Assembly (NCBI RefSeq): GCF_017963645.1
Contig: NZ_JAGMWN010000003.1
Coordinates: forward strand, 372,001-436,000
DNA length: 64,000 nt
Reading direction: 5' to 3'
Source of the DNA: Marivibrio halodurans
Lineage (GTDB): Bacteria > Pseudomonadota > Alphaproteobacteria > UBA8366 > Aestuariispiraceae
Below, one piece after another: positions 1 to 64,000 of this stretch. The notes under the pieces are model-generated. The model searched no databases and had not been told where the DNA came from. It was given only the letters and a program-made list of their open reading frames with translations. The position numbers and the translations under genes are program-made. The first letter of the stretch is position 1. Every line of letters begins with the position of its first letter.

Positions 1-1
1 C

Positions 2-604
2 GGCAAGGACCGCGCCTATAGCCGCGATCAGGCGCGAGAGCGCCCTTTCATCCGGGAGGCCGAGGAGAAGAGCCGGGAACGGTTCGTGGATAGCCTTATG
101 AAAAACAAAAGCACCAAATTGAAAGGTGGCACGGTGATAAACTACAACTATAGGGATCAGATCATGGACCTGAAAGACGGTGAAAGCCGCCAGATTTTGC
201 CGGACAAGCTGAAGGATGATTCCCGCCGGGCGGACTATTGGGAGGTCGAAGGAAAGACCTTGGGGCATGTTCTAGGGGGAGATATCGACGAGGCCCTGGC
301 CTTCGGATCGAACGAACTGACATCCAATCTCCAGGACGGCTTCACCGCGACGAGGAAGGGCGACACGATTACCGTTACCGGGGTGGTCAACCATGAGTGG
401 AGCGATCGCTATGATTTCGACGGGGAATCCTCCCCCGATCCGGTCATGAACAGCCTGCGCGACAGCGGCCGCGCCGCGGAGTTCGACAGCAGGGCCGCCT
501 GGGCGCAGAAGATGACGGTCCGGCTCAAGATCACCGACGGCGGGCTGACGCTCGATCCCAATTCCGTCGAATGGAGGGATCTGGAAAGCGAGGCCGGGCC
601 ATGA
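2..604 (+). CDS. C-terminal part of an unrecognised protein, cut by the left edge
   Basis: The frame is open to the window edge, so the true start lies upstream; 200 residues are visible. A GTG at 86 could start a 172-residue product but has no clear ribosome site. I do not recognise the family. The visible part is polar: a charged helical stretch of about 35 residues, then a segment with alternating hydrophobic residues (around GDTITVTGVVNHEW, then MTVRLKI) that looks beta-rich. No signal peptide or membrane segment is visible. Bases 101-180 are only about 41% G+C by hand count, well below the neighbours, which suggests acquired DNA. The stop overlaps the next start as ATGA (601-604), so the two are probably translated together. 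A polymorphic-toxin C-terminus is one possibility; nothing catalytic is visible to confirm it. Confidence 0.6.
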   Translation, partial: GKDRAYSRDQARERPFIREAEEKSRERFVDSLMKNKSTKLKGGTVINYNYRDQIMDLKDGESRQILPDKLKDDSRRADYWEVEGKTLGHVLGGDIDEALAFGSNELTSNLQDGFTATRKGDTITVTGVVNHEWSDRYDFDGESSPDPVMNSLRDSGRAAEFDSRAAWAQKMTVRLKITDGGLTLDPNSVEWRDLESEAGP

Positions 605-1173
605 GCCGCCTCGTCCTGATCCTGAAACGCCTCCTGGTCGCCGCCATTCTGGTCGCGCTGACCTATGTCCTTTACGAGCCGACATGGAGCGCCATGAAGT
701 GGATCGCCTGGAACTGGATCCGCGTTGATTTCGTCGCCACCTGTCGCGTCTTCGAATATGATCAAACCGACGATCCAAACGATTTCGAGTTCCTCGATGG
801 CCCCTATTCCGGGGAGTTCCTCCGGGAAGTCGTGGCCCAATGGCCCGAGACCTATCCGGATATCGACCTCGGCATCGACGATGACGGCACGCTTACCGTG
901 CCGTTGGGCTTCTACCTGCCCGTCGATCCCTATTGGTCCAAATTCGGCGGCAATCCGGAAATGGAAGAGCGCGGCTTTAGCATTTCCGCCGGCGCCGCCT
1001 ATCAAATCTTTCAGCGCCGCCTGGCCGAAGGGATCGATATGGCTCCCTACAAGCAGTACGAGGAACGCGTCGAAAGATGGCAGAAGGAGGATCAACCGCG
1101 CAAGCTGTACGCCCCGGTCTGCGGCTTCATGGATGAACTGGCCCGCAAGGACGGGTCCCTGGCGCGCCCTTAG
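601..1173 (+). CDS. Small membrane-anchored protein of unknown function
   Basis: 190 residues. The ATG at 601 overlaps the previous stop (ATGA), which decides the start over an in-frame ATG at 571 inside the upstream gene. The N-terminus (LVLILKRLLVAAILVALTYV) is one hydrophobic helix that would anchor the protein in the inner membrane; the rest is soluble, acidic and rich in Trp, Tyr and Pro, with two cysteines (in VATCRVF and APVCGF) that could form a disulfide if periplasmic. The family is not recognised. Its size, membrane anchor and coupling to an odd, AT-richer partner would fit an immunity or accessory protein, but that is inference from context only. Confidence 0.6.
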   Translation: MSRLVLILKRLLVAAILVALTYVLYEPTWSAMKWIAWNWIRVDFVATCRVFEYDQTDDPNDFEFLDGPYSGEFLREVVAQWPETYPDIDLGIDDDGTLTVPLGFYLPVDPYWSKFGGNPEMEERGFSISAGAAYQIFQRRLAEGIDMAPYKQYEERVERWQKEDQPRKLYAPVCGFMDELARKDGSLARP

Positions 1174-1382
1174 CTTGGCCGGGTACGCGGACGGTCCCTT
1201 TCCGCCCCCAGCCGATATCGCCAATGAAAGGCGCGGCAAGGCACCGCCCCCGCCCTATGCTCCACCCCGATGGCTGGCTTTGCCAAGTGGAAGCCCCGGC
1301 GGCATACTCGCCGATAGTCGAAGAAGCGATCGGAACGCCTTATGGCGTGATCGACGCCACGGGCCTAGGGAGTAACGACGTC

Positions 1383-3278
1383 ATGGGCAAATTGGATGAG
1401 GTCTATCGCCGCTCGATGGAGGATCCGGACGGATTCTGGGCCGAGCAGGCGGAGGCGATCGATTGGGACCGCAAATGGGACAAGGTGCGCGACGATAGCG
1501 GCGCCCCCCATTTCTATCGCTGGTTCACGGGCGGTAAGCTCAACACCTGCCATAACTGCCTGGACCGGCATGTCGCGGCCGGTCGCGGCGACCAGACCGC
1601 CATCATCCATGATAGCCCGATCACCGGCACAAAGCGCAGCCTGACCTATGCCCAAATGCTGGACCGCACGGCACGCGCCGCCGGCATGCTGAAGGCGATG
1701 GGCGTCGGCCTGGGCGACCGCGTCATCATCTATATGCCGGTCATTCCGGAAGCCGCGATCGCGATGCTGGCCTGCGCGCGCATCGGGGCGGTGCATTCGG
1801 TGGTGTTCGGCGGCTTCGCGGCCAATGAGTTGGCCAAGCGGATCGACGATTCCGGCGCTGTCGCCATCCTGAGCGCGAGTTGCGGGCTGGAACCCGGCCG
1901 CACCATCGAATACCAGCCGATCGTGGAGAAGGCGTTGACCCTCTCCAAGGGCACGGTGAAATCGATCGCCGTCGTCGCGCGCGATCAGGCCCCCTGGACG
2001 TTGAAGGAAGGCCGCGACGTCGACTGGACCCAGGCATTGGAGGCCGCGACACCCACCGAATGCGTTTCGGTCGAGGCGACGGACCCGCTCTATATCCTCT
2101 ACACCTCCGGCACCACGGGCATGCCGAAGGGCGTGGTCCGCGACAATGGCGGGCACGCGGTCGCGCTGAAATTCTCGATGAAGGCGGTCTACGATATCGA
2201 ACCGGGGGAGGTGTTCTGGACCGCCTCCGACGTCGGTTGGGCGGTCGGCCACAGCTACACCGTCTACGGTCCCCTCCTGCATGGCGCCACCAGCCTGATG
2301 TTCGAGGGTAAGCCGGTCGGCACGCCCGATGCCGGCGTCTTCTGGCGCGTGATCGAGGAGCATGGCGTCGTCACCCTCTTCACCGCGCCGACGGCCTTCC
2401 GCGCCATCAAGAAGGAGGACCCGAAGGGCGACTTCATCGGGAAATACGATATCTCCACCCTGCGCGCGCTGTTCCTGGCGGGGGAGCGATGCGACCCCGA
2501 CACCCTGCATTGGGCGGAGGACATGCTGGGCGTGCCGGTGATCGATCACTGGTGGCAGACGGAAAGCGGCTGGCCGATGGCCGCCAACCCGTTGGGTATC
2601 GAGAAGCTGCCGGTCAAGGCGGGCTCGCCCACGCGGCCGGTGCCGGGCTATGACGTGCGCATCCTCGATTCACGATTGAACGAGATGCCACGTGGCGAGA
2701 TGGGGGCGATCTGCGTCAAGCTGCCGATGCCGCCTTCCTGCCTGCCGACACTGTGGCAGGCGGACGACCGCTTCATCTCCTCCTATCTGGTCGACTATCC
2801 CGGATATTATAAGACCGGCGACGCCGGCTATATGGACGAGGACGGCTATATCTATGTCATGGGCCGCACGGACGACGTCATCAACGTCGCCGGTCACCGG
2901 CTTTCGACCGGCGCCATGGAGGAAATCCTGGCCGCCCATCCGGATGTCGCGGAATGCGCCGTCGTGGGCGTGGCCGACCCGTTGAAGGGGCAACTCCCCC
3001 TCGGCCTATTGGTGCTGAAGGCCGGCGTCGACCGCCCCGACGCAGAGATCGCCGCCGAGGTCGTGAAGGCCGTGCGCGACGAGATCGGCGCCGTCGCCGC
3101 CTTCAAGACCGCCATCGTGGTCAAGCGGCTGCCCAAGACCCGGTCCGGCAAGATCCTCCGCCGTTCCATCGCCGGGCTGGCGGAAGGCCAGGCGGTCGAG
3201 CCGCCGGCGACGATCGACGACCCCCTGATCCTGGACGAGATCAAGGATGTGATGGCGGGGTCCGGAGTCCGGAAATAG
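1383..3278 (+). CDS. prpE: Propionyl-CoA synthetase (AMP-forming acyl-CoA synthetase)
   Basis: 631 residues. Activates propionate (or a related short acid) to its CoA thioester through an acyl-adenylate. The adenylate-forming signature YTSGTTGMPKGVVRDNGGH lies near residues 240-258; the RDNGGH ending is characteristic of PrpE rather than acetyl-CoA synthetase. HSVVFGGF and the C-terminal KTRSGKILRR, holding the adenylation lysine near residue 590, are intact. I chose ATG 1383 because the protein then begins like other PrpE proteins (DEVYRRSMEDPDGFWAEQA) and GGGAG lies about ten bases upstream; the longer frame from 1224 adds 53 unconserved residues. There are no methylcitrate-cycle genes beside it, so it probably acts alone, feeding propionyl-CoA to a pathway encoded elsewhere. 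Confidence 0.93.
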   Translation: MGKLDEVYRRSMEDPDGFWAEQAEAIDWDRKWDKVRDDSGAPHFYRWFTGGKLNTCHNCLDRHVAAGRGDQTAIIHDSPITGTKRSLTYAQMLDRTARAAGMLKAMGVGLGDRVIIYMPVIPEAAIAMLACARIGAVHSVVFGGFAANELAKRIDDSGAVAILSASCGLEPGRTIEYQPIVEKALTLSKGTVKSIAVVARDQAPWTLKEGRDVDWTQALEAATPTECVSVEATDPLYILYTSGTTGMPKGVVRDNGGHAVALKFSMKAVYDIEPGEVFWTASDVGWAVGHSYTVYGPLLHGATSLMFEGKPVGTPDAGVFWRVIEEHGVVTLFTAPTAFRAIKKEDPKGDFIGKYDISTLRALFLAGERCDPDTLHWAEDMLGVPVIDHWWQTESGWPMAANPLGIEKLPVKAGSPTRPVPGYDVRILDSRLNEMPRGEMGAICVKLPMPPSCLPTLWQADDRFISSYLVDYPGYYKTGDAGYMDEDGYIYVMGRTDDVINVAGHRLSTGAMEEILAAHPDVAECAVVGVADPLKGQLPLGLLVLKAGVDRPDAEIAAEVVKAVRDEIGAVAAFKTAIVVKRLPKTRSGKILRRSIAGLAEGQAVEPPATIDDPLILDEIKDVMAGSGVRK

Positions 3279-3318
3279 AGGCGTCGAAAGGGGACGCGTT
3301 TCCATGGTTCCGCCGGGT

Positions 3319-3377
3319 GGCGGGCGGGCGGCATGATCTGGCGGGCGGGCGGCATGAATGGCGGGCGGGTGGCGCGA
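3319..3377 (+). repeat. Short tandem G+C-rich repeat, three copies
   Basis: GGCGGGCGGGCGGCATGA occurs at 3319-3336 and again at 3340-3357, followed by a degenerate third copy at 3360-3377 (GGCGGGCGGGTGGCGCGA). The period is 20-21 bp. It lies between prpE and prmA in non-coding sequence. The G-runs could fold into a G-rich structure; function unknown. Confidence 0.75.
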
Positions 3378-3465
3378 TCGCGTGGCCTGTCCTTGCCGGG
3401 GCGGCTCGTGTATGGCTTGCCACGGAATAGGAACCGCGCGGCCGCATCCCAGGAAAGACACGCCC

Positions 3466-4362
3466 ATGCCCCAGATATGGAAGACCGAATTGCCCCTGCC
3501 GGACGAGGCGACGGCCGAAGCCTTCGGGGCGGCCGTGGACGGCCTCGTGCTGGGACACGCGGCCTTCGAGATACCGGACGGCGCCGGTCCTGGCGGCAAT
3601 CCGGGCAGCGCCAAGCGCTGGTCCCTGGAGTTCTATACGGACGGTATGCCCGATTGGGGTTTCCTGGGTCCGCGCATTGCCCTGGCCGCGGCCGAATGCG
3701 GCATCAAGGAACCCAAGCCGCACGCCGCCCCCCTGCCCGAGGTCGATTGGGTCGCGGAGAACCAGAAGAGCTTTCCCCCGATCCGTGCCGGGCGTTTCCA
3801 CGTCCGCCAGGAGTTCTCCACCGACCGACCGCCGGCGGGCACGGTGGAATTGATCGTCAATGCCGGCACCGCCTTCGGCACCGGCACGCATGCGACCACG
3901 CGCGGATGCCTTCTGATGCTGGATGCGTTGTTGAAACGCTCCCGGCCGGTGAACGCCCTCGACCTCGGCTGTGGGACGGGCATCCTGGCGATGGGTTTGG
4001 CATGGGTTACCCGACGCCCCGTCGCGGCGAGCGACATCGACCCCGAAGCCGTGCGCGTCGCGGCGGAGAACGCACGGCTCAACCGCCTCGGCGCCTATCT
4101 GCGTCCGGTGACGGCGCCCGGGTTGCGGCATCCGGTCCTTTCCCGGCGCGCACCCTATGACCTGATCATCGCGAATATCCTGGCGCGGCCGCTGGTCACC
4201 CTCGCGCCGTCGATCACGCGGGCGACGGACGGACCGGTCATGCTTTCCGGCCTGTTGGTGGAACAGGAGCCGATGGTGCTGAACGCCTATCGCGCCCAGG
4301 GCCTGAGCCTGCGCGACAGGCGTCGGATCGACGGCTGGTCGACCCTGCTGCTCGATCGATAG
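3466..4362 (+). CDS. prmA: Ribosomal protein L11 methyltransferase
   Basis: 298 residues. A cytoplasmic SAM-dependent enzyme that trimethylates ribosomal protein L11. The SAM-binding loop LDLGCGTGILAMGLAW and the family motif GTAFGTGTHATTRGCL just before it are complete, and the downstream IIANILARPLVTLAP is the usual PrmA catalytic segment. ATG 3466 is preferred because AGGAAAG lies about nine bases upstream and the protein then starts like the family (MPQIWKTELPLP); an earlier in-frame start at 3358 lies within the tandem repeat region. Length matches the family (about 290-300). It is followed by a strong hairpin, so transcription may stop there. Confidence 0.93.
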   Translation: MPQIWKTELPLPDEATAEAFGAAVDGLVLGHAAFEIPDGAGPGGNPGSAKRWSLEFYTDGMPDWGFLGPRIALAAAECGIKEPKPHAAPLPEVDWVAENQKSFPPIRAGRFHVRQEFSTDRPPAGTVELIVNAGTAFGTGTHATTRGCLLMLDALLKRSRPVNALDLGCGTGILAMGLAWVTRRPVAASDIDPEAVRVAAENARLNRLGAYLRPVTAPGLRHPVLSRRAPYDLIIANILARPLVTLAPSITRATDGPVMLSGLLVEQEPMVLNAYRAQGLSLRDRRRIDGWSTLLLDR

Positions 4363-4687
4363 AGCCCAAAACGCGAAGCGGCCGACCCGGGGGGTGGGTC
4401 GGCCGCCGGCCCGTTGTCACGGGCGGCGGAGAAAGAGGATCGCACGGTCTCCGTGCGCTCCAATCGCGTCTCCGCATCGCGTTCGGATCGCCGCCGCCAT
4501 CGGGGGAGGAGGGGGAGGTGGCGGCGCCGATCCCTTGTCACCCCATATGTTCACGCCATGGCCCGGCTGCGACGGCACCTTTTGCATGCCCCCCATGTCC
4601 ATTTCGCATGGCCACGCGCCTCTCCTTGCCAAGCACGCAAGGCGCGCTTAACTCTCTCTCACCATGATCAGAGGGAGTGATACCGGC
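4363..4687. other. Intergenic gap, prmA to pepP
   Basis: 325 bases without a supported gene. It holds the hairpin at 4379-4405 and a G-rich run (GGGGGAGGAGGGGGAGGTGG near 4502-4520). No convincing promoter was found. The pepP ribosome site GAGGGAG begins at 4671. Confidence 0.6.
4379..4405 (+). terminator. GC-rich hairpin after prmA
   Basis: CGGCCGACCC (4379-4388) pairs perfectly with GGGTCGGCCG (4396-4405) around a seven-base loop. It starts 17 bases after the prmA stop, a typical place for a terminator, but there is no T-run behind it, so it is either a weak intrinsic terminator or an mRNA 3' end stabiliser. Confidence 0.5.
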
Positions 4688-6547
4688 ATGCCCGGCCCCG
4701 ACGCGACGATCCTTCCGCAAGAGTCCGCGATGTCGGACGGCCTTGGCGTCATGCCGGCACCGGCGGAGCGCTTGACGCACCTGCGCGAGGAATTGCGCGC
4801 ACGGCGCCTCGACGGTTTTCTCGCCCCGCGCACCGACGCCTTCATGGGCGAATACATGCCCGCCTGCGCCGAGCGGGTTCAGTGGCTGACCGGCTTCGCG
4901 GGCTCCGCCGGCTTTGTCGGGGTGGCGATGGAAAGCGCCGCGATCTTCGTCGACGGGCGCTACACGCTGCAGGTTCGCGACCAGGTGGATGTCGAGGCCT
5001 TCGTGCCACGTTCCATCGCCGACGAACCGCCGACCGCCTGGATCGCGGAGAGCTTCGAGGCCGGCGCGCGCATCGGCTACGACCCGTGGCTGCACACCCG
5101 CGCGGGCCTGAAACGCCTTGCCGACGCGGCGGCGGAGATCGGCGCCGAGCTCATCGCCCTGGACGACAATCCGATCGACGCGGTCTGGACCAACCGCCCC
5201 GCCTTTCCGGATGCGCCGGTCCACGCGCACGGCCTTGAATTCGCGGGAGAGAGCTCGGAGGATAAGCGGCTGCGCCTGGGCGCGGACCTCGCCCGCCGAA
5301 ACATCGACGCCGCCGTCGTCACGGCGAGCGACAGCGTCGCCTGGCTGCTGAATATCCGGGGCGCGGACGTGCCGAACTGCCCATTGGCGCTCAGCTACGT
5401 CATTCTCGCCTCCGACGGGACGGTCGATTGGTTCATCGATCCCGCGAAGGTCGATGAAACGGTGCGGGAGGCGCTCGGCGACGCCGTCGCGATCCGCCCG
5501 CTGGCGGAATTCGCCGGCGCGCTGGAGGCGCTCGGCACGGACGGCGCGCGCATCCAGGCCGACCCGACCGGCAGCCCGGTCGCCGTCTTCGACCGCCTGA
5601 TGGCGGGCGGTGCCGAGATCGCCGAACGGGCCGACCCCTGCCTCCTGCCGAAGGCCCGGAAGAACGAAATCGAGGTCGAGGGCGCGCGCATCGCCCATCG
5701 GCGCGACGGCGCCGCGCTCGCCGCCTTCCTGCATTGGCTGGACGAAACCGCCCCGGGCGGAACGATCACCGAACTCGATGCGATCGAGAAGCTCCATGAC
5801 CTGCGCACGCGGGGAGAAAGATTCCACGGCCCCAGCTTCGATACCATCGCGGGCTATGGCGGCAACGGCGCCATCGTCCACTACCGGGCGAGCGAGGAAA
5901 CAAACCGGCGGATCGAACCGGGCAGCCTGCTGCTGGTCGATTCCGGCGGCCAATATGACGAGGGCACGACCGACGTCACCCGCACCATCGCGATCGGCAT
6001 GCCGAGCGACGAGATGAGCAAGCGCTTCACCCAGGTCCTGAAGGGGCATATCGCGATCGCGACCGCCCGCTTCCCCACGGGAGTAACGGGCAGTCAACTC
6101 GACCCCTTCGCGCGCGCCGCGCTATGGGCGGACGGGGTCGATTACGACCACGGCACGGGCCATGGCGTCGGCAGTTTCCTCAATGTCCATGAAGGACCGC
6201 AGCGCATCTCCAAGGGCCACAGCACCACGGCGTTGGAGATGGGGATGATCGTTTCGAACGAACCCGGCTATTACAAGACCGACGGGTTCGGCATCCGGAT
6301 CGAGAATCTGGTGGTCGTCTACCCCGTCATCGATATCCCGGCGGACGCGGAGAAGGACCTGCTCGGTTTCGAGACGCTGACGCTCGCCCCGATCGACCGG
6401 CGCCTGATCGATCCAGCCTTGTTGAGCGCGGCCGAGCGCCAATGGCTCGACGATTATCACGCCCGCGTGCTGGAGGAGATCCGCCCGATGGTGGAGGACC
6501 CGGTGCGCGATTGGCTGGAACGGGCCTGCGCGCCGCTCGACGCCTGA
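4688..6547 (+). CDS. pepP: Xaa-Pro aminopeptidase (aminopeptidase P, M24 family)
   Basis: 619 residues. Removes an N-terminal residue next to proline; cytoplasmic, two-metal enzyme. It has the long three-domain form: two creatinase-like N-terminal domains (to about residue 320) and the pita-bread catalytic domain. Metal ligands are visible in VDSGGQYDEGTTDVTRT (two Asp, near 418 and 429), DHGTGHGVGSF (His near 492), NEPGYY (Glu) and GIRIENLVV (Glu). The ATG at 4688 is chosen over 4664 because GAGGGA at 4671-4676 is correctly spaced only for 4688. A second M24-fold protein lies at 36665 but belongs to another subfamily. Confidence 0.92.
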   Translation: MPGPDATILPQESAMSDGLGVMPAPAERLTHLREELRARRLDGFLAPRTDAFMGEYMPACAERVQWLTGFAGSAGFVGVAMESAAIFVDGRYTLQVRDQVDVEAFVPRSIADEPPTAWIAESFEAGARIGYDPWLHTRAGLKRLADAAAEIGAELIALDDNPIDAVWTNRPAFPDAPVHAHGLEFAGESSEDKRLRLGADLARRNIDAAVVTASDSVAWLLNIRGADVPNCPLALSYVILASDGTVDWFIDPAKVDETVREALGDAVAIRPLAEFAGALEALGTDGARIQADPTGSPVAVFDRLMAGGAEIAERADPCLLPKARKNEIEVEGARIAHRRDGAALAAFLHWLDETAPGGTITELDAIEKLHDLRTRGERFHGPSFDTIAGYGGNGAIVHYRASEETNRRIEPGSLLLVDSGGQYDEGTTDVTRTIAIGMPSDEMSKRFTQVLKGHIAIATARFPTGVTGSQLDPFARAALWADGVDYDHGTGHGVGSFLNVHEGPQRISKGHSTTALEMGMIVSNEPGYYKTDGFGIRIENLVVVYPVIDIPADAEKDLLGFETLTLAPIDRRLIDPALLSAAERQWLDDYHARVLEEIRPMVEDPVRDWLERACAPLDA

Positions 6548-6593
6548 GCGGGCGCCCTCCCGATCCCTTGCAAGCTTTCGCCCGATCGGGCAA

Positions 6594-6627
6594 GAAACGC
6601 CCTCATCCACGCATGAGAGGGCGTTTC
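6594..6627 (+). terminator. Hairpin between pepP and cysS
   Basis: GAAACGCCCTC (6594-6604) pairs with GAGGGCGTTTC (6617-6627) around a 12-base loop, followed by only one short pyrimidine stretch. It probably ends pepP transcription. The right arm contains the only GAGGG near the cysS start (14 bases upstream), so folding could also limit cysS translation; that second role is speculative. Confidence 0.5.
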
Positions 6628-6634
6628 GATCCCC

Positions 6635-7990
6635 ATGAGCCTCCGGATTCACGATACAGCCACCCGCCGCAAGGCGACGTTCGAACCCCGCGACCCGAAC
6701 GATGTGCGGATGTATGTCTGTGGACCGACGGTCTATGATCGGATTCACATCGGCAATGCGCGCCCACTGATCGTCTTCGACGTGCTCTATCGCCTGTTGC
6801 GAACGCTTTATCCGTCCGTGCGCTATGTCCGGAACATCACGGACATCGACGACAAGATCAACAACCGCGCGGCCGAGCGCGGGATCGAGATCGGCACGCT
6901 GACGGCGGAGACCATCGCGCAATTCCATGAGGATGTCGGCGAACTGGGCTGCCTGCCGCCGGATGTCGAATCCCGCGCGACCGAAACCATTCCGGAGATC
7001 ATCGCGCTGATCGAACGGCTGATCGCGAACGGTCACGCCTATGCGCTCGACGACGGGCATGTGCTGTTCCATGTGCCGAGTTGGGAGGGGTACGGCCGCT
7101 TCGCCAACAAGGACCGGGAGGAGCAGGTCGCCGGCGCGCGCGTCGATGTCGCGAGCTATAAGCGCGACCCGGCCGACTTCGTCCTGTGGAAACCGTCCGA
7201 CGACACGCAGCCCGGCTGGGAGAGCCCCTGGGGACCGCCGGGACGCACGCGCGGCCGGCCGGGATGGCACATCGAATGCTCCGCCATGTCGGAGAAACAT
7301 CTGGGTCCGGATTTCGATATCCATGGCGGCGGGCTCGACCTCGTCTTCCCGCATCACCAGAACGAGATCGCGCAAAGCTGCTGCGCCCATCCGGAGGGCG
7401 AGCGCGAGGGGCGCTTCGCCAAATACTGGATGCACAACGGCTATGTGATGAGCGAGGGCGAGAAGATGTCCAAGTCGTTGGGCAACTTCTACACCGTGCG
7501 CGAGCTGCTGGACGAGTTTCCGGGCGAGGTGCTGCGGCTCGTCATCCTGAAGACGCACTATCGCTCGCCGCTCGACTTCTCCAAGGAAAAATGCCGGGAG
7601 GCGAAGGCGGAACTGGACGGTTTCTATCGTCGGATTGGCAGGGCGACACCGGATAGTTCGGGCGAAGCTCCAGCGGCAGTACGCGAGGCGCTGCTCGACG
7701 ACCTCAACACGCCGAAGGCCATCGCGGCCCTGCATGAATGCGACGATCCGGCGGCCTTCGCGGCGGGCGCGACACTGCTCGGCCTGCTGCAAAAGGACGC
7801 GGAAAGCTGGTTCAAGGGCGGTACCGACGGCCCCGAGGCCGAGGAGGTCGAACGGCTGATCGAGGAGCGCAAGGCGGCGAAGAAATCCAAGGATTTCGCC
7901 GCCGCCGACCGCATTCGCGACGATCTGGCCGCGCGCGGCGTGGTGCTGGAGGACAAGCCCGGCGGCATCACCGAATGGCGGCGCGGATAG
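6635..7990 (+). CDS. cysS: Cysteinyl-tRNA synthetase
   Basis: 451 residues, a standard class I cysteinyl-tRNA synthetase charging tRNA-Cys in the cytoplasm. The HIGH-type motif is HIGN at residues 38-41, preceded by the zinc-binding Cys29 in YVCGPTVYD. The KMSKSLGN loop lies near 277-284, and WHIECSAMS supplies another zinc Cys near 215. The C-terminal region (VERLIEERKAAKKSKDFAAADRIRDDL, split here at residues near 412-438) matches the family's anticodon-stem helix bundle. The start ATG follows the hairpin at 6594-6627 with only a distant GAGGG. It is followed by cimA after 116 bases on the same strand. Confidence 0.96.
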   Translation: MSLRIHDTATRRKATFEPRDPNDVRMYVCGPTVYDRIHIGNARPLIVFDVLYRLLRTLYPSVRYVRNITDIDDKINNRAAERGIEIGTLTAETIAQFHEDVGELGCLPPDVESRATETIPEIIALIERLIANGHAYALDDGHVLFHVPSWEGYGRFANKDREEQVAGARVDVASYKRDPADFVLWKPSDDTQPGWESPWGPPGRTRGRPGWHIECSAMSEKHLGPDFDIHGGGLDLVFPHHQNEIAQSCCAHPEGEREGRFAKYWMHNGYVMSEGEKMSKSLGNFYTVRELLDEFPGEVLRLVILKTHYRSPLDFSKEKCREAKAELDGFYRRIGRATPDSSGEAPAAVREALLDDLNTPKAIAALHECDDPAAFAAGATLLGLLQKDAESWFKGGTDGPEAEEVERLIEERKAAKKSKDFAAADRIRDDLAARGVVLEDKPGGITEWRRG

Positions 7991-8106
7991 TACGGGCGTT
8001 GTTGCCCACCGCCCGGCCAACCCCTAAGGATGACGGGCCAACATCCCGCCCCGCCCCTTCCCGGCAATGATCATGGGCGGAAAAACGAGTCCGAGAGAAT
8101 AGTCCG

Positions 8107-9702
8107 ATGAGCGATCGTCTCTACCTGTTCGACACGACGCTGCGCGACGGCGCGCAGACGCAAGGCGTGGATTTCTCGGTCGCCGACAAGGAGGCGATCG
8201 CCAGTGCCCTGGACATGATCGGCATCGACTATATCGAGGGGGGCTGGCCCGGCGCGAACCCGACCGACGACGCCTTCTTCCAGAAGCCGCCCCGGCTCGC
8301 CAGCGCGACGCTCGTCGCCTTCGGCATGACCCGCCGGCCCGGCCGCTCGGCGGAGAACGACCCGGGCCTCGCCCCCATCCTGTCTTCCAAGGCGGGGGCG
8401 GCCTGTCTCGTCGGCAAGAGCTGGGATTTCCATGTCGATGTCGCGCTCGAGATCGAGCGGGAGGAGAATGTCGCGATGATCCGCGACTCCATCGCGTTGG
8501 CCAAGGAACGCAAGGGCCTCGCGATGTACGACGCGGAGCATTTCTTCGACGGCTTCAAGGCGAACAAGGCTTTCGCGCTCGATTGCGTGACGGCTGCCTA
8601 TGAGGCGGGCGCGCGCTGGATCGTGCTGTGCGACACCAACGGCGGTACCCTGCCCGACGAGATAGAGCGCATCGTCGCCGAGGTGACGGCGCATGTGCCG
8701 GGAAGCCACCTCGGCATCCACGCCCATAACGACACGGAGAACGCGGTCGCCAACAGCCTCGCCGCCGTACGCGCCGGCGTACGGCAGGTGCAGGGCACCA
8801 TCAACGGGTTGGGGGAGCGCTGCGGCAACGCCAACATAATGGCGCTGATCCCCTCGCTCGTCCTCAAGATGGGGATGGATTGCGGCGTATCGAAAGACCG
8901 GCTGAAGGATCTGACCGGCCTTTCGCGCCTGCTGGACGAACGCCTCAACCGCCAGCCGAACCGGCATCAGGCTTATGTCGGCGACGCGGCCTTCGCGCAT
9001 AAGGGGGGCCTGCACGTCTCCGCCGTCGCGAAGGACCCACGTACCTACGAACATATCGACCCCGCGCTGGTCGGGAACCGCCGCCACATCGTCGTCTCCG
9101 ACCAGGCCGGGCGCTCCAATGTCGTCGCCATGCTGAACGAAATCGGCGTCGAACTGGAGGAGCCGGCCCTGCGCCGCCTGCTGGAACGGGTGAAGGAGCA
9201 GGAATTCAAGGGCTATGCCTATGACGGGGCGGAGGCTTCCTTCGAACTGCTGGCGCGGCGCACGCTGGGCGAGGTGCCGGATTATTTCGACCTGATCCGC
9301 TTCCGCGTGATCGACGAGCGCCGGCGCAACGCGATCGGCAATCTGGTCACCGAGTCCGAGGCCACCGTGATGGTCGAGGTCGCCGGCGAACAGGCCATGC
9401 GCGTGGCCAACGGCAACGGGCCCGTGAACGCCTTGGACACCGCGCTGCGCGATGCCTTGAAGGGGCGCTATCCGGATTTGGAGGCGATGCACCTCATCGA
9501 CTACAAGGTCCGCATCATGCCGCCCGCGGCCGACGGCACCGGAACCGACGCCGTCACCCGCGTCACCATCGAGAGCCGGGACGAAGCCGGCGCGCGCTGG
9601 ACCACCGTCGGCGTTTCCGCCAACATCATCGACGCTTCCGTCATGGCGCTCTACGACGCCTATGCCTATCGACTGTTCCGCGCGGGCGCGCGAGGGGCCT
9701 GA
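8107..9702 (+). CDS. cimA: (R)-citramalate synthase
   Basis: 531 residues. Condenses pyruvate with acetyl-CoA to citramalate, the threonine-independent entry to isoleucine. It starts with the aldol-type TIM-barrel signature LFDTTLRDGAQTQG, has the metal-binding GIHAHND, and carries a C-terminal LeuA-type regulatory domain (from about residue 390), usually the isoleucine-sensing part. The Q after DGAQTQG and the overall length fit the citramalate synthase clade (531 against about 530) rather than isopropylmalate synthase. AGAG lies before the ATG; GAGAGAATAGTCCG precedes 8107. A class II aldolase gene follows after 19 bases, probably in the same transcript. Confidence 0.92.
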   Translation: MSDRLYLFDTTLRDGAQTQGVDFSVADKEAIASALDMIGIDYIEGGWPGANPTDDAFFQKPPRLASATLVAFGMTRRPGRSAENDPGLAPILSSKAGAACLVGKSWDFHVDVALEIEREENVAMIRDSIALAKERKGLAMYDAEHFFDGFKANKAFALDCVTAAYEAGARWIVLCDTNGGTLPDEIERIVAEVTAHVPGSHLGIHAHNDTENAVANSLAAVRAGVRQVQGTINGLGERCGNANIMALIPSLVLKMGMDCGVSKDRLKDLTGLSRLLDERLNRQPNRHQAYVGDAAFAHKGGLHVSAVAKDPRTYEHIDPALVGNRRHIVVSDQAGRSNVVAMLNEIGVELEEPALRRLLERVKEQEFKGYAYDGAEASFELLARRTLGEVPDYFDLIRFRVIDERRRNAIGNLVTESEATVMVEVAGEQAMRVANGNGPVNALDTALRDALKGRYPDLEAMHLIDYKVRIMPPAADGTGTDAVTRVTIESRDEAGARWTTVGVSANIIDASVMALYDAYAYRLFRAGARGA

Positions 9703-9721
9703 CGACACGGACGATCATGCC

Positions 9722-10390
9722 ATGACCGACGACCCAGCCCGCGCCCAAACCGTCATCGACACCGCGCGCGCGATGAATGCGTCCGGGATCAACCAGGGAA
9801 AGTCGGGGAATGTCTCCGTCCGGGGCGCCGACGGCACGACCCTGCTGATCACGCCGAGCGGCGTCGCCTATGACGATCTGACCCCCGGCGATATCGTCCC
9901 CGTCGATATCGCGAGCGGTGAGGCGCGCGGCCCCCTCCTGCCATCGAGCGAGTGGCGCATGCATCGCGACATCTACCGCGCGCGGCCGGAGGCCGGGGCG
10001 GTGGTGCACACCCACTCCACCTTCTCCACCGCGCTGGCCTGCCGAGAGGAATCGATCCCCGCCTTCCACTACATGGTGGCGGTCGCGGGCGGTACCGACA
10101 TCCGCTGCGCGCCCTATGCGACCTTCGGCACGCAGGCGCTATCGGATCACATGATCGCGGCGCTCGACGGGCGGAAGGCCTGCCTGCTCGCCAATCATGG
10201 GATGATCTGTTTCGAGGCGAACGCGCCGAAAGCCCTGGCGCTGGCCGTGGAGGTGGAGACCCTGTCGCGGCAATATTGGCACGCCTGCCAGGGTGGCCAC
10301 CCCACCATCCTCTCCGACGCCGAAATGGCGGAGGTGCTGGAAAAGTTCAAAAGCTACGGCAAGCAACCGGGTCGAGGCGGTGGCGACTGA
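9722..10390 (+). CDS. Class II aldolase/adducin family protein
   Basis: 222 residues, the size of L-fuculose-phosphate aldolase and its relatives. These zinc enzymes cleave phosphorylated sugars between C3 and C4, or act as epimerases. Visible are the phosphate-binding GKSGNVSVRG, the zinc ligands HTHS near residue 94, the catalytic Glu in PSSEWRMH, and a third zinc His in LLANHGMICF. The substrate cannot be read from sequence. ATG 9722 is the first start after the cimA stop (9702); no good ribosome site is visible, so translation may depend on cimA. An earlier in-frame ATG at 9662 would overlap cimA by 41 bases and is less likely. Confidence 0.85.
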   Translation: MTDDPARAQTVIDTARAMNASGINQGKSGNVSVRGADGTTLLITPSGVAYDDLTPGDIVPVDIASGEARGPLLPSSEWRMHRDIYRARPEAGAVVHTHSTFSTALACREESIPAFHYMVAVAGGTDIRCAPYATFGTQALSDHMIAALDGRKACLLANHGMICFEANAPKALALAVEVETLSRQYWHACQGGHPTILSDAEMAEVLEKFKSYGKQPGRGGGD

Positions 10391-10418
10391 TTAGGACCGC
10401 CCCGCGGCCCTGCCCCGA

Positions 10419-11765
10419 TCAGTTCTGGGCCAGCTTGGCCGAGCTGGGCGCAATCGGCAGGCAGTCGAAATCCCGGCGCTGCAGGGCACGGCAAGCGCGG
10501 CGCGCGGCGCTTTCATCCTCGATCCCGCCAAGACGCCCGCGATAAAGCCCCCGTCCCGTCACCCGGTCGATGACGATGCTGAGCCCCTCGCCGAGACCGG
10601 AGAGCGAACCATGCGCCTTCTCCGCCAATCGGCGGGCGGAGTCCGGATCCTTGAAGGCACCGACCTGAATCTTCCACGGCCCCGTGCGGACGAGGGAATC
10701 GCGGGCAACCCGCGCGATCACCGCCTCCGACGACGCGAGTTGCGCGGAAACGACCTGCGCGCCCACGATCTCGCCGTTCCCCTGCTGGATCACCAGCCGG
10801 TCCAGTTGCTGCGTCGGATCGGCATCGCCCTGCGCGATCGCCGGCGCGCTGCCGGTATTCCGGAAGGGATTGAGGGCGTCGAGTTCCTGCGCGACGCGCG
10901 CGGCCTCGGCCGCGGTGGCGGCGATCTCTGCCCTGCTCGGGATCTGGGCGACACGCACGAAGCCCTGGTCGAGCAGCGTTTCCATATGCGCGTCACGCGT
11001 CTTGGCCGTGCGGCCGCCAAAGACGACGCCGATCAGGCGGCGCCCCTGACGCTCCACCGAGGCGACGAGATTGAAGCCGCTGGCGCGCGTATAGCCGGTC
11101 TTGATGCCGTCCGTCCCGGTGTAATGGCCCAACAGGTTGTTATGATTGCCATAGGTGCGGCCGTTGAAGGAGAAGCTCTTCCGGCTGAAATAATGATAAT
11201 ATTGCGGGAAATCGGTCATCACCCGCTGACCGAGAAGCGCCATGTCGCGCGCGGTCGAAAGCTGGCGGCGATTGGGAAGCCCGCTGGCGTTACGGAACGT
11301 CGTCCGGCGCATGCCAAGCGCGCGGGCACGCTTCGTCATGTCGAGGGCGAATTTATATTCGGTCTCGCCCAACCCCTCGGCCACGACGGTCGCGACATCG
11401 TTCGCGGACTTCGTCACCAGCGCCAGGATGCAATCCTCCACCCGGATCGTCTGCCCCGGCTTCAGGCCGAGCTTCGAAGGCGCCTGCCCGGCCGCGCGCC
11501 GGGAGACCTCGAAACGGGTGTCCATCGACACCTCGCCGCGCTCCAGCGCCTCGAAAAGCATGAAGAGCGTCATCATCTTGGTAAGCGAAGCCGGATAATT
11601 GCGGGTATCCGCATTGGCCTCGTGCAGCACGCGGCCGGTTTCCATGTCGATAACGATGGAGGCATATTTCGCCTGCGCGGGTTGCGCGACGAATGTAATC
11701 GCAAGGATCGCGAGCGCCAGGAAGGTTGCCGCGAATCTCCTCACCGGAGCGCCGGAGCCAGTCAT
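10419..11765 (-). CDS. D-alanyl-D-alanine carboxypeptidase (S11, DacA-type) with SPOR domain
   Basis: 448 residues. A penicillin-binding protein that trims the last D-Ala of peptidoglycan stem peptides in the periplasm. There is a cleavable signal peptide ending near AQA-K33. The three active-site motifs are intact: SLTK (Ser60, Lys63), SAN (120-122) and KTG (222-224). After a linker of about 70 residues comes a C-terminal SPOR domain (about 365-445, beginning WKIQVGAFKD), which in known proteins binds denuded glycan at the septum and directs the enzyme to the division site. GGGGGAGGA precedes the ATG. The AT-rich gap upstream has TATAAC/TATAAT elements at 11830-11837, a likely promoter zone. 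Confidence 0.93.
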   Translation of the reverse strand: MTGSGAPVRRFAATFLALAILAITFVAQPAQAKYASIVIDMETGRVLHEANADTRNYPASLTKMMTLFMLFEALERGEVSMDTRFEVSRRAAGQAPSKLGLKPGQTIRVEDCILALVTKSANDVATVVAEGLGETEYKFALDMTKRARALGMRRTTFRNASGLPNRRQLSTARDMALLGQRVMTDFPQYYHYFSRKSFSFNGRTYGNHNNLLGHYTGTDGIKTGYTRASGFNLVASVERQGRRLIGVVFGGRTAKTRDAHMETLLDQGFVRVAQIPSRAEIAATAAEAARVAQELDALNPFRNTGSAPAIAQGDADPTQQLDRLVIQQGNGEIVGAQVVSAQLASSEAVIARVARDSLVRTGPWKIQVGAFKDPDSARRLAEKAHGSLSGLGEGLSIVIDRVTGRGLYRGRLGGIEDESAARRACRALQRRDFDCLPIAPSSAKLAQN

Positions 11766-12014
11766 GCCGAACGAATCCTCCCCCTACCCGGGTCGTGCGT
11801 ACGTCGAAGATGATCGAAGATTAGAATGAGTTATAATCGAAGCGATTCGTTAAGTCTAATGGGAAACTCATTGATTAATTAGGTTTTTTTCTTGATCGCC
11901 AAGGGAAGGCATCGTTTGATTCGAAAAATTCAATGTGTAGAGTCGTTTAGCATGGGTGCCCGGATGGACGGGAAAATGCGTCAACACCGTGGCGGAAACC
12001 TGGACAACAGAAAC

Positions 12015-12797
12015 ATGACGGGAACAAATAAGGCTGGAATAAGCGGATCGCGCTGGCGTGCGCTTTCCGTGGGACTGGTCTTTCTGGCGCTCGGGGCCTG
12101 CGCCGGCGACGGACGACTGGATAATCCCTTCGACCGTCGGGCCACTTGGTTCGACCATATATCAGGCGGCGACATCGCGCGCGGCTGCCGCGCGGGCACG
12201 GTGCCGGCGGGAACCTATCGCTTCACCGAATTCCGGAATCGCGCCGAGCAGGTTCGGCTCTACGATCTATCCTCCGTCCCCTCCCCCCAGGCGTCCGACG
12301 GGATATCCGCGCATCTTTCCGTCCATGTGCTGGAAGGACCGATCCGGATCGGGGGGTGGCCGGTATTGGAGGATCCGTTGCGTCCCTGGCAGGGCGTCGG
12401 CGCGGAAACCGGCATTCCGGCGGAACGCGCGGCGGCGATCACCCGTGACGCCCGTGCCGGCGGCCTGGAGGAACCGGCGCCGGAGGGGCGCATCCTTGCT
12501 TCGCGCAGCTATTTCTGGCTGGTCGCCGCCTGCCTGGAGGGGGGCCGTTTCGCCTTCCAGGTCTGGGAATGGCCGGATGCGGCCTATAAGGACAGGGCGT
12601 TCGCGGAGATCCTGCATGCACTCGACCCGACCGGGATACCGCTCAACACGCCGCCGGTCGGGGAAACGCGTCTCACCAACAGCATCGTTCCACGCGTGCA
12701 GGCGGCGCAGACGGGCTATAGCCGTTATACCCATTACGACTTGATCGTGGAGCCGGACGGCGTGCGGACCGGACGGAGCTACGCCCCACGGCTATAG
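12015..12797 (+). CDS. Predicted lipoprotein of unknown function
   Basis: 260 residues from ATG 12015. The N-terminus has a basic stretch, a hydrophobic helix and the lipobox L-G-A-C with Cys29, so it should be lipidated and placed in the membrane facing the periplasm. The remaining 230 residues are not recognised; Trp and aromatic residues are frequent. In-frame ATGs at 11892, 11952 and 11964 would add up to 41 residues but would push the signal peptide away from the N-terminus, so the later start is favoured, although its ribosome site is weak. The stop is four bases from the stop of the convergent Anbu gene. Confidence 0.7.
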   Translation: MTGTNKAGISGSRWRALSVGLVFLALGACAGDGRLDNPFDRRATWFDHISGGDIARGCRAGTVPAGTYRFTEFRNRAEQVRLYDLSSVPSPQASDGISAHLSVHVLEGPIRIGGWPVLEDPLRPWQGVGAETGIPAERAAAITRDARAGGLEEPAPEGRILASRSYFWLVAACLEGGRFAFQVWEWPDAAYKDRAFAEILHALDPTGIPLNTPPVGETRLTNSIVPRVQAAQTGYSRYTHYDLIVEPDGVRTGRSYAPRL

Positions 12798-12801
12798 AGG
12801 C

Positions 12802-13587
12802 TCAGCCGTCCTCGTCGCTGGAGACGACATGGAGGCGGCCGGCCGTCTTACCGCCGGGGACGAGCGTATCGGCCCAGGGCCCCTTCGGCATGCGCATGGC
12901 GAGTTCGGTGATGTGCTTGTTCCACCATTGGCGCTGCTGCAATACGTCGTCATAGTCGTAATGCGCCTCGCGCCAAAGTCCGTCCCCTGTCGAATAGGTC
13001 AGCATGTCGATGGGGAAGCCGACATCCGCCGCGCTGATCCGGGTGGAATCGAAGGACAGATAGGCGAGCTTAAGCGCCGTCGCGAGGTCCGTGTCGCGCG
13101 TCAGCGTACGATCCAGGATCGGCTTGCCGTAACTCGTCTCCCCGATCGAGAGATAGGGGGTGCGGCTGCCGATCTCGATCCAATTGCCCTCCGGATAGAC
13201 CAGGAAGCAGGAGGGCTCGCGATCCTCCGCCATCTTGCCGCACAGGATGGTATGGATATTGAACTTCAGGTTCGACTGCTTGAGGTCGTCCTCGTCCTGG
13301 TCGCGCACCTCGCGCAGCTTGCCGCAATAGGCATCGACCGCGTCGAGCATCGAGGCGAAAGGTTTGGCCCCCTTGCGTTGCAGGTCGCGGCGGAAGAAGG
13401 CCATCGTCTTGTCGCGGACCGAGCGCAGACCGGAGGTCATCACGACCATTTCCCCCGCCGGGCCGGAGGCGGGAATTCCCAGACGCTCCACCTTGCGCGC
13501 GGCGGTCACCTGCGTTCCGGCGGTGATCCGCCCATCGGCGAGGCAGACGATCCCCTCGCGCACCTTTATGGCCAAGCAATAGGTCAT
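12802..13587 (-). CDS. Anbu-type (ancestral beta subunit) proteasome-family protein
   Basis: 261 residues, member of the predicted proteasome-type protease group called Anbu. After Met removal the protein begins with Thr (MTYCLAIKV), the expected N-terminal nucleophile; Asp17 of the proteasome triad is matched in ADGRITAG, and the lysine is in AARKVERLG (position 31, two short of HslV Lys33). The rest follows the Ntn-hydrolase beta-subunit pattern (HTILCGKM, FLVYPEGNWIEIG). Anbu genes usually sit with genes for an ATP-grasp protein, an alpha-E protein and a transglutaminase-like protein; none is next to this one. The physiological substrate of the family is not settled. Confidence 0.88.
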   Translation of the reverse strand: MTYCLAIKVREGIVCLADGRITAGTQVTAARKVERLGIPASGPAGEMVVMTSGLRSVRDKTMAFFRRDLQRKGAKPFASMLDAVDAYCGKLREVRDQDEDDLKQSNLKFNIHTILCGKMAEDREPSCFLVYPEGNWIEIGSRTPYLSIGETSYGKPILDRTLTRDTDLATALKLAYLSFDSTRISAADVGFPIDMLTYSTGDGLWREAHYDYDDVLQQRQWWNKHITELAMRMPKGPWADTLVPGGKTAGRLHVVSSDEDG

Positions 13588-13752
13588 ACCCTCGAACCCT
13601 CTTCCGGCGGTGAATCATGCGGATCGCCGTCGCCCCGGTAAGGGCCACACGATCAGACCGCCAACCCCACACCGTCACGGCGACGGTCGCGCGCCGTCAC
13701 CGCCCTCATGGAAACTGAATGGAATTCGGTCACGAACCCCCTCGCCCGGACG

Positions 13753-13783
13753 CCCAGCCTCCGACCGCCGGTCGGAGGCTGGG
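13753..13783. repeat. Perfect 14-bp inverted repeat
   Basis: CCCAGCCTCCGACC (13753-13766) and GGTCGGAGGCTGGG (13770-13783) are exact reverse complements around GCC. There is no T-run on either side, so it is not a standard terminator. It lies 166 bases upstream of the Anbu start and 400 bases before phaP. Confidence 0.85.
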
Positions 13784-13917
13784 ACAGATTCCGTTCCGCG
13801 TCCATAGCAATGACACGGATTTCCTACGCTTCGGTTAACGGCACGCCCCGCTCCGCCGCAGGAGGAAGAATCCAGGTGTTTGATTTCAAAGCATTTTAGA
13901 TCAACCTCAGCGTTTTA

Positions 13918-13932
13918 TTGTGCAGTGCACAA
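13918..13932. promoter_or_regulatory. Palindromic site TTGTGC-AGT-GCACAA, candidate PhaR operator
   Basis: A perfect hyphenated palindrome with a TGC-N3-GCA core, placed nine bases upstream of the predicted -35 of phaP. TGC-rich sites of this kind are bound by the PHA-responsive repressor PhaR in alphaproteobacteria (family knowledge); that PhaR is the ligand here is inference. Confidence 0.5.
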
Positions 13933-13941
13933 AAAAATTTC

Positions 13942-13970
13942 TTGACGCTGACGCATAGCGCACGCATATA
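13942..13970 (+). promoter_or_regulatory. Predicted sigma-70 promoter of phaP
   Basis: TTGACG (13942-13947) and CATATA (13965-13970) are separated by 17 bases in an AT-rich stretch. Transcription would start near 13977, giving a leader of about 200 bases before phaP. Confidence 0.45.
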
Positions 13971-13984
13971 GCGAGACGTAGCGA

Positions 13985-13999
13985 TGCTGCGGTGCACAA
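13985..13999. promoter_or_regulatory. Second TGC-N3-GCA site, downstream of the phaP -10
   Basis: TGC-GGT-GCA at 13988-13996, continued by CAA as in the upstream site. It falls about ten bases after the predicted transcription start, a position where a bound repressor would block initiation or early elongation. Confidence 0.4.
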
Positions 14000-14183
14000 T
14001 ACGCTATTCGCCCAGGCGAAGGCCACTCCCGCTCATCGCGATCTCGTCCGCGTGACAAGGCGCTGGCGCGCGGACAGCGGAGCGCAGCCGGCCGCACGGA
14101 CGAGACAGACCGCGTTGGAGCGTGAACCAAATCCCATCCGGGCCCAAGCGGGTCCAACGAGGGCAAGGAAAAGGAGTATCATC

Positions 14184-14693
14184 ATGAGCACGCAGAGCAC
14201 GACCACCACCAAGAAGGCCGCGACCGTCGGCACCATCGACACGAAGAAGATGGACGAGGCCGTTCAGGTCGGCAAGCAGACCGTCGAGCAGGCCGTCGCC
14301 GCGACCAAGGAGCAGGTCGAGAAGGCCTCCACCGCGGCGCTCAAGGGCTATGACGAGTTCGCGACCCTCAACAAGGCGTCGATGGACGCCTATGTGAAGT
14401 CCTCGAACATCGTCACCAAGGGTGTCGAGGATCTCGGCAAGGCCTATTTCGCCTTCGCGCAGTCGACCGCCGAGTCGAACGTCGCGGCCGCGAAGAAGCT
14501 GATGGGCGCGAAGACGATCAACGACGTCGTCGACATCCAGGCCGAGGTCGCGCGCACCAGCTTCGATAGCTGGGTCGCCGAATCGACCAAGATGTCCGAG
14601 CTGTCGATGAAGGTCGCCAACGAAGCCTTCGAGCCGATCCAGGCGCAGTTCACGGCCGTCGTCGAGAAGATGACCAAGCCGGTCGCCGCCTAA
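14184..14693 (+). CDS. phaP: Phasin (polyhydroxyalkanoate granule-associated protein)
   Basis: 169 residues, a member of the Phasin_2 family that coats PHA storage granules and controls their size. The protein is Ala/Lys/Glu-rich, almost entirely helical, with no signal peptide and a low-complexity Ser/Thr start (STQSTTTTKKA). The segment FAQSTAESNVAAAKKLMGAK followed by DVVDIQAEVARTSFDSWV is the typical phasin amphipathic core. AAGGAG (14171-14176) is seven bases before ATG 14184, which excludes the upstream in-frame codons from 13992. It stands alone, with its own promoter, candidate repressor sites and a strong terminator, as expected for an abundant, storage-regulated protein. Confidence 0.93.
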   Translation: MSTQSTTTTKKAATVGTIDTKKMDEAVQVGKQTVEQAVAATKEQVEKASTAALKGYDEFATLNKASMDAYVKSSNIVTKGVEDLGKAYFAFAQSTAESNVAAAKKLMGAKTINDVVDIQAEVARTSFDSWVAESTKMSELSMKVANEAFEPIQAQFTAVVEKMTKPVAA

Positions 14694-14744
14694 TCGCGGA
14701 CACCCCGCCCGGACGGCGCCCAGGCGCCCCCGGCGGCACGAACG

Positions 14745-14785
14745 AGCGGCCCCGCGCCATCCCGGCGCGGGGCCGCTTTTCTTTT
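14745..14785 (+). terminator. Rho-independent terminator of phaP
   Basis: AGCGGCCCCGCGCC (14745-14758) pairs exactly with GGCGCGGGGCCGCT (14764-14777) around ATCCC, followed by TTTTCTTTT. A textbook intrinsic terminator 51 bases after the phaP stop. Confidence 0.9.
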
Positions 14786-14941
14786 GCAACCGCCCGCGCC
14801 CCTTGATATAGAGCCCGCTATCCCCTTCATGGATATCAGGGTGTTCACCGTGCCGCGGACGGCGCGGGATTTCGCCTGCCCGCGCGGAGCCATGCGTCGG
14901 GCTTCGATGAAGGCGGAAGCGACATAATGGAGAAACGCGCT

Positions 14942-15553
14942 ATGGCGAAGCTTCTGATGCCCAAGGCGACGGCCGTTTGGCTGATCGACAACACGACGCT
15001 CACCTTCGAGCAGATCGCCGCCTTCACGGACCTGCATGAGCTTGAGGTTCAGGCGATCGCCGACGGCGAGGTCGCGGGCGGCATGCAAGGCATCGACCCC
15101 GTTCAGGCCGGCCAACTCTCCCAGACGGAGATCGATCGCTGCGAAGGGGACGATACCGCGCGCCTCACCCTCCTCAAGAGCGACATGCCGGAGCCGGTGG
15201 TCCGCCACAAGGGCCCGCGCTATACCCCCGTCTCGAAGCGCGCGGACAAGCCGGACGGCATCGCCTGGCTGGTGAAGCATCATCCGGAACTGGTCGACGC
15301 GCAGATCGGCCGCCTGATCGGCACCACCAAGCCGACCATCAAGGCGATCCGCGAGCGGACGCACTGGAACAGCGCCAATCTTCGGCCCCGCTCGCCGGTG
15401 GAACTCGGCCTGTGTAGCCAGGCGGATCTGTCGATCGAGATCGACCGCGCCATCAAGGCCGGCCGCAAGCCGCTGGAAACGCCGATCCACGAGCCGGTGA
15501 CGGACGACCCGGAAAGCCTCAGCAACTCCGGCGGTTGGGAAGGGCTGGAGTAA
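14942..15553 (+). CDS. trcR: Cell cycle transcriptional regulator TrcR (DUF1013)
   Basis: 203 residues. DUF1013 is almost confined to alphaproteobacteria, and its member TrcR is a cell-cycle transcription factor associated with RNA polymerase. The sequence opens with the conserved KLLMPKATAVWLIDNTTLTF, followed by FEQIAAFTDLHELEVQAIADGE and the HTH-like ELVDAQIGRLIGTTKPTIKA. Start choice: ATG 14942 has GGAGA nine bases upstream and gives the usual short N-terminus (MAKLLMPKA); ATG 14927 would add five residues. Downstream lies the convergent mtnA. Confidence 0.92.
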   Translation: MAKLLMPKATAVWLIDNTTLTFEQIAAFTDLHELEVQAIADGEVAGGMQGIDPVQAGQLSQTEIDRCEGDDTARLTLLKSDMPEPVVRHKGPRYTPVSKRADKPDGIAWLVKHHPELVDAQIGRLIGTTKPTIKAIRERTHWNSANLRPRSPVELGLCSQADLSIEIDRAIKAGRKPLETPIHEPVTDDPESLSNSGGWEGLE

Positions 15554-15607
15554 CGCTCCCGCCCCGCCTCCGCTCCGGGAAATGCCTGGGGGGACGACGG
15601 ATGGACG

Positions 15608-16708
15608 TCACGACGGCCGGGCGTCCGCGAACAGCGCCTTCAACCCCGCCGCCGTCGCGTCGGCCACGCCGCGCTCCGTAATCAGGCCACTGACGAGGCG
15701 CGCGGGCGTCACGTCGAAGGCGTCGTTGCGCACGGCGACGCCTTCCGGCGCGATATCGACCTCCACCACCTCTCCTCCGGCCGCCCGGCCGGCGATTCGG
15801 GTCAGTTCCGTGCCGCCGCGCTGCTCGATCGGGATATCCGCGATACCGTCCTCCACCGTCCAATCGATGGTGGTGGAGGGCAGTGCGACATAGAAGGGCA
15901 CCCCATTGTCCTTCGCCGCCAGCGCCTTCAGATAGGTGCCGATCTTATTGCAGACATCGCCGCGCGCCGTCGTGCGATCCGTGCCCGTGATGCAGAGATC
16001 GACCAGCCCGTGCTGCATCAGATGGCCACCGGCATTGTCCGCGATCAGGGTATGATCCACGCCGTGCCGCCCCAATTCCCAGGCGGTGAGCGAGGCGCCC
16101 TGATTGCGCGGCCGGGTTTCGTCCACCCAGACATGAACCGGCACCCCTTTCTCATGCGCCATATAGATCGGCGCCGTCGCCGTGCCCCAATCCACGGTGG
16201 CGAGCCACCCGGCATTGCAATGGGTCAGGATATTGACCGGCTCCCCCGCCGGTTTTTCCGCCGCGACGGCCTCGATCAACGGCAGGCCGTGCCGGCCGAT
16301 GGCCTTGCAGATTTCCACGTCCGCGTCGCAGATCTCCGCCGCGCGCGCCCAGGCCAGCGCCGCGCGCTCCCCCACCGGGCGGTTGTCGAGCAGGGCGCGC
16401 ATGATATCGAGCGCCCAGCGCAGATTGACCGCCGTCGGCCGCGTGCCCAGCAAGCGGTCGTGCGCCCGCCGGACACCATCGTCGGACGGGTCCTCGTTCA
16501 TCGCCAGCGCCATGCCGTAGGCCGCCGTCGCGCCGATCAGCGGCGCGCCGCGCACCAGCATGTCGGATATCGCGCGCGCCGCCGCCTCCATGGTGGAGAG
16601 CGTCACGGTTTCGAACCGGTGGGGTAGTTTCGTCTGGTCGATGATGCCGACGGCGCGGCCCGGCGTCTCCACCCAAATCGTGCGATATGGCGTTCCGTCG
16701 ATTTCCAT
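15608..16708 (-). CDS. mtnA: S-methyl-5-thioribose-1-phosphate isomerase
   Basis: 366 residues. Converts methylthioribose-1-phosphate to the ribulose form in methionine salvage. Family motifs are intact: [13 protein letters not shown] (53-65), [16 protein letters not shown] with the active-site Cys164, and TGTDR with the active-site Asp244, followed by [16 protein letters not shown] 16708 with AGGGG just upstream gives the family start; the open frame further upstream runs through the Lrp gene's end. It lies 25 bases after an Lrp-type regulator on the same strand. No other salvage genes are nearby, so it may also serve the broader isomerase roles seen in this family. Confidence 0.93.
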
Positions 16709-16733
16709 GGGACCCCTTCCCCTGAAATGCCGG

Positions 16734-17213
16734 TCAGAGATAATCCAACGGCAGTTCCGTCGTGTTCTTGATCTCCTCCATCGCGAAGGAGGAGGAAACA
16801 TCCGTCATATCGACGGACGCGATCAGGCGTTTATAGAACCGATCGAAGGCCGGGATATCCGGCACGACCACCTTCAACATGTAATCGATCTCACCCGACA
16901 TGCGATAGAACTCCACCACCTCCGGGAAGGTGCGCACCGCGGCCGCGAAACGGTCGAGCCATTCCGCGTTATGCTGTGCCGTGCGCACGGCGACGAAGAC
17001 GGTGGTTCCCAACCCGATACGGTCCGGTGCCAGCAACGCGACGCGCCCCCGGATCACCCCCGCCTCCTCCAACGCGCGCACCCGGCGCCAACACGGCGTG
17101 GTGGAAAGCCCCACCCGTGCCGCCAGATCCGTCATCGACAAAGAGGCATCGCCCTGAAGCGCCGCCAAAATCCGCCGGTCGATCGCGTCAAGTTTTCTTG
17201 CATCTGAACTCAT
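16734..17213 (-). CDS. Lrp/AsnC family transcriptional regulator
   Basis: 159 residues. N-terminal winged helix-turn-helix (about 8-60: [20 protein letters not shown], then [20 protein letters not shown]) and a C-terminal RAM/AsnC ligand domain ([20 protein letters not shown]). These proteins form octamers and usually respond to an amino acid. It is the first gene of a likely two-gene unit with mtnA (25-base gap), suggesting control of methionine or sulfur recycling, though the effector is unknown. The AT-rich gap upstream holds TCTCTC-AAACG-GAGAGA (17268-17284), which could be its own operator. Confidence 0.9.
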
Positions 17214-17356
17214 TCAGATAAAATTTACCAATAAACAGACAATGTGAAGAATTTTTTTTCTGGGAACTCTCTCAAACGGAGAGAACTTCGAAAACATATT
17301 GCCGCCAGGAAGCCATAGAGTCCCCCATGATTTCCCCGATCCGAAAGGAGCGCGCC

Positions 17357-17659
17357 ATGCCCCGCCCCGCCGTTTCCCACCTAACCGCACCGTTCACCGA
17401 TCATCCGGCCAGCGTGGGGGAGAGCTATGGCGCGCATATGCTCCACGCGCTGTCCTTCGCCGGCAGCCTGGCGGTGGCGGCGGGCGCATGCCTGGTGCAT
17501 GCCTTCCTGCCCTTCCTGTGTGTCAAATCGGGCAGCCGGCGCATCACGGCGCTGCACGACCGGATGGTGACGAACCGGGTTCGGACGCCGGCGGCTAGGC
17601 CGTCTCGTCCGCCGTCCCATTCCGGGAAAGATGCAACCAATCGGGCGGCGCGGGCGTAA
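17357..17659 (+). CDS. DUF6356 family protein
   Basis: 100 residues. The core HPASVGESYGAHMLHALSFA, followed by a hydrophobic stretch and ACLVHAFLPFL, matches the short DUF6356 proteins of alphaproteobacteria, whose role is unknown. The central 25 residues are hydrophobic enough for one membrane segment. AAGGAG six bases before ATG 17357 sets the start. The last 65 bases overlap the 3' end of the convergent ygfZ; the overlapping tail (from RTPAARPS) is low-complexity and Pro/Arg/Ser-rich, so it may be a late extension after loss of an earlier stop. Confidence 0.75.
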   Translation: MPRPAVSHLTAPFTDHPASVGESYGAHMLHALSFAGSLAVAAGACLVHAFLPFLCVKSGSRRITALHDRMVTNRVRTPAARPSRPPSHSGKDATNRAARA

Positions 17660-18551
17660 GGGGGACGCCGTCCGCCTCAAGCGGCTTGCCGCTCTCCTCG
17701 GCGGAGGCGACGGCCTTCAACCGCAACAGCGCGAGACCCCATTCCCCGACGGCGCTGTGGAGGGTTCCGGCCTCCTTCCCACCCAACGTGACGATGGACC
17801 CGGTGGCGGGCATCGACGCGCCGTTTTCCATGACGCGCACGGGCATCAGGCGCTTCTTGACCAAGCCGCGATATTTCGTCCGGGCCGTCAGTTCCTGGCC
17901 CATGTAGCAGCCTTTCCTCCAATCGATTCCGCCCAGCTCGTCGAAGCCGTTCTCCAGCAGGATCGCCTTGTCCACCTCGATATCCCGGCTGCCGTCCGGC
18001 AGGCCGAGCGGCAGGCGGATCGCGTCCCAATCGGCCAGATTGCCGGGGGCGAAACCGGCTTCCTCCAGAAACGCGCGTCCAGCCTCCGCCGGGGCAATCA
18101 CCACCGCGCCGGCGCGCGCATCGCGCGGATCGACGAAGGCGACACCGCCCGGCACCGCCCGGGCCGCGCCCCCCGTTTCAGGCAGGCCCAGGGCGGCCGC
18201 CGCCCCCTTCCCCGCCACCAGGAAGACCGCGAGGTCGCGGGCGATATCCAGCTTCACGGTCGAGCGCAACACATAGCGGCGCAGCGTCATGCCCAAATCC
18301 ATCAACCGATCCCCCGCCTCGCAGAGGATCAGGAAGCGCGAGGCCCCGTCCGGCGCGCCCGGATCGTCCAGCAGGAAGAAGTCATGCCGGTATTTGCCCT
18401 GCGGCGTCAGCAGGGCCGACCAGATCGCCCGCTCGCCCGACGCCCGCGCCACGTCGTTGGAGATCAGGCCCTGAAGGAATTCGACACGGTCCGCGCCCGC
18501 GACGGTCATCAAACCGCGGTCGGCGCGCTCGACATAGAAACGCTCGCTCAT
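17595..18551 (-). CDS. ygfZ: YgfZ/GcvT-type folate-binding protein
   Basis: 318 residues. YgfZ (CAF17 in mitochondria) is a tetrahydrofolate-binding protein needed for maturation of certain Fe-S enzymes such as MiaB. The family signature KGCYMGQELTART, with the conserved Cys215, lies at residues 213-225. The N-terminus (VAGADRVEFLQGLISNDV) is the usual folate-binding fold start. Length is typical. The 3' end overlaps the convergent DUF6356 gene by 65 bases, and the 5' end faces the glycosyltransferase operon across a 215-base gap. Confidence 0.92.
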   Translation of the reverse strand: MSERFYVERADRGLMTVAGADRVEFLQGLISNDVARASGERAIWSALLTPQGKYRHDFFLLDDPGAPDGASRFLILCEAGDRLMDLGMTLRRYVLRSTVKLDIARDLAVFLVAGKGAAAALGLPETGGAARAVPGGVAFVDPRDARAGAVVIAPAEAGRAFLEEAGFAPGNLADWDAIRLPLGLPDGSRDIEVDKAILLENGFDELGGIDWRKGCYMGQELTARTKYRGLVKKRLMPVRVMENGASMPATGSIVTLGGKEAGTLHSAVGEWGLALLRLKAVASAEESGKPLEADGVPLTPAPPDWLHLSRNGTADETA

Positions 18552-18766
18552 CTTCCGCCCTTCCGGTCAACTTCGCCCCGCTGTCATGCCGGGTGCGTTG
18601 GGACTCGCCATGTCGAATGTGGCGCGGCCATCGGCGGGGTACAAGACGGCGGTTCCCGTACCGAACGGTTGCCCGACGGTTGGCAGGAACGGTTCGCGAC
18701 GGTATAGGGCGTGGGATTCATCCCTTAATGCCTTGCCGACGCCAGCAACCGAGGCCGCTTCGGACC

Positions 18767-19753
18767 ATGCGCCTGCTCTTCATCACCTCCAATCGAATCG
18801 GCGACGCGGTGCTGTCCACCGGCTTGCTCGCGCATCTGATCGCGGAGGCCCGGGACCAGGGCGGGATGCCGGAAGTCACGGTCGCGGCCGGCCCGGCCTC
18901 CACGCCACTTTTCGCCGGGGTGCCGGGCCTCGCGGGCGTCATCCCCATGCACAAGCGCAAGGGGGGGCTGCATTGGTTCCGGCTTCTGGCGCGGGTCGGC
19001 TGGCAGCGCTGGGATGTGGTCGTGGATCTGCGCCGCTCCGCGCTGGCCTATTGCCTGCGCGCCGACCGACGCCTGATCGTGCCGAAGTCGAACAGACCGC
19101 TGCATCGCGTGCACCTTCTCGCCCGCATGATCGGGCGGGAGGCGGCCCCGCCCGCCCCTACCCTCTGGCCGACCGACGCCGCGCGCGCCGAGGCCGCGCG
19201 GCTGGCGCCGGAGGGACCGCCGATCCTCGCCCTCGCGCCCACGGCGAATTGGCGCGGCAAGATCTGGCCGGCGGAGCGGTTCGCGGCCCTGGCCGGCCGG
19301 CTGTGCGCAACGGATGGGCCGCTCCCCGGCGCGCGCGTCGCCGTCCTCGGCGGGCCGGGGGAAGACGCGCAGGCCGCGCCCGTGCTCGACGCCATACCGC
19401 CGGAGCGCCGCATCGATCTGGTCGGGCGGATCGACCTGCTGACGGCCGCCGCGCTGCTGGAGCGGGCGCGCTTGTTCGTCGGCAATGATTCAGGCCTGAT
19501 GCATATCGCGGCGGCGATGGGCACGCCAACGCTGGGGTTGTTCGGGCCGTCCAAGACCGAACTCTACGCCCCCTGGGGACCGCATGCCGCCTATGTCCGC
19601 ACGCCGGAAAGCTTCGGGGACCTGACCGGCGGCCCGGATTACGACCACCGCACGACGGGCAGCCTGATGGGCGGTCTGACGCTGGAAACGGTGGAGGATG
19701 CCGCGCGCGATTTGCTGACCCGCACTGCGCGCGAGGAAGGGAGCCCGCGATGA
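18767..19753 (+). CDS. Glycosyltransferase family 9 (heptosyltransferase-like)
   Basis: 328 residues. GT9 enzymes transfer ADP-heptose to the LPS inner core on the cytoplasmic face of the membrane. The start MRLLFITSNRIGDAVLSTGL is the family's usual first strand and glycine loop. The C-terminal ADP-sugar site is seen in FVGNDSGLMHIAAAMGTPTLGLFGPSKTELYAPWG (within residues 240-275). ATG 18767 fits the family; the open frame extends upstream without similarity. It is the first gene of a coupled set: its stop overlaps the next start as ATGA (19750). The exact acceptor is unknown, and GT9 members also act on other glycans. Confidence 0.88.
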   Translation: MRLLFITSNRIGDAVLSTGLLAHLIAEARDQGGMPEVTVAAGPASTPLFAGVPGLAGVIPMHKRKGGLHWFRLLARVGWQRWDVVVDLRRSALAYCLRADRRLIVPKSNRPLHRVHLLARMIGREAAPPAPTLWPTDAARAEAARLAPEGPPILALAPTANWRGKIWPAERFAALAGRLCATDGPLPGARVAVLGGPGEDAQAAPVLDAIPPERRIDLVGRIDLLTAAALLERARLFVGNDSGLMHIAAAMGTPTLGLFGPSKTELYAPWGPHAAYVRTPESFGDLTGGPDYDHRTTGSLMGGLTLETVEDAARDLLTRTAREEGSPR

Positions 19754-20514
19754 CCGCCACCGGACCAGCCAAGCTCTCCGCCCTCGTCGTCGCGCATAAC
19801 GAGGAGGCACAGCTCGCCCAATGCCTCGACACGCTGACATTCGCGGATGAACTTGTCGTCGTGCTGGACAAATGCACCGACGGGTCCAAGGCGATCGCGG
19901 AGAGCCGCGCCGACCGGATCGTCGAGGGCAGTTGGGATATCGAAGGCGCGCGCCGCAACGCCGGACGCGAGGCTTGCGCCCATGACTGGATCCTGGAACT
20001 CGACGCGGACGAACGGGTGACGCCCGACCTGGCGGAGGAAATCCGCGCCGCTCTTTCGCAGCATGACGACGGCTATTTCCTCATCCCCTTCGACAATTAT
20101 GTCGGCGACCGGCTGGTCCGGCATGGCTGGGGCGCGGCCTGGGGCGTCTCGGCGGCGGCGCGGCTATCGCGCAAGGACAGCAAGCGCTGGGGCATGGAAC
20201 GGGTGCATCCGGGCCTGGAACTGACCGGGCCGGAACGACGGTTGCAGCACCGCATCCTGCATTACGTGGACCGCGACATCTCCGACATGATCCGGCGGCT
20301 CGACCGCTACACCACGGCGAAGGCCCGCGACTTGCGTGATAATCCGGATGGCGTGGGCTTTGCCCGCAATGTACGGCGTATCTTCTCGCGGTTTTACAAA
20401 TGTTACGTCGGCCGGAAAGGGTATAAGGAAGGGAAGTACGGGTTCCTGATCGCGCTCTTCGCCGGTCTCTATCCCATCCTGTCCTATCTCAAGGCGACGC
20501 TGGAGGACGAGTGA
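19750..20514 (+). CDS. Glycosyltransferase family 2 (WaaE/KdtX-like)
   Basis: 254 residues. The GT-A fold start LSALVVAHNEEAQLAQCLDT and the metal-binding LELDADERV place it among short GT2 enzymes that add glucose or a similar sugar to the LPS core (WaaE/LgtF/KdtX group). The C-terminal IRRLDRYTTAKARDL and the basic, aromatic tail are also typical of that group and suggest membrane association. Start and stop overlap both neighbours (ATGA at 19750, GTGA at 20511), so it is translated as part of one unit. The sugar donor cannot be read from sequence. Confidence 0.87.
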   Translation: MTATGPAKLSALVVAHNEEAQLAQCLDTLTFADELVVVLDKCTDGSKAIAESRADRIVEGSWDIEGARRNAGREACAHDWILELDADERVTPDLAEEIRAALSQHDDGYFLIPFDNYVGDRLVRHGWGAAWGVSAAARLSRKDSKRWGMERVHPGLELTGPERRLQHRILHYVDRDISDMIRRLDRYTTAKARDLRDNPDGVGFARNVRRIFSRFYKCYVGRKGYKEGKYGFLIALFAGLYPILSYLKATLEDE

Positions 20515-21587
20515 CGCGGATCCTGCAAGCGATGGCGGGTGCGCCTGTCGGCGGGGCGGAGGCCTTCTTCACCCGCCTCGTGCCGGCGCTCGCCCGCGCG
20601 GGCCAGCAGCAACTCGCCGTCATCCGCACCCATGCCCCGCGCGAGCATCTGCTGCGCGACGCGGGGGTGGAGACGGTCGCCCTGCCCTTCCGGGGCCGCC
20701 CGGACTTCATCAGCCCCTGGCTCTTCAAGCGCGCGGCGCGGCGCTACCGGCCGGATATCGTGCTGACCTGGATGAATCGGGCGACCCGCGCCGCGCCCGC
20801 CGGTCCCTGGACCTTCGCGGCGCGCCTCGGCGGCTATTACGATCTGAAGCATTATCGGCGGTGCGATCATCTGATCGGCAATACGGAGGATATACGCCGC
20901 TATCTGATCGACAAGGGCTGGCCCAAGGACCGCGTCTGGTACCTGCCGAATTTCGTCGATGCCCAGGCGATGCCGCCCGTCAACAAGGCCGATCTCGACA
21001 CGCCGGACGAGGCGCCCCTGCTGCTGTGCCTCGGGCGCCTGCATCGCAACAAGGGATTCGACGTGGCGCTCGCCGCGCTTGCCCAATTGCCGGGCGCCTA
21101 TCTCTGGATCGCCGGGATCGGGCCGGAGGAAGCGCGCCTCAAGGCCCTGGCCGGCGAACTCGGCGTCGCCGGCAGGGTACGGTTCCTCGGCTGGCGCGCC
21201 GACGTGCCCGCCCTCTTCGCCAGCGCGGATATCTTCCTCTGCTCCTCGCGGCACGAGCCGCTCGGCAACATGGTGATCGAGGCCTGGGCCCACGGCGTGC
21301 CGGTCGTCGCCGCCGCGTCCCAGGGGCCGCGCCAATTGATCGTGGACGGCCGGACCGGCCTTCTGGCGGCGAACGAGGATGCGGACGCGCTCGCCCGGGC
21401 GGCGGGACGGGTCATCGCGGACCCGGCGCTCGGCGTCGATTTGGCCAGCCAGGGGCGGGAAGTCTTCCAATCCCGCTATGACGAGGCGACGGTCGTCGCC
21501 GCTTATCAGGACTTCTTCGAACGGGTAAGGCCCGGCAGCCCCGAGGCACCCGCGCGCGCGGCATCGGATATGGGCGGCGCCGGCTGA
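20511..21587 (+). CDS. Glycosyltransferase family 4 (GT-B)
   Basis: 358 residues, starting with GTG inside GTGA shared with the previous gene's stop. It has the GT-B layout: N-terminal acceptor domain beginning ILQAMAGAPVGGAEAFF, and a C-terminal nucleotide-sugar domain with LCLGRLHRNKGFDVALAALA and the Glu-rich CSSRHEPLGNMVIEAWAHG, whose EPxGxxxxEA pattern is the family hallmark. It probably extends the core or O-chain started by the two transferases before it. The stop overlaps the asnB start by one base (TGATG). Donor and linkage are unknown. Confidence 0.9.
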   Translation: MTRILQAMAGAPVGGAEAFFTRLVPALARAGQQQLAVIRTHAPREHLLRDAGVETVALPFRGRPDFISPWLFKRAARRYRPDIVLTWMNRATRAAPAGPWTFAARLGGYYDLKHYRRCDHLIGNTEDIRRYLIDKGWPKDRVWYLPNFVDAQAMPPVNKADLDTPDEAPLLLCLGRLHRNKGFDVALAALAQLPGAYLWIAGIGPEEARLKALAGELGVAGRVRFLGWRADVPALFASADIFLCSSRHEPLGNMVIEAWAHGVPVVAAASQGPRQLIVDGRTGLLAANEDADALARAAGRVIADPALGVDLASQGREVFQSRYDEATVVAAYQDFFERVRPGSPEAPARAASDMGGAG

Positions 21588-23365
21588 TGTGTGGAATCGC
21601 CGGCATCATGACGCGCGACGGCAGCGCGCCGGACGGACACGCGCTCGATGCGTTGCTGACGGCGCTTGCCCATCGCGGCCCGGATGGGGAGGGACGCTAC
21701 CTCTCCGGCGGCGTGGCGCTGCTCCAGACGCGTCTCGCCATCATCGATCTGGCGACGGGCGACCAACCGCTTTACGAGCCCGGCGGCGCCGCCCTCGTCG
21801 CCAATGGCGAGATCTATAACTATGTCGAACTTCGCGACGAGATGGGGGACCAGGCCCCCTTCAAGACGCAGTCCGATTGCGAGGTACCGCTGCATCTCTA
21901 TCGTCGCGATGGGTTGGATTTCGCCGAGCGCCTGCGCGGCATGTATGCCATCGCGATTCACGACCCGTCCGCGGACGGGCGGTTGGTGTTGAGCCGCGAT
22001 CCCTTCGGGATCAAGCCGCTCTATTATGTGCAGACCGATAGCCATTTCGCCTTCGCGAGCGAGCCCGGCGCCCTGATCGCCGCCGGGCTCGTATCCGGGG
22101 GGCCGCGCATCGACGACGATGCGCGCCATGTCATGCTGCAACTGAAGTTCGGTTGCGGCGAGACGACGCCGATCCAGGGAATCCGCCGCGTGCTGCCGGG
22201 CGAGACCATCGTCGTCCAACGCGGTCGCGTGATCGAACGCCGCCTGCGCCATGCCCTGCCCCCCGGCGGGCCGGAGACGATCGACGAGGACGCGGCGATC
22301 GACCGCCTGGACCGCGCGCTGACCGACAGCGTTTCGATGCATCAGCGCTCCGACGTGCCCTATGGCCTGTTTCTTTCCGGTGGCGTCGACTCCAGCGCGA
22401 TTCTGGCGACGATGGCGGCGCTCAACGAGCGGCCGGTCGTCGCCTATACGGCCGGCTTCGCCGGCGGGCATGTCCATGACGAGCGCGATCACGCCCGCAT
22501 GCTGGCCCGCCATGTGGGCGCGGAGCATCATGAGATCGAGTTCTGCGAGGAGGATTTCTGGCAGTCCCTGCCCCGTATAGCCGAGGCGATGGACGACCCG
22601 GCGGCGGACTATGCGATCCTGCCGACCTACAAGCTGGCCGAACGCGCGGCCCAGGACCTCAAGGTCGTGCTCTGCGGCGAGGGTGGGGATGAGCTATTCG
22701 CCGGCTATGGCCGCTATCGCGCGCTCCGCCGGCCGTGGTGGCTGGGCGGGCGCGGCATCCGGCACCGGGGGTTGTTCGACGGCCTCGGCATATTGCGCGA
22801 GGAGGGGCGCCCCTGGCGCGACGCGATCGCCGGGCAGGAGGCGCTCGGCGCGGGCGAGGGCCGCAACCGCCTGCAAACGGCGCAGGCGATCGATTGCGCC
22901 GACTGGCTATCGAACGATCTGCTGACCAAGCTCGACCGTTGCCTGATGGCGCATGGGCTGGAGGGGCGCACGCCCTTCCTCGATCCGGAGGTGGCGGCCG
23001 CCGCCTTCCGCCTGCCCGATCGCCTGAAGATCCGGGGATCGCGCGGCAAATGGTTGCTGCGCAAGTGGCTTGAGCGCCGGCTGCCGGAGGCCCGCCCCTT
23101 CGCGCGCAAACGCGGCTTCAAGGTACCGGTCGGCCCATGGATCGCGCGGGAAGGCAGACGCCTGGGCCCGCTGGTGGCGCGCCAGGCCTCCGTCGCGGCG
23201 GTGGCCAAGCCGGAGGCGGTCGCCGGCCTGTTCGAGAAGGCCGACGGCCGGCGCGAGGGGCAAGCGGCCTGGACACTGCTCTTCTATGCCTTGTGGCATG
23301 CGGCGGTGATCGAACGGCGGCCGACGACCGGCCGCGATGTCTTCGCCATGCTGGAGGAAGGGTAG
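21587..23365 (+). CDS. asnB: Asparagine synthase (glutamine-hydrolysing) family protein
   Basis: 592 residues. Cys2 after Met removal (MCGIAGIM) is the glutaminase nucleophile, with HRGPDGEG and LVANGEIYNY completing the class II amidotransferase domain; the synthetase domain has the PP-loop FLSGGVDSSAIL (about 261-272). It can amidate a carboxylate using glutamine and ATP. Coupling to three glycosyltransferases (one-base overlap) raises the possibility that the acceptor is a uronic acid in a surface glycan rather than free aspartate; AsnB relatives in O-antigen clusters do this. Sequence alone does not decide between the two. Confidence 0.88.
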   Translation: MCGIAGIMTRDGSAPDGHALDALLTALAHRGPDGEGRYLSGGVALLQTRLAIIDLATGDQPLYEPGGAALVANGEIYNYVELRDEMGDQAPFKTQSDCEVPLHLYRRDGLDFAERLRGMYAIAIHDPSADGRLVLSRDPFGIKPLYYVQTDSHFAFASEPGALIAAGLVSGGPRIDDDARHVMLQLKFGCGETTPIQGIRRVLPGETIVVQRGRVIERRLRHALPPGGPETIDEDAAIDRLDRALTDSVSMHQRSDVPYGLFLSGGVDSSAILATMAALNERPVVAYTAGFAGGHVHDERDHARMLARHVGAEHHEIEFCEEDFWQSLPRIAEAMDDPAADYAILPTYKLAERAAQDLKVVLCGEGGDELFAGYGRYRALRRPWWLGGRGIRHRGLFDGLGILREEGRPWRDAIAGQEALGAGEGRNRLQTAQAIDCADWLSNDLLTKLDRCLMAHGLEGRTPFLDPEVAAAAFRLPDRLKIRGSRGKWLLRKWLERRLPEARPFARKRGFKVPVGPWIAREGRRLGPLVARQASVAAVAKPEAVAGLFEKADGRREGQAAWTLLFYALWHAAVIERRPTTGRDVFAMLEEG

Positions 23366-23371
23366 AGAACA

Positions 23372-24409
23372 TTGACCGGGAGCTTGACCATCCGCCGGCC
23401 CGACGACTGGCACCTGCATGTGCGCGACGGGGCGATCCTGGATGCGGTCGTACCGCACACGGCGCGACAATTCGCGCGCGCCATCATCATGCCGAATCTC
23501 GTGCCGCCCGCGACGACGACGGAACTGATCACCGCCTATCGCGACCGAATCGTCGCGGCCATCCCGGCAGGCGCGGATTTCACCCCTCTGATGACCGCCT
23601 ATCTCACGGACAAGACGGATCCGGACGATCTGGCGGCGGGACATGAGGCAGGCGTCATCACGGCGGCCAAGCTCTACCCCGCCGGCGCCACGACAAATTC
23701 CGACAGCGGTGTCACCGATATCGCGGCGATCATGCCCGTGCTGCGGCGCATGGCGGAAATCGGCATGCCGCTTCTCGTCCATGGCGAGGTGACCGACGCG
23801 GAGATCGATATCTTCGACCGCGAGGCCGTCTTCATCGAACGCACGCTGAAGCCGCTGATGGACCGCCTGCCGGATCTCAAAATCGTGCTGGAGCATATCA
23901 CCACGGCGGAGGCGGCGGAGACCGTGCGCCAAGGCGGCGAGACGCTGGCCGCGACGATCACGCCACATCACCTGATGATCAACCGCACGGACATTTTCCG
24001 GGGCGGTATCCGACCGCATCTCTATTGCCTGCCGATCGCCAAGCGGGAGATACATAGGCTGGCGATCCGTGCGCTCGCGACCTCGGGCCACCCGCGCGTG
24101 TTCCTCGGCACCGACAGCGCGCCCCACCCGATCGGCGCGAAGGAGAGCTCCTGCGGCTGCGCCGGCATCTTCAGCGCCCCGACGGCGGTCGAACTCTATG
24201 CCCAGGTCTTCGAGGAGGACAATGCGCTCGACCGGCTCGAATCCTTCGCCAGCCTGAACGGTCCGGCCTTCTACGGTCTGCCGGTCAACCAGGCCACGGT
24301 CACGCTGTACCGAGAGGAAACCGTGGTCCCCGATGAAATCTCGATCGACGAGGCCACGCGCATTCGCCCGTTCCGGTCGGGCGAAACCCTGGCCTGGCGC
24401 TTGCGCTGA
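23372..24409 (+). CDS. pyrC: Dihydroorotase (class II)
   Basis: 345 residues. Cyclises carbamoyl-aspartate to dihydroorotate in pyrimidine synthesis. It is the compact PyrC type: zinc ligands in [10 protein letters not shown] (His14, His16), the carbamylated Lys100 in [14 protein letters not shown], further metal histidines in LVHGEV and EHITT, and the catalytic Asp in GTDSAPH. The start appears to be TTG at 23372, six bases after the asnB stop, with GGAGGAAGGG just upstream; no ATG in frame gives a complete N-terminus. It is probably co-transcribed with the glycan genes, an unusual partner for a pyrimidine gene. Confidence 0.93.
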
Positions 24410-24428
24410 TCCGCGCCGATCCGACCGT

Positions 24429-24959
24429 TCAGAGACTGCGCAGCAGATCGCGGGCGAAGCGTTCGCGATTGGAATCGGGGGGCCCCACGAGCAGGAACTG
24501 ATAAAGCAGCGCGACGGCCCTGCCCTTCAGCGCCGCATCCAGCACGAAACCGAGCTTGCCGAGCTCTTCCTCCAACACGGTCACCGCCTCGGCAAGCAGA
24601 ACCGGATCCGGCATGGCGTCGGGGACGATTTCATCCTCCATGAGGCCGGCCCGCGGCCTCGCCGGCGACGACGCGCCTCCCATCGACGCTACCGGGCGCA
24701 CATCCTCGGCCGGCGGGGGATCAGCCACTCCATCCTCCGCGAAGACAGGATGGCGGCCGCTCGCCAGCCAATCGACGCGAACGCCCGCACGCTCGCACAA
24801 CGCGACGATCGGCATCAGGGGCGGTTTCGTCTCCCCTTTCAAATAGCGATAGATCATATCCTCCGACACACCCATGGCGTCGGCGGCTGCCTTCTTCGAC
24901 CCGATCAGCGCGCACACCTGCCGCAACCGGTCGCCAAGCCCAGCGGAATCCAAATCCAT
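24429..24959 (-). CDS. XRE-type regulator with phage-repressor-like HTH
   Basis: 176 residues. The N-terminal helix-turn-helix (about 5-65) includes LIGSKKAAADAMGVSEDMIY and RYLKGETKPPLMPIVALCER, followed by VRVDWLASG, a pattern typical of lambda-repressor-like regulators. The linker is Pro/Ala-rich, and the C-terminal 70 residues are helical without an S24 LexA-type protease motif. ATG 24959 has GGGAGGA about ten bases upstream and is preferred to an in-frame start at 25043. It is divergent from a second XRE gene, with a 24-bp dyad in the gap, so cross- or autoregulation is likely. Target genes are unknown. Confidence 0.8.
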   Translation of the reverse strand: MDLDSAGLGDRLRQVCALIGSKKAAADAMGVSEDMIYRYLKGETKPPLMPIVALCERAGVRVDWLASGRHPVFAEDGVADPPPAEDVRPVASMGGASSPARPRAGLMEDEIVPDAMPDPVLLAEAVTVLEEELGKLGFVLDAALKGRAVALLYQFLLVGPPDSNRERFARDLLRSL

Positions 24960-25045
24960 CAACGATAATCCTCCCCCGACACTTCTCACTATTATGACAC
25001 AAGCCATCCGCGCGAATAAGACTATATCGAAACATCTATGCATTG

Positions 25046-25069
25046 ATTATACGCAAATATGCGGATAAT
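25046..25069. promoter_or_regulatory. 24-bp dyad, candidate operator between two XRE genes
   Basis: ATTAT-A-CGCA-AATA-TGCG-G-ATAAT is symmetric at nine of the ten arm pairs. A related partial copy, GCATATCTGCGG, lies at 25096-25107. The gap is AT-rich and divergent, so this could control either or both regulators. Confidence 0.5.
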
Positions 25070-25242
25070 CTCCACCAACCAACAGGGGGTGTTTTGCATA
25101 TCTGCGGGTGGTCGCCGCTCCATATGCGTGCATGAGATTTTCATGCCGCGACCATCGAAGGCGAGACGCTCCTCCCGCTTTTTCGCATCGCGACGGGTCT
25201 TTACGGATTCTCGGATGCGGGCCACAAGAAGGAGTTGCATCA

Positions 25243-25608
25243 ATGGCGAATGGCAAGCATCCCGTCGACGTGGCGGTCGGGGGACGAGTACGCGAGTTGC
25301 GCATCCGGGCCGGCATGTCCCAGACCAAGCTGGGCGAGGCGCTCGGGGTGAGCTTTCAGCAAATTCAGAAATATGAGAACGGGGCCAACCGCATGGGCGC
25401 ATCGCGCCTCGTCCAGATCGCGACCGCCTTGAACGTGCCGCTGGCGCACCTCTTCGTCGGCGTCTCCCCCCAGGGCGAGGAGCCGGAGACGGCACCGCTG
25501 GACAAGGAAGCCTCCAAGGTGGCCCGCGATTGGGCCGCGATCCCCGACCAGAATATGCGCGACACGCTGCGCAAGGTCGTGAAGAGCATGGCCCGCGCGG
25601 AGGCATGA
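25243..25608 (+). CDS. Helix-turn-helix XRE regulator (SinR-like)
   Basis: 121 residues. One XRE domain (about 9-65): VGGRVRELRIRAGMSQTKLG, then VSFQQIQKYENGANRMGASRL, a form very common in alphaproteobacteria. The tail is acidic then basic (VARDWAAIPDQNMRDTLRKVV). AAGAAGGAG eight bases before ATG 25243 fixes the start; the upstream in-frame ATG at 25108 adds 45 residues unlike any regulator. Known relatives control growth-phase or motility genes, but the regulon here is unknown. It is divergent from the repressor-like gene at 24429-24959. Confidence 0.87.
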   Translation: MANGKHPVDVAVGGRVRELRIRAGMSQTKLGEALGVSFQQIQKYENGANRMGASRLVQIATALNVPLAHLFVGVSPQGEEPETAPLDKEASKVARDWAAIPDQNMRDTLRKVVKSMARAEA

Positions 25609-25686
25609 CCCGCGCCCCGACGCCTGCGGCATGAAGATAGCGGCGGCGCACCGCGCCCGGTTCCGGGGATATGATATCGTCGGACC

Positions 25687-26655
25687 CTACAGGTCGCCGC
25701 CGCGCTTCTTATAACCGGCCACCGCGTTCGCGATCTCGTTCGAGATGGCGGCCGAACTCTCGTCCGGGTGAAGCGCCACGACGATTGCTTCCGAGAGAGG
25801 TTTTAGCAAATCGACCTCTTTCTTCTCCGGCTGCTCCACCGTCTCGCGTATCGACGCGGTAACGCGAATGAGGGAGGTGCACAAATCGGAGACATGGGTC
25901 CATTTGGTATCCTTTACCCGCTCCGCCGTGTCGCGGCCGACCTCGGTCAACCTCTCCAGCCCGTTGAGCAGGGTCGCGGAAATCCCTGACTTGCGAAATT
26001 CCGGCAGCACGATCTCGACCAGGAAGGCGATCTGGAAGGCATTACGTTTCAGCTTCTGGTCGTTGATCGACCGCTGTGCCTCCTCGATCGCGCGCGCAAG
26101 TTCGGCGCGGTCTATCTGCTCTCCCCGAATCTTCGCGCGCAACGTATTCGGCACGTCGATGCGCGGAATATCGCTTGGCCGGGATTCGTCCTTCCGCCGG
26201 TCGGGACCGATATAGTCGCTGGTCACCACGAAGGGCTTACGCGCGCGCACGAGGACACGGATACGCTCCAGTATCTGTCCCGGGCTCAACGGTTTCACCA
26301 TGATATCGTCGGTCCCGCTGGACGCGACGCGACGAACGACGGATTGGGTCGGCTCCCAGATCGTCACGATGACGGGCACGAAGGGATTCTCACCCAACTT
26401 ACCGTGCCGGATTTCCTGAATCATCGCGTCGGCGGCCCCGGAATCCATTTCCGAATCGAGAATCAGCAGATCCGGCTGGGCCTTCAGGACTGCCTCCCGC
26501 AGGCTCTTGGTCCGATCGAAATCGACGATTCCCTCGAACCCTTCCCGGCTCAAGGCCGTTCGCAGGGCCTGCCGTAGGGAACCCTCCGGCTCTCCGAAGA
26601 GAATTCGGGCGCTGGCCGCGAAGCCATTCTTCTGCCGTTGCTCGAAAATGGCCAT
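25687..26655 (-). CDS. Orphan response regulator with unrecognised output domain
   Basis: 322 residues. The receiver domain (about 15-135) has the phosphoacceptor Asp67 in DLLILDSEM, Thr98 in VIVTIW and Lys121 in DDIMVKPLSP, so it should be phosphorylatable. The C-terminal 180 residues are helical and contain no DNA-binding, GGDEF, EAL or HD motif that I recognise; the region LKRNAFQIAFLVEIVLPEFR looks like a long packing helix. There is no histidine kinase next to it. It may act by protein-protein contact, as single-domain or adaptor regulators do. Confidence 0.82.
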   Translation of the reverse strand: MAIFEQRQKNGFAASARILFGEPEGSLRQALRTALSREGFEGIVDFDRTKSLREAVLKAQPDLLILDSEMDSGAADAMIQEIRHGKLGENPFVPVIVTIWEPTQSVVRRVASSGTDDIMVKPLSPGQILERIRVLVRARKPFVVTSDYIGPDRRKDESRPSDIPRIDVPNTLRAKIRGEQIDRAELARAIEEAQRSINDQKLKRNAFQIAFLVEIVLPEFRKSGISATLLNGLERLTEVGRDTAERVKDTKWTHVSDLCTSLIRVTASIRETVEQPEKKEVDLLKPLSEAIVVALHPDESSAAISNEIANAVAGYKKRGGDL

Positions 26656-26690
26656 GATCGCCCGACACCCTCAAACCATGCATCATGGCC

Positions 26691-26709
26691 CGCCCCTCCG
26701 CGAGGGGCG
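26691..26709. repeat. Small inverted repeat in the 295-base gap upstream of the GNAT gene
   Basis: CGCCCCT (26691-26697) pairs with AGGGGCG (26703-26709) around CCGCG. It lies 36 bases before the response-regulator start. The rest of the gap (26656-26950) shows no gene. Confidence 0.5.
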
Positions 26710-26950
26710 TCGGCCGGACGGGCCGTACCCCCATAACCAACCCGACGGCTCGGCGGGCGGCCCCCTCACCCGCGACTATAACCGTAAATCCGACCGGAAG
26801 CATCTTCCCCGCCGCACAAAAATGACGAAATGGCGAATACTTTCCGCGACGGGACGCCCATGCCATTCTTGCTCCTCCCATCGTGCCGATACCCTGGAAC
26901 ATCTCTGAAGACAGCCCTGGAGAACCGGCTTTTCCGAAAGGCTCACCACC

Positions 26951-27430
26951 ATGACGGCACGCGAAATCGGGGACGAGGCGCGACCACGCGCGGCCCGGCC
27001 CGGTGATATCGAGGCGCTTACGGACCTCTACACCGCGTTCTACCGCGAGGACGGCATTGCCGCCGATCCGGCGCGCATCCGCCGCAATCTGGCGACCATG
27101 CTGCGGGACGACCGAGCCCGCATCCTTGTCGCGCCCCATGAGGGCGTGCCCATCGGCATGGCATCGGCCACCCTCACCTTCGGGATCGAGTTCGGCTGGG
27201 CGGCGGAGGTCGAGGATCTTTATGTCGATCCCGCCCATCGCGGACGCGGGCTGGCCCGGCGCCTCGTCGTCAACATCATGGAATGGGCGCGCGTGCGTGG
27301 CGCGGAGGAGATCATCCTGATCATCACGCCCGAGGCGGAGCGCGCGCAGGGCCTGACCCGCTTCTACCGTAAGCTGGGATTCAGCGAGTCGGGCCGCATC
27401 ACGATGTATCGCGACGCGGGACTCGATTGA
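26951..27430 (+). CDS. GNAT family N-acetyltransferase
   Basis: 159 residues. The acetyl-CoA site is the V-x-D-L-Y-V-DPAHRGRGLARRL segment (about 89-107), the typical motif A of GNAT proteins, followed by a helix and LTRFYRKLGFSESGRITMYR, the usual closing motif. The N-terminus PRAARPGDIEALTDLYTAFY is the standard first helix. Substrate unknown: such proteins acetylate small amines, protein N-termini or lysines. AAAGG lies about ten bases before the ATG. It stands alone between a response regulator and ppdK, which converges on it. Confidence 0.88.
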   Translation: MTAREIGDEARPRAARPGDIEALTDLYTAFYREDGIAADPARIRRNLATMLRDDRARILVAPHEGVPIGMASATLTFGIEFGWAAEVEDLYVDPAHRGRGLARRLVVNIMEWARVRGAEEIILIITPEAERAQGLTRFYRKLGFSESGRITMYRDAGLD

Positions 27431-27463
27431 CGGAAGACGGACACCTCGGGCTCTGATACGGGC

Positions 27464-30154
27464 CTACGCGGTCGCTTTCTCCGCCGCGTGCTTCCGCGCG
27501 CGGATCGCGGCCTGGGCGGCGGCGAGGCGCGCGATCGGCACCCGGAAGGGCGAGCAAGAGACATAATCCAGCCCGACCCGTTCGCAGAAACCGACCGAGG
27601 ACGGATCGCCGCCATGTTCGCCGCAAATGCCGAGCTTGATATCGGGACGCGTCCCACGCCCGCGCTCCACGGCGATCTCGATCAACTCCCCGACGCCGGC
27701 CTGATCCAGCGTCTGGAAGGGGTCCTGCTCGACGATGCCGCGCTTCTCGTAATTGGTGAGGAAGGCGGAAGCGTCGTCGCGGCTGAGACCGTAGGTCGTC
27801 TGCGTCAGATCGTTGGTGCCGAAGGAGAAGAACTCCGCTGTCTCCGCGATATGGTTCGCGGTCAGCGCGGCGCGCGGCAGTTCGATCATCGTGCCGACGA
27901 CATAGTTGGGGGCCGTGCCCGTCTCCGCCTCGACCGCCTTGGCGACCTTGTCGACCACGGCCTTCAGCAGATCGAGTTCCTTCTTGATGCCGACCAGCGG
28001 GATCATCACCTCGCACAGCGGCGGAGCGCCCGTCTCCTCGCCGACCGCGGTCGCGGCCTCGAAGATCGCGCGGGCCTGCATCTCGCAGATTTCCGGGTAG
28101 CTGTTGAGCAACCGGCACCCGCGATGGCCCAGCATCGGGTTGGTCTCGTGCAGCGCGGCGGCGCGGGCCTCCACCCGCTCCACCGGCACGCCGGTCGCGC
28201 GCGCGACCTCCTCGAATTCCGCCGGCTCGCGCGGCAGGAACTCGTGCAGCGGCGGGTCGAGCAGACGGATCGTCACCGGCTTGCCGCGCATCAGCTTGAA
28301 GATCTCGACGAAATCGGCCCGCTGCATCGGCAGGATGCGGCCGAGGGCGTGGCGCCGCCCCGCCTCGTCGCTGGCCAGGATCATCTCGCGCATGGCGACG
28401 ATGCGGTCGGCCTCGAAGAACATATGCTCCGTGCGGCACAGGCCGATACCCTCGGCGCCGAACTTGGCGGCGGTGGAGACATCCTCCGGCGTCTCGGCAT
28501 TGGCGCGCACCTTCAGGCGCCGCGCCGCGTCGGCCCAGCCCATGACCCGGGCGAAATCACCCGACAACTCCGGATCGACGGTCGGAACCCGGCCCTCGAT
28601 CACCTCGCCGGTCGATCCGTCGATGGTGATCCAATCGCCCGCCTTCACCGTGACGCCGGCGATGGAAAAGGCGCCGCCCTTGTAGTCCACCCGGATTTCG
28701 CCCGCGCCCGCGACGCAAGGCCGCCCCATGCCGCGCGCGACCACGGCGGCATGGCTGGTCATGCCGCCGCGCGTCGTAAGAATGCCCTGGGCGGCATGCA
28801 TGCCATGGATATCCTCCGGCGAGGTCTCGACCCGCACCAGCATGACCTGATGGCCTTCCTGGGCGAGCTTCTCCGCCTCGTCCGCCGTGAAGACGACGAC
28901 ACCGGCCGCCGCCCCGGGCGAGGCCGGCAGCCCCTTCGCGATCACCTTGCGCTCCGCCTTGGGGTCGAGGCGCGGATGGAGAATCTGGTCCAGCGACTGC
29001 GGCTCCACCCGCATCACCGCCGTCTCCTCGTCGATCAGCCCTTCCTCGACCATGTCGCAGGCGATCTTGATGGCGGCCTGGCTGGTGCGCTTGCCGGCCC
29101 GGGTCTGCAACATCCAGAGCTTCTGCTTCTGGACCGTGAACTCGATATCCTGCATGTCGCGGTAATGCGCCTCGAGATTGGCGCGCACCTCGTCGAGCTG
29201 ACGGAAGACGTCCGGCATCGTCTCCTCCATCGCCGGCAGGTCGCTGCCCTGCTTTTCCCGGCCCGCGATGGTCAGATGCTGCGGCGTGCGGATGCCGGCG
29301 ACGACATCCTCGCCCTGGGCGTTCACCAGATATTCGCCGTAGAAGATGTTCTCGCCGGTGGAGGGGTCGCGCGTGAAGGCGACGCCGGTCGCGCAATCGT
29401 CGCCCATATTGCCGAACACCATGGCCTGGACGTTCACCGCCGTGCCCCACGCCTCGGGAATATCGTGCAGGCGGCGATAGGTCACCGCGCGCGCCGTCTG
29501 CCAGGAGCCGAAGACGGCGCCGATCGCCCCCCAAAGCTGTTCCTTCGGGTCCTCCGGGAAGGGGCGGCCCAGCTCATCCTCGACGATTTTCTTATAATCG
29601 GTGATCAGACGCTGCAGGTCCGGCGCGTCGAGTTCCGTATCGAGAATCGCGCCCTTGTCCTCCTTCACGACCTCCAGCGCTTCCTCGAACAGATGATGCT
29701 CCACGCCGAGGACGACGTCGGAATACATCTGGATGAAGCGGCGGTAGCTGTCATAGGCGAAGCGTTCGTCGCCCGAATGCCGGGCGAGGCCGGCCGTCGT
29801 CTCGTCGTTGAGGCCAAGATTGAGGACGGTATCCATCATCCCCGGCATGGAAACCCGCGCGCCCGAGCGGACGGAAACCAGGAGCGGATTCGAGGCATCG
29901 CCGAACGTGGCCCCGACGGTCGCCTCGACCTTCGCCAGCCCGGCCTCGACCTCCGACTTCAGGCTTTCCGGATAGGATTCGCCATTGGCGTAATAATAGG
30001 TGCAGACCTCCGTCGTGATGGTGAAACCGGGCGGGACCGGTAGACCGATATTCGACATCTCGGCCAGGTTGGCGCCCTTGCCGCCCAGGAGATTGCGCAT
30101 GTCGGCCCGGCCTTCCGCCGCGCCGTCCCCGAAGCTGTAGACCCATTTCGTCAT
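27464..30154 (-). CDS. ppdK: Pyruvate, phosphate dikinase
   Basis: 896 residues, the full length of the family. Interconverts pyruvate and phosphoenolpyruvate using ATP and phosphate. The N-terminal ATP-grasp domain begins LLGGKGANLAEMS; the swivelling phosphohistidine domain holds GGMTSHAAVVARGMG with the catalytic His near residue 465; the C-terminal TIM barrel has SFGTNDLTQTTYGLSRDD and the catalytic Cys in GICGEHGGDP. ATG 30154 is preferred (family start MTKWVYSFGDG, AAGGG upstream); a GTG at 30175 overlapping the glyS stop is the alternative. It is 17 bases behind glyS, so it is probably part of the glyQ-glyS transcript. Confidence 0.96.
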   Translation of the reverse strand: MTKWVYSFGDGAAEGRADMRNLLGGKGANLAEMSNIGLPVPPGFTITTEVCTYYYANGESYPESLKSEVEAGLAKVEATVGATFGDASNPLLVSVRSGARVSMPGMMDTVLNLGLNDETTAGLARHSGDERFAYDSYRRFIQMYSDVVLGVEHHLFEEALEVVKEDKGAILDTELDAPDLQRLITDYKKIVEDELGRPFPEDPKEQLWGAIGAVFGSWQTARAVTYRRLHDIPEAWGTAVNVQAMVFGNMGDDCATGVAFTRDPSTGENIFYGEYLVNAQGEDVVAGIRTPQHLTIAGREKQGSDLPAMEETMPDVFRQLDEVRANLEAHYRDMQDIEFTVQKQKLWMLQTRAGKRTSQAAIKIACDMVEEGLIDEETAVMRVEPQSLDQILHPRLDPKAERKVIAKGLPASPGAAAGVVVFTADEAEKLAQEGHQVMLVRVETSPEDIHGMHAAQGILTTRGGMTSHAAVVARGMGRPCVAGAGEIRVDYKGGAFSIAGVTVKAGDWITIDGSTGEVIEGRVPTVDPELSGDFARVMGWADAARRLKVRANAETPEDVSTAAKFGAEGIGLCRTEHMFFEADRIVAMREMILASDEAGRRHALGRILPMQRADFVEIFKLMRGKPVTIRLLDPPLHEFLPREPAEFEEVARATGVPVERVEARAAALHETNPMLGHRGCRLLNSYPEICEMQARAIFEAATAVGEETGAPPLCEVMIPLVGIKKELDLLKAVVDKVAKAVEAETGTAPNYVVGTMIELPRAALTANHIAETAEFFSFGTNDLTQTTYGLSRDDASAFLTNYEKRGIVEQDPFQTLDQAGVGELIEIAVERGRGTRPDIKLGICGEHGGDPSSVGFCERVGLDYVSCSPFRVPIARLAAAQAAIRARKHAAEKATA

Positions 30155-30171
30155 CGCTTCACCCTTCACCT

Positions 30172-32337
30172 TCACCCTTCGATCGCGGAGAAATCCGCGA
30201 CATTTCCCATCACCGTCCGGATACGGGCCAGGAGCGCCAGACGATTGGCGCGCAGATCCGCCTGCTCCGCATTCACGGTCACATCGTCGAAGAAGCCGTC
30301 CACCGGACGGCGCAATGCCGCCAGGGCGCGCATCGCGGCCTCGAAATCCTCGCCCTCGATCGCGCGCGCGACCAACCGGCCGGTCTCCTCCAGCGCATGC
30401 GCCAGCGACTTTTCCGCCCCCAGCTTAAGGGCGTCGCGGTCCACCGCGCGCGCGCCATAGGAGATATCGTCCTTCTTCTCCTCCGCCTTCAGGATGTTGG
30501 CGGCGCGGCGATAGGCGGTCAGCAGGTTGGCGCCGTCCTCGCTCTCCACGAAGCGGGTCAGCGCCGCCACCCGCGCGGACAGGCGCAGCAGATCGTCCTC
30601 CGCCTTCAGCGCGAAGACGGCGGAGACCACATCGTGACGCAAGCCCTGGCTGCGATAATGCGCCTTCATCCGATCGGCGAAGAAGCCGAGAAGATCGGCC
30701 GAAAGCTCCGACAAATCCCGCACGTCGCCTTCGACATGAGGTTGCTCGGCATAGAGCGCCGCCGCCTCCGCGATCAAGTGCGTCAAGGGCAGGCGCACCC
30801 CGTTTTCCAGCACGATCCGGATGATGCCCAGCGCGGCGCGGCGCAGCGCGAACGGATCCTTGGAGCCCGTCGGCTTCTCGTCGATCAGCCAGAAGCCGAC
30901 CAGCGTGTCGATCTTCTCCGCCAGTGCCAGGGCGGTCGAGACCGGGGCCGACGGGCAGGCGTCGTTCGGGCCGGCGGGCGAATAATGCTCGGCGATGGCG
31001 CGGGCCACGCTCTCCGGCTCGTTCTGGGCCAGCGCGTAATAGCGGCCCATGATGCCTTGCAGCTCCGGAAACTCGCCCACCATCTCGGAGACGAGGTCGG
31101 CCTTGGACAGGCGCGCGGCGCGGCGTGCCTCGTTCGCCGGACACTTCTCGACATGGCCGGCGATCACCTCGGCCAGCGAGGCGATACGCTCCACCCGCTC
31201 CGCGACGGTGCCGAGCTTGGCATGGAAGATCACCTTGCCGAGCTTCGGCAGCCGGTCCTCCAGCTTGGTCGAGAGATCCTGGTCCCAGAAGAACTTGGCA
31301 TCCGCCAGCCGCGCGCGCAGCACGCGCTCGTTCCCGGCACGGATGCGCGCGCCCTCGTCCGCCGTCTCCATGTTGGCGACGACCGCGAAGCGCGGCGCCA
31401 GCGTGCCGTCCGGACGCAACAACGAGAAATACTTCTGATGCCCGCGCATGGAGGCCGTCAGCGCCTCGTCCGGGACGTCCATGAAATCGTCGTCGATCCG
31501 CCCGACCAGCACCACCGGCCATTCGACGAGGTTCGTCACCTCGTCGAGCAGCGCCGGATCCTCCTTCACCGTCAGCCCTTCGCGGTCGGCGGCGGTGCGG
31601 ATCTGATCCTGGATCGACTGCTTGCGCTCCTCGGGGTCGAGCAGAACGTAGGCGTCACGCAGTTTCGCCGCGTAATCGTCAAAGCCGGAAACCTTAAAAC
31701 TTCCCTCGCCCAAAAACCTATGTCCAATCGATTCCGCCACTATCTGAATTTTCTCAGACTCGGAAACACCGTCATCAAGTCTTTCCCAAGCATCAAGCCT
31801 TTCTATCTCAGAAAGATTTCGCCTGTTTATCGTTGGAATCTCTAGCTTTTCACCATGAAATACCGCCAACACTTGGTGAAGAGGGCGAACCCAACGAAAT
31901 TGCCCTTCACCCCAACGCATAGATTTTGGCCAATACACTCCACGTATAGCAGAACGAACGATCCCCGGCAGCACGTCGGCCGTGGCGCCGCCGGTCTTCT
32001 CGATCACGGCGAACCAGACGGGGCCCTTCGGGGTCTCGCGCTGCTCGCACTGGTCGAGGCTGTCGAGGCCGGCGGATTTCAGGAATCCCTCGACCGCCTT
32101 GTCCGGCGCGCCGACCTTGGGACCCTTCTTCTCTTCCTTCAGGTCCGGCTGCTTCTCCGGCAGGCCGTCGATGACGAGCGTCAGGCGACGCGGCGTCCAG
32201 AAACAACGCGTCTCGCCATGCTCCAGATTGGCCGCCTTCAAGGCGTCGGTGACGAGGCGGCGTAAATCCTCCGCCGCCGGACGTTGCATGCGCGCCGGAA
32301 TTTCCTCCGAGAACAACTCGATCAGAAGTTCAGCCAC
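30172..32337 (-). CDS. glyS: Glycyl-tRNA synthetase beta subunit
   Basis: 721 residues, beta chain of the alpha2-beta2 enzyme; it binds tRNA-Gly and completes the enzyme with GlyQ. The start is GTG at 32337 (LLIELFSEEIPARM follows directly), with GGAG ten bases before it; the longer frame from 32397 has no family match. The C-terminal anticodon-binding domain and the typical RRPVDGFFDDVTVN are present. Residues about 128-219 are coded by DNA that is about 43% G+C by hand count (31681-31860) while both flanks are near 65%. In that part residues 166-204 look longer than usual before IGHRFLG. This looks like a recombined segment from a lower-GC relative. The reading frame is intact, so function is probably kept. 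Confidence 0.94.
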   Translation of the reverse strand: MAELLIELFSEEIPARMQRPAAEDLRRLVTDALKAANLEHGETRCFWTPRRLTLVIDGLPEKQPDLKEEKKGPKVGAPDKAVEGFLKSAGLDSLDQCEQRETPKGPVWFAVIEKTGGATADVLPGIVRSAIRGVYWPKSMRWGEGQFRWVRPLHQVLAVFHGEKLEIPTINRRNLSEIERLDAWERLDDGVSESEKIQIVAESIGHRFLGEGSFKVSGFDDYAAKLRDAYVLLDPEERKQSIQDQIRTAADREGLTVKEDPALLDEVTNLVEWPVVLVGRIDDDFMDVPDEALTASMRGHQKYFSLLRPDGTLAPRFAVVANMETADEGARIRAGNERVLRARLADAKFFWDQDLSTKLEDRLPKLGKVIFHAKLGTVAERVERIASLAEVIAGHVEKCPANEARRAARLSKADLVSEMVGEFPELQGIMGRYYALAQNEPESVARAIAEHYSPAGPNDACPSAPVSTALALAEKIDTLVGFWLIDEKPTGSKDPFALRRAALGIIRIVLENGVRLPLTHLIAEAAALYAEQPHVEGDVRDLSELSADLLGFFADRMKAHYRSQGLRHDVVSAVFALKAEDDLLRLSARVAALTRFVESEDGANLLTAYRRAANILKAEEKKDDISYGARAVDRDALKLGAEKSLAHALEETGRLVARAIEGEDFEAAMRALAALRRPVDGFFDDVTVNAEQADLRANRLALLARIRTVMGNVADFSAIEG

Positions 32338-32530
32338 GGCGCCGGTTCTCCATCGCCCGCGCCAGGGGCAGACGGTACCAACCGCGCCCATGGCCACCGC
32401 CGGTCAGGGGCAGCGGCAGGGTGCCGGACGCCTTTCCGCCCGGGGCCCGCGCCTCTTCACGGGGACGGGGCGGGATGGGCGACGGTTTCGACGCGACCGA
32501 CATCTCGGCCGCCGCGCGGGTTCCGGACAT
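32330..32530 (-). CDS. Small ORF between glyQ and glyS (66 residues)
   Basis: The ATG at 32530 follows the glyQ stop by two bases (TAA-GC-ATG) and the stop overlaps the glyS GTG start by eight bases, an arrangement expected of a translationally coupled gene. The protein is rich in Pro, Arg, Gly and Ala (KPSPIPPRPREEARAPGGK) and ends with GRGWYRLPLARAMENRRRG. No membrane segment or known domain is visible. It may be a real basic peptide, or only a leader whose translation helps ribosomes reach glyS. No similar protein is recalled, so the call is moderate. Confidence 0.45.
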   Translation of the reverse strand: MSGTRAAAEMSVASKPSPIPPRPREEARAPGGKASGTLPLPLTGGGHGRGWYRLPLARAMENRRRG

Positions 32531-32532
32531 GC

Positions 32533-33459
32533 TTAAAGCTCCCCCTGGCTTTTCAGCCACGCTTCCGCGCACGCCTTGGCCAGCGCGCGCACCCGGCCGA
32601 TATAGGCCTGCCGCTCGGTCACCGAGATCACGCCGCGCGCATCCAGAAGATTGAAGAGATGGCTCGCCTTAAGACATTGATCATAGGCGGGCAGTGCCAC
32701 CCCCCCGTCGACGAGACGCGCGCATTCGGCCTCCGCGTCCACGAAATGGCGCAGCACCATGTCGGTGTCGGCCAGTTCGAAATTATGGCGGGAATACTCG
32801 ACCTCCGCCTGATGATAGATATCGCCATAGGTCATCGTCTCGTTGAAGGCGAGGTCGTAGACGTTCTCGACCCCCTGCACATACATCGCGAGACGTTCGA
32901 GCCCATAGGTCAGTTCCGTCGAGACCGGATTGCAATCGAAGCCGCCGACCTGCTGGAAATAGGTGAACTGGCTCACCTCCATCCCGTCGCACCAGACCTC
33001 CCAGCCAAGGCCCCAGGCGCCGAGCGTCGGGCTTTCCCAATCATCCTCGACGAAGCGGATGTCGTGCACCGACGGGTCGATGCCGATCGCCTCCAGCGAG
33101 CCGAGATAGAGATCCTGGCTGTCCGCCGGGGAGGGCTTCATCAGCACCTGATACTGGTAATAATGCTGCAGCCGGTTGGGGTTCTCGCCATAGCGCCCGT
33201 CCGTCGGCCGGCGGGACGGCTGCACATAGGCCGCCATCCAAGGCTTCGAGCCGAGCGAGCGCAGGGTCGTCGCCCAATGGAAGGTGCCGGCCCCGACCTC
33301 CATGTCATAAGGCTGCAGGATGACGCAGCCCCGATCCGACCAATAACGGTGGAGGGTCAGGATGATGTTCTGAAGCGTCGCCTCGGGCGGGATGCCGAGA
33401 CGCGCGATGACGCTGTCTGGCCGCGCGGGCGGCGCGGGACTTTGGATGGTCTCGGCCAT
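32533..33459 (-). CDS. glyQ: Glycyl-tRNA synthetase alpha subunit
   Basis: 308 residues, catalytic class II chain that activates glycine and works with GlyS. The sequence [20 protein letters not shown], then [20 protein letters not shown], is the unmistakable GlyQ start, and [20 protein letters not shown] holds the motif 2 region. Length is normal (about 300). It is first of the set glyQ, small ORF, glyS and probably ppdK. A small zinc-ribbon membrane protein lies 132 bases upstream on the same strand. Confidence 0.97.
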
Positions 33460-33591
33460 GGGATAAGGCGTCGTCCTGCTCTACGGGCGGGTAACCGCCG
33501 GTGTCGGCCTGCCAAGGTGCGGCGCAACATATCGGTCATGTTGGGGGGAATCAACCGCGTGGACATACCCCGTGACGCGCGGCCGCGCCGA

Positions 33592-33873
33592 TCAATATGG
33601 ACAGCCCGGCCGGCCGCAATTCTCCACCCCCTCGACCAGGACATAGGCGCTGCATTTCGGACACTGCTCGGTATCCTCGATACGGCCCGCCTCGCCCGGC
33701 GCGCCGTCCTTGGCGCGGGTCGCCTTGCGCAGACGCTCGGTGAAGGAGCGCTCGCCCGTCTTGCGCTCGCCCTTCTGCATGCGTTCCAGACGGCCGACAT
33801 ATTTGAAGCCGTACCAGACCGCCGCGACGATCGCCGCCAGGACGAGAAGCTTGGTGAAGGAGAATCCGAACAT
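33592..33873 (-). CDS. Small membrane protein with a C-terminal zinc ribbon
   Basis: 93 residues. One N-terminal membrane helix (TKLLVLAAIVAAVWYGFKYV) is followed by a charged linker and a four-cysteine ribbon: C71-x2-C74 and C86-x4-C91. The layout is that of an inner-membrane protein with a cytoplasmic zinc-ribbon tail. Proteins of this kind often lie near glyQ in alphaproteobacteria; their function is not known. Upstream, on the same strand, is an S49 peptidase gene (56-base gap), so the two could be co-transcribed and both act at the membrane. Confidence 0.82.
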   Translation of the reverse strand: MFGFSFTKLLVLAAIVAAVWYGFKYVGRLERMQKGERKTGERSFTERLRKATRAKDGAPGEAGRIEDTEQCPKCSAYVLVEGVENCGRPGCPY

Positions 33874-33929
33874 GCGCGCGATTTAGCGGGCGTTGAGCGG
33901 CCGGGTCAAGCGCGCCACGCGGCCCACCC

Positions 33930-34784
33930 CTAAAGACCCAGCCGCGACCAATGCGCCCGTTCCTCCGCCGCCGTGACCAGCCCGTCGGCGAGATCATGCC
34001 CGAAGCCACCGACCGACGATCCCGCCAACGCACCGCCGAGTTCGCCGCCGAACATGCGGGCGAAGCGGCCCTTCGGTGGATTCATCAGGCGGAACCGGGT
34101 CTTGTCGCCGAAGATCTTGCGCAAGGTCTCCCGCATCTCGCCGATCTCGTCCACGAGGCCGAGGTCCTTGCCCTTGGCGCCGGTCCAGAACTCGCCGGTG
34201 AATAGCTCCTCGTCGGACGCCTGAAGGCGGCCGCCGCGCCGTTCCTTCACCCAGTCTATGAATTGGCCGTGCAGTTCGCGCTGGATCGATTTCAGGCGCT
34301 CCACCTCCTCCGGCTTCTCGGGCCGGAAGGGGTCCAGGATGGCCTTCTTCTCCCCGGCCGTGTGGACCCGCCGCTCGATGCCGAGCTTACCGATCGCCTC
34401 CTGGAAGCCGAAGCCGGAGGATACCACGCCGATCGACCCGACGATGGAGCCCGGCATGGCATAGACATGATCCGCCGCGCAGGCGAGCCAATAGCCGCCG
34501 GAGGCGGCCGCGTCCTCGCAGAAGGCATAGACCGGCAGGTCCTTCTGCTCCGCCCATTGGCGGATGCGCGCGGCGATCAGCGCGGATTGCACCGGGCTGC
34601 CGCCGGGCGAGTTTACCGCCAGCGCCACCGCCCTCACGCCCCGCGCGTTGAAGGCCCGCTGGATCGGCGCCGCCAGCCCGTCAAGGCTCAGCCCCTTTCG
34701 GCCGAGCCCCGCGCCGGCGGCGATCACACCCGTCAGACGAAGAACCGCGACGGTAGGTCCGCCACGCGTGAAGGGAACTCGCAT
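33930..34784 (-). CDS. S49 family peptidase (SppA/SohB-like)
   Basis: 284 residues. Signal-peptide-peptidase-like serine protease with a Ser/Lys dyad. The substrate groove segment AVNSPGGSPVQSALIAARIR (about 57-76) and the catalytic Ser95 in AASGGYWLACAAD are present, and the lysine is probably in the following HTAGEKKAILDPFRPEK stretch, as in SppA. No clear N-terminal signal anchor is visible, so it may act on the cytoplasmic face or be peripherally bound. GGAG is close before the ATG. Substrates unknown; relatives cut signal peptides and membrane proteins. Confidence 0.88.
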   Translation of the reverse strand: MRVPFTRGGPTVAVLRLTGVIAAGAGLGRKGLSLDGLAAPIQRAFNARGVRAVALAVNSPGGSPVQSALIAARIRQWAEQKDLPVYAFCEDAAASGGYWLACAADHVYAMPGSIVGSIGVVSSGFGFQEAIGKLGIERRVHTAGEKKAILDPFRPEKPEEVERLKSIQRELHGQFIDWVKERRGGRLQASDEELFTGEFWTGAKGKDLGLVDEIGEMRETLRKIFGDKTRFRLMNPPKGRFARMFGGELGGALAGSSVGGFGHDLADGLVTAAEERAHWSRLGL

Positions 34785-34862
34785 GAAATCTCCTTGATTG
34801 ATCGACTGAGGAGATGGCGCAGCCCACGCGCCGGTTCAAGGGGCGGGCGCCGTCGCGCGCCG

Positions 34863-35480
34863 CTATCGCCCCTTCGTCTGGAACAGCGGCACGCTCTCGC
34901 CGGCATCCAGCGCGGGGCGCTCCGCCTCTTCCTCCGTCAGGGGGTCGACCAACGCCAGGGTGGCATGGCAACGCGCGACGAGGCGTTGATAATCCGCCGT
35001 CCCGTCCCGCTTCCAGGCGATTTCCTCCGCCGACAATTCCCGCATGATCTTGGCCGGCGTCCCGGCGCAGAGCGTGCGCGCCGGCAGTTCGAACCCCGCC
35101 TTCACGAAGGCCATGGCCGCGACCATGGAGCTTTCGCCCAGCACCGCGCCGTCCATCACCACCGAGTTCATGCCGACCAGCGCGTCCCTGCCGACGATGC
35201 AGCCATGCAGCACCGCGCCATGGCCGATATGGCCGTCCTCCTCGATCACGCAATCCATGCCGGGGAAGGCATGCATGACGCAATTATCCTGAAGGTTCGA
35301 TCCCCGTTTCATGGCGACCCGTCCGAAATCGCCGCGCATGCAGGCGCCGGGGCCGACATAGCATCCCGGACCGACCACGGCGTCGCCGATCAGCACGGCC
35401 GTCGGATGCACGAAGGCGCTGGGATGGACGACGGGCACGACCCCGTCGATCGCATAGACCTTGGGACGGGTCGGGGACAT
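34863..35480 (-). CDS. paaY: Phenylacetate degradation protein PaaY (gamma-carbonic-anhydrase-like)
   Basis: 205 residues, left-handed beta-helix protein. PaaY is a CoA thioesterase that relieves toxic intermediates in phenylacetate breakdown. The repeats [20 protein letters not shown] and the metal-binding NCVMHAFPG and [12 protein letters not shown] are in order, and the tail [20 protein letters not shown] matches PaaY more closely than general gamma-CA proteins. ATG 35480 has AGGAGG seven bases away and is clearly better than the open extension to 35561. It is divergent from paaG (229-base gap), so the two may share control. Confidence 0.86.
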
Positions 35481-35708
35481 GGGAAAACCTCCTGCCATGG
35501 GTGGCGATGCGGGCGCGGCCCCCGGGCGGGGAGCCTTGGCGAACCGGACGACGGCTGCCATGATCCCCGGTATCGTCCCGGGTGCCGATCACGGTAGACT
35601 CATTCCGATAGCAGCGGCATGACGCGAAGTCCAACGGACGAAAGGCCCCATGCCGCCTCCGGGCCAGGACAATTTAAGACGACGACGGAAAGAGGAGCGC
35701 CCCGCCCG

Positions 35709-36521
35709 ATGGGCCTGCGAGACAGTTACGAAACGATCCTGGTGGACCGGTCGGAGGGGGTTCTGCGCCTGACCCTGAACCGTCCGGAGAAGTTGAACAG
35801 CTTCACCAACAAGATGCACGAGGAAGTGCGCGCGGTTTTCGATCACGTGGCGGAGGACGCGGAGATTCGCTGCCTGCTGCTGACCGGCGCGGGACGCGGC
35901 TTCTGCACGGGCCAGGATTTGAGCGACCGGAAGTTCGACGCGAGCGACCCGAACGCCACGCCGCCGGACCTCCGCGCCTCGCTGGACGAGCGCTACAACC
36001 CCCTGATCCGGCGCATCGCGGGCATGGAGAAGCCGGTCGTCTGCGCCGTCAACGGGGCGGCCGCGGGCGCGGGCGCCAATCTGGCGCTGGCCTGCGATAT
36101 CGTCATCGCGGCCGAGTCGGCGAAATTCATACAATCCTTCTCGAAAATCGGACTGGTCCCGGATTCAGGGGGCACCTGGTCGCTGCCGCGTCTCGTCGGC
36201 ATGGCGCGGGCGAAGGGGCTGGCGCTGCTGGGCGACGCCATCGATGCGCAAACGGCGGCCGATTGGGGCCTGATCTGGCGCGCGGTGGCCGATGCGGATC
36301 TGATGACGGAAGCCGATGCCATCGCCCACCGCCTCGCGGCCGGTCCGACGCGCGGCCTGGGCCTCATCAAGCAGGCGATGGCGCGCGGCCTGGACAACAA
36401 CCTTTCCAGCCAACTCGACCTGGAGCGCGACTTCCAGGAAATCGCCAGCCATACCGAGGATTACCGCGAGGGCGTCGCCGCCTTCATGGAAAAGCGCAAG
36501 CCCGCCTTCAAGGGGCGATAG
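35709..36521 (+). CDS. paaG: Epoxyphenylacetyl-CoA isomerase PaaG
   Basis: 270 residues, crotonase fold. PaaG converts ring-1,2-epoxyphenylacetyl-CoA to the oxepin and also shifts a double bond later in the pathway. The oxyanion-hole segments GAGRGFCTGQDLSDR and AVNGAAAGAGANLALACDIV are intact; FIQSFSKIGLVPDSGGTW, GLALLGDAI and the end SQLDLERDFQEIASHTEDYR are PaaG hallmarks. ATG 35709 has GAGGAG eleven bases upstream. The ring-epoxidase genes paaABCDE and the ligase paaK are not in this window, so the remainder of the pathway, if present, lies elsewhere. Confidence 0.9.
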   Translation: MGLRDSYETILVDRSEGVLRLTLNRPEKLNSFTNKMHEEVRAVFDHVAEDAEIRCLLLTGAGRGFCTGQDLSDRKFDASDPNATPPDLRASLDERYNPLIRRIAGMEKPVVCAVNGAAAGAGANLALACDIVIAAESAKFIQSFSKIGLVPDSGGTWSLPRLVGMARAKGLALLGDAIDAQTAADWGLIWRAVADADLMTEADAIAHRLAAGPTRGLGLIKQAMARGLDNNLSSQLDLERDFQEIASHTEDYREGVAAFMEKRKPAFKGR

Positions 36522-36664
36522 GGCACGGAACGCCCGGGTGGGACCCTGGGGTAAAGGGCTCCGACGGCGCGTGGCGGATCGGGACAAGCGCATGTCGCGG
36601 ACGGACGGTATGCCCCCCGGGAACGGGCGCAGGCTTCTCTCCGACATTGGGGGAGAAACCGACC

Positions 36665-37909
36665 ATGCCCTTCGAAACCGACATCAAGGCGCGTCCCGCC
36701 CGCCAGCATGGCGCGATGGAATATAGCGAGCCGCCGGTCGATCTGGATGCCGTGCGGTTGGAACGGCTGGACCGCATCCGGACGGAGTTGAAGCGCCGGG
36801 GACTGCCCGCGGCCCTCTTCCTCGACCAGATCAACACGCGCTACGCCACCGACGCGACCAACATGCAGATTTGGTGCTCGCATTACGAGGCGCGCTCGGT
36901 CTTCGTCGCGGCGGAGGGGCCCTGCATCCTCTTCGATTACGCCAATCTTCCGCATCTGGCGGAGGATTTGCCGACGATCGACGAATATCGCGCGATGCCG
37001 ACCTTCTACTACTTCACCGCCGGCAGTCGGGCGGAGGAACGCGCGGCCCTCTTCGCCGATCAGATCGCCGACCTGATGGCCCGGCATGGGGGCGGCGACC
37101 GGCGCCTCGCGATCGATCGGTTGAGCGCGCTCGGCTGCGCCGCGCTCGCCGCCAAGGGGGTCGAGGTGGTCGAGGGCGAGAGCGTCGCCGAACAGGCGCG
37201 CGCCGTTAAGTCCCCCCAGGAGCTCGCCCTGATGCGCGCGGCCATCGCGGCCTGCGAGGAAGCCTGCACCGACATGTGGCGGGCCTTCGAGCCCGGCATC
37301 ACCGAGAACGCGCTCTGGGCCAAGCTGCACGAGGCGAATATCCGCCTCGGCGGGGAATGGATCGAGACGCGCCTGCTCTCCGCCGGACCGCGCACCAATC
37401 CCTGGTTCCGCGAATGCTCCATGCGCCGCATCGAGAAGGGCGAGGTGATGAGCTTCGACACCGACCTGATCGGCCCCTATGGCTATTGCGCGGATATCAG
37501 CCGCGCCTGGCTGTGCGGCGGCGGCGCCCCCAGCGCGGAACAAGCCGATCTGATGGCCCGCGCCCAGGCTCAGATCGAGCACAACATCGCCATCCTGAAA
37601 CCCGGCAAGACGTTCCGCGAGGTCTCCATGGAGGCGTTCGATGTCGGCGAGGACTTCCTGTCCAACCGCTATCCCAGCCTGATCCACGGCATCGGGTTCG
37701 CCGACGAATGGCCGTCGATCAAGCATGCCCAGGACTTCGACGCCAAGGGCTATGACGGCGTGCTGGTCCCCGGCATGACGCTCTGCGTCGAGAGCTATAT
37801 CGGCCGCGAGGGCGGCAAGGAGGGCGTCAAGCTGGAGGAGCAGGTGCTGATCACGGAAAGCGGGGTGGAACGGCTATCGACCCTGCCGCTCGGCTTCGCG
37901 ATGGCGTGA
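36665..37909 (+). CDS. M24-fold metalloenzyme, DddP-like (possible DMSP lyase)
   Basis: 414 residues. The pita-bread fold protein keeps the DddP-type pattern: TRYATDATNMQIW (58-70), GGEWIETRLLSAGPRTNPWF (229-248), metal ligands Asp265 and Asp267 in SFDTDLIG, Asp277 in ADISRAW, His341 in HGIGFADEWP, Glu376 in LCVESY and Glu391 in KLEEQV. Tyr336 and Asp347 correspond to the tyrosine and the base proposed for DddP, which cleaves DMSP to DMS and acrylate. The true peptidases have HGVG-x-x-x-H-E instead. GGGGGA lies 12 bases before the ATG. DddP is about 447 residues, so this one is shorter at the N-terminus; a peptidase-like or other lyase role remains possible. Confidence 0.7.
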   Translation: MPFETDIKARPARQHGAMEYSEPPVDLDAVRLERLDRIRTELKRRGLPAALFLDQINTRYATDATNMQIWCSHYEARSVFVAAEGPCILFDYANLPHLAEDLPTIDEYRAMPTFYYFTAGSRAEERAALFADQIADLMARHGGGDRRLAIDRLSALGCAALAAKGVEVVEGESVAEQARAVKSPQELALMRAAIAACEEACTDMWRAFEPGITENALWAKLHEANIRLGGEWIETRLLSAGPRTNPWFRECSMRRIEKGEVMSFDTDLIGPYGYCADISRAWLCGGGAPSAEQADLMARAQAQIEHNIAILKPGKTFREVSMEAFDVGEDFLSNRYPSLIHGIGFADEWPSIKHAQDFDAKGYDGVLVPGMTLCVESYIGREGGKEGVKLEEQVLITESGVERLSTLPLGFAMA

Positions 37910-37937
37910 CAGCGGGCGGCACCACCTCGCCGCCCCC

Positions 37938-38408
37938 CTATTCCGTCGAGGCGGGTGCGTTCTTCTCCTGACGCTTGTTCCACCCCCCTTCGCCCTGCTG
38001 CCAATAGGTCAGGTGGAGGCCGGCATCCATCTCCCGCTTCCAGGCTTGGCGGGCGGCCTGCACGGCCTCCTCGTCGCGGCCGTCGAAGAGCCGGCAGACC
38101 AGATCGAAGCCGCTGAGGCTCTCCGCCTCCGCGCCGTCGGTCAGGAACAGGACGGTGGCGCCGTTCGGGTTCTCCTCCCGCTCCGTCAGCCAGACCGGCT
38201 GCTGGGCGGCATGGCCGTCGGCGTCGGTGCCATGCGGCAGGAAGCTTCGATCATCCTGGGTCCACAGTTGCTCGGAAAGCCACTCCACCCGCTCCGGCGA
38301 GCGCGCGCGCACGATCGCCCGCCACCCGCGCGAGAGACAGCGATGCAGCATCACCGGCAAGGCCGTCTCCAGCCGCGCGCGTTCGAGATGGTAGTAGCGG
38401 ACCTCCAT
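37938..38408 (-). CDS. holC: DNA polymerase III chi subunit
   Basis: 156 residues. Chi links the clamp loader to single-strand-binding protein at the replication fork. The conserved start EVRYYHLERARLETALPVML and the later RSFLPHGTDADGHAAQQPVW and NGATVLFLTDGAE are the usual HolC blocks. The frame extends upstream through the pepA end without similarity; ATG 38408 gives the family length. The pepA-holC order (40-base gap) is conserved in many proteobacteria. Confidence 0.9.
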   Translation of the reverse strand: MEVRYYHLERARLETALPVMLHRCLSRGWRAIVRARSPERVEWLSEQLWTQDDRSFLPHGTDADGHAAQQPVWLTEREENPNGATVLFLTDGAEAESLSGFDLVCRLFDGRDEEAVQAARQAWKREMDAGLHLTYWQQGEGGWNKRQEKNAPASTE

Positions 38409-38448
38409 GCCCTCCGGCCCTCCGCGATGGATTCGGGCCCCGGTGCCC

Positions 38449-39951
38449 TCAGCCGTAATGATCGGCGACGAAGCGGTCGAGTAGCCGCACGCCGAAGCCG
38501 GTCGCGCCTTTCGGCACGGTCGGCTTGTCCTTCGACGACCAGGCCATGCCGGCGATGTCCAGATGCGCCCATTTCGTGTTGTCGATGAAGCGCGCCAGGA
38601 ACTGCGCCGCCGTGATCGAGCCCGCCGGACGCCCGCCGACATTCTTCATGTCGGCCACGTCGGATTTGAGCTGCTTGTCGTAATCCTCGCCCATCGGCAG
38701 ACGCCAGACCTTCTCCGAACTGTCGCGCCCGGCGGCGTGCAGACGCTCCGCCAATTCGTCGTCGTTCGAGAAAAGCCCCGCATGCTCATGCCCGAGGCCG
38801 ATGATGATCGCCCCCGTCAGCGTCGCCAGATCGACGATGAGCTGCGGTTTGTACTCCTTCTGCACATGATGAAGCACATCGCACAGGACGAGCCGACCCT
38901 CCGCGTCGGTATTGATGACCTCGATCGTCTGGCCGGACATGGAGGTGACGATATCGCCGGGACGCTGCGCGTCGCCGTCGGGCATATTCTCGACCAGGCC
39001 GATCGCGCCGATCACATTGGCCTTCGCCTTGCGGCCGGCCAGGGCCTTCATCAACCCGGCGACGGTGCCGGCGCCGCCCATGTCCCACTTCATCTCCTCC
39101 ATGCCCGCGGCCGGTTTGAGCGAGATGCCCCCGGTATCGAAGGTCACGCCCTTGCCGACGAAGGCGAGCGGCCGGGTCGACTTTCCGGCGCCGTTCCAAC
39201 GCATGACGACCACCTGGCTTTCCCGGCGCGAGCCCCGCCCGACCGCGAGCAGGGCCCCCATGCCCAGCTTCTCCAGCTTCTTCTCGCCCATCACCTCGAC
39301 CTCGACGCCGAGGTCCCGCAGCGCCTCGACCTGCTTGGCGAAGCTTTCGGGATAGAGGACGTTCGGCGGCTCCGAGACCAGATCGCGGGTGAAGAAGACC
39401 CCCTCCGCCACCGCTTCCTGATCCTTGAATATCTTGCGTGCCTTCGCGGGCTCATCCGACTGGACGGTCAGTTTCTTCAGGGTCGGCTTGTCCGCCGCCT
39501 TCTCCTGGGTGCGGTACTTGTCGAAGCGATAATTGGCGAGCAATGCGCCGAAGGCCGCGCTCGCGCCCGCCTCGGCCGGGTCGAGGGTGCCGAGGTCGAT
39601 ACATAGGATCGCCTCCTTCTCGCCGTCCGCGTTCAGCGCCTTCACCAACCGGCCGCCGGTATCCTGCCATTGCAGCAACTCCAGCCCCCGCCCGACGCCA
39701 TAGAGATAGATGCGCGAATAGCCGGCATCCTGCGGCGCCACGATGGTGAGCGATTCGGCGCTCTTGCCCGTGAAGCGGCTGACCTTGAGGGCGCGGGTGA
39801 TCGCGCCGCCCATCTCCGCGTCGATCCGCTGCGCCGCCTCGCCGAGCTTCTTACCCTCCTCGACCGCGACGATCACGGCGCCGGACAGGCCCGACTTCTT
39901 ATCGATGGCCTTCGGCGTATCGGAGAATGTCACTTTGAGTGAACTGGTCAT
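38449..39951 (-). CDS. pepA: Leucyl aminopeptidase (M17)
   Basis: 500 residues, hexameric dizinc cytosol aminopeptidase. The catalytic block FVGKGVTFDTGGISLKPAAG holds the lysine and first Asp, KWDMGGAGTV another metal region, and NTDAEGRLVLCD the canonical signature with the catalytic Arg. The N-terminal alpha/beta domain is complete. ATG 39951 gives normal length. Some members also bind DNA at cer-type sites; that cannot be judged here. It is divergent from lptF across a 388-base gap and is followed by holC. Confidence 0.95.
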   Translation of the reverse strand: MTSSLKVTFSDTPKAIDKKSGLSGAVIVAVEEGKKLGEAAQRIDAEMGGAITRALKVSRFTGKSAESLTIVAPQDAGYSRIYLYGVGRGLELLQWQDTGGRLVKALNADGEKEAILCIDLGTLDPAEAGASAAFGALLANYRFDKYRTQEKAADKPTLKKLTVQSDEPAKARKIFKDQEAVAEGVFFTRDLVSEPPNVLYPESFAKQVEALRDLGVEVEVMGEKKLEKLGMGALLAVGRGSRRESQVVVMRWNGAGKSTRPLAFVGKGVTFDTGGISLKPAAGMEEMKWDMGGAGTVAGLMKALAGRKAKANVIGAIGLVENMPDGDAQRPGDIVTSMSGQTIEVINTDAEGRLVLCDVLHHVQKEYKPQLIVDLATLTGAIIIGLGHEHAGLFSNDDELAERLHAAGRDSSEKVWRLPMGEDYDKQLKSDVADMKNVGGRPAGSITAAQFLARFIDNTKWAHLDIAGMAWSSKDKPTVPKGATGFGVRLLDRFVADHYG

Positions 39952-40339
39952 GGCGGCTCTCTCTATCCATTTCGCTCATGTTTTTCAGGAAGTTGCCCCA
40001 ACGGCTGGGCGGCCTTGGGGCCGCGTCGGAACCATCCTGCCGGGACTGTAGCGCCTCCGCCTACGGCTTGAAAGCGCCTCCCGCGCCTTGATACCGGCCC
40101 CGAGATGGCCGGGAACCGGGCGGAAGGCGGCGCCAAGCGCATTTGGGCGATTTTCGGGCGAGAGGGAAAGCGCGTGCACCCGCGCCGGCTTTTTGCTACC
40201 TCTCTCTAAGGGAGGATCGGGACTGACGCCTGGATTATATCCTGGCCGGACGACATACGGTCCGAAGCCGACCCTCATGAGAATATCCGCCCGCCGACCG
40301 GGGGGCGCCGAAACCGGACCCGAGCGACGACCGATCCCG
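39952..40339. other. Divergent gap between pepA and lptF
   Basis: 388 bases. It must contain the promoters of both directions but I found no convincing -35/-10 pair. A TATAT element lies near 40236. In-frame ATGs at 40277 and 40340 compete as the lptF start. A 97-codon frame on the - strand (39985-40278) is not supported. Confidence 0.55.
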
Positions 40340-41485
40340 ATGCGCCAGGCAACGAGCTATATGGCCCGCCAGATCGCCACGGTGACGCTCTTCGCCACCG
40401 TCGTGCTGTGCGTCGCCGTGCTTCTGGTGCAGTCGGTGCGGCTCGTCGATCTGATCGTGAACCGGGGGCTGGGCATCGCGCAGTTCGGCTATATGGCCAG
40501 CCTGATGGTGCCGCGCTTCGTCGCCCTGGTGATGCCGATCGCCCTGTTCGGCGCGACGCTCTTCACCTACAACCGCATGATCAACGACAGCGAGCTGGTG
40601 GTGCTGCGCTCCGCGGGGTTGAGTACCTGGGCGCTCAGCCGGCCGGCCTTCCTGGTCGGCCTCGGCGCCAGCCTCGTCTGCTTCGTGCTGACGCTCTATC
40701 TGATGCCGCTTTCGGCGAAGGAGATGCGCTTCCATCTGGAGGATACGCGATCGCAATGGGGGGCTGCGCTGCTGCAGGAAGGCAAGTTCACGACCGTCGG
40801 CGAGAACGCGACGATCTTCGTGCGCGAACGCTCGCCCGGCGGTGAGCTTCAGGGCATCCTCTACAATGTCGACGCCCCCGACCAGGACAGCTTCACCGTC
40901 ATCGCCGAGCGCGGCGCCGTCGTCGAGACGGACGAAGGACCACGCATCGTCGTCGTCAACGGCACGCGGCAATCCTTCAGTGATCGCAAGATGCATCTGG
41001 TCCGCTTCGACCGCAGCACCATCGATCTCGGCGGCAATCGGGAAGCGGCGGAGAATTACTGGGACCAACCGGAGGAGCGCTTCCTGCCCCGGTTGCTGAA
41101 CCCCGGCACATCAGACCCCAACGACGTCTATTACCGGGACAAGCTGATCGCGGAAGGGCATGGACGGCTGATCCTGCCGCTGCTGCCGCTCAGCTACGCG
41201 GCGGTCGCGCTCGTCTTCCTGCTGCGCGCGCAATTCTCGCGCCGGGGCAATCTGACCGGCCTCCTGATGGCCGTCGGCGTCATGACGGCGATCCTGGTCG
41301 GCCACCTCTCGCTGCTGAACGCGGCCGGACGCCAGCCGGAACTGCTCCCCATGCTTTGGGCGAACGCGTTGGTGCCTTTCATCGTATCGACGCTGATTCT
41401 CTACAAGCCGCGCCGGCACAGGCGGCGCAAGCCCCCCGCGGTCGACGGCGGATACGAGGCCCCTCAGGGCCATCCGGCGGAGTAG
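40340..41485 (+). CDS. lptF: LPS export ABC transporter permease LptF
   Basis: 381 residues from ATG 40340. With LptG and LptB it extracts LPS from the inner membrane and passes it to LptC/LptA. There are three N-terminal membrane segments (around VTLFATVVLCVAVLLVQSV; FVALVMPIALFGATLF; FLVGLGASLVCFVLTLYLM), a beta-jellyroll periplasmic domain and three more near the C-terminus. The start is uncertain: ATG 40277 adds 21 Arg/Gly-rich residues; 40340 gives the usual short cytoplasmic start, though both have weak ribosome sites. lptG follows after six bases. Confidence 0.9.
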   Translation: MRQATSYMARQIATVTLFATVVLCVAVLLVQSVRLVDLIVNRGLGIAQFGYMASLMVPRFVALVMPIALFGATLFTYNRMINDSELVVLRSAGLSTWALSRPAFLVGLGASLVCFVLTLYLMPLSAKEMRFHLEDTRSQWGAALLQEGKFTTVGENATIFVRERSPGGELQGILYNVDAPDQDSFTVIAERGAVVETDEGPRIVVVNGTRQSFSDRKMHLVRFDRSTIDLGGNREAAENYWDQPEERFLPRLLNPGTSDPNDVYYRDKLIAEGHGRLILPLLPLSYAAVALVFLLRAQFSRRGNLTGLLMAVGVMTAILVGHLSLLNAAGRQPELLPMLWANALVPFIVSTLILYKPRRHRRRKPPAVDGGYEAPQGHPAE

Positions 41486-41491
41486 CGGGCG

Positions 41492-42586
41492 ATGCGTGTC
41501 TCGGTCCTTCTTTCCCGCTATCTGGCCCGCCAGTTCCTCTTCTGGTTCGCCTCCGTCTTCACGACCCTGATGGCGATCGTGGCGATGTTCGACATCGTGG
41601 AGTTGCTGCGGCGCGCTTCGGGCAAGCAGGGCGTCACGACGGATGTCGTGGTTCAGATGTCGCTCCTGAAACTGCCGCATCTGGTCCAGGACATGCTGCC
41701 CTTCGCGGTGCTGATCGGGGCGATGCTGACCTTCTGGCGGCTGGCCAAGTCGAACGAGTTGGTCGTCGCGCGGGCCGCCGGCGTTTCCGTCTGGCAATTC
41801 CTGATGCCGCCCGTCCTGCTGACCCTCATGATCGGCGTCGCCCTGATCACGGCCTTCAACCCTTTCGCGGCGGCGATGCGCGCGCAATATGAGCAGATGG
41901 AGGCGAAATATCTAAGCCAGCAGCGAAACGAACTCGCCGTCTCCGAAACCGGCGTCTGGCTGCGCCAGGGCACGCGTGAAAGGCAGGACGTGATCCACGC
42001 CGACGATGTCGCGGCGAGCGGTCAGACCCTGATCGGTGTCACCGTCTATCGCCTCGTCAATCAGGACCTGTTCCAGAGCCGGATCGACGCCGCGCGCGCG
42101 GACCTGCATGACGGCTATTGGGAATTGTCCGACGTCTTCCTCTCCGAACCGGAGAAGCAGACGGTGCATCAGGATACATACCGCCTCGCCACGGACCTGA
42201 CGACGAACACGATCCAGGACAGTTTCGCCTCCGCGGACAGCCTCAGCTTCTGGGAACTGCCGCAATTCATCGGCATGATGGAGGATGCCGGCTTCAACGC
42301 CAATGTTCACCGCCTCTATCTCCATTCGCTTCTGGCGACACCGGTGCTGCTCTGCGCCATGGTACTGATCGCCGCGACCTTCACGATCAGAAGCGGCCGG
42401 CGGACGAAGACGGGCATGATGGTCGTCGGCGGCGTTACCAGCGGCTTCGTGCTTTACTTTTTCACCAACGTGGTCCACGCGCTGGGGCTGTCGACCAGCA
42501 TCCCGGCCCAACTGGCGGCATGGATGCCCGCCGTCGTCAGCACCATGTTGGGCGTGACCGCCTTGTTGCATCTGGAGGATGGATGA
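41492..42586 (+). CDS. lptG: LPS export ABC transporter permease LptG
   Basis: 364 residues, partner of LptF. The start RVSVLLSRYLARQFLFWFAS and the coupling-helix area MLTFWRLAKSNELVVARAAG match LptG. There are six membrane helices with a periplasmic beta domain between the third and fourth; C-terminal helices around VLLCAMVLIAATFTIRSGR and VVGGVTSGFVLYFFTNVVHA are typical. Its stop overlaps the surA start (ATGA, 42583). The order lptF-lptG-surA-pdxA-rsmA places outer-membrane assembly genes with cofactor and rRNA genes, as in many alphaproteobacteria. Confidence 0.93.
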   Translation: MRVSVLLSRYLARQFLFWFASVFTTLMAIVAMFDIVELLRRASGKQGVTTDVVVQMSLLKLPHLVQDMLPFAVLIGAMLTFWRLAKSNELVVARAAGVSVWQFLMPPVLLTLMIGVALITAFNPFAAAMRAQYEQMEAKYLSQQRNELAVSETGVWLRQGTRERQDVIHADDVAASGQTLIGVTVYRLVNQDLFQSRIDAARADLHDGYWELSDVFLSEPEKQTVHQDTYRLATDLTTNTIQDSFASADSLSFWELPQFIGMMEDAGFNANVHRLYLHSLLATPVLLCAMVLIAATFTIRSGRRTKTGMMVVGGVTSGFVLYFFTNVVHALGLSTSIPAQLAAWMPAVVSTMLGVTALLHLEDG

Positions 42587-43881
42587 CGCGCCGCTCGTTT
42601 GCCCCCATCAACGCCGCCGCGCATGCGCTTCGCGCCGCCTTGCTGCTGTGCGTCGCGGCCGCGCCGTTCGCGCTCAAGCCCGCTGTCGCCCAGGAGAACA
42701 TCCTGCGCATCGCGGCGGTCGTGAATGATGACGTGATCTCGGTCTATGACCTTCAAAACCGGCTCGGAATCGTGGCGCTCTCCTCCGGCCTGGATCTGGA
42801 TCAGGAGACGCAGCAACGCCTGTTGCCCCAGGTCATGCGGACCATGATCGACGAACGCCTGCAGATGCAGGCGGCGGCGGAGGCCGGCGTGCGCGTAACC
42901 GACCGGGAGGTCGAGGACGCGATGGCCGAGCTCGCCGGGCGCAACAACATGCAGCCGGAGCAATTACAGCAATTCCTGGCCTCGCGCCGGATCGATCCGA
43001 CGGCGTTGCGCCAGCAGATCGAACCCCAGATCGCCTGGGCCAAATATGTCCAGCGCCAGCTGCGTCGCGAGGTTCGGATCGGCGAGGATCAGATCGACGC
43101 GGAGATGGAGCGTCTGCGCTCCGTCGCCGACGAACCACAGAGCCGGGTCTACGAGATATTCCTGTCCGTCGACAGCGTGGAACGCGATTCCGAGGTGCGC
43201 CAGAACGCCGAACGGCTGCTGAACCAGATCCGGTCCGGCGCCAGCTTCGATAGCCTCGCGCGGAGTTTTTCCCAGAGTTCAACGGCACAGCGCGGCGGCG
43301 ATCTCGGTTGGGTGGCGGCCGGCCAGTTGGAACCGCAACTGGACGAGGCGCTGCAACAGCTGGAACCCGGCATGGTCTCCCGCCCGATCCGCACGGTCGC
43401 GGGCTATTATCTGCTCTATGTGACGGACCGGCAGATTCCGGGCATCAACCCGATGGACGCCTCGATCGATCTGGCGCAAATGACCGTTCGCGCGCCCACG
43501 GACGACGCGGAGGCGCGCGATCTGGTCCGCCGGGAGGTCTCGCAAAGCGTCGGGACGCTGGGCGGCTGCGGCGACCTCCAGGCGCTAAGCGACGCGCGGC
43601 CCGACAGTTCCTACGCGCAGGCGCAGGGCGTGCGCCTCGGCGACCTGCCCGACGGGGTACGCGAAGCGGTGGCGCCGCTTCAGAAGAGCAAATCGACCCT
43701 ACCGATCGAGCGGGGCAATAATTTCGTCGTGGTTTCCGTCTGCGACCGCAAGGAGCCGGAAAGCAGCCTGCCTTCCCGTCAGGAAGTGGGCGACCGGCTT
43801 CTGGCCGAACGGATGGACCGGCGCGCGCGGCGGGAATTGCGCGACCTGCGCCGGGCCGCCTTCATTGATGTCCGACTCTGA
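42583..43881 (+). CDS. surA: SurA-type periplasmic chaperone/peptidyl-prolyl isomerase
   Basis: 432 residues. A signal peptide ends near AVAQ-E37. The N-terminal SurA domain (about 40-165) includes [18 protein letters not shown] and the conserved [11 protein letters not shown]; a parvulin PPIC domain (about 175-275) has [13 protein letters not shown] and [21 protein letters not shown] second, degenerate parvulin-like part follows. SurA helps beta-barrel proteins, including LptD, reach the outer membrane, which fits its place behind lptFG. GGAGGA precedes the ATG, which overlaps the lptG stop. Confidence 0.92.
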
Positions 43882-44911
43882 TGATCCGGCCGCGCGCGCC
43901 CCGATCGCGCTGACGATGGGGGAGCCCGCCGGTATCGGCGGGGAAATCACGCTTGCCGCCTGGCTGCGGCGCGCGGAAGCGGGGCTGCCCCCGTTCTTCC
44001 TGCTGGACGATCCGGTGCGGATGGAGGCGCTGGCCGCGCATCTCGGCTGGGCGGTGCCGGTCACGGCGATCGACGGTCCGTCGGAGGCGGCGGCGCGTTT
44101 CGGCCACGCGCTACCGGTCCTCCCCCTCGCCCATTCCAGCCGCGCGGCGGTTCCGGGCGCGCCGACGACGGAGACCGCACCCGCCGCCCTGGAATCGATC
44201 GAACGCGCGGTCTTTCTGGCCGAAAGCGGGGCGGCCGGCGCGGTCGTCACCAACCCGATCCATAAGGGCATCCTCTACGAGGCCGGCTTCGACCACCCCG
44301 GCCATACGGAATTCCTTGCCCATCTGACCGGCGCGCGGCGCGCGGTGATGATGCTGGTTGCGCCGGGCCTGCGCGCGGTGCCGGTCACGATCCACGTCCC
44401 GCTCGCCCGCGCCATCGCGATGCTGACATCGGACCTGATCGTGGAGACGGCGGCGATCGTCGCCGAATCCCTCGCGCATGATTTCGCGATTTCCCGGCCA
44501 CGGCTCGCCCTTTCGGGCCTCAACCCCCATGCCGGGGAGGGCGGCGCCCTCGGCCGGGAGGAGATCGAGATCATCGCGCCCGCGATCGAGCGCCTGCGCG
44601 CGCGCGGGATCGACGCCACGGGCCCCCTGCCCGGCGACACCATGTTCCACGCGGAGGCGCGGGCGGGCTATGACGCGGCGCTCGCCATGTATCACGATCA
44701 GGCGCTGATCCCGGTCAAGACGATCGACTTTCACGGCGGGGTCAACATGACGCTGGGGCTGCCGATCATCCGCACCTCGCCCGATCACGGCACGGCCTTC
44801 GGTCTCGCCGGAACGGGCACGGCCCGGCCGGACAGCCTGATCGCCGCCCTGAAGCTCGCCGGCCGGGCGGCGGCGAACCGGTCGCGCATCGCCGCCGGTG
44901 GCGGCGCCTAG
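43868..44911 (+). CDS. pdxA: 4-hydroxythreonine-4-phosphate dehydrogenase
   Basis: 347 residues. An NAD-dependent zinc enzyme of pyridoxal-phosphate synthesis. The start [15 protein letters not shown] and the metal-site histidines in [11 protein letters not shown], and later [14 protein letters not shown] and [21 protein letters not shown], are the family signature. It overlaps the surA end by 14 bases, so the start (ATG 43868) is translated from within surA. rsmA follows after four bases. Length is typical. Confidence 0.95.
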
Positions 44912-44915
44912 CCGG

Positions 44916-45782
44916 ATGGGAAACCCCGGAGACATCGCGGAGCGGATCGCCATCCTGCCCCCCTTGCGGGAGGTGATCGCGGCGCACGGCCTGAGCGCGC
45001 GGAAAGGGCTCGGCCAGAACTTCCTGCTCGACCTCAACCTCACCGGCAAGATCGCGCGCATCGCGGGCGCCATCCACGACGGCACGGTGATCGAGGTCGG
45101 CCCCGGCCCCGGCGGCCTGACGCGCGGCCTCTTGAGCGAAGGGGCGGGCCGCGTCGTCGCCATCGAGAAGGACCCGCGCTGCATCGAGGCGCTGGCGCCG
45201 CTGATCGAGGCTTCCGGCGGGCGTCTCGACGTCATCACCGCCGACGCGTTGGAGACGGATATCGAGGCGCTGGGCCCCGCCCCGCGCCGGATCGTCGCCA
45301 ATCTGCCCTATAACGTCGCGACCCCGCTTCTGATCGGCTGGCTGAAGCGGGCGGAGGCGGTCGACCGCCTTGTCCTGATGTTCCAGCGCGAGGTGGCGGA
45401 ACGCATCGTCGCCGCGCCGGGGACGGAGGCCTATGGACGGCTGGCCGTGTTGACCGGCTGGCGCGCGCATGCGCGGATCGCCATGACCCTGCCACCACGC
45501 GCCTTCACGCCCCCGCCGAAGGTGGAAAGCGCGGTGGTGGAGATCGAGCCGCGCCACCCCCCGCCCGGGGATTGCGACATCGCGGACCTGGAACGGGTAA
45601 CCGCCGCTGCCTTCGGCCAGCGGCGCAAGATGCTGCGCGGCGCGCTCAAGAGCCTGACGAAGAACCCGGCCGGCCTGCTCGCCGCCGCCGATATCGACCC
45701 GACGACGCGCGCGGAAACCCTGCCGATAGAAGCTTTCGTCCGCCTGGCCCGGGCGTGGCGGGCAGAGATGGGACGCGGATAG
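44916..45782 (+). CDS. rsmA: 16S rRNA (A1518/A1519-N6)-dimethyltransferase
   Basis: 288 residues (KsgA). Dimethylates two adenines at the 3' end of 16S rRNA late in 30S assembly. Motifs KKGLGQNF-type ([11 protein letters not shown]), the SAM loop [16 protein letters not shown] and the catalytic [11 protein letters not shown] are complete. ATG 44916 is four bases after the pdxA stop and is preferred to an in-frame GTG at 44898 that overlaps pdxA. The convergent gmk ends 18 bases away. Confidence 0.95.
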
Positions 45783-45800
45783 CCGGAAACGATTGCCCGC

Positions 45801-46478
45801 CTACTGACCCTCGCGCAGCCCCTTCACGAAATCACTGAGGCCCGTCTGACGCCGACGCCGCAACCGTTCGGAGGTAAGAATGGCGCGCACCTGCTCCAGA
45901 CTGTCCTGCAACGCACGGTTCACGATGACCCAGTCATATTCGAAATAGTGGCTCATCTCGTCGGCCGCCTTCGCCATGCGCTGGGCGACCACATCGTCCG
46001 AATCCTGCGCACGCGTATGCAGGCGCCGCTCCAACTCCGCCGTGGAGGGCGGCAGGATGAAGACGCGGACGAGGTCGTCCGCCGCGTGTTCCGCCAACTG
46101 CTGGGTGCCCTGCCAATCGATGTCGAACAGCACGTCGCGCCCCCGGCGCAACGCCTCCATCACCGGCCCCTTGGGCGTGCCGTAGTAATTGCCGAAGACC
46201 TTCGCATGCTCCAGCAACTCACCCCGATTGACCATCAGGTTGAAGTCGGTGGCGTCGATGAAGTGATAATCGCGCCCATCGACCTCCCCCGGCCGGCGGG
46301 GCCGGGTGGTAACGGAAACCGACATGTCGATTTCCGGATCGGCGGCCAGAATCTCCCGCGATATGGTCGATTTTCCGGCGCCTGACGGCGAGGACAGCAC
46401 CAGCATCAGCCCCCGGCGCTTGATCTTGAACGGTTCGTGCCGGCCATCGTCCGGCGTCGTATTCTCGGAAAGTGCCAC
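45801..46478 (-). CDS. gmk: Guanylate kinase
   Basis: 225 residues. Phosphorylates GMP to GDP. The P-loop SSPSGAGKSTISREIL is near residues 28-43, followed by the GMP-binding SVTTRPRRPGEVDGRDYHFI. The start is GTG at 46478 with GGGGA about nine bases before it; an ATG 24 codons in would remove the residues before the P-loop strand. It is somewhat longer at the N-terminus than E. coli Gmk. It lies 54 bases behind yicC, the usual partner. Confidence 0.94.
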   Translation of the reverse strand: MALSENTTPDDGRHEPFKIKRRGLMLVLSSPSGAGKSTISREILAADPEIDMSVSVTTRPRRPGEVDGRDYHFIDATDFNLMVNRGELLEHAKVFGNYYGTPKGPVMEALRRGRDVLFDIDWQGTQQLAEHAADDLVRVFILPPSTAELERRLHTRAQDSDDVVAQRMAKAADEMSHYFEYDWVIVNRALQDSLEQVRAILTSERLRRRRQTGLSDFVKGLREGQ

Positions 46479-46532
46479 CCGCTCGTCCCCGTCTCGCTCC
46501 GCCCGTCTCCTCGGCCCGTCTCCGCGCCGCCG

Positions 46533-47420
46533 TCACTCGATATTCTGAACCTGCTCACGCATCTGATCGATGGCCGCCTTAAGATCTAGTCCGATTCGGG
46601 TAAGCGTCAGCGCCGCCGATTTGGAGGCGAGCGTATTGGCCTCCCGATTGAATTCCTGGCACAAAAAATCGAACCGGCGGCCGATCGCCGCCTCTTCCGC
46701 CAGCAGGGCGCGCGCGGCCTCGATATGGCCGGTCAGACGATCCAGCTCCTCGCGCACATCCGCCTTGACCGCCAGCGCCGCCGCCTCCTGCGCGATCCGC
46801 TCGGGGTCCAGACCACCACGCCCCTCGCTCAATTCCTCGATCTGCCGGGCCAGGCGATCACGGATCGCCGACGGCTGGGCGTCCGCCGTTTCGGCGGCGC
46901 GGGCCGTCAGCGTCGCGATCTCGTCGAGACGCTCGTTCAACACGGCGGCCGTTCGCGCGCCTTCGGCCTTCCGCGCCGCCTTCAACGCGGTGAGCGCTTC
47001 CTCCAGCGTCACCGCGACGGCGGCGCGGCGCGCCTCGACGTCCGTCTCCTCCTCCGCTTCGGCGGTACCGTCCTCCGCGCTTTCGACCACGCCGCGAACC
47101 TGGAGCAACCGGTCGAGGCGCGGGCTCTCCCCCGCCTGCTCGCAGCGCGCGACAAGTTGGGCCAGGAAGGTCTCGTTGATCCGCATGGCGCCGGCGCCCG
47201 CGATCGGCTTCACATCGAGGGCAACCGTGATATTGCCGCGCGCGAAGAACGCCTTCGCCTTCTCCCGCGCGATTGGGTCCAGGGCCTCCCAACCGTTAGG
47301 CAGGCGCAGGCGGAGGTCATGACCCTTGCCGTTGACGCTGCGCGCCTCCCACACCCAGTGGAAACGATCGTCACCGCCGCCCATGCGCGCGAATCCGGTC
47401 ATGCTGCTGATCGTCGACAT
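46533..47420 (-). CDS. YicC/YloC family endoribonuclease
   Basis: 295 residues. The conserved start ISSMTGFARMGG and the closing FLCQEFNREANTLASKS, then IGLDLKAAIDQMREQVQNIE, define the YicC family, whose members are RNases implicated in turnover of small RNAs. The middle is a long, Ala/Glu-rich coiled-coil region. It is followed by gmk on the same strand, an order kept in many bacteria. Length matches the family (about 290). Confidence 0.92.
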   Translation of the reverse strand: MSTISSMTGFARMGGGDDRFHWVWEARSVNGKGHDLRLRLPNGWEALDPIAREKAKAFFARGNITVALDVKPIAGAGAMRINETFLAQLVARCEQAGESPRLDRLLQVRGVVESAEDGTAEAEEETDVEARRAAVAVTLEEALTALKAARKAEGARTAAVLNERLDEIATLTARAAETADAQPSAIRDRLARQIEELSEGRGGLDPERIAQEAAALAVKADVREELDRLTGHIEAARALLAEEAAIGRRFDFLCQEFNREANTLASKSAALTLTRIGLDLKAAIDQMREQVQNIE

Positions 47421-47535
47421 GATTCCTCATCCCCCTCGGCGCCCGCCTGTCGGCACCTCGACGTCTGTTTAGCGACGACGGTCCCGGGCAACAAGCCATT
47501 GCGCCGCCGCCCGCGCGCCGCCAATCTGCCTATCC

Positions 47536-48339
47536 ATGATGCGACGCGCGCCCCGGCATATCCTGATCACCGGCGCTTCGGGCGGCCTCGGGGCCGCGCT
47601 GGCGCGTGCCTATGCCGCGCCCGGCATCCGGCTCACCCTCGGTGCCCGCCGCCGTGACAAGTTGGTGGAAGTCGCCTCGGAGTGCGAGGCCGCGGGCGCG
47701 GCGGTCGCCCTCCAGGCCGTCGACGTCACCAACGCGTCCGCGACCCGCGCTTGGATCGAAGCGGCGGACGATGCCGCGCCGCTCGACCTCGTCATCGCCA
47801 ATGCGGGCATTTCGGCCGGAACCGGCGGCGATACGGGCGAGACGGAGGCGCAGGCGCGCGCCATCCTCGCGGTCAATCTGACGGGCGTTCTGAACACGAT
47901 CCACCCGGCGGTCGATCGCATGCGCGCCGGCGACCCGGAAAGGCAGGGGGCAGCGAATAAGGGCGGGCAAATCGCGATCGTCAGTTCGCTGGCCGGCTAT
48001 CGCGGGTTTCCGGGCGCGCCGGCCTATTCCGCTTCCAAGGCGGCCGTCATGGCCTATGGGGAAGCGCTACGCGGCGATCTGACGGCGGAGGGGATCGCGG
48101 TTACCGTGATCTGCCCGGGGTTCGTGCGAACGCCGATGACGGCGGTCAATGATTTCCCCATGCCCTTCCTGATGGAGGCGGACGCGGCCGCGCGCATCAT
48201 CCGGCGCGGTTTATCCAGCGACCGGGCGCTCATCACCTTTCCCTGGCCGATGCGCGCGATGGGTTGGCTCCTGCGTGTCCTGCCCTCCGGCCTCGTTACC
48301 CGCCTGCTATCGCGCATGCCGAAGAAAGGGGCGGGTTGA
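47536..48339 (+). CDS. SDR family NAD(P)-dependent oxidoreductase
   Basis: 267 residues. Rossmann start ILITGASGGLGAALARAYA with the TGxxxGxG site, ANAGIS, catalytic Ser in IAIVSSLAGY and the YSASK pair (Tyr-x-x-x-Lys). The C-terminus is basic with two hydrophobic stretches (AMGWLLRVLPSGLVTRLL), which suggests loose membrane contact. Substrate unknown. It stands alone in + orientation among - strand genes and ends next to a run of 12 C. Confidence 0.88.
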   Translation: MMRRAPRHILITGASGGLGAALARAYAAPGIRLTLGARRRDKLVEVASECEAAGAAVALQAVDVTNASATRAWIEAADDAAPLDLVIANAGISAGTGGDTGETEAQARAILAVNLTGVLNTIHPAVDRMRAGDPERQGAANKGGQIAIVSSLAGYRGFPGAPAYSASKAAVMAYGEALRGDLTAEGIAVTVICPGFVRTPMTAVNDFPMPFLMEADAAARIIRRGLSSDRALITFPWPMRAMGWLLRVLPSGLVTRLLSRMPKKGAG

Positions 48340-48340
48340 G

Positions 48341-48352
48341 CCCCCCCCCCCC
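48341..48352. repeat. Run of 12 C
   Basis: A homopolymer of 12 C lies directly behind the SDR stop and five bases before the end of the convergent phosphoesterase-like gene. Its length is prone to slippage, but it lies outside both coding frames. Confidence 0.9.
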
Positions 48353-48357
48353 ATGCC

Positions 48358-49458
48358 TCAACAGTGGGACGGCACGTCCTCCCCGCTCACCACATAGCGC
48401 GCGGCGAAGGGCGCGGAGGCTTCCGGTTGCGCGGTGACAAGGGCGGCGTCGAGCAGGCCGCCGCTGGCCGGCCCTTCCTCCCACCGGTCGCCGGGACCGT
48501 TCAACCGCCAGAGGCGCGGCGCGCCGTCGAGCGGCCGATCGAGGCAGTGGCTATCCGTATCGCCATGGATGACCAGCACGGGCTTCCCGAAATCGACCGA
48601 TTTCGCGACCAGTTCATCGCGCAGCCAGGCATGGCCGTCGCACGCCTCCCGGCTGAGGGCGGTGCACCGCATTCCGCGCCGCGCGAAGATATCGGCCTGG
48701 AAGACGATGACGACCGCGCGCGCATCGCTGGCGGCGGCCTCGGCGAACAGAAGATCGAGCCAGGCTGCATTGGCCGCGTCGCGCGCATCGACCTGGGCGA
48801 GCGCCATGCGCTTGTCGTCGCGCTCTATCTGGACACGGCCGTTATTCGTGCCGACGACATGCAGACTGGCGAACAGAATCCCGTCGCGCGCCCAACGCGC
48901 GTTCTCCGGATAGAGTGGCTGACGCACGGGCTTCAACTCCGCCGCCATCTCCTCCTGCCCATAGGCGAGGCGGCGCAGCGTCTGCAGCCGCTCCAATTCC
49001 GCCATCGGCTTGAACAGGCCGTGGCGGTCGCAATCGGTCCATTCATTGTCCCCGGGCGTATAGATCACCCGACCCGGCGATAGGGCGCGGACCTGCGCCA
49101 GCCGATCCTCCAGCAGCGTATCGGTGCAGGACCCGCCGCCCGACTTGATATCGCCGTAATGCAGGACGAAGGTGGGCTTCGCCGCCTTCAGCGCCGGTAT
49201 GACCCGGCGCACCAGGACACGGCCCTGTTCATCGTCCGATATCTTGCCATCCGCGCCCCATCGAAGATAGGGCATGTCGCCCAGCGCGGCGAAGGAAAGC
49301 GGCTTCGTTTCCTGCGCGGCCGGCTCCTGCGCGGCCGGCTCCTGCGCGGCCGGCGGCGTACCAGCCGGCACGCACAACGCGGCGAGGACGAAAACCGCCA
49401 GCACCAGAAGGCCAAACGGTCCCCCCGAAACCCGACAGGTGGGGCGATGGCGGCTCAT
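48358..49458 (-). CDS. Secreted metallophosphoesterase-like protein
   Basis: 366 residues. A hydrophobic N-terminal segment (FGLLVLAVFVLAALCV) acts as a signal peptide or anchor, followed by a repeat linker (AAQEP three times) and a calcineurin-like domain: FAALGDMPYLRWG, FVLHYGDIKSGGGSC, YTPGDNEWTDC and VIHGDTDSHC match the metal-binding GD, GDxKxG, GDNEW and GHTD-type motifs, here with GDTD. The protein is probably periplasmic. Substrate unknown. ATG 49458 has GGAGGAG close upstream and is better than the open extension to 49755, which overlaps cfa. Confidence 0.75.
   Translation of the reverse strand: MSRHRPTCRVSGGPFGLLVLAVFVLAALCVPAGTPPAAQEPAAQEPAAQETKPLSFAALGDMPYLRWGADGKISDDEQGRVLVRRVIPALKAAKPTFVLHYGDIKSGGGSCTDTLLEDRLAQVRALSPGRVIYTPGDNEWTDCDRHGLFKPMAELERLQTLRRLAYGQEEMAAELKPVRQPLYPENARWARDGILFASLHVVGTNNGRVQIERDDKRMALAQVDARDAANAAWLDLLFAEAAASDARAVVIVFQADIFARRGMRCTALSREACDGHAWLRDELVAKSVDFGKPVLVIHGDTDSHCLDRPLDGAPRLWRLNGPGDRWEEGPASGGLLDAALVTAQPEASAPFAARYVVSGEDVPSHC
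49311..49355 (-). repeat. Three tandem 15-bp repeats inside a coding sequence
   Basis: CCTGCGCGGCCGGCT occurs three times (49311-49325, 49326-49340, 49341-49355, the last with one change). On the coding strand it specifies repeated AAQEP in the linker behind the signal peptide. Copy number may vary between strains without breaking the frame. Confidence 0.9.
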
Positions 49459-49532
49459 ATCCGGCTCCTCCGCGACAAGCGTACGCGTACATTCCCCGGA
49501 CGGGAGCCTAGCAGACCGGAATACCGAATCCA

Positions 49533-50831
49533 TCACGCCGTCTGGGGCGACTTGCGCGGAACGCCGACCGTTGGGCTCCCGGAACCGTCCAACGGCTGCT
49601 CGGCCTTCTTCGGCCCGTCCGTCAAGGCTTCGTCGACATAGATGTAATCCCGGGTCATCGGCAGGATGTCGTTGCGCCGGGTCAGCTGAATCTGGAAATT
49701 CACCATCGTATCGTAGCGGAAGCTCATCTCCGACCCGGCGAGATAAAATTCCCACATCCGGCAGAAGCGCTCGTCATAAATCTCCTTCGCACGGTCCCAA
49801 TTGCCGAGGAACCGGCGCCGCCACTCCTTCAACGTCTCCGCGTAGTGGAGGCGCAGCACCTCGATATCGGTCATGAAGAGACCCGTGCGCTCAATCGTCC
49901 TGGCGACCTCCGATAGGGCCGGAATATAACCGCCCGGGAAGATATACTTTCGGATGAAGGGGCTGGTGATTCCCGGCTGCTCGTTCCGGCCGATGGTGTG
50001 AATCAAGGCGACGCCGTCATGGGTCAGCAGGTTCTCCACCGTTCGGAAGTATTCCGGATAATGTGGGGCGCCCACATGCTCGAACATTCCGACGGAGACG
50101 ATCCGGTCGAATTGCCCCTCGACATGGCGGTAGTCGATCAACTCGAACTTGACCCGGTCCGCGACTCCCGCGCGCTCCGCGCGCTGACGGGCGACGGTGA
50201 GTTGCTCCTGAGATAGGGTGACACCGAGGACCTCGACATCCGCCATCTCGGCGATGGTGAGCGCCATGCCTCCCCAGCCGCAGCCGATGTCGAGCACCCG
50301 GTGCCCGGGCGCCAGCATCAGCTTGCGGGCGATATGGCGCTTCTTCGCCGCCTGCGCCTCGTCGAGACTCATATCCGGACGCGCATAGTAGGCGCAGGAA
50401 TATTGCCTGTCCGAATCCAGGAACAGTTCATAAAGCTCGCCCGAGAGATCGTAGTGATGCGCCACGTTGCGGCGCGACCGATGGGCCGGGTTGAGCTGGT
50501 GATAGAAACGCAGCAGGAAACCGAGCAACCGGCTCAACCCGAAGGGCAGGCGTTTCTCTCCGCCGTCGGTCAGATTACGTCCGACCAGTTCGAGGAAGTC
50601 CCAGATACGCCCGTTCGCGAATTCGACCCGGCCGTCCATATAGGCTTCGCCCAGCTTCGGATCCGGATCGAACGCAAGCTGCCGGGCGACCGCCGCATCC
50701 TTCAACGTCATCGTCAGCGCGTCGCCGCCGCCCGAGTCCGTCTCCCCGAACTCGTAGCGTTTCCCGGCCGCATCGATCAACACGAGCCGACCCTTCGTGA
50801 TCAGCCGCCGGAGCACCTTTTCAATGATCAT
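49533..50831 (-). CDS. cfa: Cyclopropane-fatty-acyl-phospholipid synthase
   Basis: 432 residues. Adds a methylene group from SAM across double bonds of membrane lipids, usually in stationary phase or acid. The SAM loop VLDIGCGWGGMAL (179-191), the preceding NVAHHYDLSGELYELFLD and the later HTIGRNEQPG are conserved, as is the lipid-domain start. Start ATG 50831. In the 224-base gap upstream, TACAAT on the - strand (complement of 50941-50946) is a possible -10 with a poor -35, which could suit an alternative sigma factor. Confidence 0.92.
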   Translation of the reverse strand: MIIEKVLRRLITKGRLVLIDAAGKRYEFGETDSGGGDALTMTLKDAAVARQLAFDPDPKLGEAYMDGRVEFANGRIWDFLELVGRNLTDGGEKRLPFGLSRLLGFLLRFYHQLNPAHRSRRNVAHHYDLSGELYELFLDSDRQYSCAYYARPDMSLDEAQAAKKRHIARKLMLAPGHRVLDIGCGWGGMALTIAEMADVEVLGVTLSQEQLTVARQRAERAGVADRVKFELIDYRHVEGQFDRIVSVGMFEHVGAPHYPEYFRTVENLLTHDGVALIHTIGRNEQPGITSPFIRKYIFPGGYIPALSEVARTIERTGLFMTDIEVLRLHYAETLKEWRRRFLGNWDRAKEIYDERFCRMWEFYLAGSEMSFRYDTMVNFQIQLTRRNDILPMTRDYIYVDEALTDGPKKAEQPLDGSGSPTVGVPRKSPQTA

Positions 50832-51055
50832 CGTGCCTTGACCTCTAACTCACCGTCCCGGCCGCGGCCCCGTGCGGCCCTGTCCATGGCATTCGCGAGC
50901 GACCTCCCCAAGAACCCGGCCGTCCGAATGCCTCCCAATTATTGTAGCGCTTCTAAAGTAAAGCCGAGAACATTGGGCGCGGTCAATTAGTTGCATACCG
51001 GGCGTGGCATGCCATCGTCGAGTCGAGGAGGGTTTCAGGGCCGTCGGTGGATCGT

Positions 51056-52135
51056 CTATTCGGCGGAATCGCGTACGCGCCGCCACTTCGCGACGTTGCG
51101 ATTGTGCTCCTTCAGCGTCTCGGCGAAGGCGTGCCCGCCGCTGCCGTCGGCGACGAAATAGAGCGCCTTGGTCTCCGCCGGATCGAGCACCGCGGCAAGC
51201 GCCGCGCGCCCCGGATTGGCGATCGGCCCCGGCGGCAACCCGTCGATCTGATAGGTATTGTAGGGGTGATCGAGTTTCCAGTCCCGGCGTGTCAGCATCC
51301 GGCCAAGGGCACCCGCCCCCTCCGTCAGCGCATAGACCACCGTCGGATCGGATTGCAGGCGCATCCCCCGGCGCAGGCGATTGACGAAGACGCCCGCGAC
51401 CATTGGTCGCTCGCCGGCGACGCCGGTTTCCTTCTCCACGATGGAAGCGAGGGTGACGGCCTGCCGCGGGTTCTCGAAAGGCAGGTTCGGCGCCCGCGTC
51501 TCCCACAGCCCGGTCAGCGTCTGGTCCATCGCGACGCGCATGCGCTCCAGAATCGCCGCGCGGTCGGCATCGAGTTCATAGTGATAGGTCTCGGGAAGCA
51601 GGGTGCCGTCGGGCGGCACCTCATCGATCGCCCCGCTCAGGCCGGGCTCCGCCCGCAGCAGGGCGACGATCTCCATGCTGGTCAATCCCTCCGGCACGGT
51701 GACGAACCGGTCGACCGTATCACCGGAAACCAGCTTTTCCAGAACGGCGCGTTGCGACATCGCCGGGTCGAAGGCGAACTCCCCCGCCTTCAGGCTGGCA
51801 TGCATACCGGTCACGCGCGCCGCCAGGATGAAAATTTCCGGCCGCCCGATCACCCCGGCCGATGCCAGACGATCCGCGATCGCGCGTACACCGGCGCCGT
51901 TGGGCACGACGACACTGCGCGCCTCGTTCAAGGGGCCGGGTTCGGTGAACCGCTCCCACCCCCAATAGCCGCCAGCCACGGCAAGCACCGATACCAGCAA
52001 TAGGGTGAGAAGGACGGTCCGGCCGATTCGCCGGACCAGCCCGCCACGCCCCCGCCGAGGCGGTTTTCCTTCCGGGAGGGGCGCCGTCCCGGCCTCTTCG
52101 GCGGGATCGGTCGGCCCGGTGTTCTCGCTATTCAT
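51056..52135 (-). CDS. mltG: Endolytic transglycosylase MltG
   Basis: 359 residues. An inner-membrane lytic transglycosylase thought to release nascent glycan strands. A basic cytoplasmic start is followed by one membrane helix (TVLLTLLLVSVLAVAGGYWG), a LysM-like region and the YceG catalytic domain with the catalytic Glu in ASIVEKETGVAGERPMVAGV and the conserved LQSDPTVVYAL and YNTYQIDGLPPGPIANPG. It follows fabF by 50 bases on the same strand, the usual alphaproteobacterial order. Confidence 0.94.
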   Translation of the reverse strand: MNSENTGPTDPAEEAGTAPLPEGKPPRRGRGGLVRRIGRTVLLTLLLVSVLAVAGGYWGWERFTEPGPLNEARSVVVPNGAGVRAIADRLASAGVIGRPEIFILAARVTGMHASLKAGEFAFDPAMSQRAVLEKLVSGDTVDRFVTVPEGLTSMEIVALLRAEPGLSGAIDEVPPDGTLLPETYHYELDADRAAILERMRVAMDQTLTGLWETRAPNLPFENPRQAVTLASIVEKETGVAGERPMVAGVFVNRLRRGMRLQSDPTVVYALTEGAGALGRMLTRRDWKLDHPYNTYQIDGLPPGPIANPGRAALAAVLDPAETKALYFVADGSGGHAFAETLKEHNRNVAKWRRVRDSAE

Positions 52136-52185
52136 CCGTCATCCGCATCGGCCAGGGGCGGCATAGCCCCCGGCCGCCCTATCGA

Positions 52186-53448
52186 TCAAGGCCGCGGGCC
52201 GAAGATAACAGATGCGTTGGTACCGCCAAAGCCGAAGGAATTGCTGAGCGCGTAATCGACCTTGCGCTCCTGCGCCTCGTGCGCGACGAGGTTAAGGTCG
52301 CAACTGTCCGACGGGTTGTCGAGATTGAGCGTCGGCGGGATCACCCCCTGCTCGATCGACTTGACGGAGAAGATCGCCTCCACCGCGCCGGCGGCGCCGA
52401 GAAGATGGCCGATCGCCGACTTGGTCGAGGACATGGCGATCTTGTAGGCGTGATCCCCGAAGAGCCGCTTCACCGCGCCCAGTTCGATCTCGTCGCCGAG
52501 CGGCGTCGAGGTACCGTGGGCATTCACATAGTCGATCTTGTCCACCGCAATGCCGGCATTGCGGAAGGCGCCCTGCATGGCGCGATAGCCGCCGCTGCCA
52601 TCCTCCGACGGTGCCGTCATGTGGTAGGCGTCGCCGGAAAGCCCGTAACCCAGCACCTCGCCATAGATCTTGGCGCCGCGTTTCTTGGCGTGCTCCAGCT
52701 CTTCCAGCATCAGCACGCCCGCGCCTTCGCCCATCACGAAGCCGTCGCGATCCTTATCCCAAGGGCGCGACGCCTTTTCGGGGGTGTCGTTGAAGTTGGT
52801 GGACAACGCCCGCGCGGCCGCGAAGCCGGCGAGGCCGATACGGCACACGGCCGCTTCCGTCCCGCCCGCCAGCATCGCGTCGGCATCGCCGAAGGCGATC
52901 AGGCGCGCGGCATCGCCGACCGCGTGCGTGCCGGTCGCGCAGGCCGTCACCACCGCATGGTTCGGGCCGCGATAGCCGTACTTGATCGAGATGTAGCCGC
53001 TGGCGAGATTGATGAGGTTGGCGGGAATGAAGAAGGGGCTGAGGCGCCTGGGACCGCGCTCCAACAGAGTCAGCGTCCCCTCCGAGATGCCGGGCAGGCC
53101 GCCGATCCCGGAGCCGATCATGACGCCGGTTCGGTTCTGCTCCTCCTCGTCGTCGGGCATCCAGCCGGAATCCTCCACCGCCTGCATGGCCGCGGCCATG
53201 GCATAGCTGATGAAGACATCCATCTTGCGCTGTTCCTTCTTGTCGACCCATTCGTCGACATCGAAGGCACCGTCGACCTTGCTCCCGCGCGGGATGACGC
53301 CCGCGATCTTGGCGGGCAGATCCGAGACATCGAAGCCCTGGATCGCGGTGATCCCGGATTGCCCCTCGACCAGGCGATTCCAGACATGATCGACGCCCAC
53401 GCCAAGCGGGGAGACGATCCCGAGCCCCGTAACGACAACGCGCCTCAT
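52186..53448 (-). CDS. fabF: 3-oxoacyl-ACP synthase II
   Basis: 420 residues. Elongates acyl-ACP with malonyl-ACP in type II fatty acid synthesis. The start RRVVVTGLGIVSPLG, the active-site Cys170 in VVTACATGTHAVG, and the two histidines in NAHGTSTPLGD and SAIGHLLGAAG are all present. ATG 53448 with GGAGGG about ten bases before it is preferred to an in-frame GTG three codons earlier. mltG follows. The gap to acpP upstream is unusually long (505 bases). Confidence 0.96.
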   Translation of the reverse strand: MRRVVVTGLGIVSPLGVGVDHVWNRLVEGQSGITAIQGFDVSDLPAKIAGVIPRGSKVDGAFDVDEWVDKKEQRKMDVFISYAMAAAMQAVEDSGWMPDDEEEQNRTGVMIGSGIGGLPGISEGTLTLLERGPRRLSPFFIPANLINLASGYISIKYGYRGPNHAVVTACATGTHAVGDAARLIAFGDADAMLAGGTEAAVCRIGLAGFAAARALSTNFNDTPEKASRPWDKDRDGFVMGEGAGVLMLEELEHAKKRGAKIYGEVLGYGLSGDAYHMTAPSEDGSGGYRAMQGAFRNAGIAVDKIDYVNAHGTSTPLGDEIELGAVKRLFGDHAYKIAMSSTKSAIGHLLGAAGAVEAIFSVKSIEQGVIPPTLNLDNPSDSCDLNLVAHEAQERKVDYALSNSFGFGGTNASVIFGPRP

Positions 53449-53953
53449 GGCAACCAACCCTCCGACGGCGGGTGGAACGCCGCCCCCCGCACGCCTTATC
53501 GTTCAACACGATCGCGCGCGCCCTTTCACGACGAAGGGACAGACGACAACCGTGCTCCAGCGCCCCTTTCGGTCCCCGGCGCCACGCAACCCGGCGCGGC
53601 GCATTTCGGGTCGAGGCATCGGAAAACACCTCATGACCGACGACCGGAAGTGGCTCACCTCATCGGCCAGTCATCGCCTGACACGGACTAGCCGAGAGCG
53701 GGCGCCCGTCTTATCACGGGCCTTGCCCCCATCCCCCCGGCGCCGTCGGCCACCGCGAGCGCTCACCGATGTCCTGCCGCGCCCTGAACCGTCGCCCTTG
53801 CGGCGAGGCTTCGATGATCGGTCATCAACCGACCGGCGAAGGGCTCGCGACCTAACGCTCCGCCGCCACCATCGGGACGGATCCGCGTCGCGACCGCCAC
53901 GCGCGCCCGTCCCCTTCGACACCACCGAAAAAACGGCGGCACCGCGGTGGCGA
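53449..53953. other. Long gap between acpP and fabF
   Basis: 505 bases without a supported gene, in a place where the two genes are normally close. Next to the acpP stop, on the - strand, CCGCCG-TTTTTT-CGGTGG can fold into a small hairpin (about 53922-53939), a weak terminator candidate. Open frames here are shadows with no ribosome site or protein-like composition. fabF may have its own promoter in this stretch; I could not identify one. Confidence 0.55.
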
Positions 53954-54190
53954 TCAGTTCGCGTTCTTCTCGATGAAGTCGATCGCGTCCTTGACGGTCA
54001 TGATCTTCTCGGCGGCGTCGTCCGGAATCTCGCACCCGAACTCTTCCTCGAACGCCATCACGAGCTCGACCGTGTCGAGGCTGTCGGCGCCCAGATCATC
54101 AATGAAGCTCGCCTCATCCTTGACCTTGTCTTCCTCGACACCGAGATGCTCGACGACGATTTTCTTAACCCGATCCGCAACGTCGCTCAT
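53954..54190 (-). CDS. acpP: Acyl carrier protein
   Basis: 78 residues. Carries fatty acyl intermediates on phosphopantetheine attached to Ser37 in [20 protein letters not shown]. Very acidic and helical as expected. AAGGA lies ten bases before the ATG. It lies between fabG and fabF as usual, but both flanking gaps are long (428 and 505 bases), which suggests separate transcription so that the abundant ACP can be made in excess. Confidence 0.97.
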
Positions 54191-54618
54191 TTCTTCTAAT
54201 TCCTTCGCTACAACTCGTTTCCGTTCCGGCGCGACCGGCGCCGGCTCACTTTGGCTCTACCACGGTCCCGGCCGGAATGCCCCGGACGGTCCCCGCGACG
54301 ACATGAACCCGCAACCGGGTCACGCGATTGACCGGCCCCATCCCAGGGAGATGGCCGAACGCGCCGCGACGCGCCACGATGCCAATGCCCCCGACGAAAC
54401 CGCCCACGAACGGGAACGCCCCCCGTAAAAGGCCGCCGTCTCTAGCATACTTCCCTTGTCAGGGCCAGACGGCAATCCGACGAAACCGATGCTCCTCGAT
54501 CATTCCGCGCGCCGCCGTCGAACGGCGCGCGATGCCTGGGAAAACCCCAGCCCATGCGAGGCTTCTCGCCCGATTCACACGCCCCGCGCAATGCCCCACG
54601 CGGCGACGCGAACCGGGC
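54191..54618. other. Long gap between fabG and acpP, with nested hairpin
   Basis: 428 bases. GCCGTCT (54435-54441) pairs with AGACGGC (54467-54473), enclosing a second small stem CCCT/AGGG (54453-54456 with 54461-54464). In the - direction this follows fabG and could end its transcript. The acpP promoter must lie between this and 54190; none is obvious. Confidence 0.5.
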
Positions 54619-55356
54619 TCACATCATCGCCATTCCCCCATTGATGTGCAAGGTTTGGCCGGTCACATAGCCCGCCTCCTCCGAGGCGAGATAGACCACG
54701 CCCGCGGCGATATCCTCCGGCGCGCCCATGCGGCCGGCGGGGATATTGGCGATCAGCTTGCCGTGCTGATCCTCGCTCAGCGCGTCCGTCATCGCGGTCG
54801 AGATGAAGCCCGGCGCGATGCAGTTGACGGTGATGTTGCGGCTCGCGACCTCCTGGGCCAGCGACTTGGACATGCCGATCAGGCCCGCCTTCGAGGCGGC
54901 ATAATTCATCTGGCCCGGATTGCCGGTGACACCGACGATCGAGGTAATGCCGACGATCCGCCCCCATTTGCGCTTCATCATCCCGCGCAACACGGCACGG
55001 CTGAGTTGAAAGGCGGCGGTCAGATTAACGGCGATGACCTGATCCCACTCCTCGTTCTTCATCCGCATGGCGAGGTTGTCGCGCGTCAGCCCGGCATTGT
55101 TCACCAGGATGTCGAGACCGCCCATCGCCTCCTCCGCCTGCTTGGGCAGGGCGGCGACGGCCTCCGCGTCGGAAAGATTGGCCGGCGTCACATGGGCGCG
55201 ATCGCCGAGTTCGTCCTTGAGCTTCTCCAAGGGGTCGGTCCGCGTGCCGCTCAACGCGACAGTGGCGCCCCGCTCGTGGAGCGCGCGCGCGATCGCCGCG
55301 CCGATACCGCCGGAGGCGCCGGTGACGAGGGCGGATTTTCCCGAAAGGTCGAACAT
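54619..55356 (-). CDS. fabG: 3-oxoacyl-ACP reductase
   Basis: 245 residues. The NADPH-dependent reductase of each elongation cycle. Rossmann start ALVTGASGGIGAAIARAL, NNAGLTRDN with the catalytic Asn region, Ser in GITSIVGVTGNPGQ, and the YAASK pair near residue 152; the end VTGQTLHINGGMAMM is typical FabG. It lies 34 bases behind fabD, so they are co-transcribed. Confidence 0.96.
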   Translation of the reverse strand: MFDLSGKSALVTGASGGIGAAIARALHERGATVALSGTRTDPLEKLKDELGDRAHVTPANLSDAEAVAALPKQAEEAMGGLDILVNNAGLTRDNLAMRMKNEEWDQVIAVNLTAAFQLSRAVLRGMMKRKWGRIVGITSIVGVTGNPGQMNYAASKAGLIGMSKSLAQEVASRNITVNCIAPGFISTAMTDALSEDQHGKLIANIPAGRMGAPEDIAAGVVYLASEEAGYVTGQTLHINGGMAMM

Positions 55357-55390
55357 CGCTTTCTCGGCTCCCTATGGATTCGGATGGCAA

Positions 55391-56329
55391 TCAGAGGCTC
55401 TTGAGGAAAGCCTCGACATCGGCCGGCGTATTGACCGCGACGCCCGTAAGATCGCGATCGATGCGCCGCGCGAGACCGGACAGGACCTTGCCCGTCCCGA
55501 CCTCGACCAGGGTATCGACGCCCTCCCCCTTCATCGTCAACACGCATTCGCGCCAGCGCACGCGTCCGCACACCTGCTCAACCAGCAATTTACGGATCAC
55601 CGAGGGGTCGGTCACGGTCTCCGCCGTCACATTCGCGACGATCGGCAGCGCCGGCGGCAGGATATCCGTCTCGGCGAGCGCCCTGCCCATGGCATCGGCC
55701 GCCGGGGCCATCAGATCGCAATGGAAGGGCGCGGAGACCGGCAACATCACGGCGCGCTTCGCCCCCTTTTCCTTGGCGAGATCGACCGCGCGTTCCACCG
55801 CCGCGCGCGCGCCGGAGATGACGACCTGCCCCGGCGCGTTATCGTTCGCGGCGGCGCAAATCTCGCCCTGCGCGGCGGCCTCGGCAACGGCTTCCGCATC
55901 CGCGAGATCCAGCCCCAGGATCGCGGCCATTGCCCCCTCGCCCACCGGAACCGCCTTCTGCATGGCCTGACCGCGCAGCTTGAGAAGACGCGCGGTATCC
56001 GACAAGGGAAGCGCCCGCGCGGCGCAGAGCGCCGAGTATTCCCCCAGCGAATGACCAGCAACGAACGCGCCGAGTTCGGCGAGCGGCCGGCCTCCCTCGG
56101 CCTCGATCACCCGCACGGCGGCTAGGCTGACGGCCATCAGCGCCGGCTGCGCGTTCTCGGTCAGGGTGAGTTCGTCCTCCGGCCCTTCGCGCATCAGGCG
56201 GCCGAGCCCCTGGCCCAGCGCGTCGTCCACCTCCTCGAAAACCTCGCGGGCCCGCGGAAACGCCTCGGCCAACTCCACCCCCATGCCGACGGCTTGGGAC
56301 CCCTGCCCCGGGAAGACGAATGCGCGCAT
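55391..56329 (-). CDS. fabD: Malonyl-CoA:ACP transacylase
   Basis: 312 residues. Loads malonyl onto ACP. Start AFVFPGQGSQAVGMG, nucleophile Ser94 in AGHSLGEYSA, catalytic His in SAPFHCDLM and the Gln/Arg sites are present. ATG 56329 is the family start; the frame extends upstream without similarity. It heads the fabD-fabG unit; the unrelated 132-residue gene lies 173 bases upstream. Confidence 0.96.
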   Translation of the reverse strand: MRAFVFPGQGSQAVGMGVELAEAFPRAREVFEEVDDALGQGLGRLMREGPEDELTLTENAQPALMAVSLAAVRVIEAEGGRPLAELGAFVAGHSLGEYSALCAARALPLSDTARLLKLRGQAMQKAVPVGEGAMAAILGLDLADAEAVAEAAAQGEICAAANDNAPGQVVISGARAAVERAVDLAKEKGAKRAVMLPVSAPFHCDLMAPAADAMGRALAETDILPPALPIVANVTAETVTDPSVIRKLLVEQVCGRVRWRECVLTMKGEGVDTLVEVGTGKVLSGLARRIDRDLTGVAVNTPADVEAFLKSL

Positions 56330-56502
56330 ATCGGACCACCCCCTGTCTTCGGCGGGTCGGCTCGATCGCGCGGCAACGCGCGAAGCGGCCCCACCGCCCA
56401 TGGCATTTGCCGGTGGTGATTAGGGGCCGCCGCGCCAGGGGTCAAGCCGGGAGGAACAATCGACCCTCCCCGTGCATGGCGAAGAAGGCGGGAGGCCGGA
56501 CA

Positions 56503-56901
56503 TCACCCGGCGTTGGCCGGCGCCTTGAGAACGGCGGCGCGAACCCAGCTATCCTGGGCGACATATTGCGGGAACTCGTCCCAAAAGCCCTCGAACCAGC
56601 CAACCTGGCCATGGACGTAACGGCCGCCGCGCATCTGCAACAACACCTTGCGCGCCGCGAAGGTCTCGCCGTCACGATAGCAGAGGTACCAGACACCGAC
56701 CCCCTCGAAGTCGAAGCCGATATCCAGGTCGATCGGGCCGCCAGCCTCCTCCCGGTCGAGCAACTCGTAGGCGCTGGGCTCCTCCGGATCCTCGGGATCG
56801 TAGAGCGCGAAGACGACGAGATCCGCCGACCCGGCGAGCCGGGACAGCTCCCTCGCGATCATGCCCTCCATCATCGTCCGCAAATGCCGCGCGTCGTTCA
56901 T
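56503..56901 (-). CDS. Small acidic protein of unknown function
   Basis: 132 residues. Not recognised. It is acidic (YDPEDPEEPSAYELLDREEA), single-domain in appearance and rich in aromatic residues towards the end (GVGVWYLCYRDGETF; GQVGWFEGFWDEFPQYV), with no signal peptide or membrane helix. ATG 56901 has AAGGTGG directly upstream and is preferred over a GTG three codons earlier. The start is next to an AT-rich island of about 140 bases. It could be a small cytosolic binding protein; nothing in the context gives a role. Confidence 0.72.
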   Translation of the reverse strand: MNDARHLRTMMEGMIARELSRLAGSADLVVFALYDPEDPEEPSAYELLDREEAGGPIDLDIGFDFEGVGVWYLCYRDGETFAARKVLLQMRGGRYVHGQVGWFEGFWDEFPQYVAQDSWVRAAVLKAPANAG

Positions 56902-57168
56902 TGCCACCACCTTGCTGAAAAGCTCTCCTTCCCTTGTGCCGTGATTCGCTTGTTTTTCAAATAATTTTTTTCATTTTATTTAATTATCCATAATAATACA
57001 CAATATCATGTGTATATATGTGGCTCGACATGCTGATTATTTACATATTTTTTGAGGATTTTACATTGTTGTTATTATCAGCCCCACGAATCTAACCCGA
57101 ATCAGAACCGAATCTCGCCGTCCTCTACTATGGCCGGGAATTCGCCGGGTCGCGCGGCGGGGACCGCC

Positions 57169-57204
57169 GCCAGGACGGGCGCCAGGACGGGCACCGGGGC
57201 GGGC
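57169..57204 (+). repeat. Three 12-bp tandem repeats in the rpsF leader
   Basis: GCCAGGACGGGC (57169-57180) repeated exactly (57181-57192), then ACCGGGGCGGGC (57193-57204). Confidence 0.8.
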
Positions 57205-57249
57205 GCGGTAGACTTGCAAAGCCGGGGGGAGGGCTGTAAAAGCCGCGCT

Positions 57250-57308
57250 GTCCGCGTGGGCGGACGATTTTCCATAGCTCCTTGCCGGCGGGGGATCGCC
57301 CCGTCGGC
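57250..57308 (+). promoter_or_regulatory. Two stem-loops in the rpsF leader, possible autoregulatory element
   Basis: GTCCGC-GTGG-GCGGAC (57250-57265) is followed by GATTTT, like a weak attenuator. GCCGGCGGGG (57284-57293) pairs with CCCCGTCGGC (57299-57308) around GATCG. In several bacteria the S6:S18 complex binds a structured rpsF leader; whether this is such an element cannot be decided by eye. Confidence 0.35.
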
Positions 57309-57390
57309 TAGGTCCGTGCGGCGACGGAACCGGCCTCCTAAGGGGCGGGCCGATCGCGACGGGCCGGGAACAGCCGAAGGGAGTGGCGAT

Positions 57391-57858
57391 ATGCCGAATT
57401 ACGAGCTCGTGCTCATCGCGCGACAGGACGTCTCGGCGTCCCAGGTCGAGACCATCACCGACGAGATCAAGAACGAGATCACCGGTGCGGAGGGAACGAT
57501 TTCCCGCCACGAATACTGGGGTCTGCGCAATCTATCCTATCGCATCAAGAAGAACCGCAAGGGCCACTACGTCCTGCTGAACTTCGAGGCGAAGCCCGAC
57601 GTCGTCACCGAGATGGAGCGCAAGATGCGCCTGCATGACGACATCCTGCGCTTCCTGACGACCCGTACCGAGGATCTGCCCGAGGACGCTTCCATCGTCA
57701 TGCAGCGGCGCGAGGAGCGCGGCCGAGGCGATCGTGGTGACCGCGGCGATCGCGGCGATCGCGGCCCGCGCGGCGGCGATCGTGGTGACCGTGGGGGCGA
57801 TCGCGGCCCTCGTGGCGACCGCTTCGAGCGCGGCGGCGACCGCGCCGAGCGTTCCTGA
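57391..57858 (+). CDS. rpsF: 30S ribosomal protein S6 with Arg/Gly/Asp-rich tail
   Basis: 155 residues. S6 binds 16S rRNA with S18 in the platform. The first 95 residues are a normal S6 (PNYELVLIARQDVSASQVET; EYWGLRNLSYRIKKNRKGHY; FLTTRTEDLPEDASIVM). From about residue 108 a low-complexity tail is made of GDR/GPR units (RGDRGDRGDRGDRGPRGGDR and more), longer than the usual short S6 tail. GGGAG precedes ATG 57391; earlier in-frame codons are in the leader. It is followed by rpsR (36 bases) and rplI (14 bases). Confidence 0.95.
   Translation: MPNYELVLIARQDVSASQVETITDEIKNEITGAEGTISRHEYWGLRNLSYRIKKNRKGHYVLLNFEAKPDVVTEMERKMRLHDDILRFLTTRTEDLPEDASIVMQRREERGRGDRGDRGDRGDRGPRGGDRGDRGGDRGPRGDRFERGGDRAERS
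57724..57850 (+). repeat. GATCG/GGTGACC-rich repeat coding the S6 tail
   Basis: Repeated GGCGATCGC and GATCGTGGTGACC units encode GDRGDR. The pattern is in frame and partly palindromic (CGATCG), so its length could change by slippage or recombination. Confidence 0.7.
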
Positions 57859-57894
57859 TCCAAGACGCCGACTTAAGAGAAGGAGACCCAACTC

Positions 57895-58137
57895 ATGGCG
57901 ACCCGTCCCGCACCGCGGCGTCCGTTCTTCCGCCGCAAGAAGACCTGCCCCTTCACCGGCCCGAACGCGCCGGCGATCGACTATAAGGACGTGAAGACGC
58001 TGCAGCGCTTCATCTCCGAGCGCGGCAAGATCGTGCCGTCGCGCATCACCGCCGTCAGCGCGAAGAAGCAGCGGGCACTGGCCCGCGCCATCAAGCGCGC
58101 GCGGTTCATCGGGCTCCTGCCCTACAGCATCCAGTAA
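57895..58137 (+). CDS. rpsR: 30S ribosomal protein S18
   Basis: 80 residues, the binding partner of S6. The core [20 protein letters not shown] and [20 protein letters not shown] is highly conserved. AAGGAG lies before the ATG. Normal length for alphaproteobacteria. Confidence 0.97.
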
Positions 58138-58151
58138 GGAGGAGCGAGACG

Positions 58152-58877
58152 ATGAGCGTTCAAGTCATCCTGATGGAGCGGATCGAGAAGCTCGGCCAGA
58201 TGGGCGACGTGGTCGCCGTGAAGCCCGGCTTCGCCCGCAACTACCTCCTGCCGCAGGGCAAGGCCGTGCGCGCCAGCGACGCCAATCTGAAGGAATTCGA
58301 GGCCAAGCGCGCACAGCTCGAGGCCGAGAACCTGGAGAAGAAGAAGGAAGCCGACCGCGTCGCCACCGACCTCGAGGGTCTTGGCGTCGTGATCATCCGC
58401 GCGGCCTCCGAGACCGGCCAGCTCTACGGCTCGGTCAATGCCCGCGACATTTCCGCCGCGATCACGGAAGCGGGCGTTACGATCGCGCGCAACCAGGTGC
58501 TGATGGAGAAGCCGGTCAAGACGCTCGGCATCTTCGACTTCCGCGTGAAGCTGCACCCGGAGGTGATCGTCACCGTCAAGGTCAACGTGGCGCAGAGCCA
58601 GGAAGAGGCCGAGGCCCAGGCCGAGCGCGTGGCGCGCGGCGAGGACGCGGTGATCACGGAGGCCGAACAGGCCGCCCGCGAGATCGCCGAGGAAGCCGAG
58701 GCCCAGGCCGCCGCGATCGCGGAAGCCGCCGCCGAGATGGCATCCGGCGACACGGCCGAGGCACTCAAGGACGCCGCCGAGGAAGCCAAGGAAATCGTCG
58801 AGGAGGTCCGCGAGGACACCGAGGACGAAACCGGCGACGAGACGGCGGACGAGGCGGGGGACGAGAACAAGGGCTGA
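58152..58877 (+). CDS. rplI: 50S ribosomal protein L9 with acidic C-terminal extension
   Basis: 241 residues, against about 149 in E. coli. The first 150 residues are a normal L9: VILMERIEKLGQMGDVVAVK and NYLLPQGKAVRAS, the long connecting helix, and the C-terminal RNA-binding domain ending near VIVTVKVNVA. The remaining 90 residues are Ala/Glu/Asp-rich and probably helical (EAEQAAREIAEEAEAQAAAI), finishing in EDETGDETADEAGDENKG. Such tails occur in several alphaproteobacteria but this one is long. GGAGGAG is before the ATG. A strong terminator follows. Confidence 0.95.
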   Translation: MSVQVILMERIEKLGQMGDVVAVKPGFARNYLLPQGKAVRASDANLKEFEAKRAQLEAENLEKKKEADRVATDLEGLGVVIIRAASETGQLYGSVNARDISAAITEAGVTIARNQVLMEKPVKTLGIFDFRVKLHPEVIVTVKVNVAQSQEEAEAQAERVARGEDAVITEAEQAAREIAEEAEAQAAAIAEAAAEMASGDTAEALKDAAEEAKEIVEEVREDTEDETGDETADEAGDENKG

Positions 58878-58912
58878 GCCCTTCCTCTCCCCCTCGCGGT
58901 AGTCGACACGGG

Positions 58913-58948
58913 AACGCCCGGGATCGGTTCACGATCCCGGGCGTTTTC
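58913..58948 (+). terminator. Rho-independent terminator of the rpsF-rpsR-rplI operon
   Basis: AACGCCCGGGATCG (58913-58926) pairs exactly with CGATCCCGGGCGTT (58932-58945) around GTTCA, followed by TTCATT. It lies 36 bases after the rplI stop. Confidence 0.85.
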
Positions 58949-58957
58949 ATTCGTGCC

Positions 58958-58984
58958 GATAAGGGTGGGGGGATAAGGGTGGGG
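58958..58984. repeat. Direct repeat of 13 bases
   Basis: GATAAGGGTGGGG occurs at 58958-58970 and 58972-58984, immediately before the end of the molybdoenzyme gene. Confidence 0.8.
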
Positions 58985-58985
58985 G

Positions 58986-61214
58986 TTAGGCCGCCCCACC
59001 CCGGTTGTCGGTGAAGGGAAGCGTCCGCCACCGCACGCCGCGGCCGGCGAAGATCGCGTTGGAGACGGCCGGCGCGGCCGGCGGCGTCCCGGGCTCGCCC
59101 ACGCCCGTCGGCGCCTCCGCCGAGGGGACGATATGCGTTTCCACGAACGGCATGTCGTCGATCCGCATCGGCTCGTAGGTGTCGAAGTTGGTCTGGTCGA
59201 CGGCCCCGTCGGTCAGCGTGATCTTGTTGCGGATCGCATGACCGAGACCATAGCCGATCCCCCCTTCCATCTGGGCGGCGATATTGTCCGGGTTGACCGC
59301 CACGCCGCAATCGACGGCGCAGACGATACGATCGACCTTATAGGCGTCGCCCTCACCCAGCGTGACGTCCGCCACCTGGGCCACATAGCTGCCGAAGCTC
59401 TTATGCACGGCGACGCCGCGCGCCTTGCCCTCCGGCACCGGATCGCCCCACCCCGCCTTCTCCGCGGCGAGCTTGAGGACACCGGCCTCGCGCGAGCCCT
59501 CCGGCAGAAGCGCGAGGCGGAATTCGACCGGGTCGCGCCCGGCCGCCGCCGCCAGATCGTCCAGCATGGTCTCCATGACAAAGGCCGTGTGCGTGCTGCC
59601 GACGGACCGCCACCAGAGCGGCGGCACGCCGACCGTCACCGTATGCAACTCGCCCTGGAAGTTGGGGATGCGATAGCTGTTGCCGGCCACGCCCTCGACG
59701 GAGGTATGGTCGATGCCGTCATGCACCATGCCGGGTTCGAAGGCCGTGCCGGCGACGATGCTCTGCCCGACGATGCGATGGTGCCAACCGACGATATTGC
59801 CCTCGGTGTCGAGCCCCGCGCGCACCTTATGCATATAGGCGGGGCGATAATAGCCGCCCTTGATGTCGTCCTCGCGGCTCCACTGGATCTTCAGGGGTTG
59901 GGGCGTACCCCAGGCCTTGGCCAGTTGCGCCGCCTCGCCGACGATATGCGAATCATAGATCGCCCGGCGCCCGAAGGAACCGCCGGCCCACAGGGTGTTT
60001 ATCCTGACCTGCGCGGCCTCGATGCCGAGGGTCCCGGCCGCCACCATCTGATCGACCGTCTGAAGCTGCGAGCCGGTCCAGACTTCCGCCATCTCGCCGT
60101 CGAAATGGATGGTGACGTCGTGCGGCTCCATCGGCGCGTGGGCCAGGAAGGGGAACTCGAACGTCCCCTCGATCACCCGTGCCGCCCCGGCGAGCGCCCC
60201 TTCGGAATCGCCGTCGGACTGGAAGACCTTGCCCGGCTGGTCGAGCAGGGCGGCATATTCGGCGCGCAGTTCCTTCGTGCCCCGCGTCTCGGCCTTGCTC
60301 TCATCCCAGTCGATCTTGAGCGCGTCGCGCCCCTTGAAGGCGGGCCAGGTCGATTTCGCCACCACGGCGATACCGGCCGGAATCTGAAGCACCCGGACGA
60401 CGCCGTTGATCTTCTCCGCCTCGGACGCGTCGAAGCCGCGCACCGTCGCGCCGAATTTCGGCGGACGGGCGATGGCGGCGACCAGCACGCCCTCCGGCGC
60501 GTGGTCCAGGGCGAAGATCGGCGCCCCTTCCGTCTTCGGCTTCACGTCCAGGCGCGTCGTGGCCTTGCCGATATAGCGAAACTGCGACGGGTCCTTGAGC
60601 GTGACCGAGGACGGCGGGGACATGGCCGCCGCGGCCGCCGCCATCGCGCCGAAACCGGCGGACTTGCCGGACGCGGCATGCGCGATCGTCCCGTCATCGA
60701 CCGTCACTTCGCCGGCCGGAACGCCCCAGGCCTCTGCGGCGGCGGCGACCAGCATCGCCCGGGCCATGGCCCCGGCCTCGCGATACTGAGTAAAGGAATT
60801 GGCGATCGCGGTCGACCCGCCCGTCCCCTGCACCTGCCCGAAGGCGGTGTTATTGTATTTGGAGGCATCGGCGGGCGCGAATTCGGGAGACATCTGCTCC
60901 CACCGCGCATCCAGCTCCTCCGCGACCAGCGTGGTCAGACCGTGCGCCGTGCCCTGCCCCATGTCGAGATGCTTGCTCAACACCGCGACCGTATCGTCGG
61001 GACGGATGATGACGAAGGGATTGATCAGGTTTTCGGCGGCTTCGCCGGCCGCGGCCTCCGCCCGGCCCAGGCCCGGTAAAGCCCCGCCGATCATCAGCCC
61101 CAGACCGGCCCCGCCGGTCGCGATCAGGAATTGGCGGCGCGAGGGACGAAAGCCCCCCGTGGTCCCATCGGCCGAGCCGTCGGTGTGCGTCGGATTCGAG
61201 AAAATGGCGCGCAT
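58986..61214 (-). CDS. Molybdopterin-binding subunit of a xanthine-dehydrogenase-family oxidase (IorB type)
   Basis: 742 residues. The large subunit of a two-subunit molybdenum hydroxylase that oxidises aldehydes or N-heterocycles. A Tat signal ([13 protein letters not shown], twin Arg at 26-27) sends the folded enzyme to the periplasm. Molybdopterin-binding segments such as [40 protein letters not shown] and the C-terminal [19 protein letters not shown] (with the catalytic Glu) are present. The layout matches isoquinoline 1-oxidoreductase beta. The Fe-S subunit gene lies four bases upstream. Electrons probably go to a cytochrome elsewhere; substrate unknown. Confidence 0.9.
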
Positions 61215-61218
61215 CGGA

Positions 61219-61680
61219 TCAGCCCTCCATCGTTTCGGCGGCGTGGTGGATCGCCTGGCGGATGCGGTGGTAGGTGGCGCAGCGGCAGACATTGCCCGAC
61301 ATCGCCGCGTCGATATCCGCATCGCTCGGCTTGGGCGTCTCGGACAGAAGCGCCGCCGCCGCCATGATCTGGCCCGACTGGCAATAGCCGCATTGCGGAA
61401 CCTGCAGATCGACCCAGGCTTGGCGTACCGCGTCGGCCGCCTTGCCGGACAGCGCGTCGATCGTCGTCACCTCGGCCTCGCCCAAACTGTCGATCGGCGT
61501 CACGCAGGAACGCGACGGATAGCCGTCGATATAGACCGTGCAGGCGCCGCAGGCGGCAATGCCGCAGCCGAACTTGGTGCCCTTCAGCCCCAGCTCGTCC
61601 CGCAGTGCCCAAAGAAGGGGAGTATCCGCATCGGCATCGACCGTGCGCTTCTCCCCATTGACCGTGATCTCGAAGGCCAT
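61219..61680 (-). CDS. Two-[2Fe-2S] subunit of the molybdenum hydroxylase (IorA type)
   Basis: 153 residues. A plant-type [2Fe-2S] domain with Cys39, Cys44, Cys47 and Cys59 ([14 protein letters not shown]) and a second cluster domain with Cys97, Cys100, Cys132 and Cys134 ([22 protein letters not shown]). ATG 61680 gives the standard start [13 protein letters not shown]; the open extension to 61749 is unconserved. It has no Tat signal and probably leaves with its partner. It is divergent from an AraC gene. Confidence 0.93.
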
Positions 61681-61858
61681 GAAGCCCTCCCTCGTCGATG
61701 GATCGGTGAATGGATGGTCCGGACGCCCCCCTAGCGGCGCCCCCAACACGTATCAAGATGGTCCCCGAAACGGGGCACGGGAAGGCGAGATGGGCCGAAA
61801 AGCTTGCCCAATCCTCCGGCAATCGAGTCATTCCCATTGTCGGGCGGCGGCGCGGCGT

Positions 61859-61881
61859 CCTATCTATCCTCATTCGATAGG
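61859..61881. repeat. Inverted repeat in the iorA-araC gap
   Basis: CCTATC (61859-61864) and GATAGG (61876-61881) are complementary across 11 bases, 36 bases before the AraC start. Possible operator of the neighbouring regulator. Confidence 0.4.
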
Positions 61882-61916
61882 CTGGCGAAACAGGCCGGCC
61901 CCCGGAGGTCGCGACC

Positions 61917-62834
61917 ATGGAGCCGATGGACCAGTCCCATGCCCGTCATCTGATCGACGCGGCCCGCGCCCATGCGCGGGTCGAGGGCAAGAACATGTTG
62001 CCCGTGCCCGGCGCCGTGCTGTTCCGGGCGGATCAACGCACGCCCTGCACCTCGACACTCTACGATCCCTGCATGGTGATCGTGCTTCAGGGCTCGAAGC
62101 GCGGTTTCCTGAAAGGCAATGCCTTCCGCTACGATCCGGATACCTATGCCGTCTACACGGCCCCGATGCCGTTGGAGGTGGAGGTACTCTCGGCCAGCCC
62201 TGAGCGTCCGTTCCTGGGCGTCGCCCTGATGCTCAATCCCGGCGAGATCGCGGAACTTCAACTCTCGCTCGCTTCTGAAAATGAAATGGGCGAGGACGCT
62301 TGGGACGATATGGAAGCCGACATCCTGCCGGAGGCGGTGATCACCTCCCCCATCGACCAGGGCATGAGGGCGGCGGTCGCGCGGCTGATCCATTCGCTCG
62401 ACGATCCGACGGATGCACGCGTGCTCGGCGATCTTGCCCGGCGGGAAATCCTGTTCCGCGCGCTACGCGGCGAACAGGGCGCGCGGCTGCGCGCGGTGCT
62501 GCACCGCCACGGCCGGTTCAAGCGGATCGGCGACGTGATCCGCGAGATCAATACCGACTACTCCCGCCCCATGACGACATCGGAGATGATGGGCGTCGCG
62601 GGGATGAGCAAGACCGTCCTGCATGAGAGTTTCAAGGCGGTCACGGGCCTGTCGCCGCTGCAATATGTGAAGTCGATCCGCCTTCACCGCGCGCGGGTCC
62701 TGATGCTGGAGGAAGGGATGAGCGCGCGCGCCGCCGCCTATCGCGTCGGCTATGCCAGCCCGTCCCAGTTCAGCCGGGAGTTCAAACGCCTGTTCGGCCG
62801 CCCGCCGAGCGAAAGCCAGCGCGCGGCGCGTTAA
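61917..62834 (+). CDS. AraC family transcriptional regulator
   Basis: 305 residues. The N-terminal cupin-like AraC_N domain (about 30-185; CMVIVLQGSKRGFL is typical) senses a ligand and the C-terminal double HTH (about 205-302) includes MMGVAGMSKTVLHESFKAVT, LSPLQYVKSIRLHRARVLM and AYRVGYASPSQFSREFKRLF. This domain pair resembles YqhC, an aldehyde-responsive activator. It is divergent from the iorA/B genes, so it most likely controls them in response to an aldehyde or the enzyme's substrate; that is inference. Confidence 0.9.
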   Translation: MEPMDQSHARHLIDAARAHARVEGKNMLPVPGAVLFRADQRTPCTSTLYDPCMVIVLQGSKRGFLKGNAFRYDPDTYAVYTAPMPLEVEVLSASPERPFLGVALMLNPGEIAELQLSLASENEMGEDAWDDMEADILPEAVITSPIDQGMRAAVARLIHSLDDPTDARVLGDLARREILFRALRGEQGARLRAVLHRHGRFKRIGDVIREINTDYSRPMTTSEMMGVAGMSKTVLHESFKAVTGLSPLQYVKSIRLHRARVLMLEEGMSARAAAYRVGYASPSQFSREFKRLFGRPPSESQRAAR

Positions 62835-62838
62835 TCCT

Positions 62839-64000
62839 TCACCCGCGCCCCATCGCGCGGCGCAGGCCGTGCTCCAACTCCGTCTGGCCGGCGAGCGCGG
62901 CGCGCTCCAGCACCTTGGAGACGACGGGCGAGGATTGCGTGCCCGCGACACGCACCACCTCGTGGTCGAGCCAGTCGAACAGCCGTTCCTGCGCCTCCTG
63001 GGCGATGCGCGCGCCGATGCCGGTGCCGTGGGTCGTCTGCTCGGCGATCACGAGGCGGTTGGTCTTGCGCACGCTCGCCTCGATCGTCTCCCAGTCGAGG
63101 CCGAGCGGGTCGAGGGTGCGCAGATCGATCACCTCCGCGTCGATGCCCGCGTTTTCCGCCCCGGCGATTGCATCGCCCACCATGGTCAGCGCGGCGAGCA
63201 CGGTGACCTCCGCGCCCTCCCGGCGGACGGCCGCCTTGCCGAAGGGGATGCAATAGTCCCAATCCTGCTCCGGCACCGGCCCTTCGGTCTGGTAGAGGTC
63301 GGTATGCTCCACCACCAGCACCGGGTCGTCGCAGCGCAGGGCGGAATTCAACAGGCCGATATAATCGAAGGGCGTCGACGGCGCGACGATCCGCCACCCG
63401 GGATAAAGCGCGAAGAGCCCGCTGGCGTCCATCGAATGCTGGGAGCCGTAGCCCGCCCCGGCCGAAACGCGGCTGCGTACCAGGACGGGGGCGCTGAAGC
63501 CGCCGTTAAACATGTGACGCACCTTGGCGACCTGATTGAAGAGTTGATCGGCCGCGACCAGGCAGAAGTCCGGATACATGATCTCCACCACCGTGCGCAG
63601 ACCGTTGAGCGCCGCGCCGAGCCCCAGGCCGGTGAAACCGTTCTCGCAGATCGGGGTGCCATAGAGCCGTTCCGGGAAGCGGTCGACGATACCGCGCGTC
63701 GCCCCGGCGGTGCCGCCGCGCAGACGGTGCACATCCTCGCCCATGATGATGATGGTCTCGTCGCGCTCCATGTTGCGCAGCATGGCCTGCGCGATCACGT
63801 CGGCGAACTTCATCGACTTCAGCGCATCCTGCGCGAAGTCGCCGATCTCCGCCGTACGCTGACCCTTCAATTCGGAAAGATCGCCGCGGATGCCGCTCTC
63901 CACCGTCGTGGTATCGGGCCAGAGGCTGGGGATGATACGGCGCCGATTCTCGCCCGGCGCGGTTTCCAGGACCGCGTCGGCGGCGCGATCGACGGCGATG
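62839..64000 (-). CDS. TPP-dependent dehydrogenase E1, beta part (cut by the right edge, probably an alpha-beta fusion)
   Basis: The frame is open to the window edge; 386 residues are visible. The E1-beta part includes MGEDVHRLRGGTAGATRGIV, GLGAALNGLRTVVEIMYPDF and the closing VIDLRTLDPLGLDWETIEAS. A GTG at 63903 could be a start, but the 33 residues before it (about IPSLWPDTTTV) are Pro/Arg-rich and look like the linker behind an E1-alpha chain, so a single fused alpha-beta protein is likely. Such enzymes feed branched-chain, acetoin or pyruvate dehydrogenase complexes. The lipoyl E2 partner is not in the window. Confidence 0.8.
   Translation of the reverse strand, partial: IAVDRAADAVLETAPGENRRRIIPSLWPDTTTVESGIRGDLSELKGQRTAEIGDFAQDALKSMKFADVIAQAMLRNMERDETIIIMGEDVHRLRGGTAGATRGIVDRFPERLYGTPICENGFTGLGLGAALNGLRTVVEIMYPDFCLVAADQLFNQVAKVRHMFNGGFSAPVLVRSRVSAGAGYGSQHSMDASGLFALYPGWRIVAPSTPFDYIGLLNSALRCDDPVLVVEHTDLYQTEGPVPEQDWDYCIPFGKAAVRREGAEVTVLAALTMVGDAIAGAENAGIDAEVIDLRTLDPLGLDWETIEASVRKTNRLVIAEQTTHGTGIGARIAQEAQERLFDWLDHEVVRVAGTQSSPVVSKVLERAALAGQTELEHGLRRAMGRG

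Follow-up and report, generated by a model that had tools for sequence, protein, structure and literature searches.

An AT-rich mosaic island in Marivibrio halodurans glyS lies at a recurrent hotspot of alphaproteobacterial glyS genes

We analysed a window of 64,000 nucleotides from the Marivibrio halodurans genome. The glyS gene in this window contains an AT-rich island. The island differs in composition from the rest of the gene, has sharp edges and lies between normal flanks. Such islands recur in the glyS genes of other alphaproteobacteria and are absent from control genes. Hence, this part of glyS, here called zone 1, is a recurrent hotspot and the M. halodurans island is not a one-off. 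The islands probably arose when divergent, AT-rich glyS DNA recombined with the resident gene between conserved anchors, at two hotspots; residues 127–221 of M. halodurans GlyS were replaced in this way after the split from its congener. We infer that the island DNA originated in the glyS of another organism.

Features of the locus are listed in Table 1. The product of glyS matched Pfam families tRNA_synt_2f (643 bits) and DALR_1. Its homologues in the PDB, by both sequence and fold, include 7yse and 7lu4. For the AF2 model (mean pLDDT 87.3), the top PDB fold matches were GlyRS chains; 7yse_C had TM-scores of 0.75 (query length) and 0.83 (target length). The full-length family match and the fold both identify the beta subunit of a bacterial (alpha-beta)2 GlyRS. 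No integrase or mobile element was seen beside glyS within the window. The gene order glyQ-glyS-ppdK is also present in another genome, G427. That genome has an extra glyS fragment, and we considered a second glyS copy as an intermediate. This was rejected; the fragment resembles the glyS-ppdK region of a different strain and reads as contamination.

Table 1. Features of the M. halodurans glyS locus (window coordinates) and other genomes with zone-1 islands
Feature	Position	Strand	Details and basis
ppdK (pyruvate, phosphate dikinase)	27464..30175	-	Normal neighbour; translation
glyS, glycyl-tRNA synthetase beta subunit	30172..32337	-	GTG start at ~32337, residue numbering from there; Pfam, PDB homologues
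3' junction of island (gene direction)	31660..31690	-	Conserved motif VSGFDD/YAAKLR; change point and codon listing
AT-rich mosaic island, zone 1, residues 127–221	31675..31959	-	GC 45.6%; GC3 0.37 against 0.87 in the rest of glyS
36-codon loop stretch (PTINRRNLSEIERLDAWERLDDGVSESEKIQIVAES)	31729..31836	-	Holds ~20 extra residues before GHRF; alignments, AF2 model
5' junction of island (gene direction)	31950..31980	-	Codons DVLPGI/VRSAIR; change point and codon listing
glyQ, alpha subunit	32533..33459	-	Normal neighbour; gene order also seen in G427
Other zone-1 cases			G059 (L018), G037 (L026), G122 (L065), G346 (L074), G427 (L155), G015 (L177)

In 200-base windows, GC falls from approximately 0.70 to 0.455 near positions 31700–31899 and then returns to 0.68. 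The reading frame is open across the whole island and both joints. A first-pass annotation had described this mid-gene drop with an intact frame, and the description is borne out. The limits of the island were defined by the maximum-likelihood interval on third-codon-position GC (log-likelihood ratio 53.5). Those first proposed, 31681–31965, prove correct to within two codons. None of 5,000 codon shuffles of glyS was as low in G+C as the island; the minimum was 50.2%. A 456-kb stretch of the contig has 308 predicted genes with 200 codons or more, and the deepest dip among them is in glyS. Four of the next-deepest dips were inspected and correspond to low GC3 in spurious N-terminal extensions, where the ORFs run on over non-coding or antisense sequence. 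Could the island be an assembly chimera? In favour of this explanation, the assemblies of several other positive genomes are fragmented. However, the open frame crosses both joints, the flanks on either side are in their native context within a contig of 486 kb, and islands of this kind occur at the same codons in unrelated assemblies. A chimera is very improbable.

The island protein keeps the GlyS core (WPKSMRWGEGQFRWVRPLH and GHRF), and the loop before GHRF is approximately 20 residues longer. The interval from WPKSM to GHRF is 69 codons in M. halodurans, against 44–50 in most relatives. This confirms the extra length suspected at the outset. AF2 confidence is low in the inserted loop, with pLDDT below 50 at model residues 172–177 and 179–197. 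Rickettsial palindromic elements insert in reading frames, in surface loops of essential proteins. The glyS island resembles them in its in-frame addition to a surface loop, together with low GC, and an in-frame selfish palindromic or repeat element of this type had been suggested for M. halodurans. That suggestion fails. Unlike the rickettsial elements, the glyS island has no palindrome and no repeat family, and flanking homologous sequence has been replaced. The genome has one copy of the segment and no dispersed ones. Its sole inverted repeat is imperfect and spans 10 bases. There is no RNA fold signal and no Rfam match, and similarity to the islands of other genomes is limited to conserved codons. 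Furthermore, the AT-rich stretch covers the conserved homologous GlyS core well outside the insert. Insertion of such an element is thus extremely improbable. We also rejected a self-splicing intron or known structured RNA; Rfam and tRNA matches are absent, and the frame continues across the segment with the conserved residues of GlyS in place. In the islands, no common repeat, palindrome, RNA element or tRNA was found.

Neither the low GC nor the insert is present in the congener, G001, or elsewhere in the family (14 genomes). In a tree of the flanks, M. halodurans GlyS is sister to that of the congener (SH-aLRT 99), inside a supported family. Amino acid identity to the congener is 77–79% in the flanks. 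One column set gives 0.79 in the flanks against 0.49 in the segment; a different set gives 0.78 and 0.62, respectively. Where amino acids are identical, 82% of codons differ from the congener in the island, compared to 36% in the flanks (p = 5e-13). At the same positions, GC3 in M. halodurans and the congener is 0.29 and 0.94 in the island, but 0.87 and 0.90 in the flanks. Judged from these codons, the difference is a block change and not drift. Directly after KSMR, the 13 other sequences of the family have F; M. halodurans has W, as do 200 of the 211 sequences from outside this set. The tree of the segment itself (54 columns) lacks resolution, the M. halodurans end branch is long (0.74) and the AU test for family membership gives p = 0.50. 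In the separate phylogenies proposed in the first-pass annotation, the flanks group normally with the congener, and the segment tree does not reject membership of the family. A mosaic gene contains a sharp-edged block related differently from its flanks. The identities, the flank tree and the change points all describe such a block; the segment tree alone does not discriminate.

Zone 1 extends from WPKSM to GHRF/FDDY. Among 210 testable glyS genes, drawn from across the alphaproteobacterial class, approximately seven have strong AT-rich islands here, M. halodurans included. Left edges lie 9–69 codons before WPKSM and right edges between 7 codons before and 17 codons after GHRF. Beyond conserved codons, the islands are mutually dissimilar. 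Two of the other cases, G037 and G015, have a close relative that is unaffected or less affected. Between G015 and G043, 70% of codons differ in islands and 17% in flanks, with edges at conserved motifs. This is the clearest parallel to the M. halodurans island. For G037 and G017, the equivalent values are 75% and 42%. Close pairs with the greatest shortfall of identity in zone 1 mainly include island-bearing genes. The zone-1 events in G059 and G122 are undatable because their orders are represented by one genome each. A separate observation concerns G043 (L176). Here, zone 1 has normal GC, and RPLH where other family members have RPV(E/Q). Identity to the sister G015 is approximately 0.6 in zone 1 and 0.91 in the rest of glyS. 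Zone 1 of G043 is possibly an older replacement with GC since adjusted.

Over all genes, GC3 depends weakly on loop length and the association sits in the long-loop tail. Islands are present in 5 of 8 genes with a zone 1 of at least 62 codons and in 1 of 99 with fewer than 52. Third-codon composition is nearly uniform in several islands. Both properties are consistent with change in situ, whereby the native segment would have been rewritten either by hypermutation or repair acting locally or by relaxed codon selection in expandable loops. The segment tree, which does not reject family membership (p = 0.50), and the failure to find a donor, described below, also favour this. However, the residues of WPKSMRW, RWVRPL and GHRF were kept while their codons changed en bloc. 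Island edges are sharp and the family-specific residue after KSMR was lost. The sister pair G015 and G043, with its modest flank change, also argues against in situ rewriting, which we consider quite unlikely.

The dips are specific to glyS among the genes tested. Dips of 60 codons with z < -5 occur in 23 of 174 glyS genes, compared to 0 of 30 pheT and 0 of 30 ileS genes from relatives, mostly nearer ones (Fisher p = 0.0016). We also scanned 377 genes from the M. halodurans contig and 12 glyS neighbourhoods, chosen mostly around glyS-positive genomes. Apart from spurious-looking ORFs, strong dips were those of glyS. With spurious frames set aside, no comparable dip was present in the 60 pheT and ileS genes or approximately 370 others. 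Two further observations concern gene integrity and copy number. In G026 (L282), glyS matches contain several in-frame TGA stops and frame changes and pheT is split too; these defects probably reflect poor assembly. Outside the class, one genome (a MAG, 76% complete) has two glyS-like matches (G584:C292 and G584:C1).

In a scan of the whole gene, dips fall mainly in zone 1 and in a second cluster. The latter, zone 2, is at approximately residues 500–565, directly after the loop KPTGSKDPFALRR. It falls between the KDPFALRRAALG loop and DLLxFFxDRLK, in the HD domain. Both hotspots, judged by their place in the sequence, adjoin tRNA-acceptor-stem contacts. Clear zone-2 islands are present in approximately 25 of 197 genes. 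The zone is cassette-like in the G065 family (L319–L348 and L032; glyS residues ~510–600), which is Rhodobacteraceae-like, as judged by similarity to Celeribacter. Many further genera have a short loop. In most of the 30 long-insert genomes examined in this family, the inserts are homologous to one another (motif EIADHGVFGAA) and their GC3 is normal. In approximately 10, the same interval holds unrelated sequence with sharply lower GC3 and the flanks are unchanged. Zone 2 has the conserved flanks and exchanged, unrelated centres of a hypervariable locus. Most low-GC cassettes of at least 45 residues have no phmmer match to the cassette of another genome, and normal-GC long inserts average 13 matches in other genomes. 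In several zone-2 cases, the AT-rich stretch takes in conserved KPTGSKDPFALRR codons. Hence, the incoming DNA would be glyS-like and not random filler.

Ten zone-2 cassettes were searched against protein families. None had a PHROGs match; Pfam gave a weak RuvX-like motif and two further matches, both with E above 0.03. The RuvX-like motif is in the cassette of G015 (L177), which contains RTIGLDVGAESIGVAIRD, similar to the N-terminus of RuvX or another RNase H-like nuclease. The match (E = 9e-4) is below the cut-off and could be an in-frame captured gene fragment or chance. The glyS gene of G055 (L283) is an unusually long frame of 874 codons with gaps between matched pieces, which suggests further insertions outside both zones.

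The search for donors used the M. halodurans segment as a query. A BLAST-type search had been proposed, and it confirmed a single genomic copy but no donor. Besides that copy, only background similarity was detected in the M. halodurans genome, a set of genome contigs (one distant relative), the family genomes, 385 genomes of the class, 398 genomes of the phylum, and collections of phages, plasmids and viral contigs. The highest amino acid identity anywhere in the class, phylum, viral, phage and plasmid samples was approximately 0.65, which is the background level. Pairs of sampled alphaproteobacteria that resemble each other more in zone 1 than in the flanks are not in excess. Therefore, the donors are not among these sampled genomes.

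A mobile element or phage might instead target, or carry, the most conserved stretches of glyS together with a recoded AT-rich piece. Later recombination would leave islands where the copies are too divergent for conversion. The AT-richness of islands relative to the host, and their restriction to glyS among tested genes, fit this scheme. So do the orphan status of most zone-2 cassettes and the position of the zones, which adjoin two conservation-search patterns, W[PA]KSMR[WF] and PTGS[KR]DP[FY]. Against it, glyS has no integrase or element alongside it in the window, and the ten cassettes lack PHROGs matches and have only weak Pfam matches. One phage contig alone carries an AT-rich glyS piece of alphaproteobacterial type, and the glyS join cuts a phage gene. 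We consider the scheme unlikely. In that contig (L350 / L354), nucleotides 1–350 are a glyS fragment, including zone 2, joined to phage tail genes. Capsid and tail gene order, judged from translations, led us to call L350 Mu-like. Its glyS piece is probably packaged host DNA or a chimera. A prophage integrated in glyS was thus rejected; this single viral contig is not evidence of targeting.

We favour recombination with divergent glyS DNA. A divergent lower-GC glyS, or a piece of glyS on mobile or transformed DNA, would recombine between two short anchors in conserved coding sequence, DVLPGI and GFDDYAAKL. The native stretch would then be exchanged for AT-rich DNA, after the split from the congener, in a manner that keeps the frame and the conserved core (WPKSMRW, RWVRPLH and GHRF) and brings a longer surface loop. 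Repetition of such events would place AT-rich, often longer and mostly mutually unrelated segments between conserved flanks at two alphaproteobacterial hotspots. Recombination with a distant, lower-GC glyS was also the first-pass reading. The normal flank tree, diverged segment, block change of codons and lost family residue support it. Against it, no donor match exceeds background, and the segment tree does not reject family membership (p = 0.50). The islands are also poorer in GC than their host, with next to no cases of the opposite; donors drawn at random would not strictly be expected to give this bias.

Mosaic genes produced by homologous recombination are of a known kind. An example is the mosaic penA (PBP2) of Neisseria, for which the donors are known close relatives. 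Like glyS, mosaic penA is an essential gene with in-frame, divergent homologous blocks, sharp edges and native flanks. In contrast, the glyS block is AT-rich, no donor was found and no selective agent is known for the affected enzyme, a tRNA synthetase. Other genes are hypervariable at the centre with conserved flanks, including those for the flagellin centre and the hsdS recognition domains. These are under immunity, phage or DNA-target selection. Zone 2 of the Rhodobacteraceae-like genomes is similar; between conserved flanks, the centre is exchanged for lineage-unrelated, often GC-poorer sequence. However, GlyS is a cytoplasmic housekeeping enzyme and zone 1 keeps a conserved core. Recurrent AT-rich cassette-like hotspots confined to an essential tRNA synthetase were not found described in the open-access literature searched.

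On its own, the single island in the window would be modest; the recurrence is the surprising and testable part. Intragenic recombination is common, but cassette-like hypervariable zones are unexpected in a housekeeping tRNA synthetase and are absent from control genes of the same genomes. Frequent hits on glyS may reflect local tolerance plus either diversifying selection or targeting by a mobile element. One tentative possibility, to which we give a minor share of our belief, is that the GlyRS beta subunit of alphaproteobacteria is a hypervariable target. Its two loops by the acceptor-stem contacts would be replaced repeatedly by AT-rich cassettes that mostly bear no relation to one another, because some agent selects against the resident version: a factor from a phage, a toxin or bacteriocin, or a selfish element attacking the conserved glyS DNA. 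The literature searched contained nothing relevant on a toxin, phage factor or inhibitor selecting on glyS. Bacterial GlyRS has been proposed as an antibiotic target (PMC9908026).

These data are a warning that glyS is not clean as a phylogenetic or GC marker. If DNA mechanics drive the pattern, the islands are a natural record of short foreign blocks entering essential genes. If selection drives it, the pattern points to an agent that acts on bacterial GlyRS, be it an inhibitor, a toxin or a selfish element. Were GlyRS beta truly a hypervariable target, an essential tRNA synthetase would stand at the centre of an arms race that has gone unrecognised.
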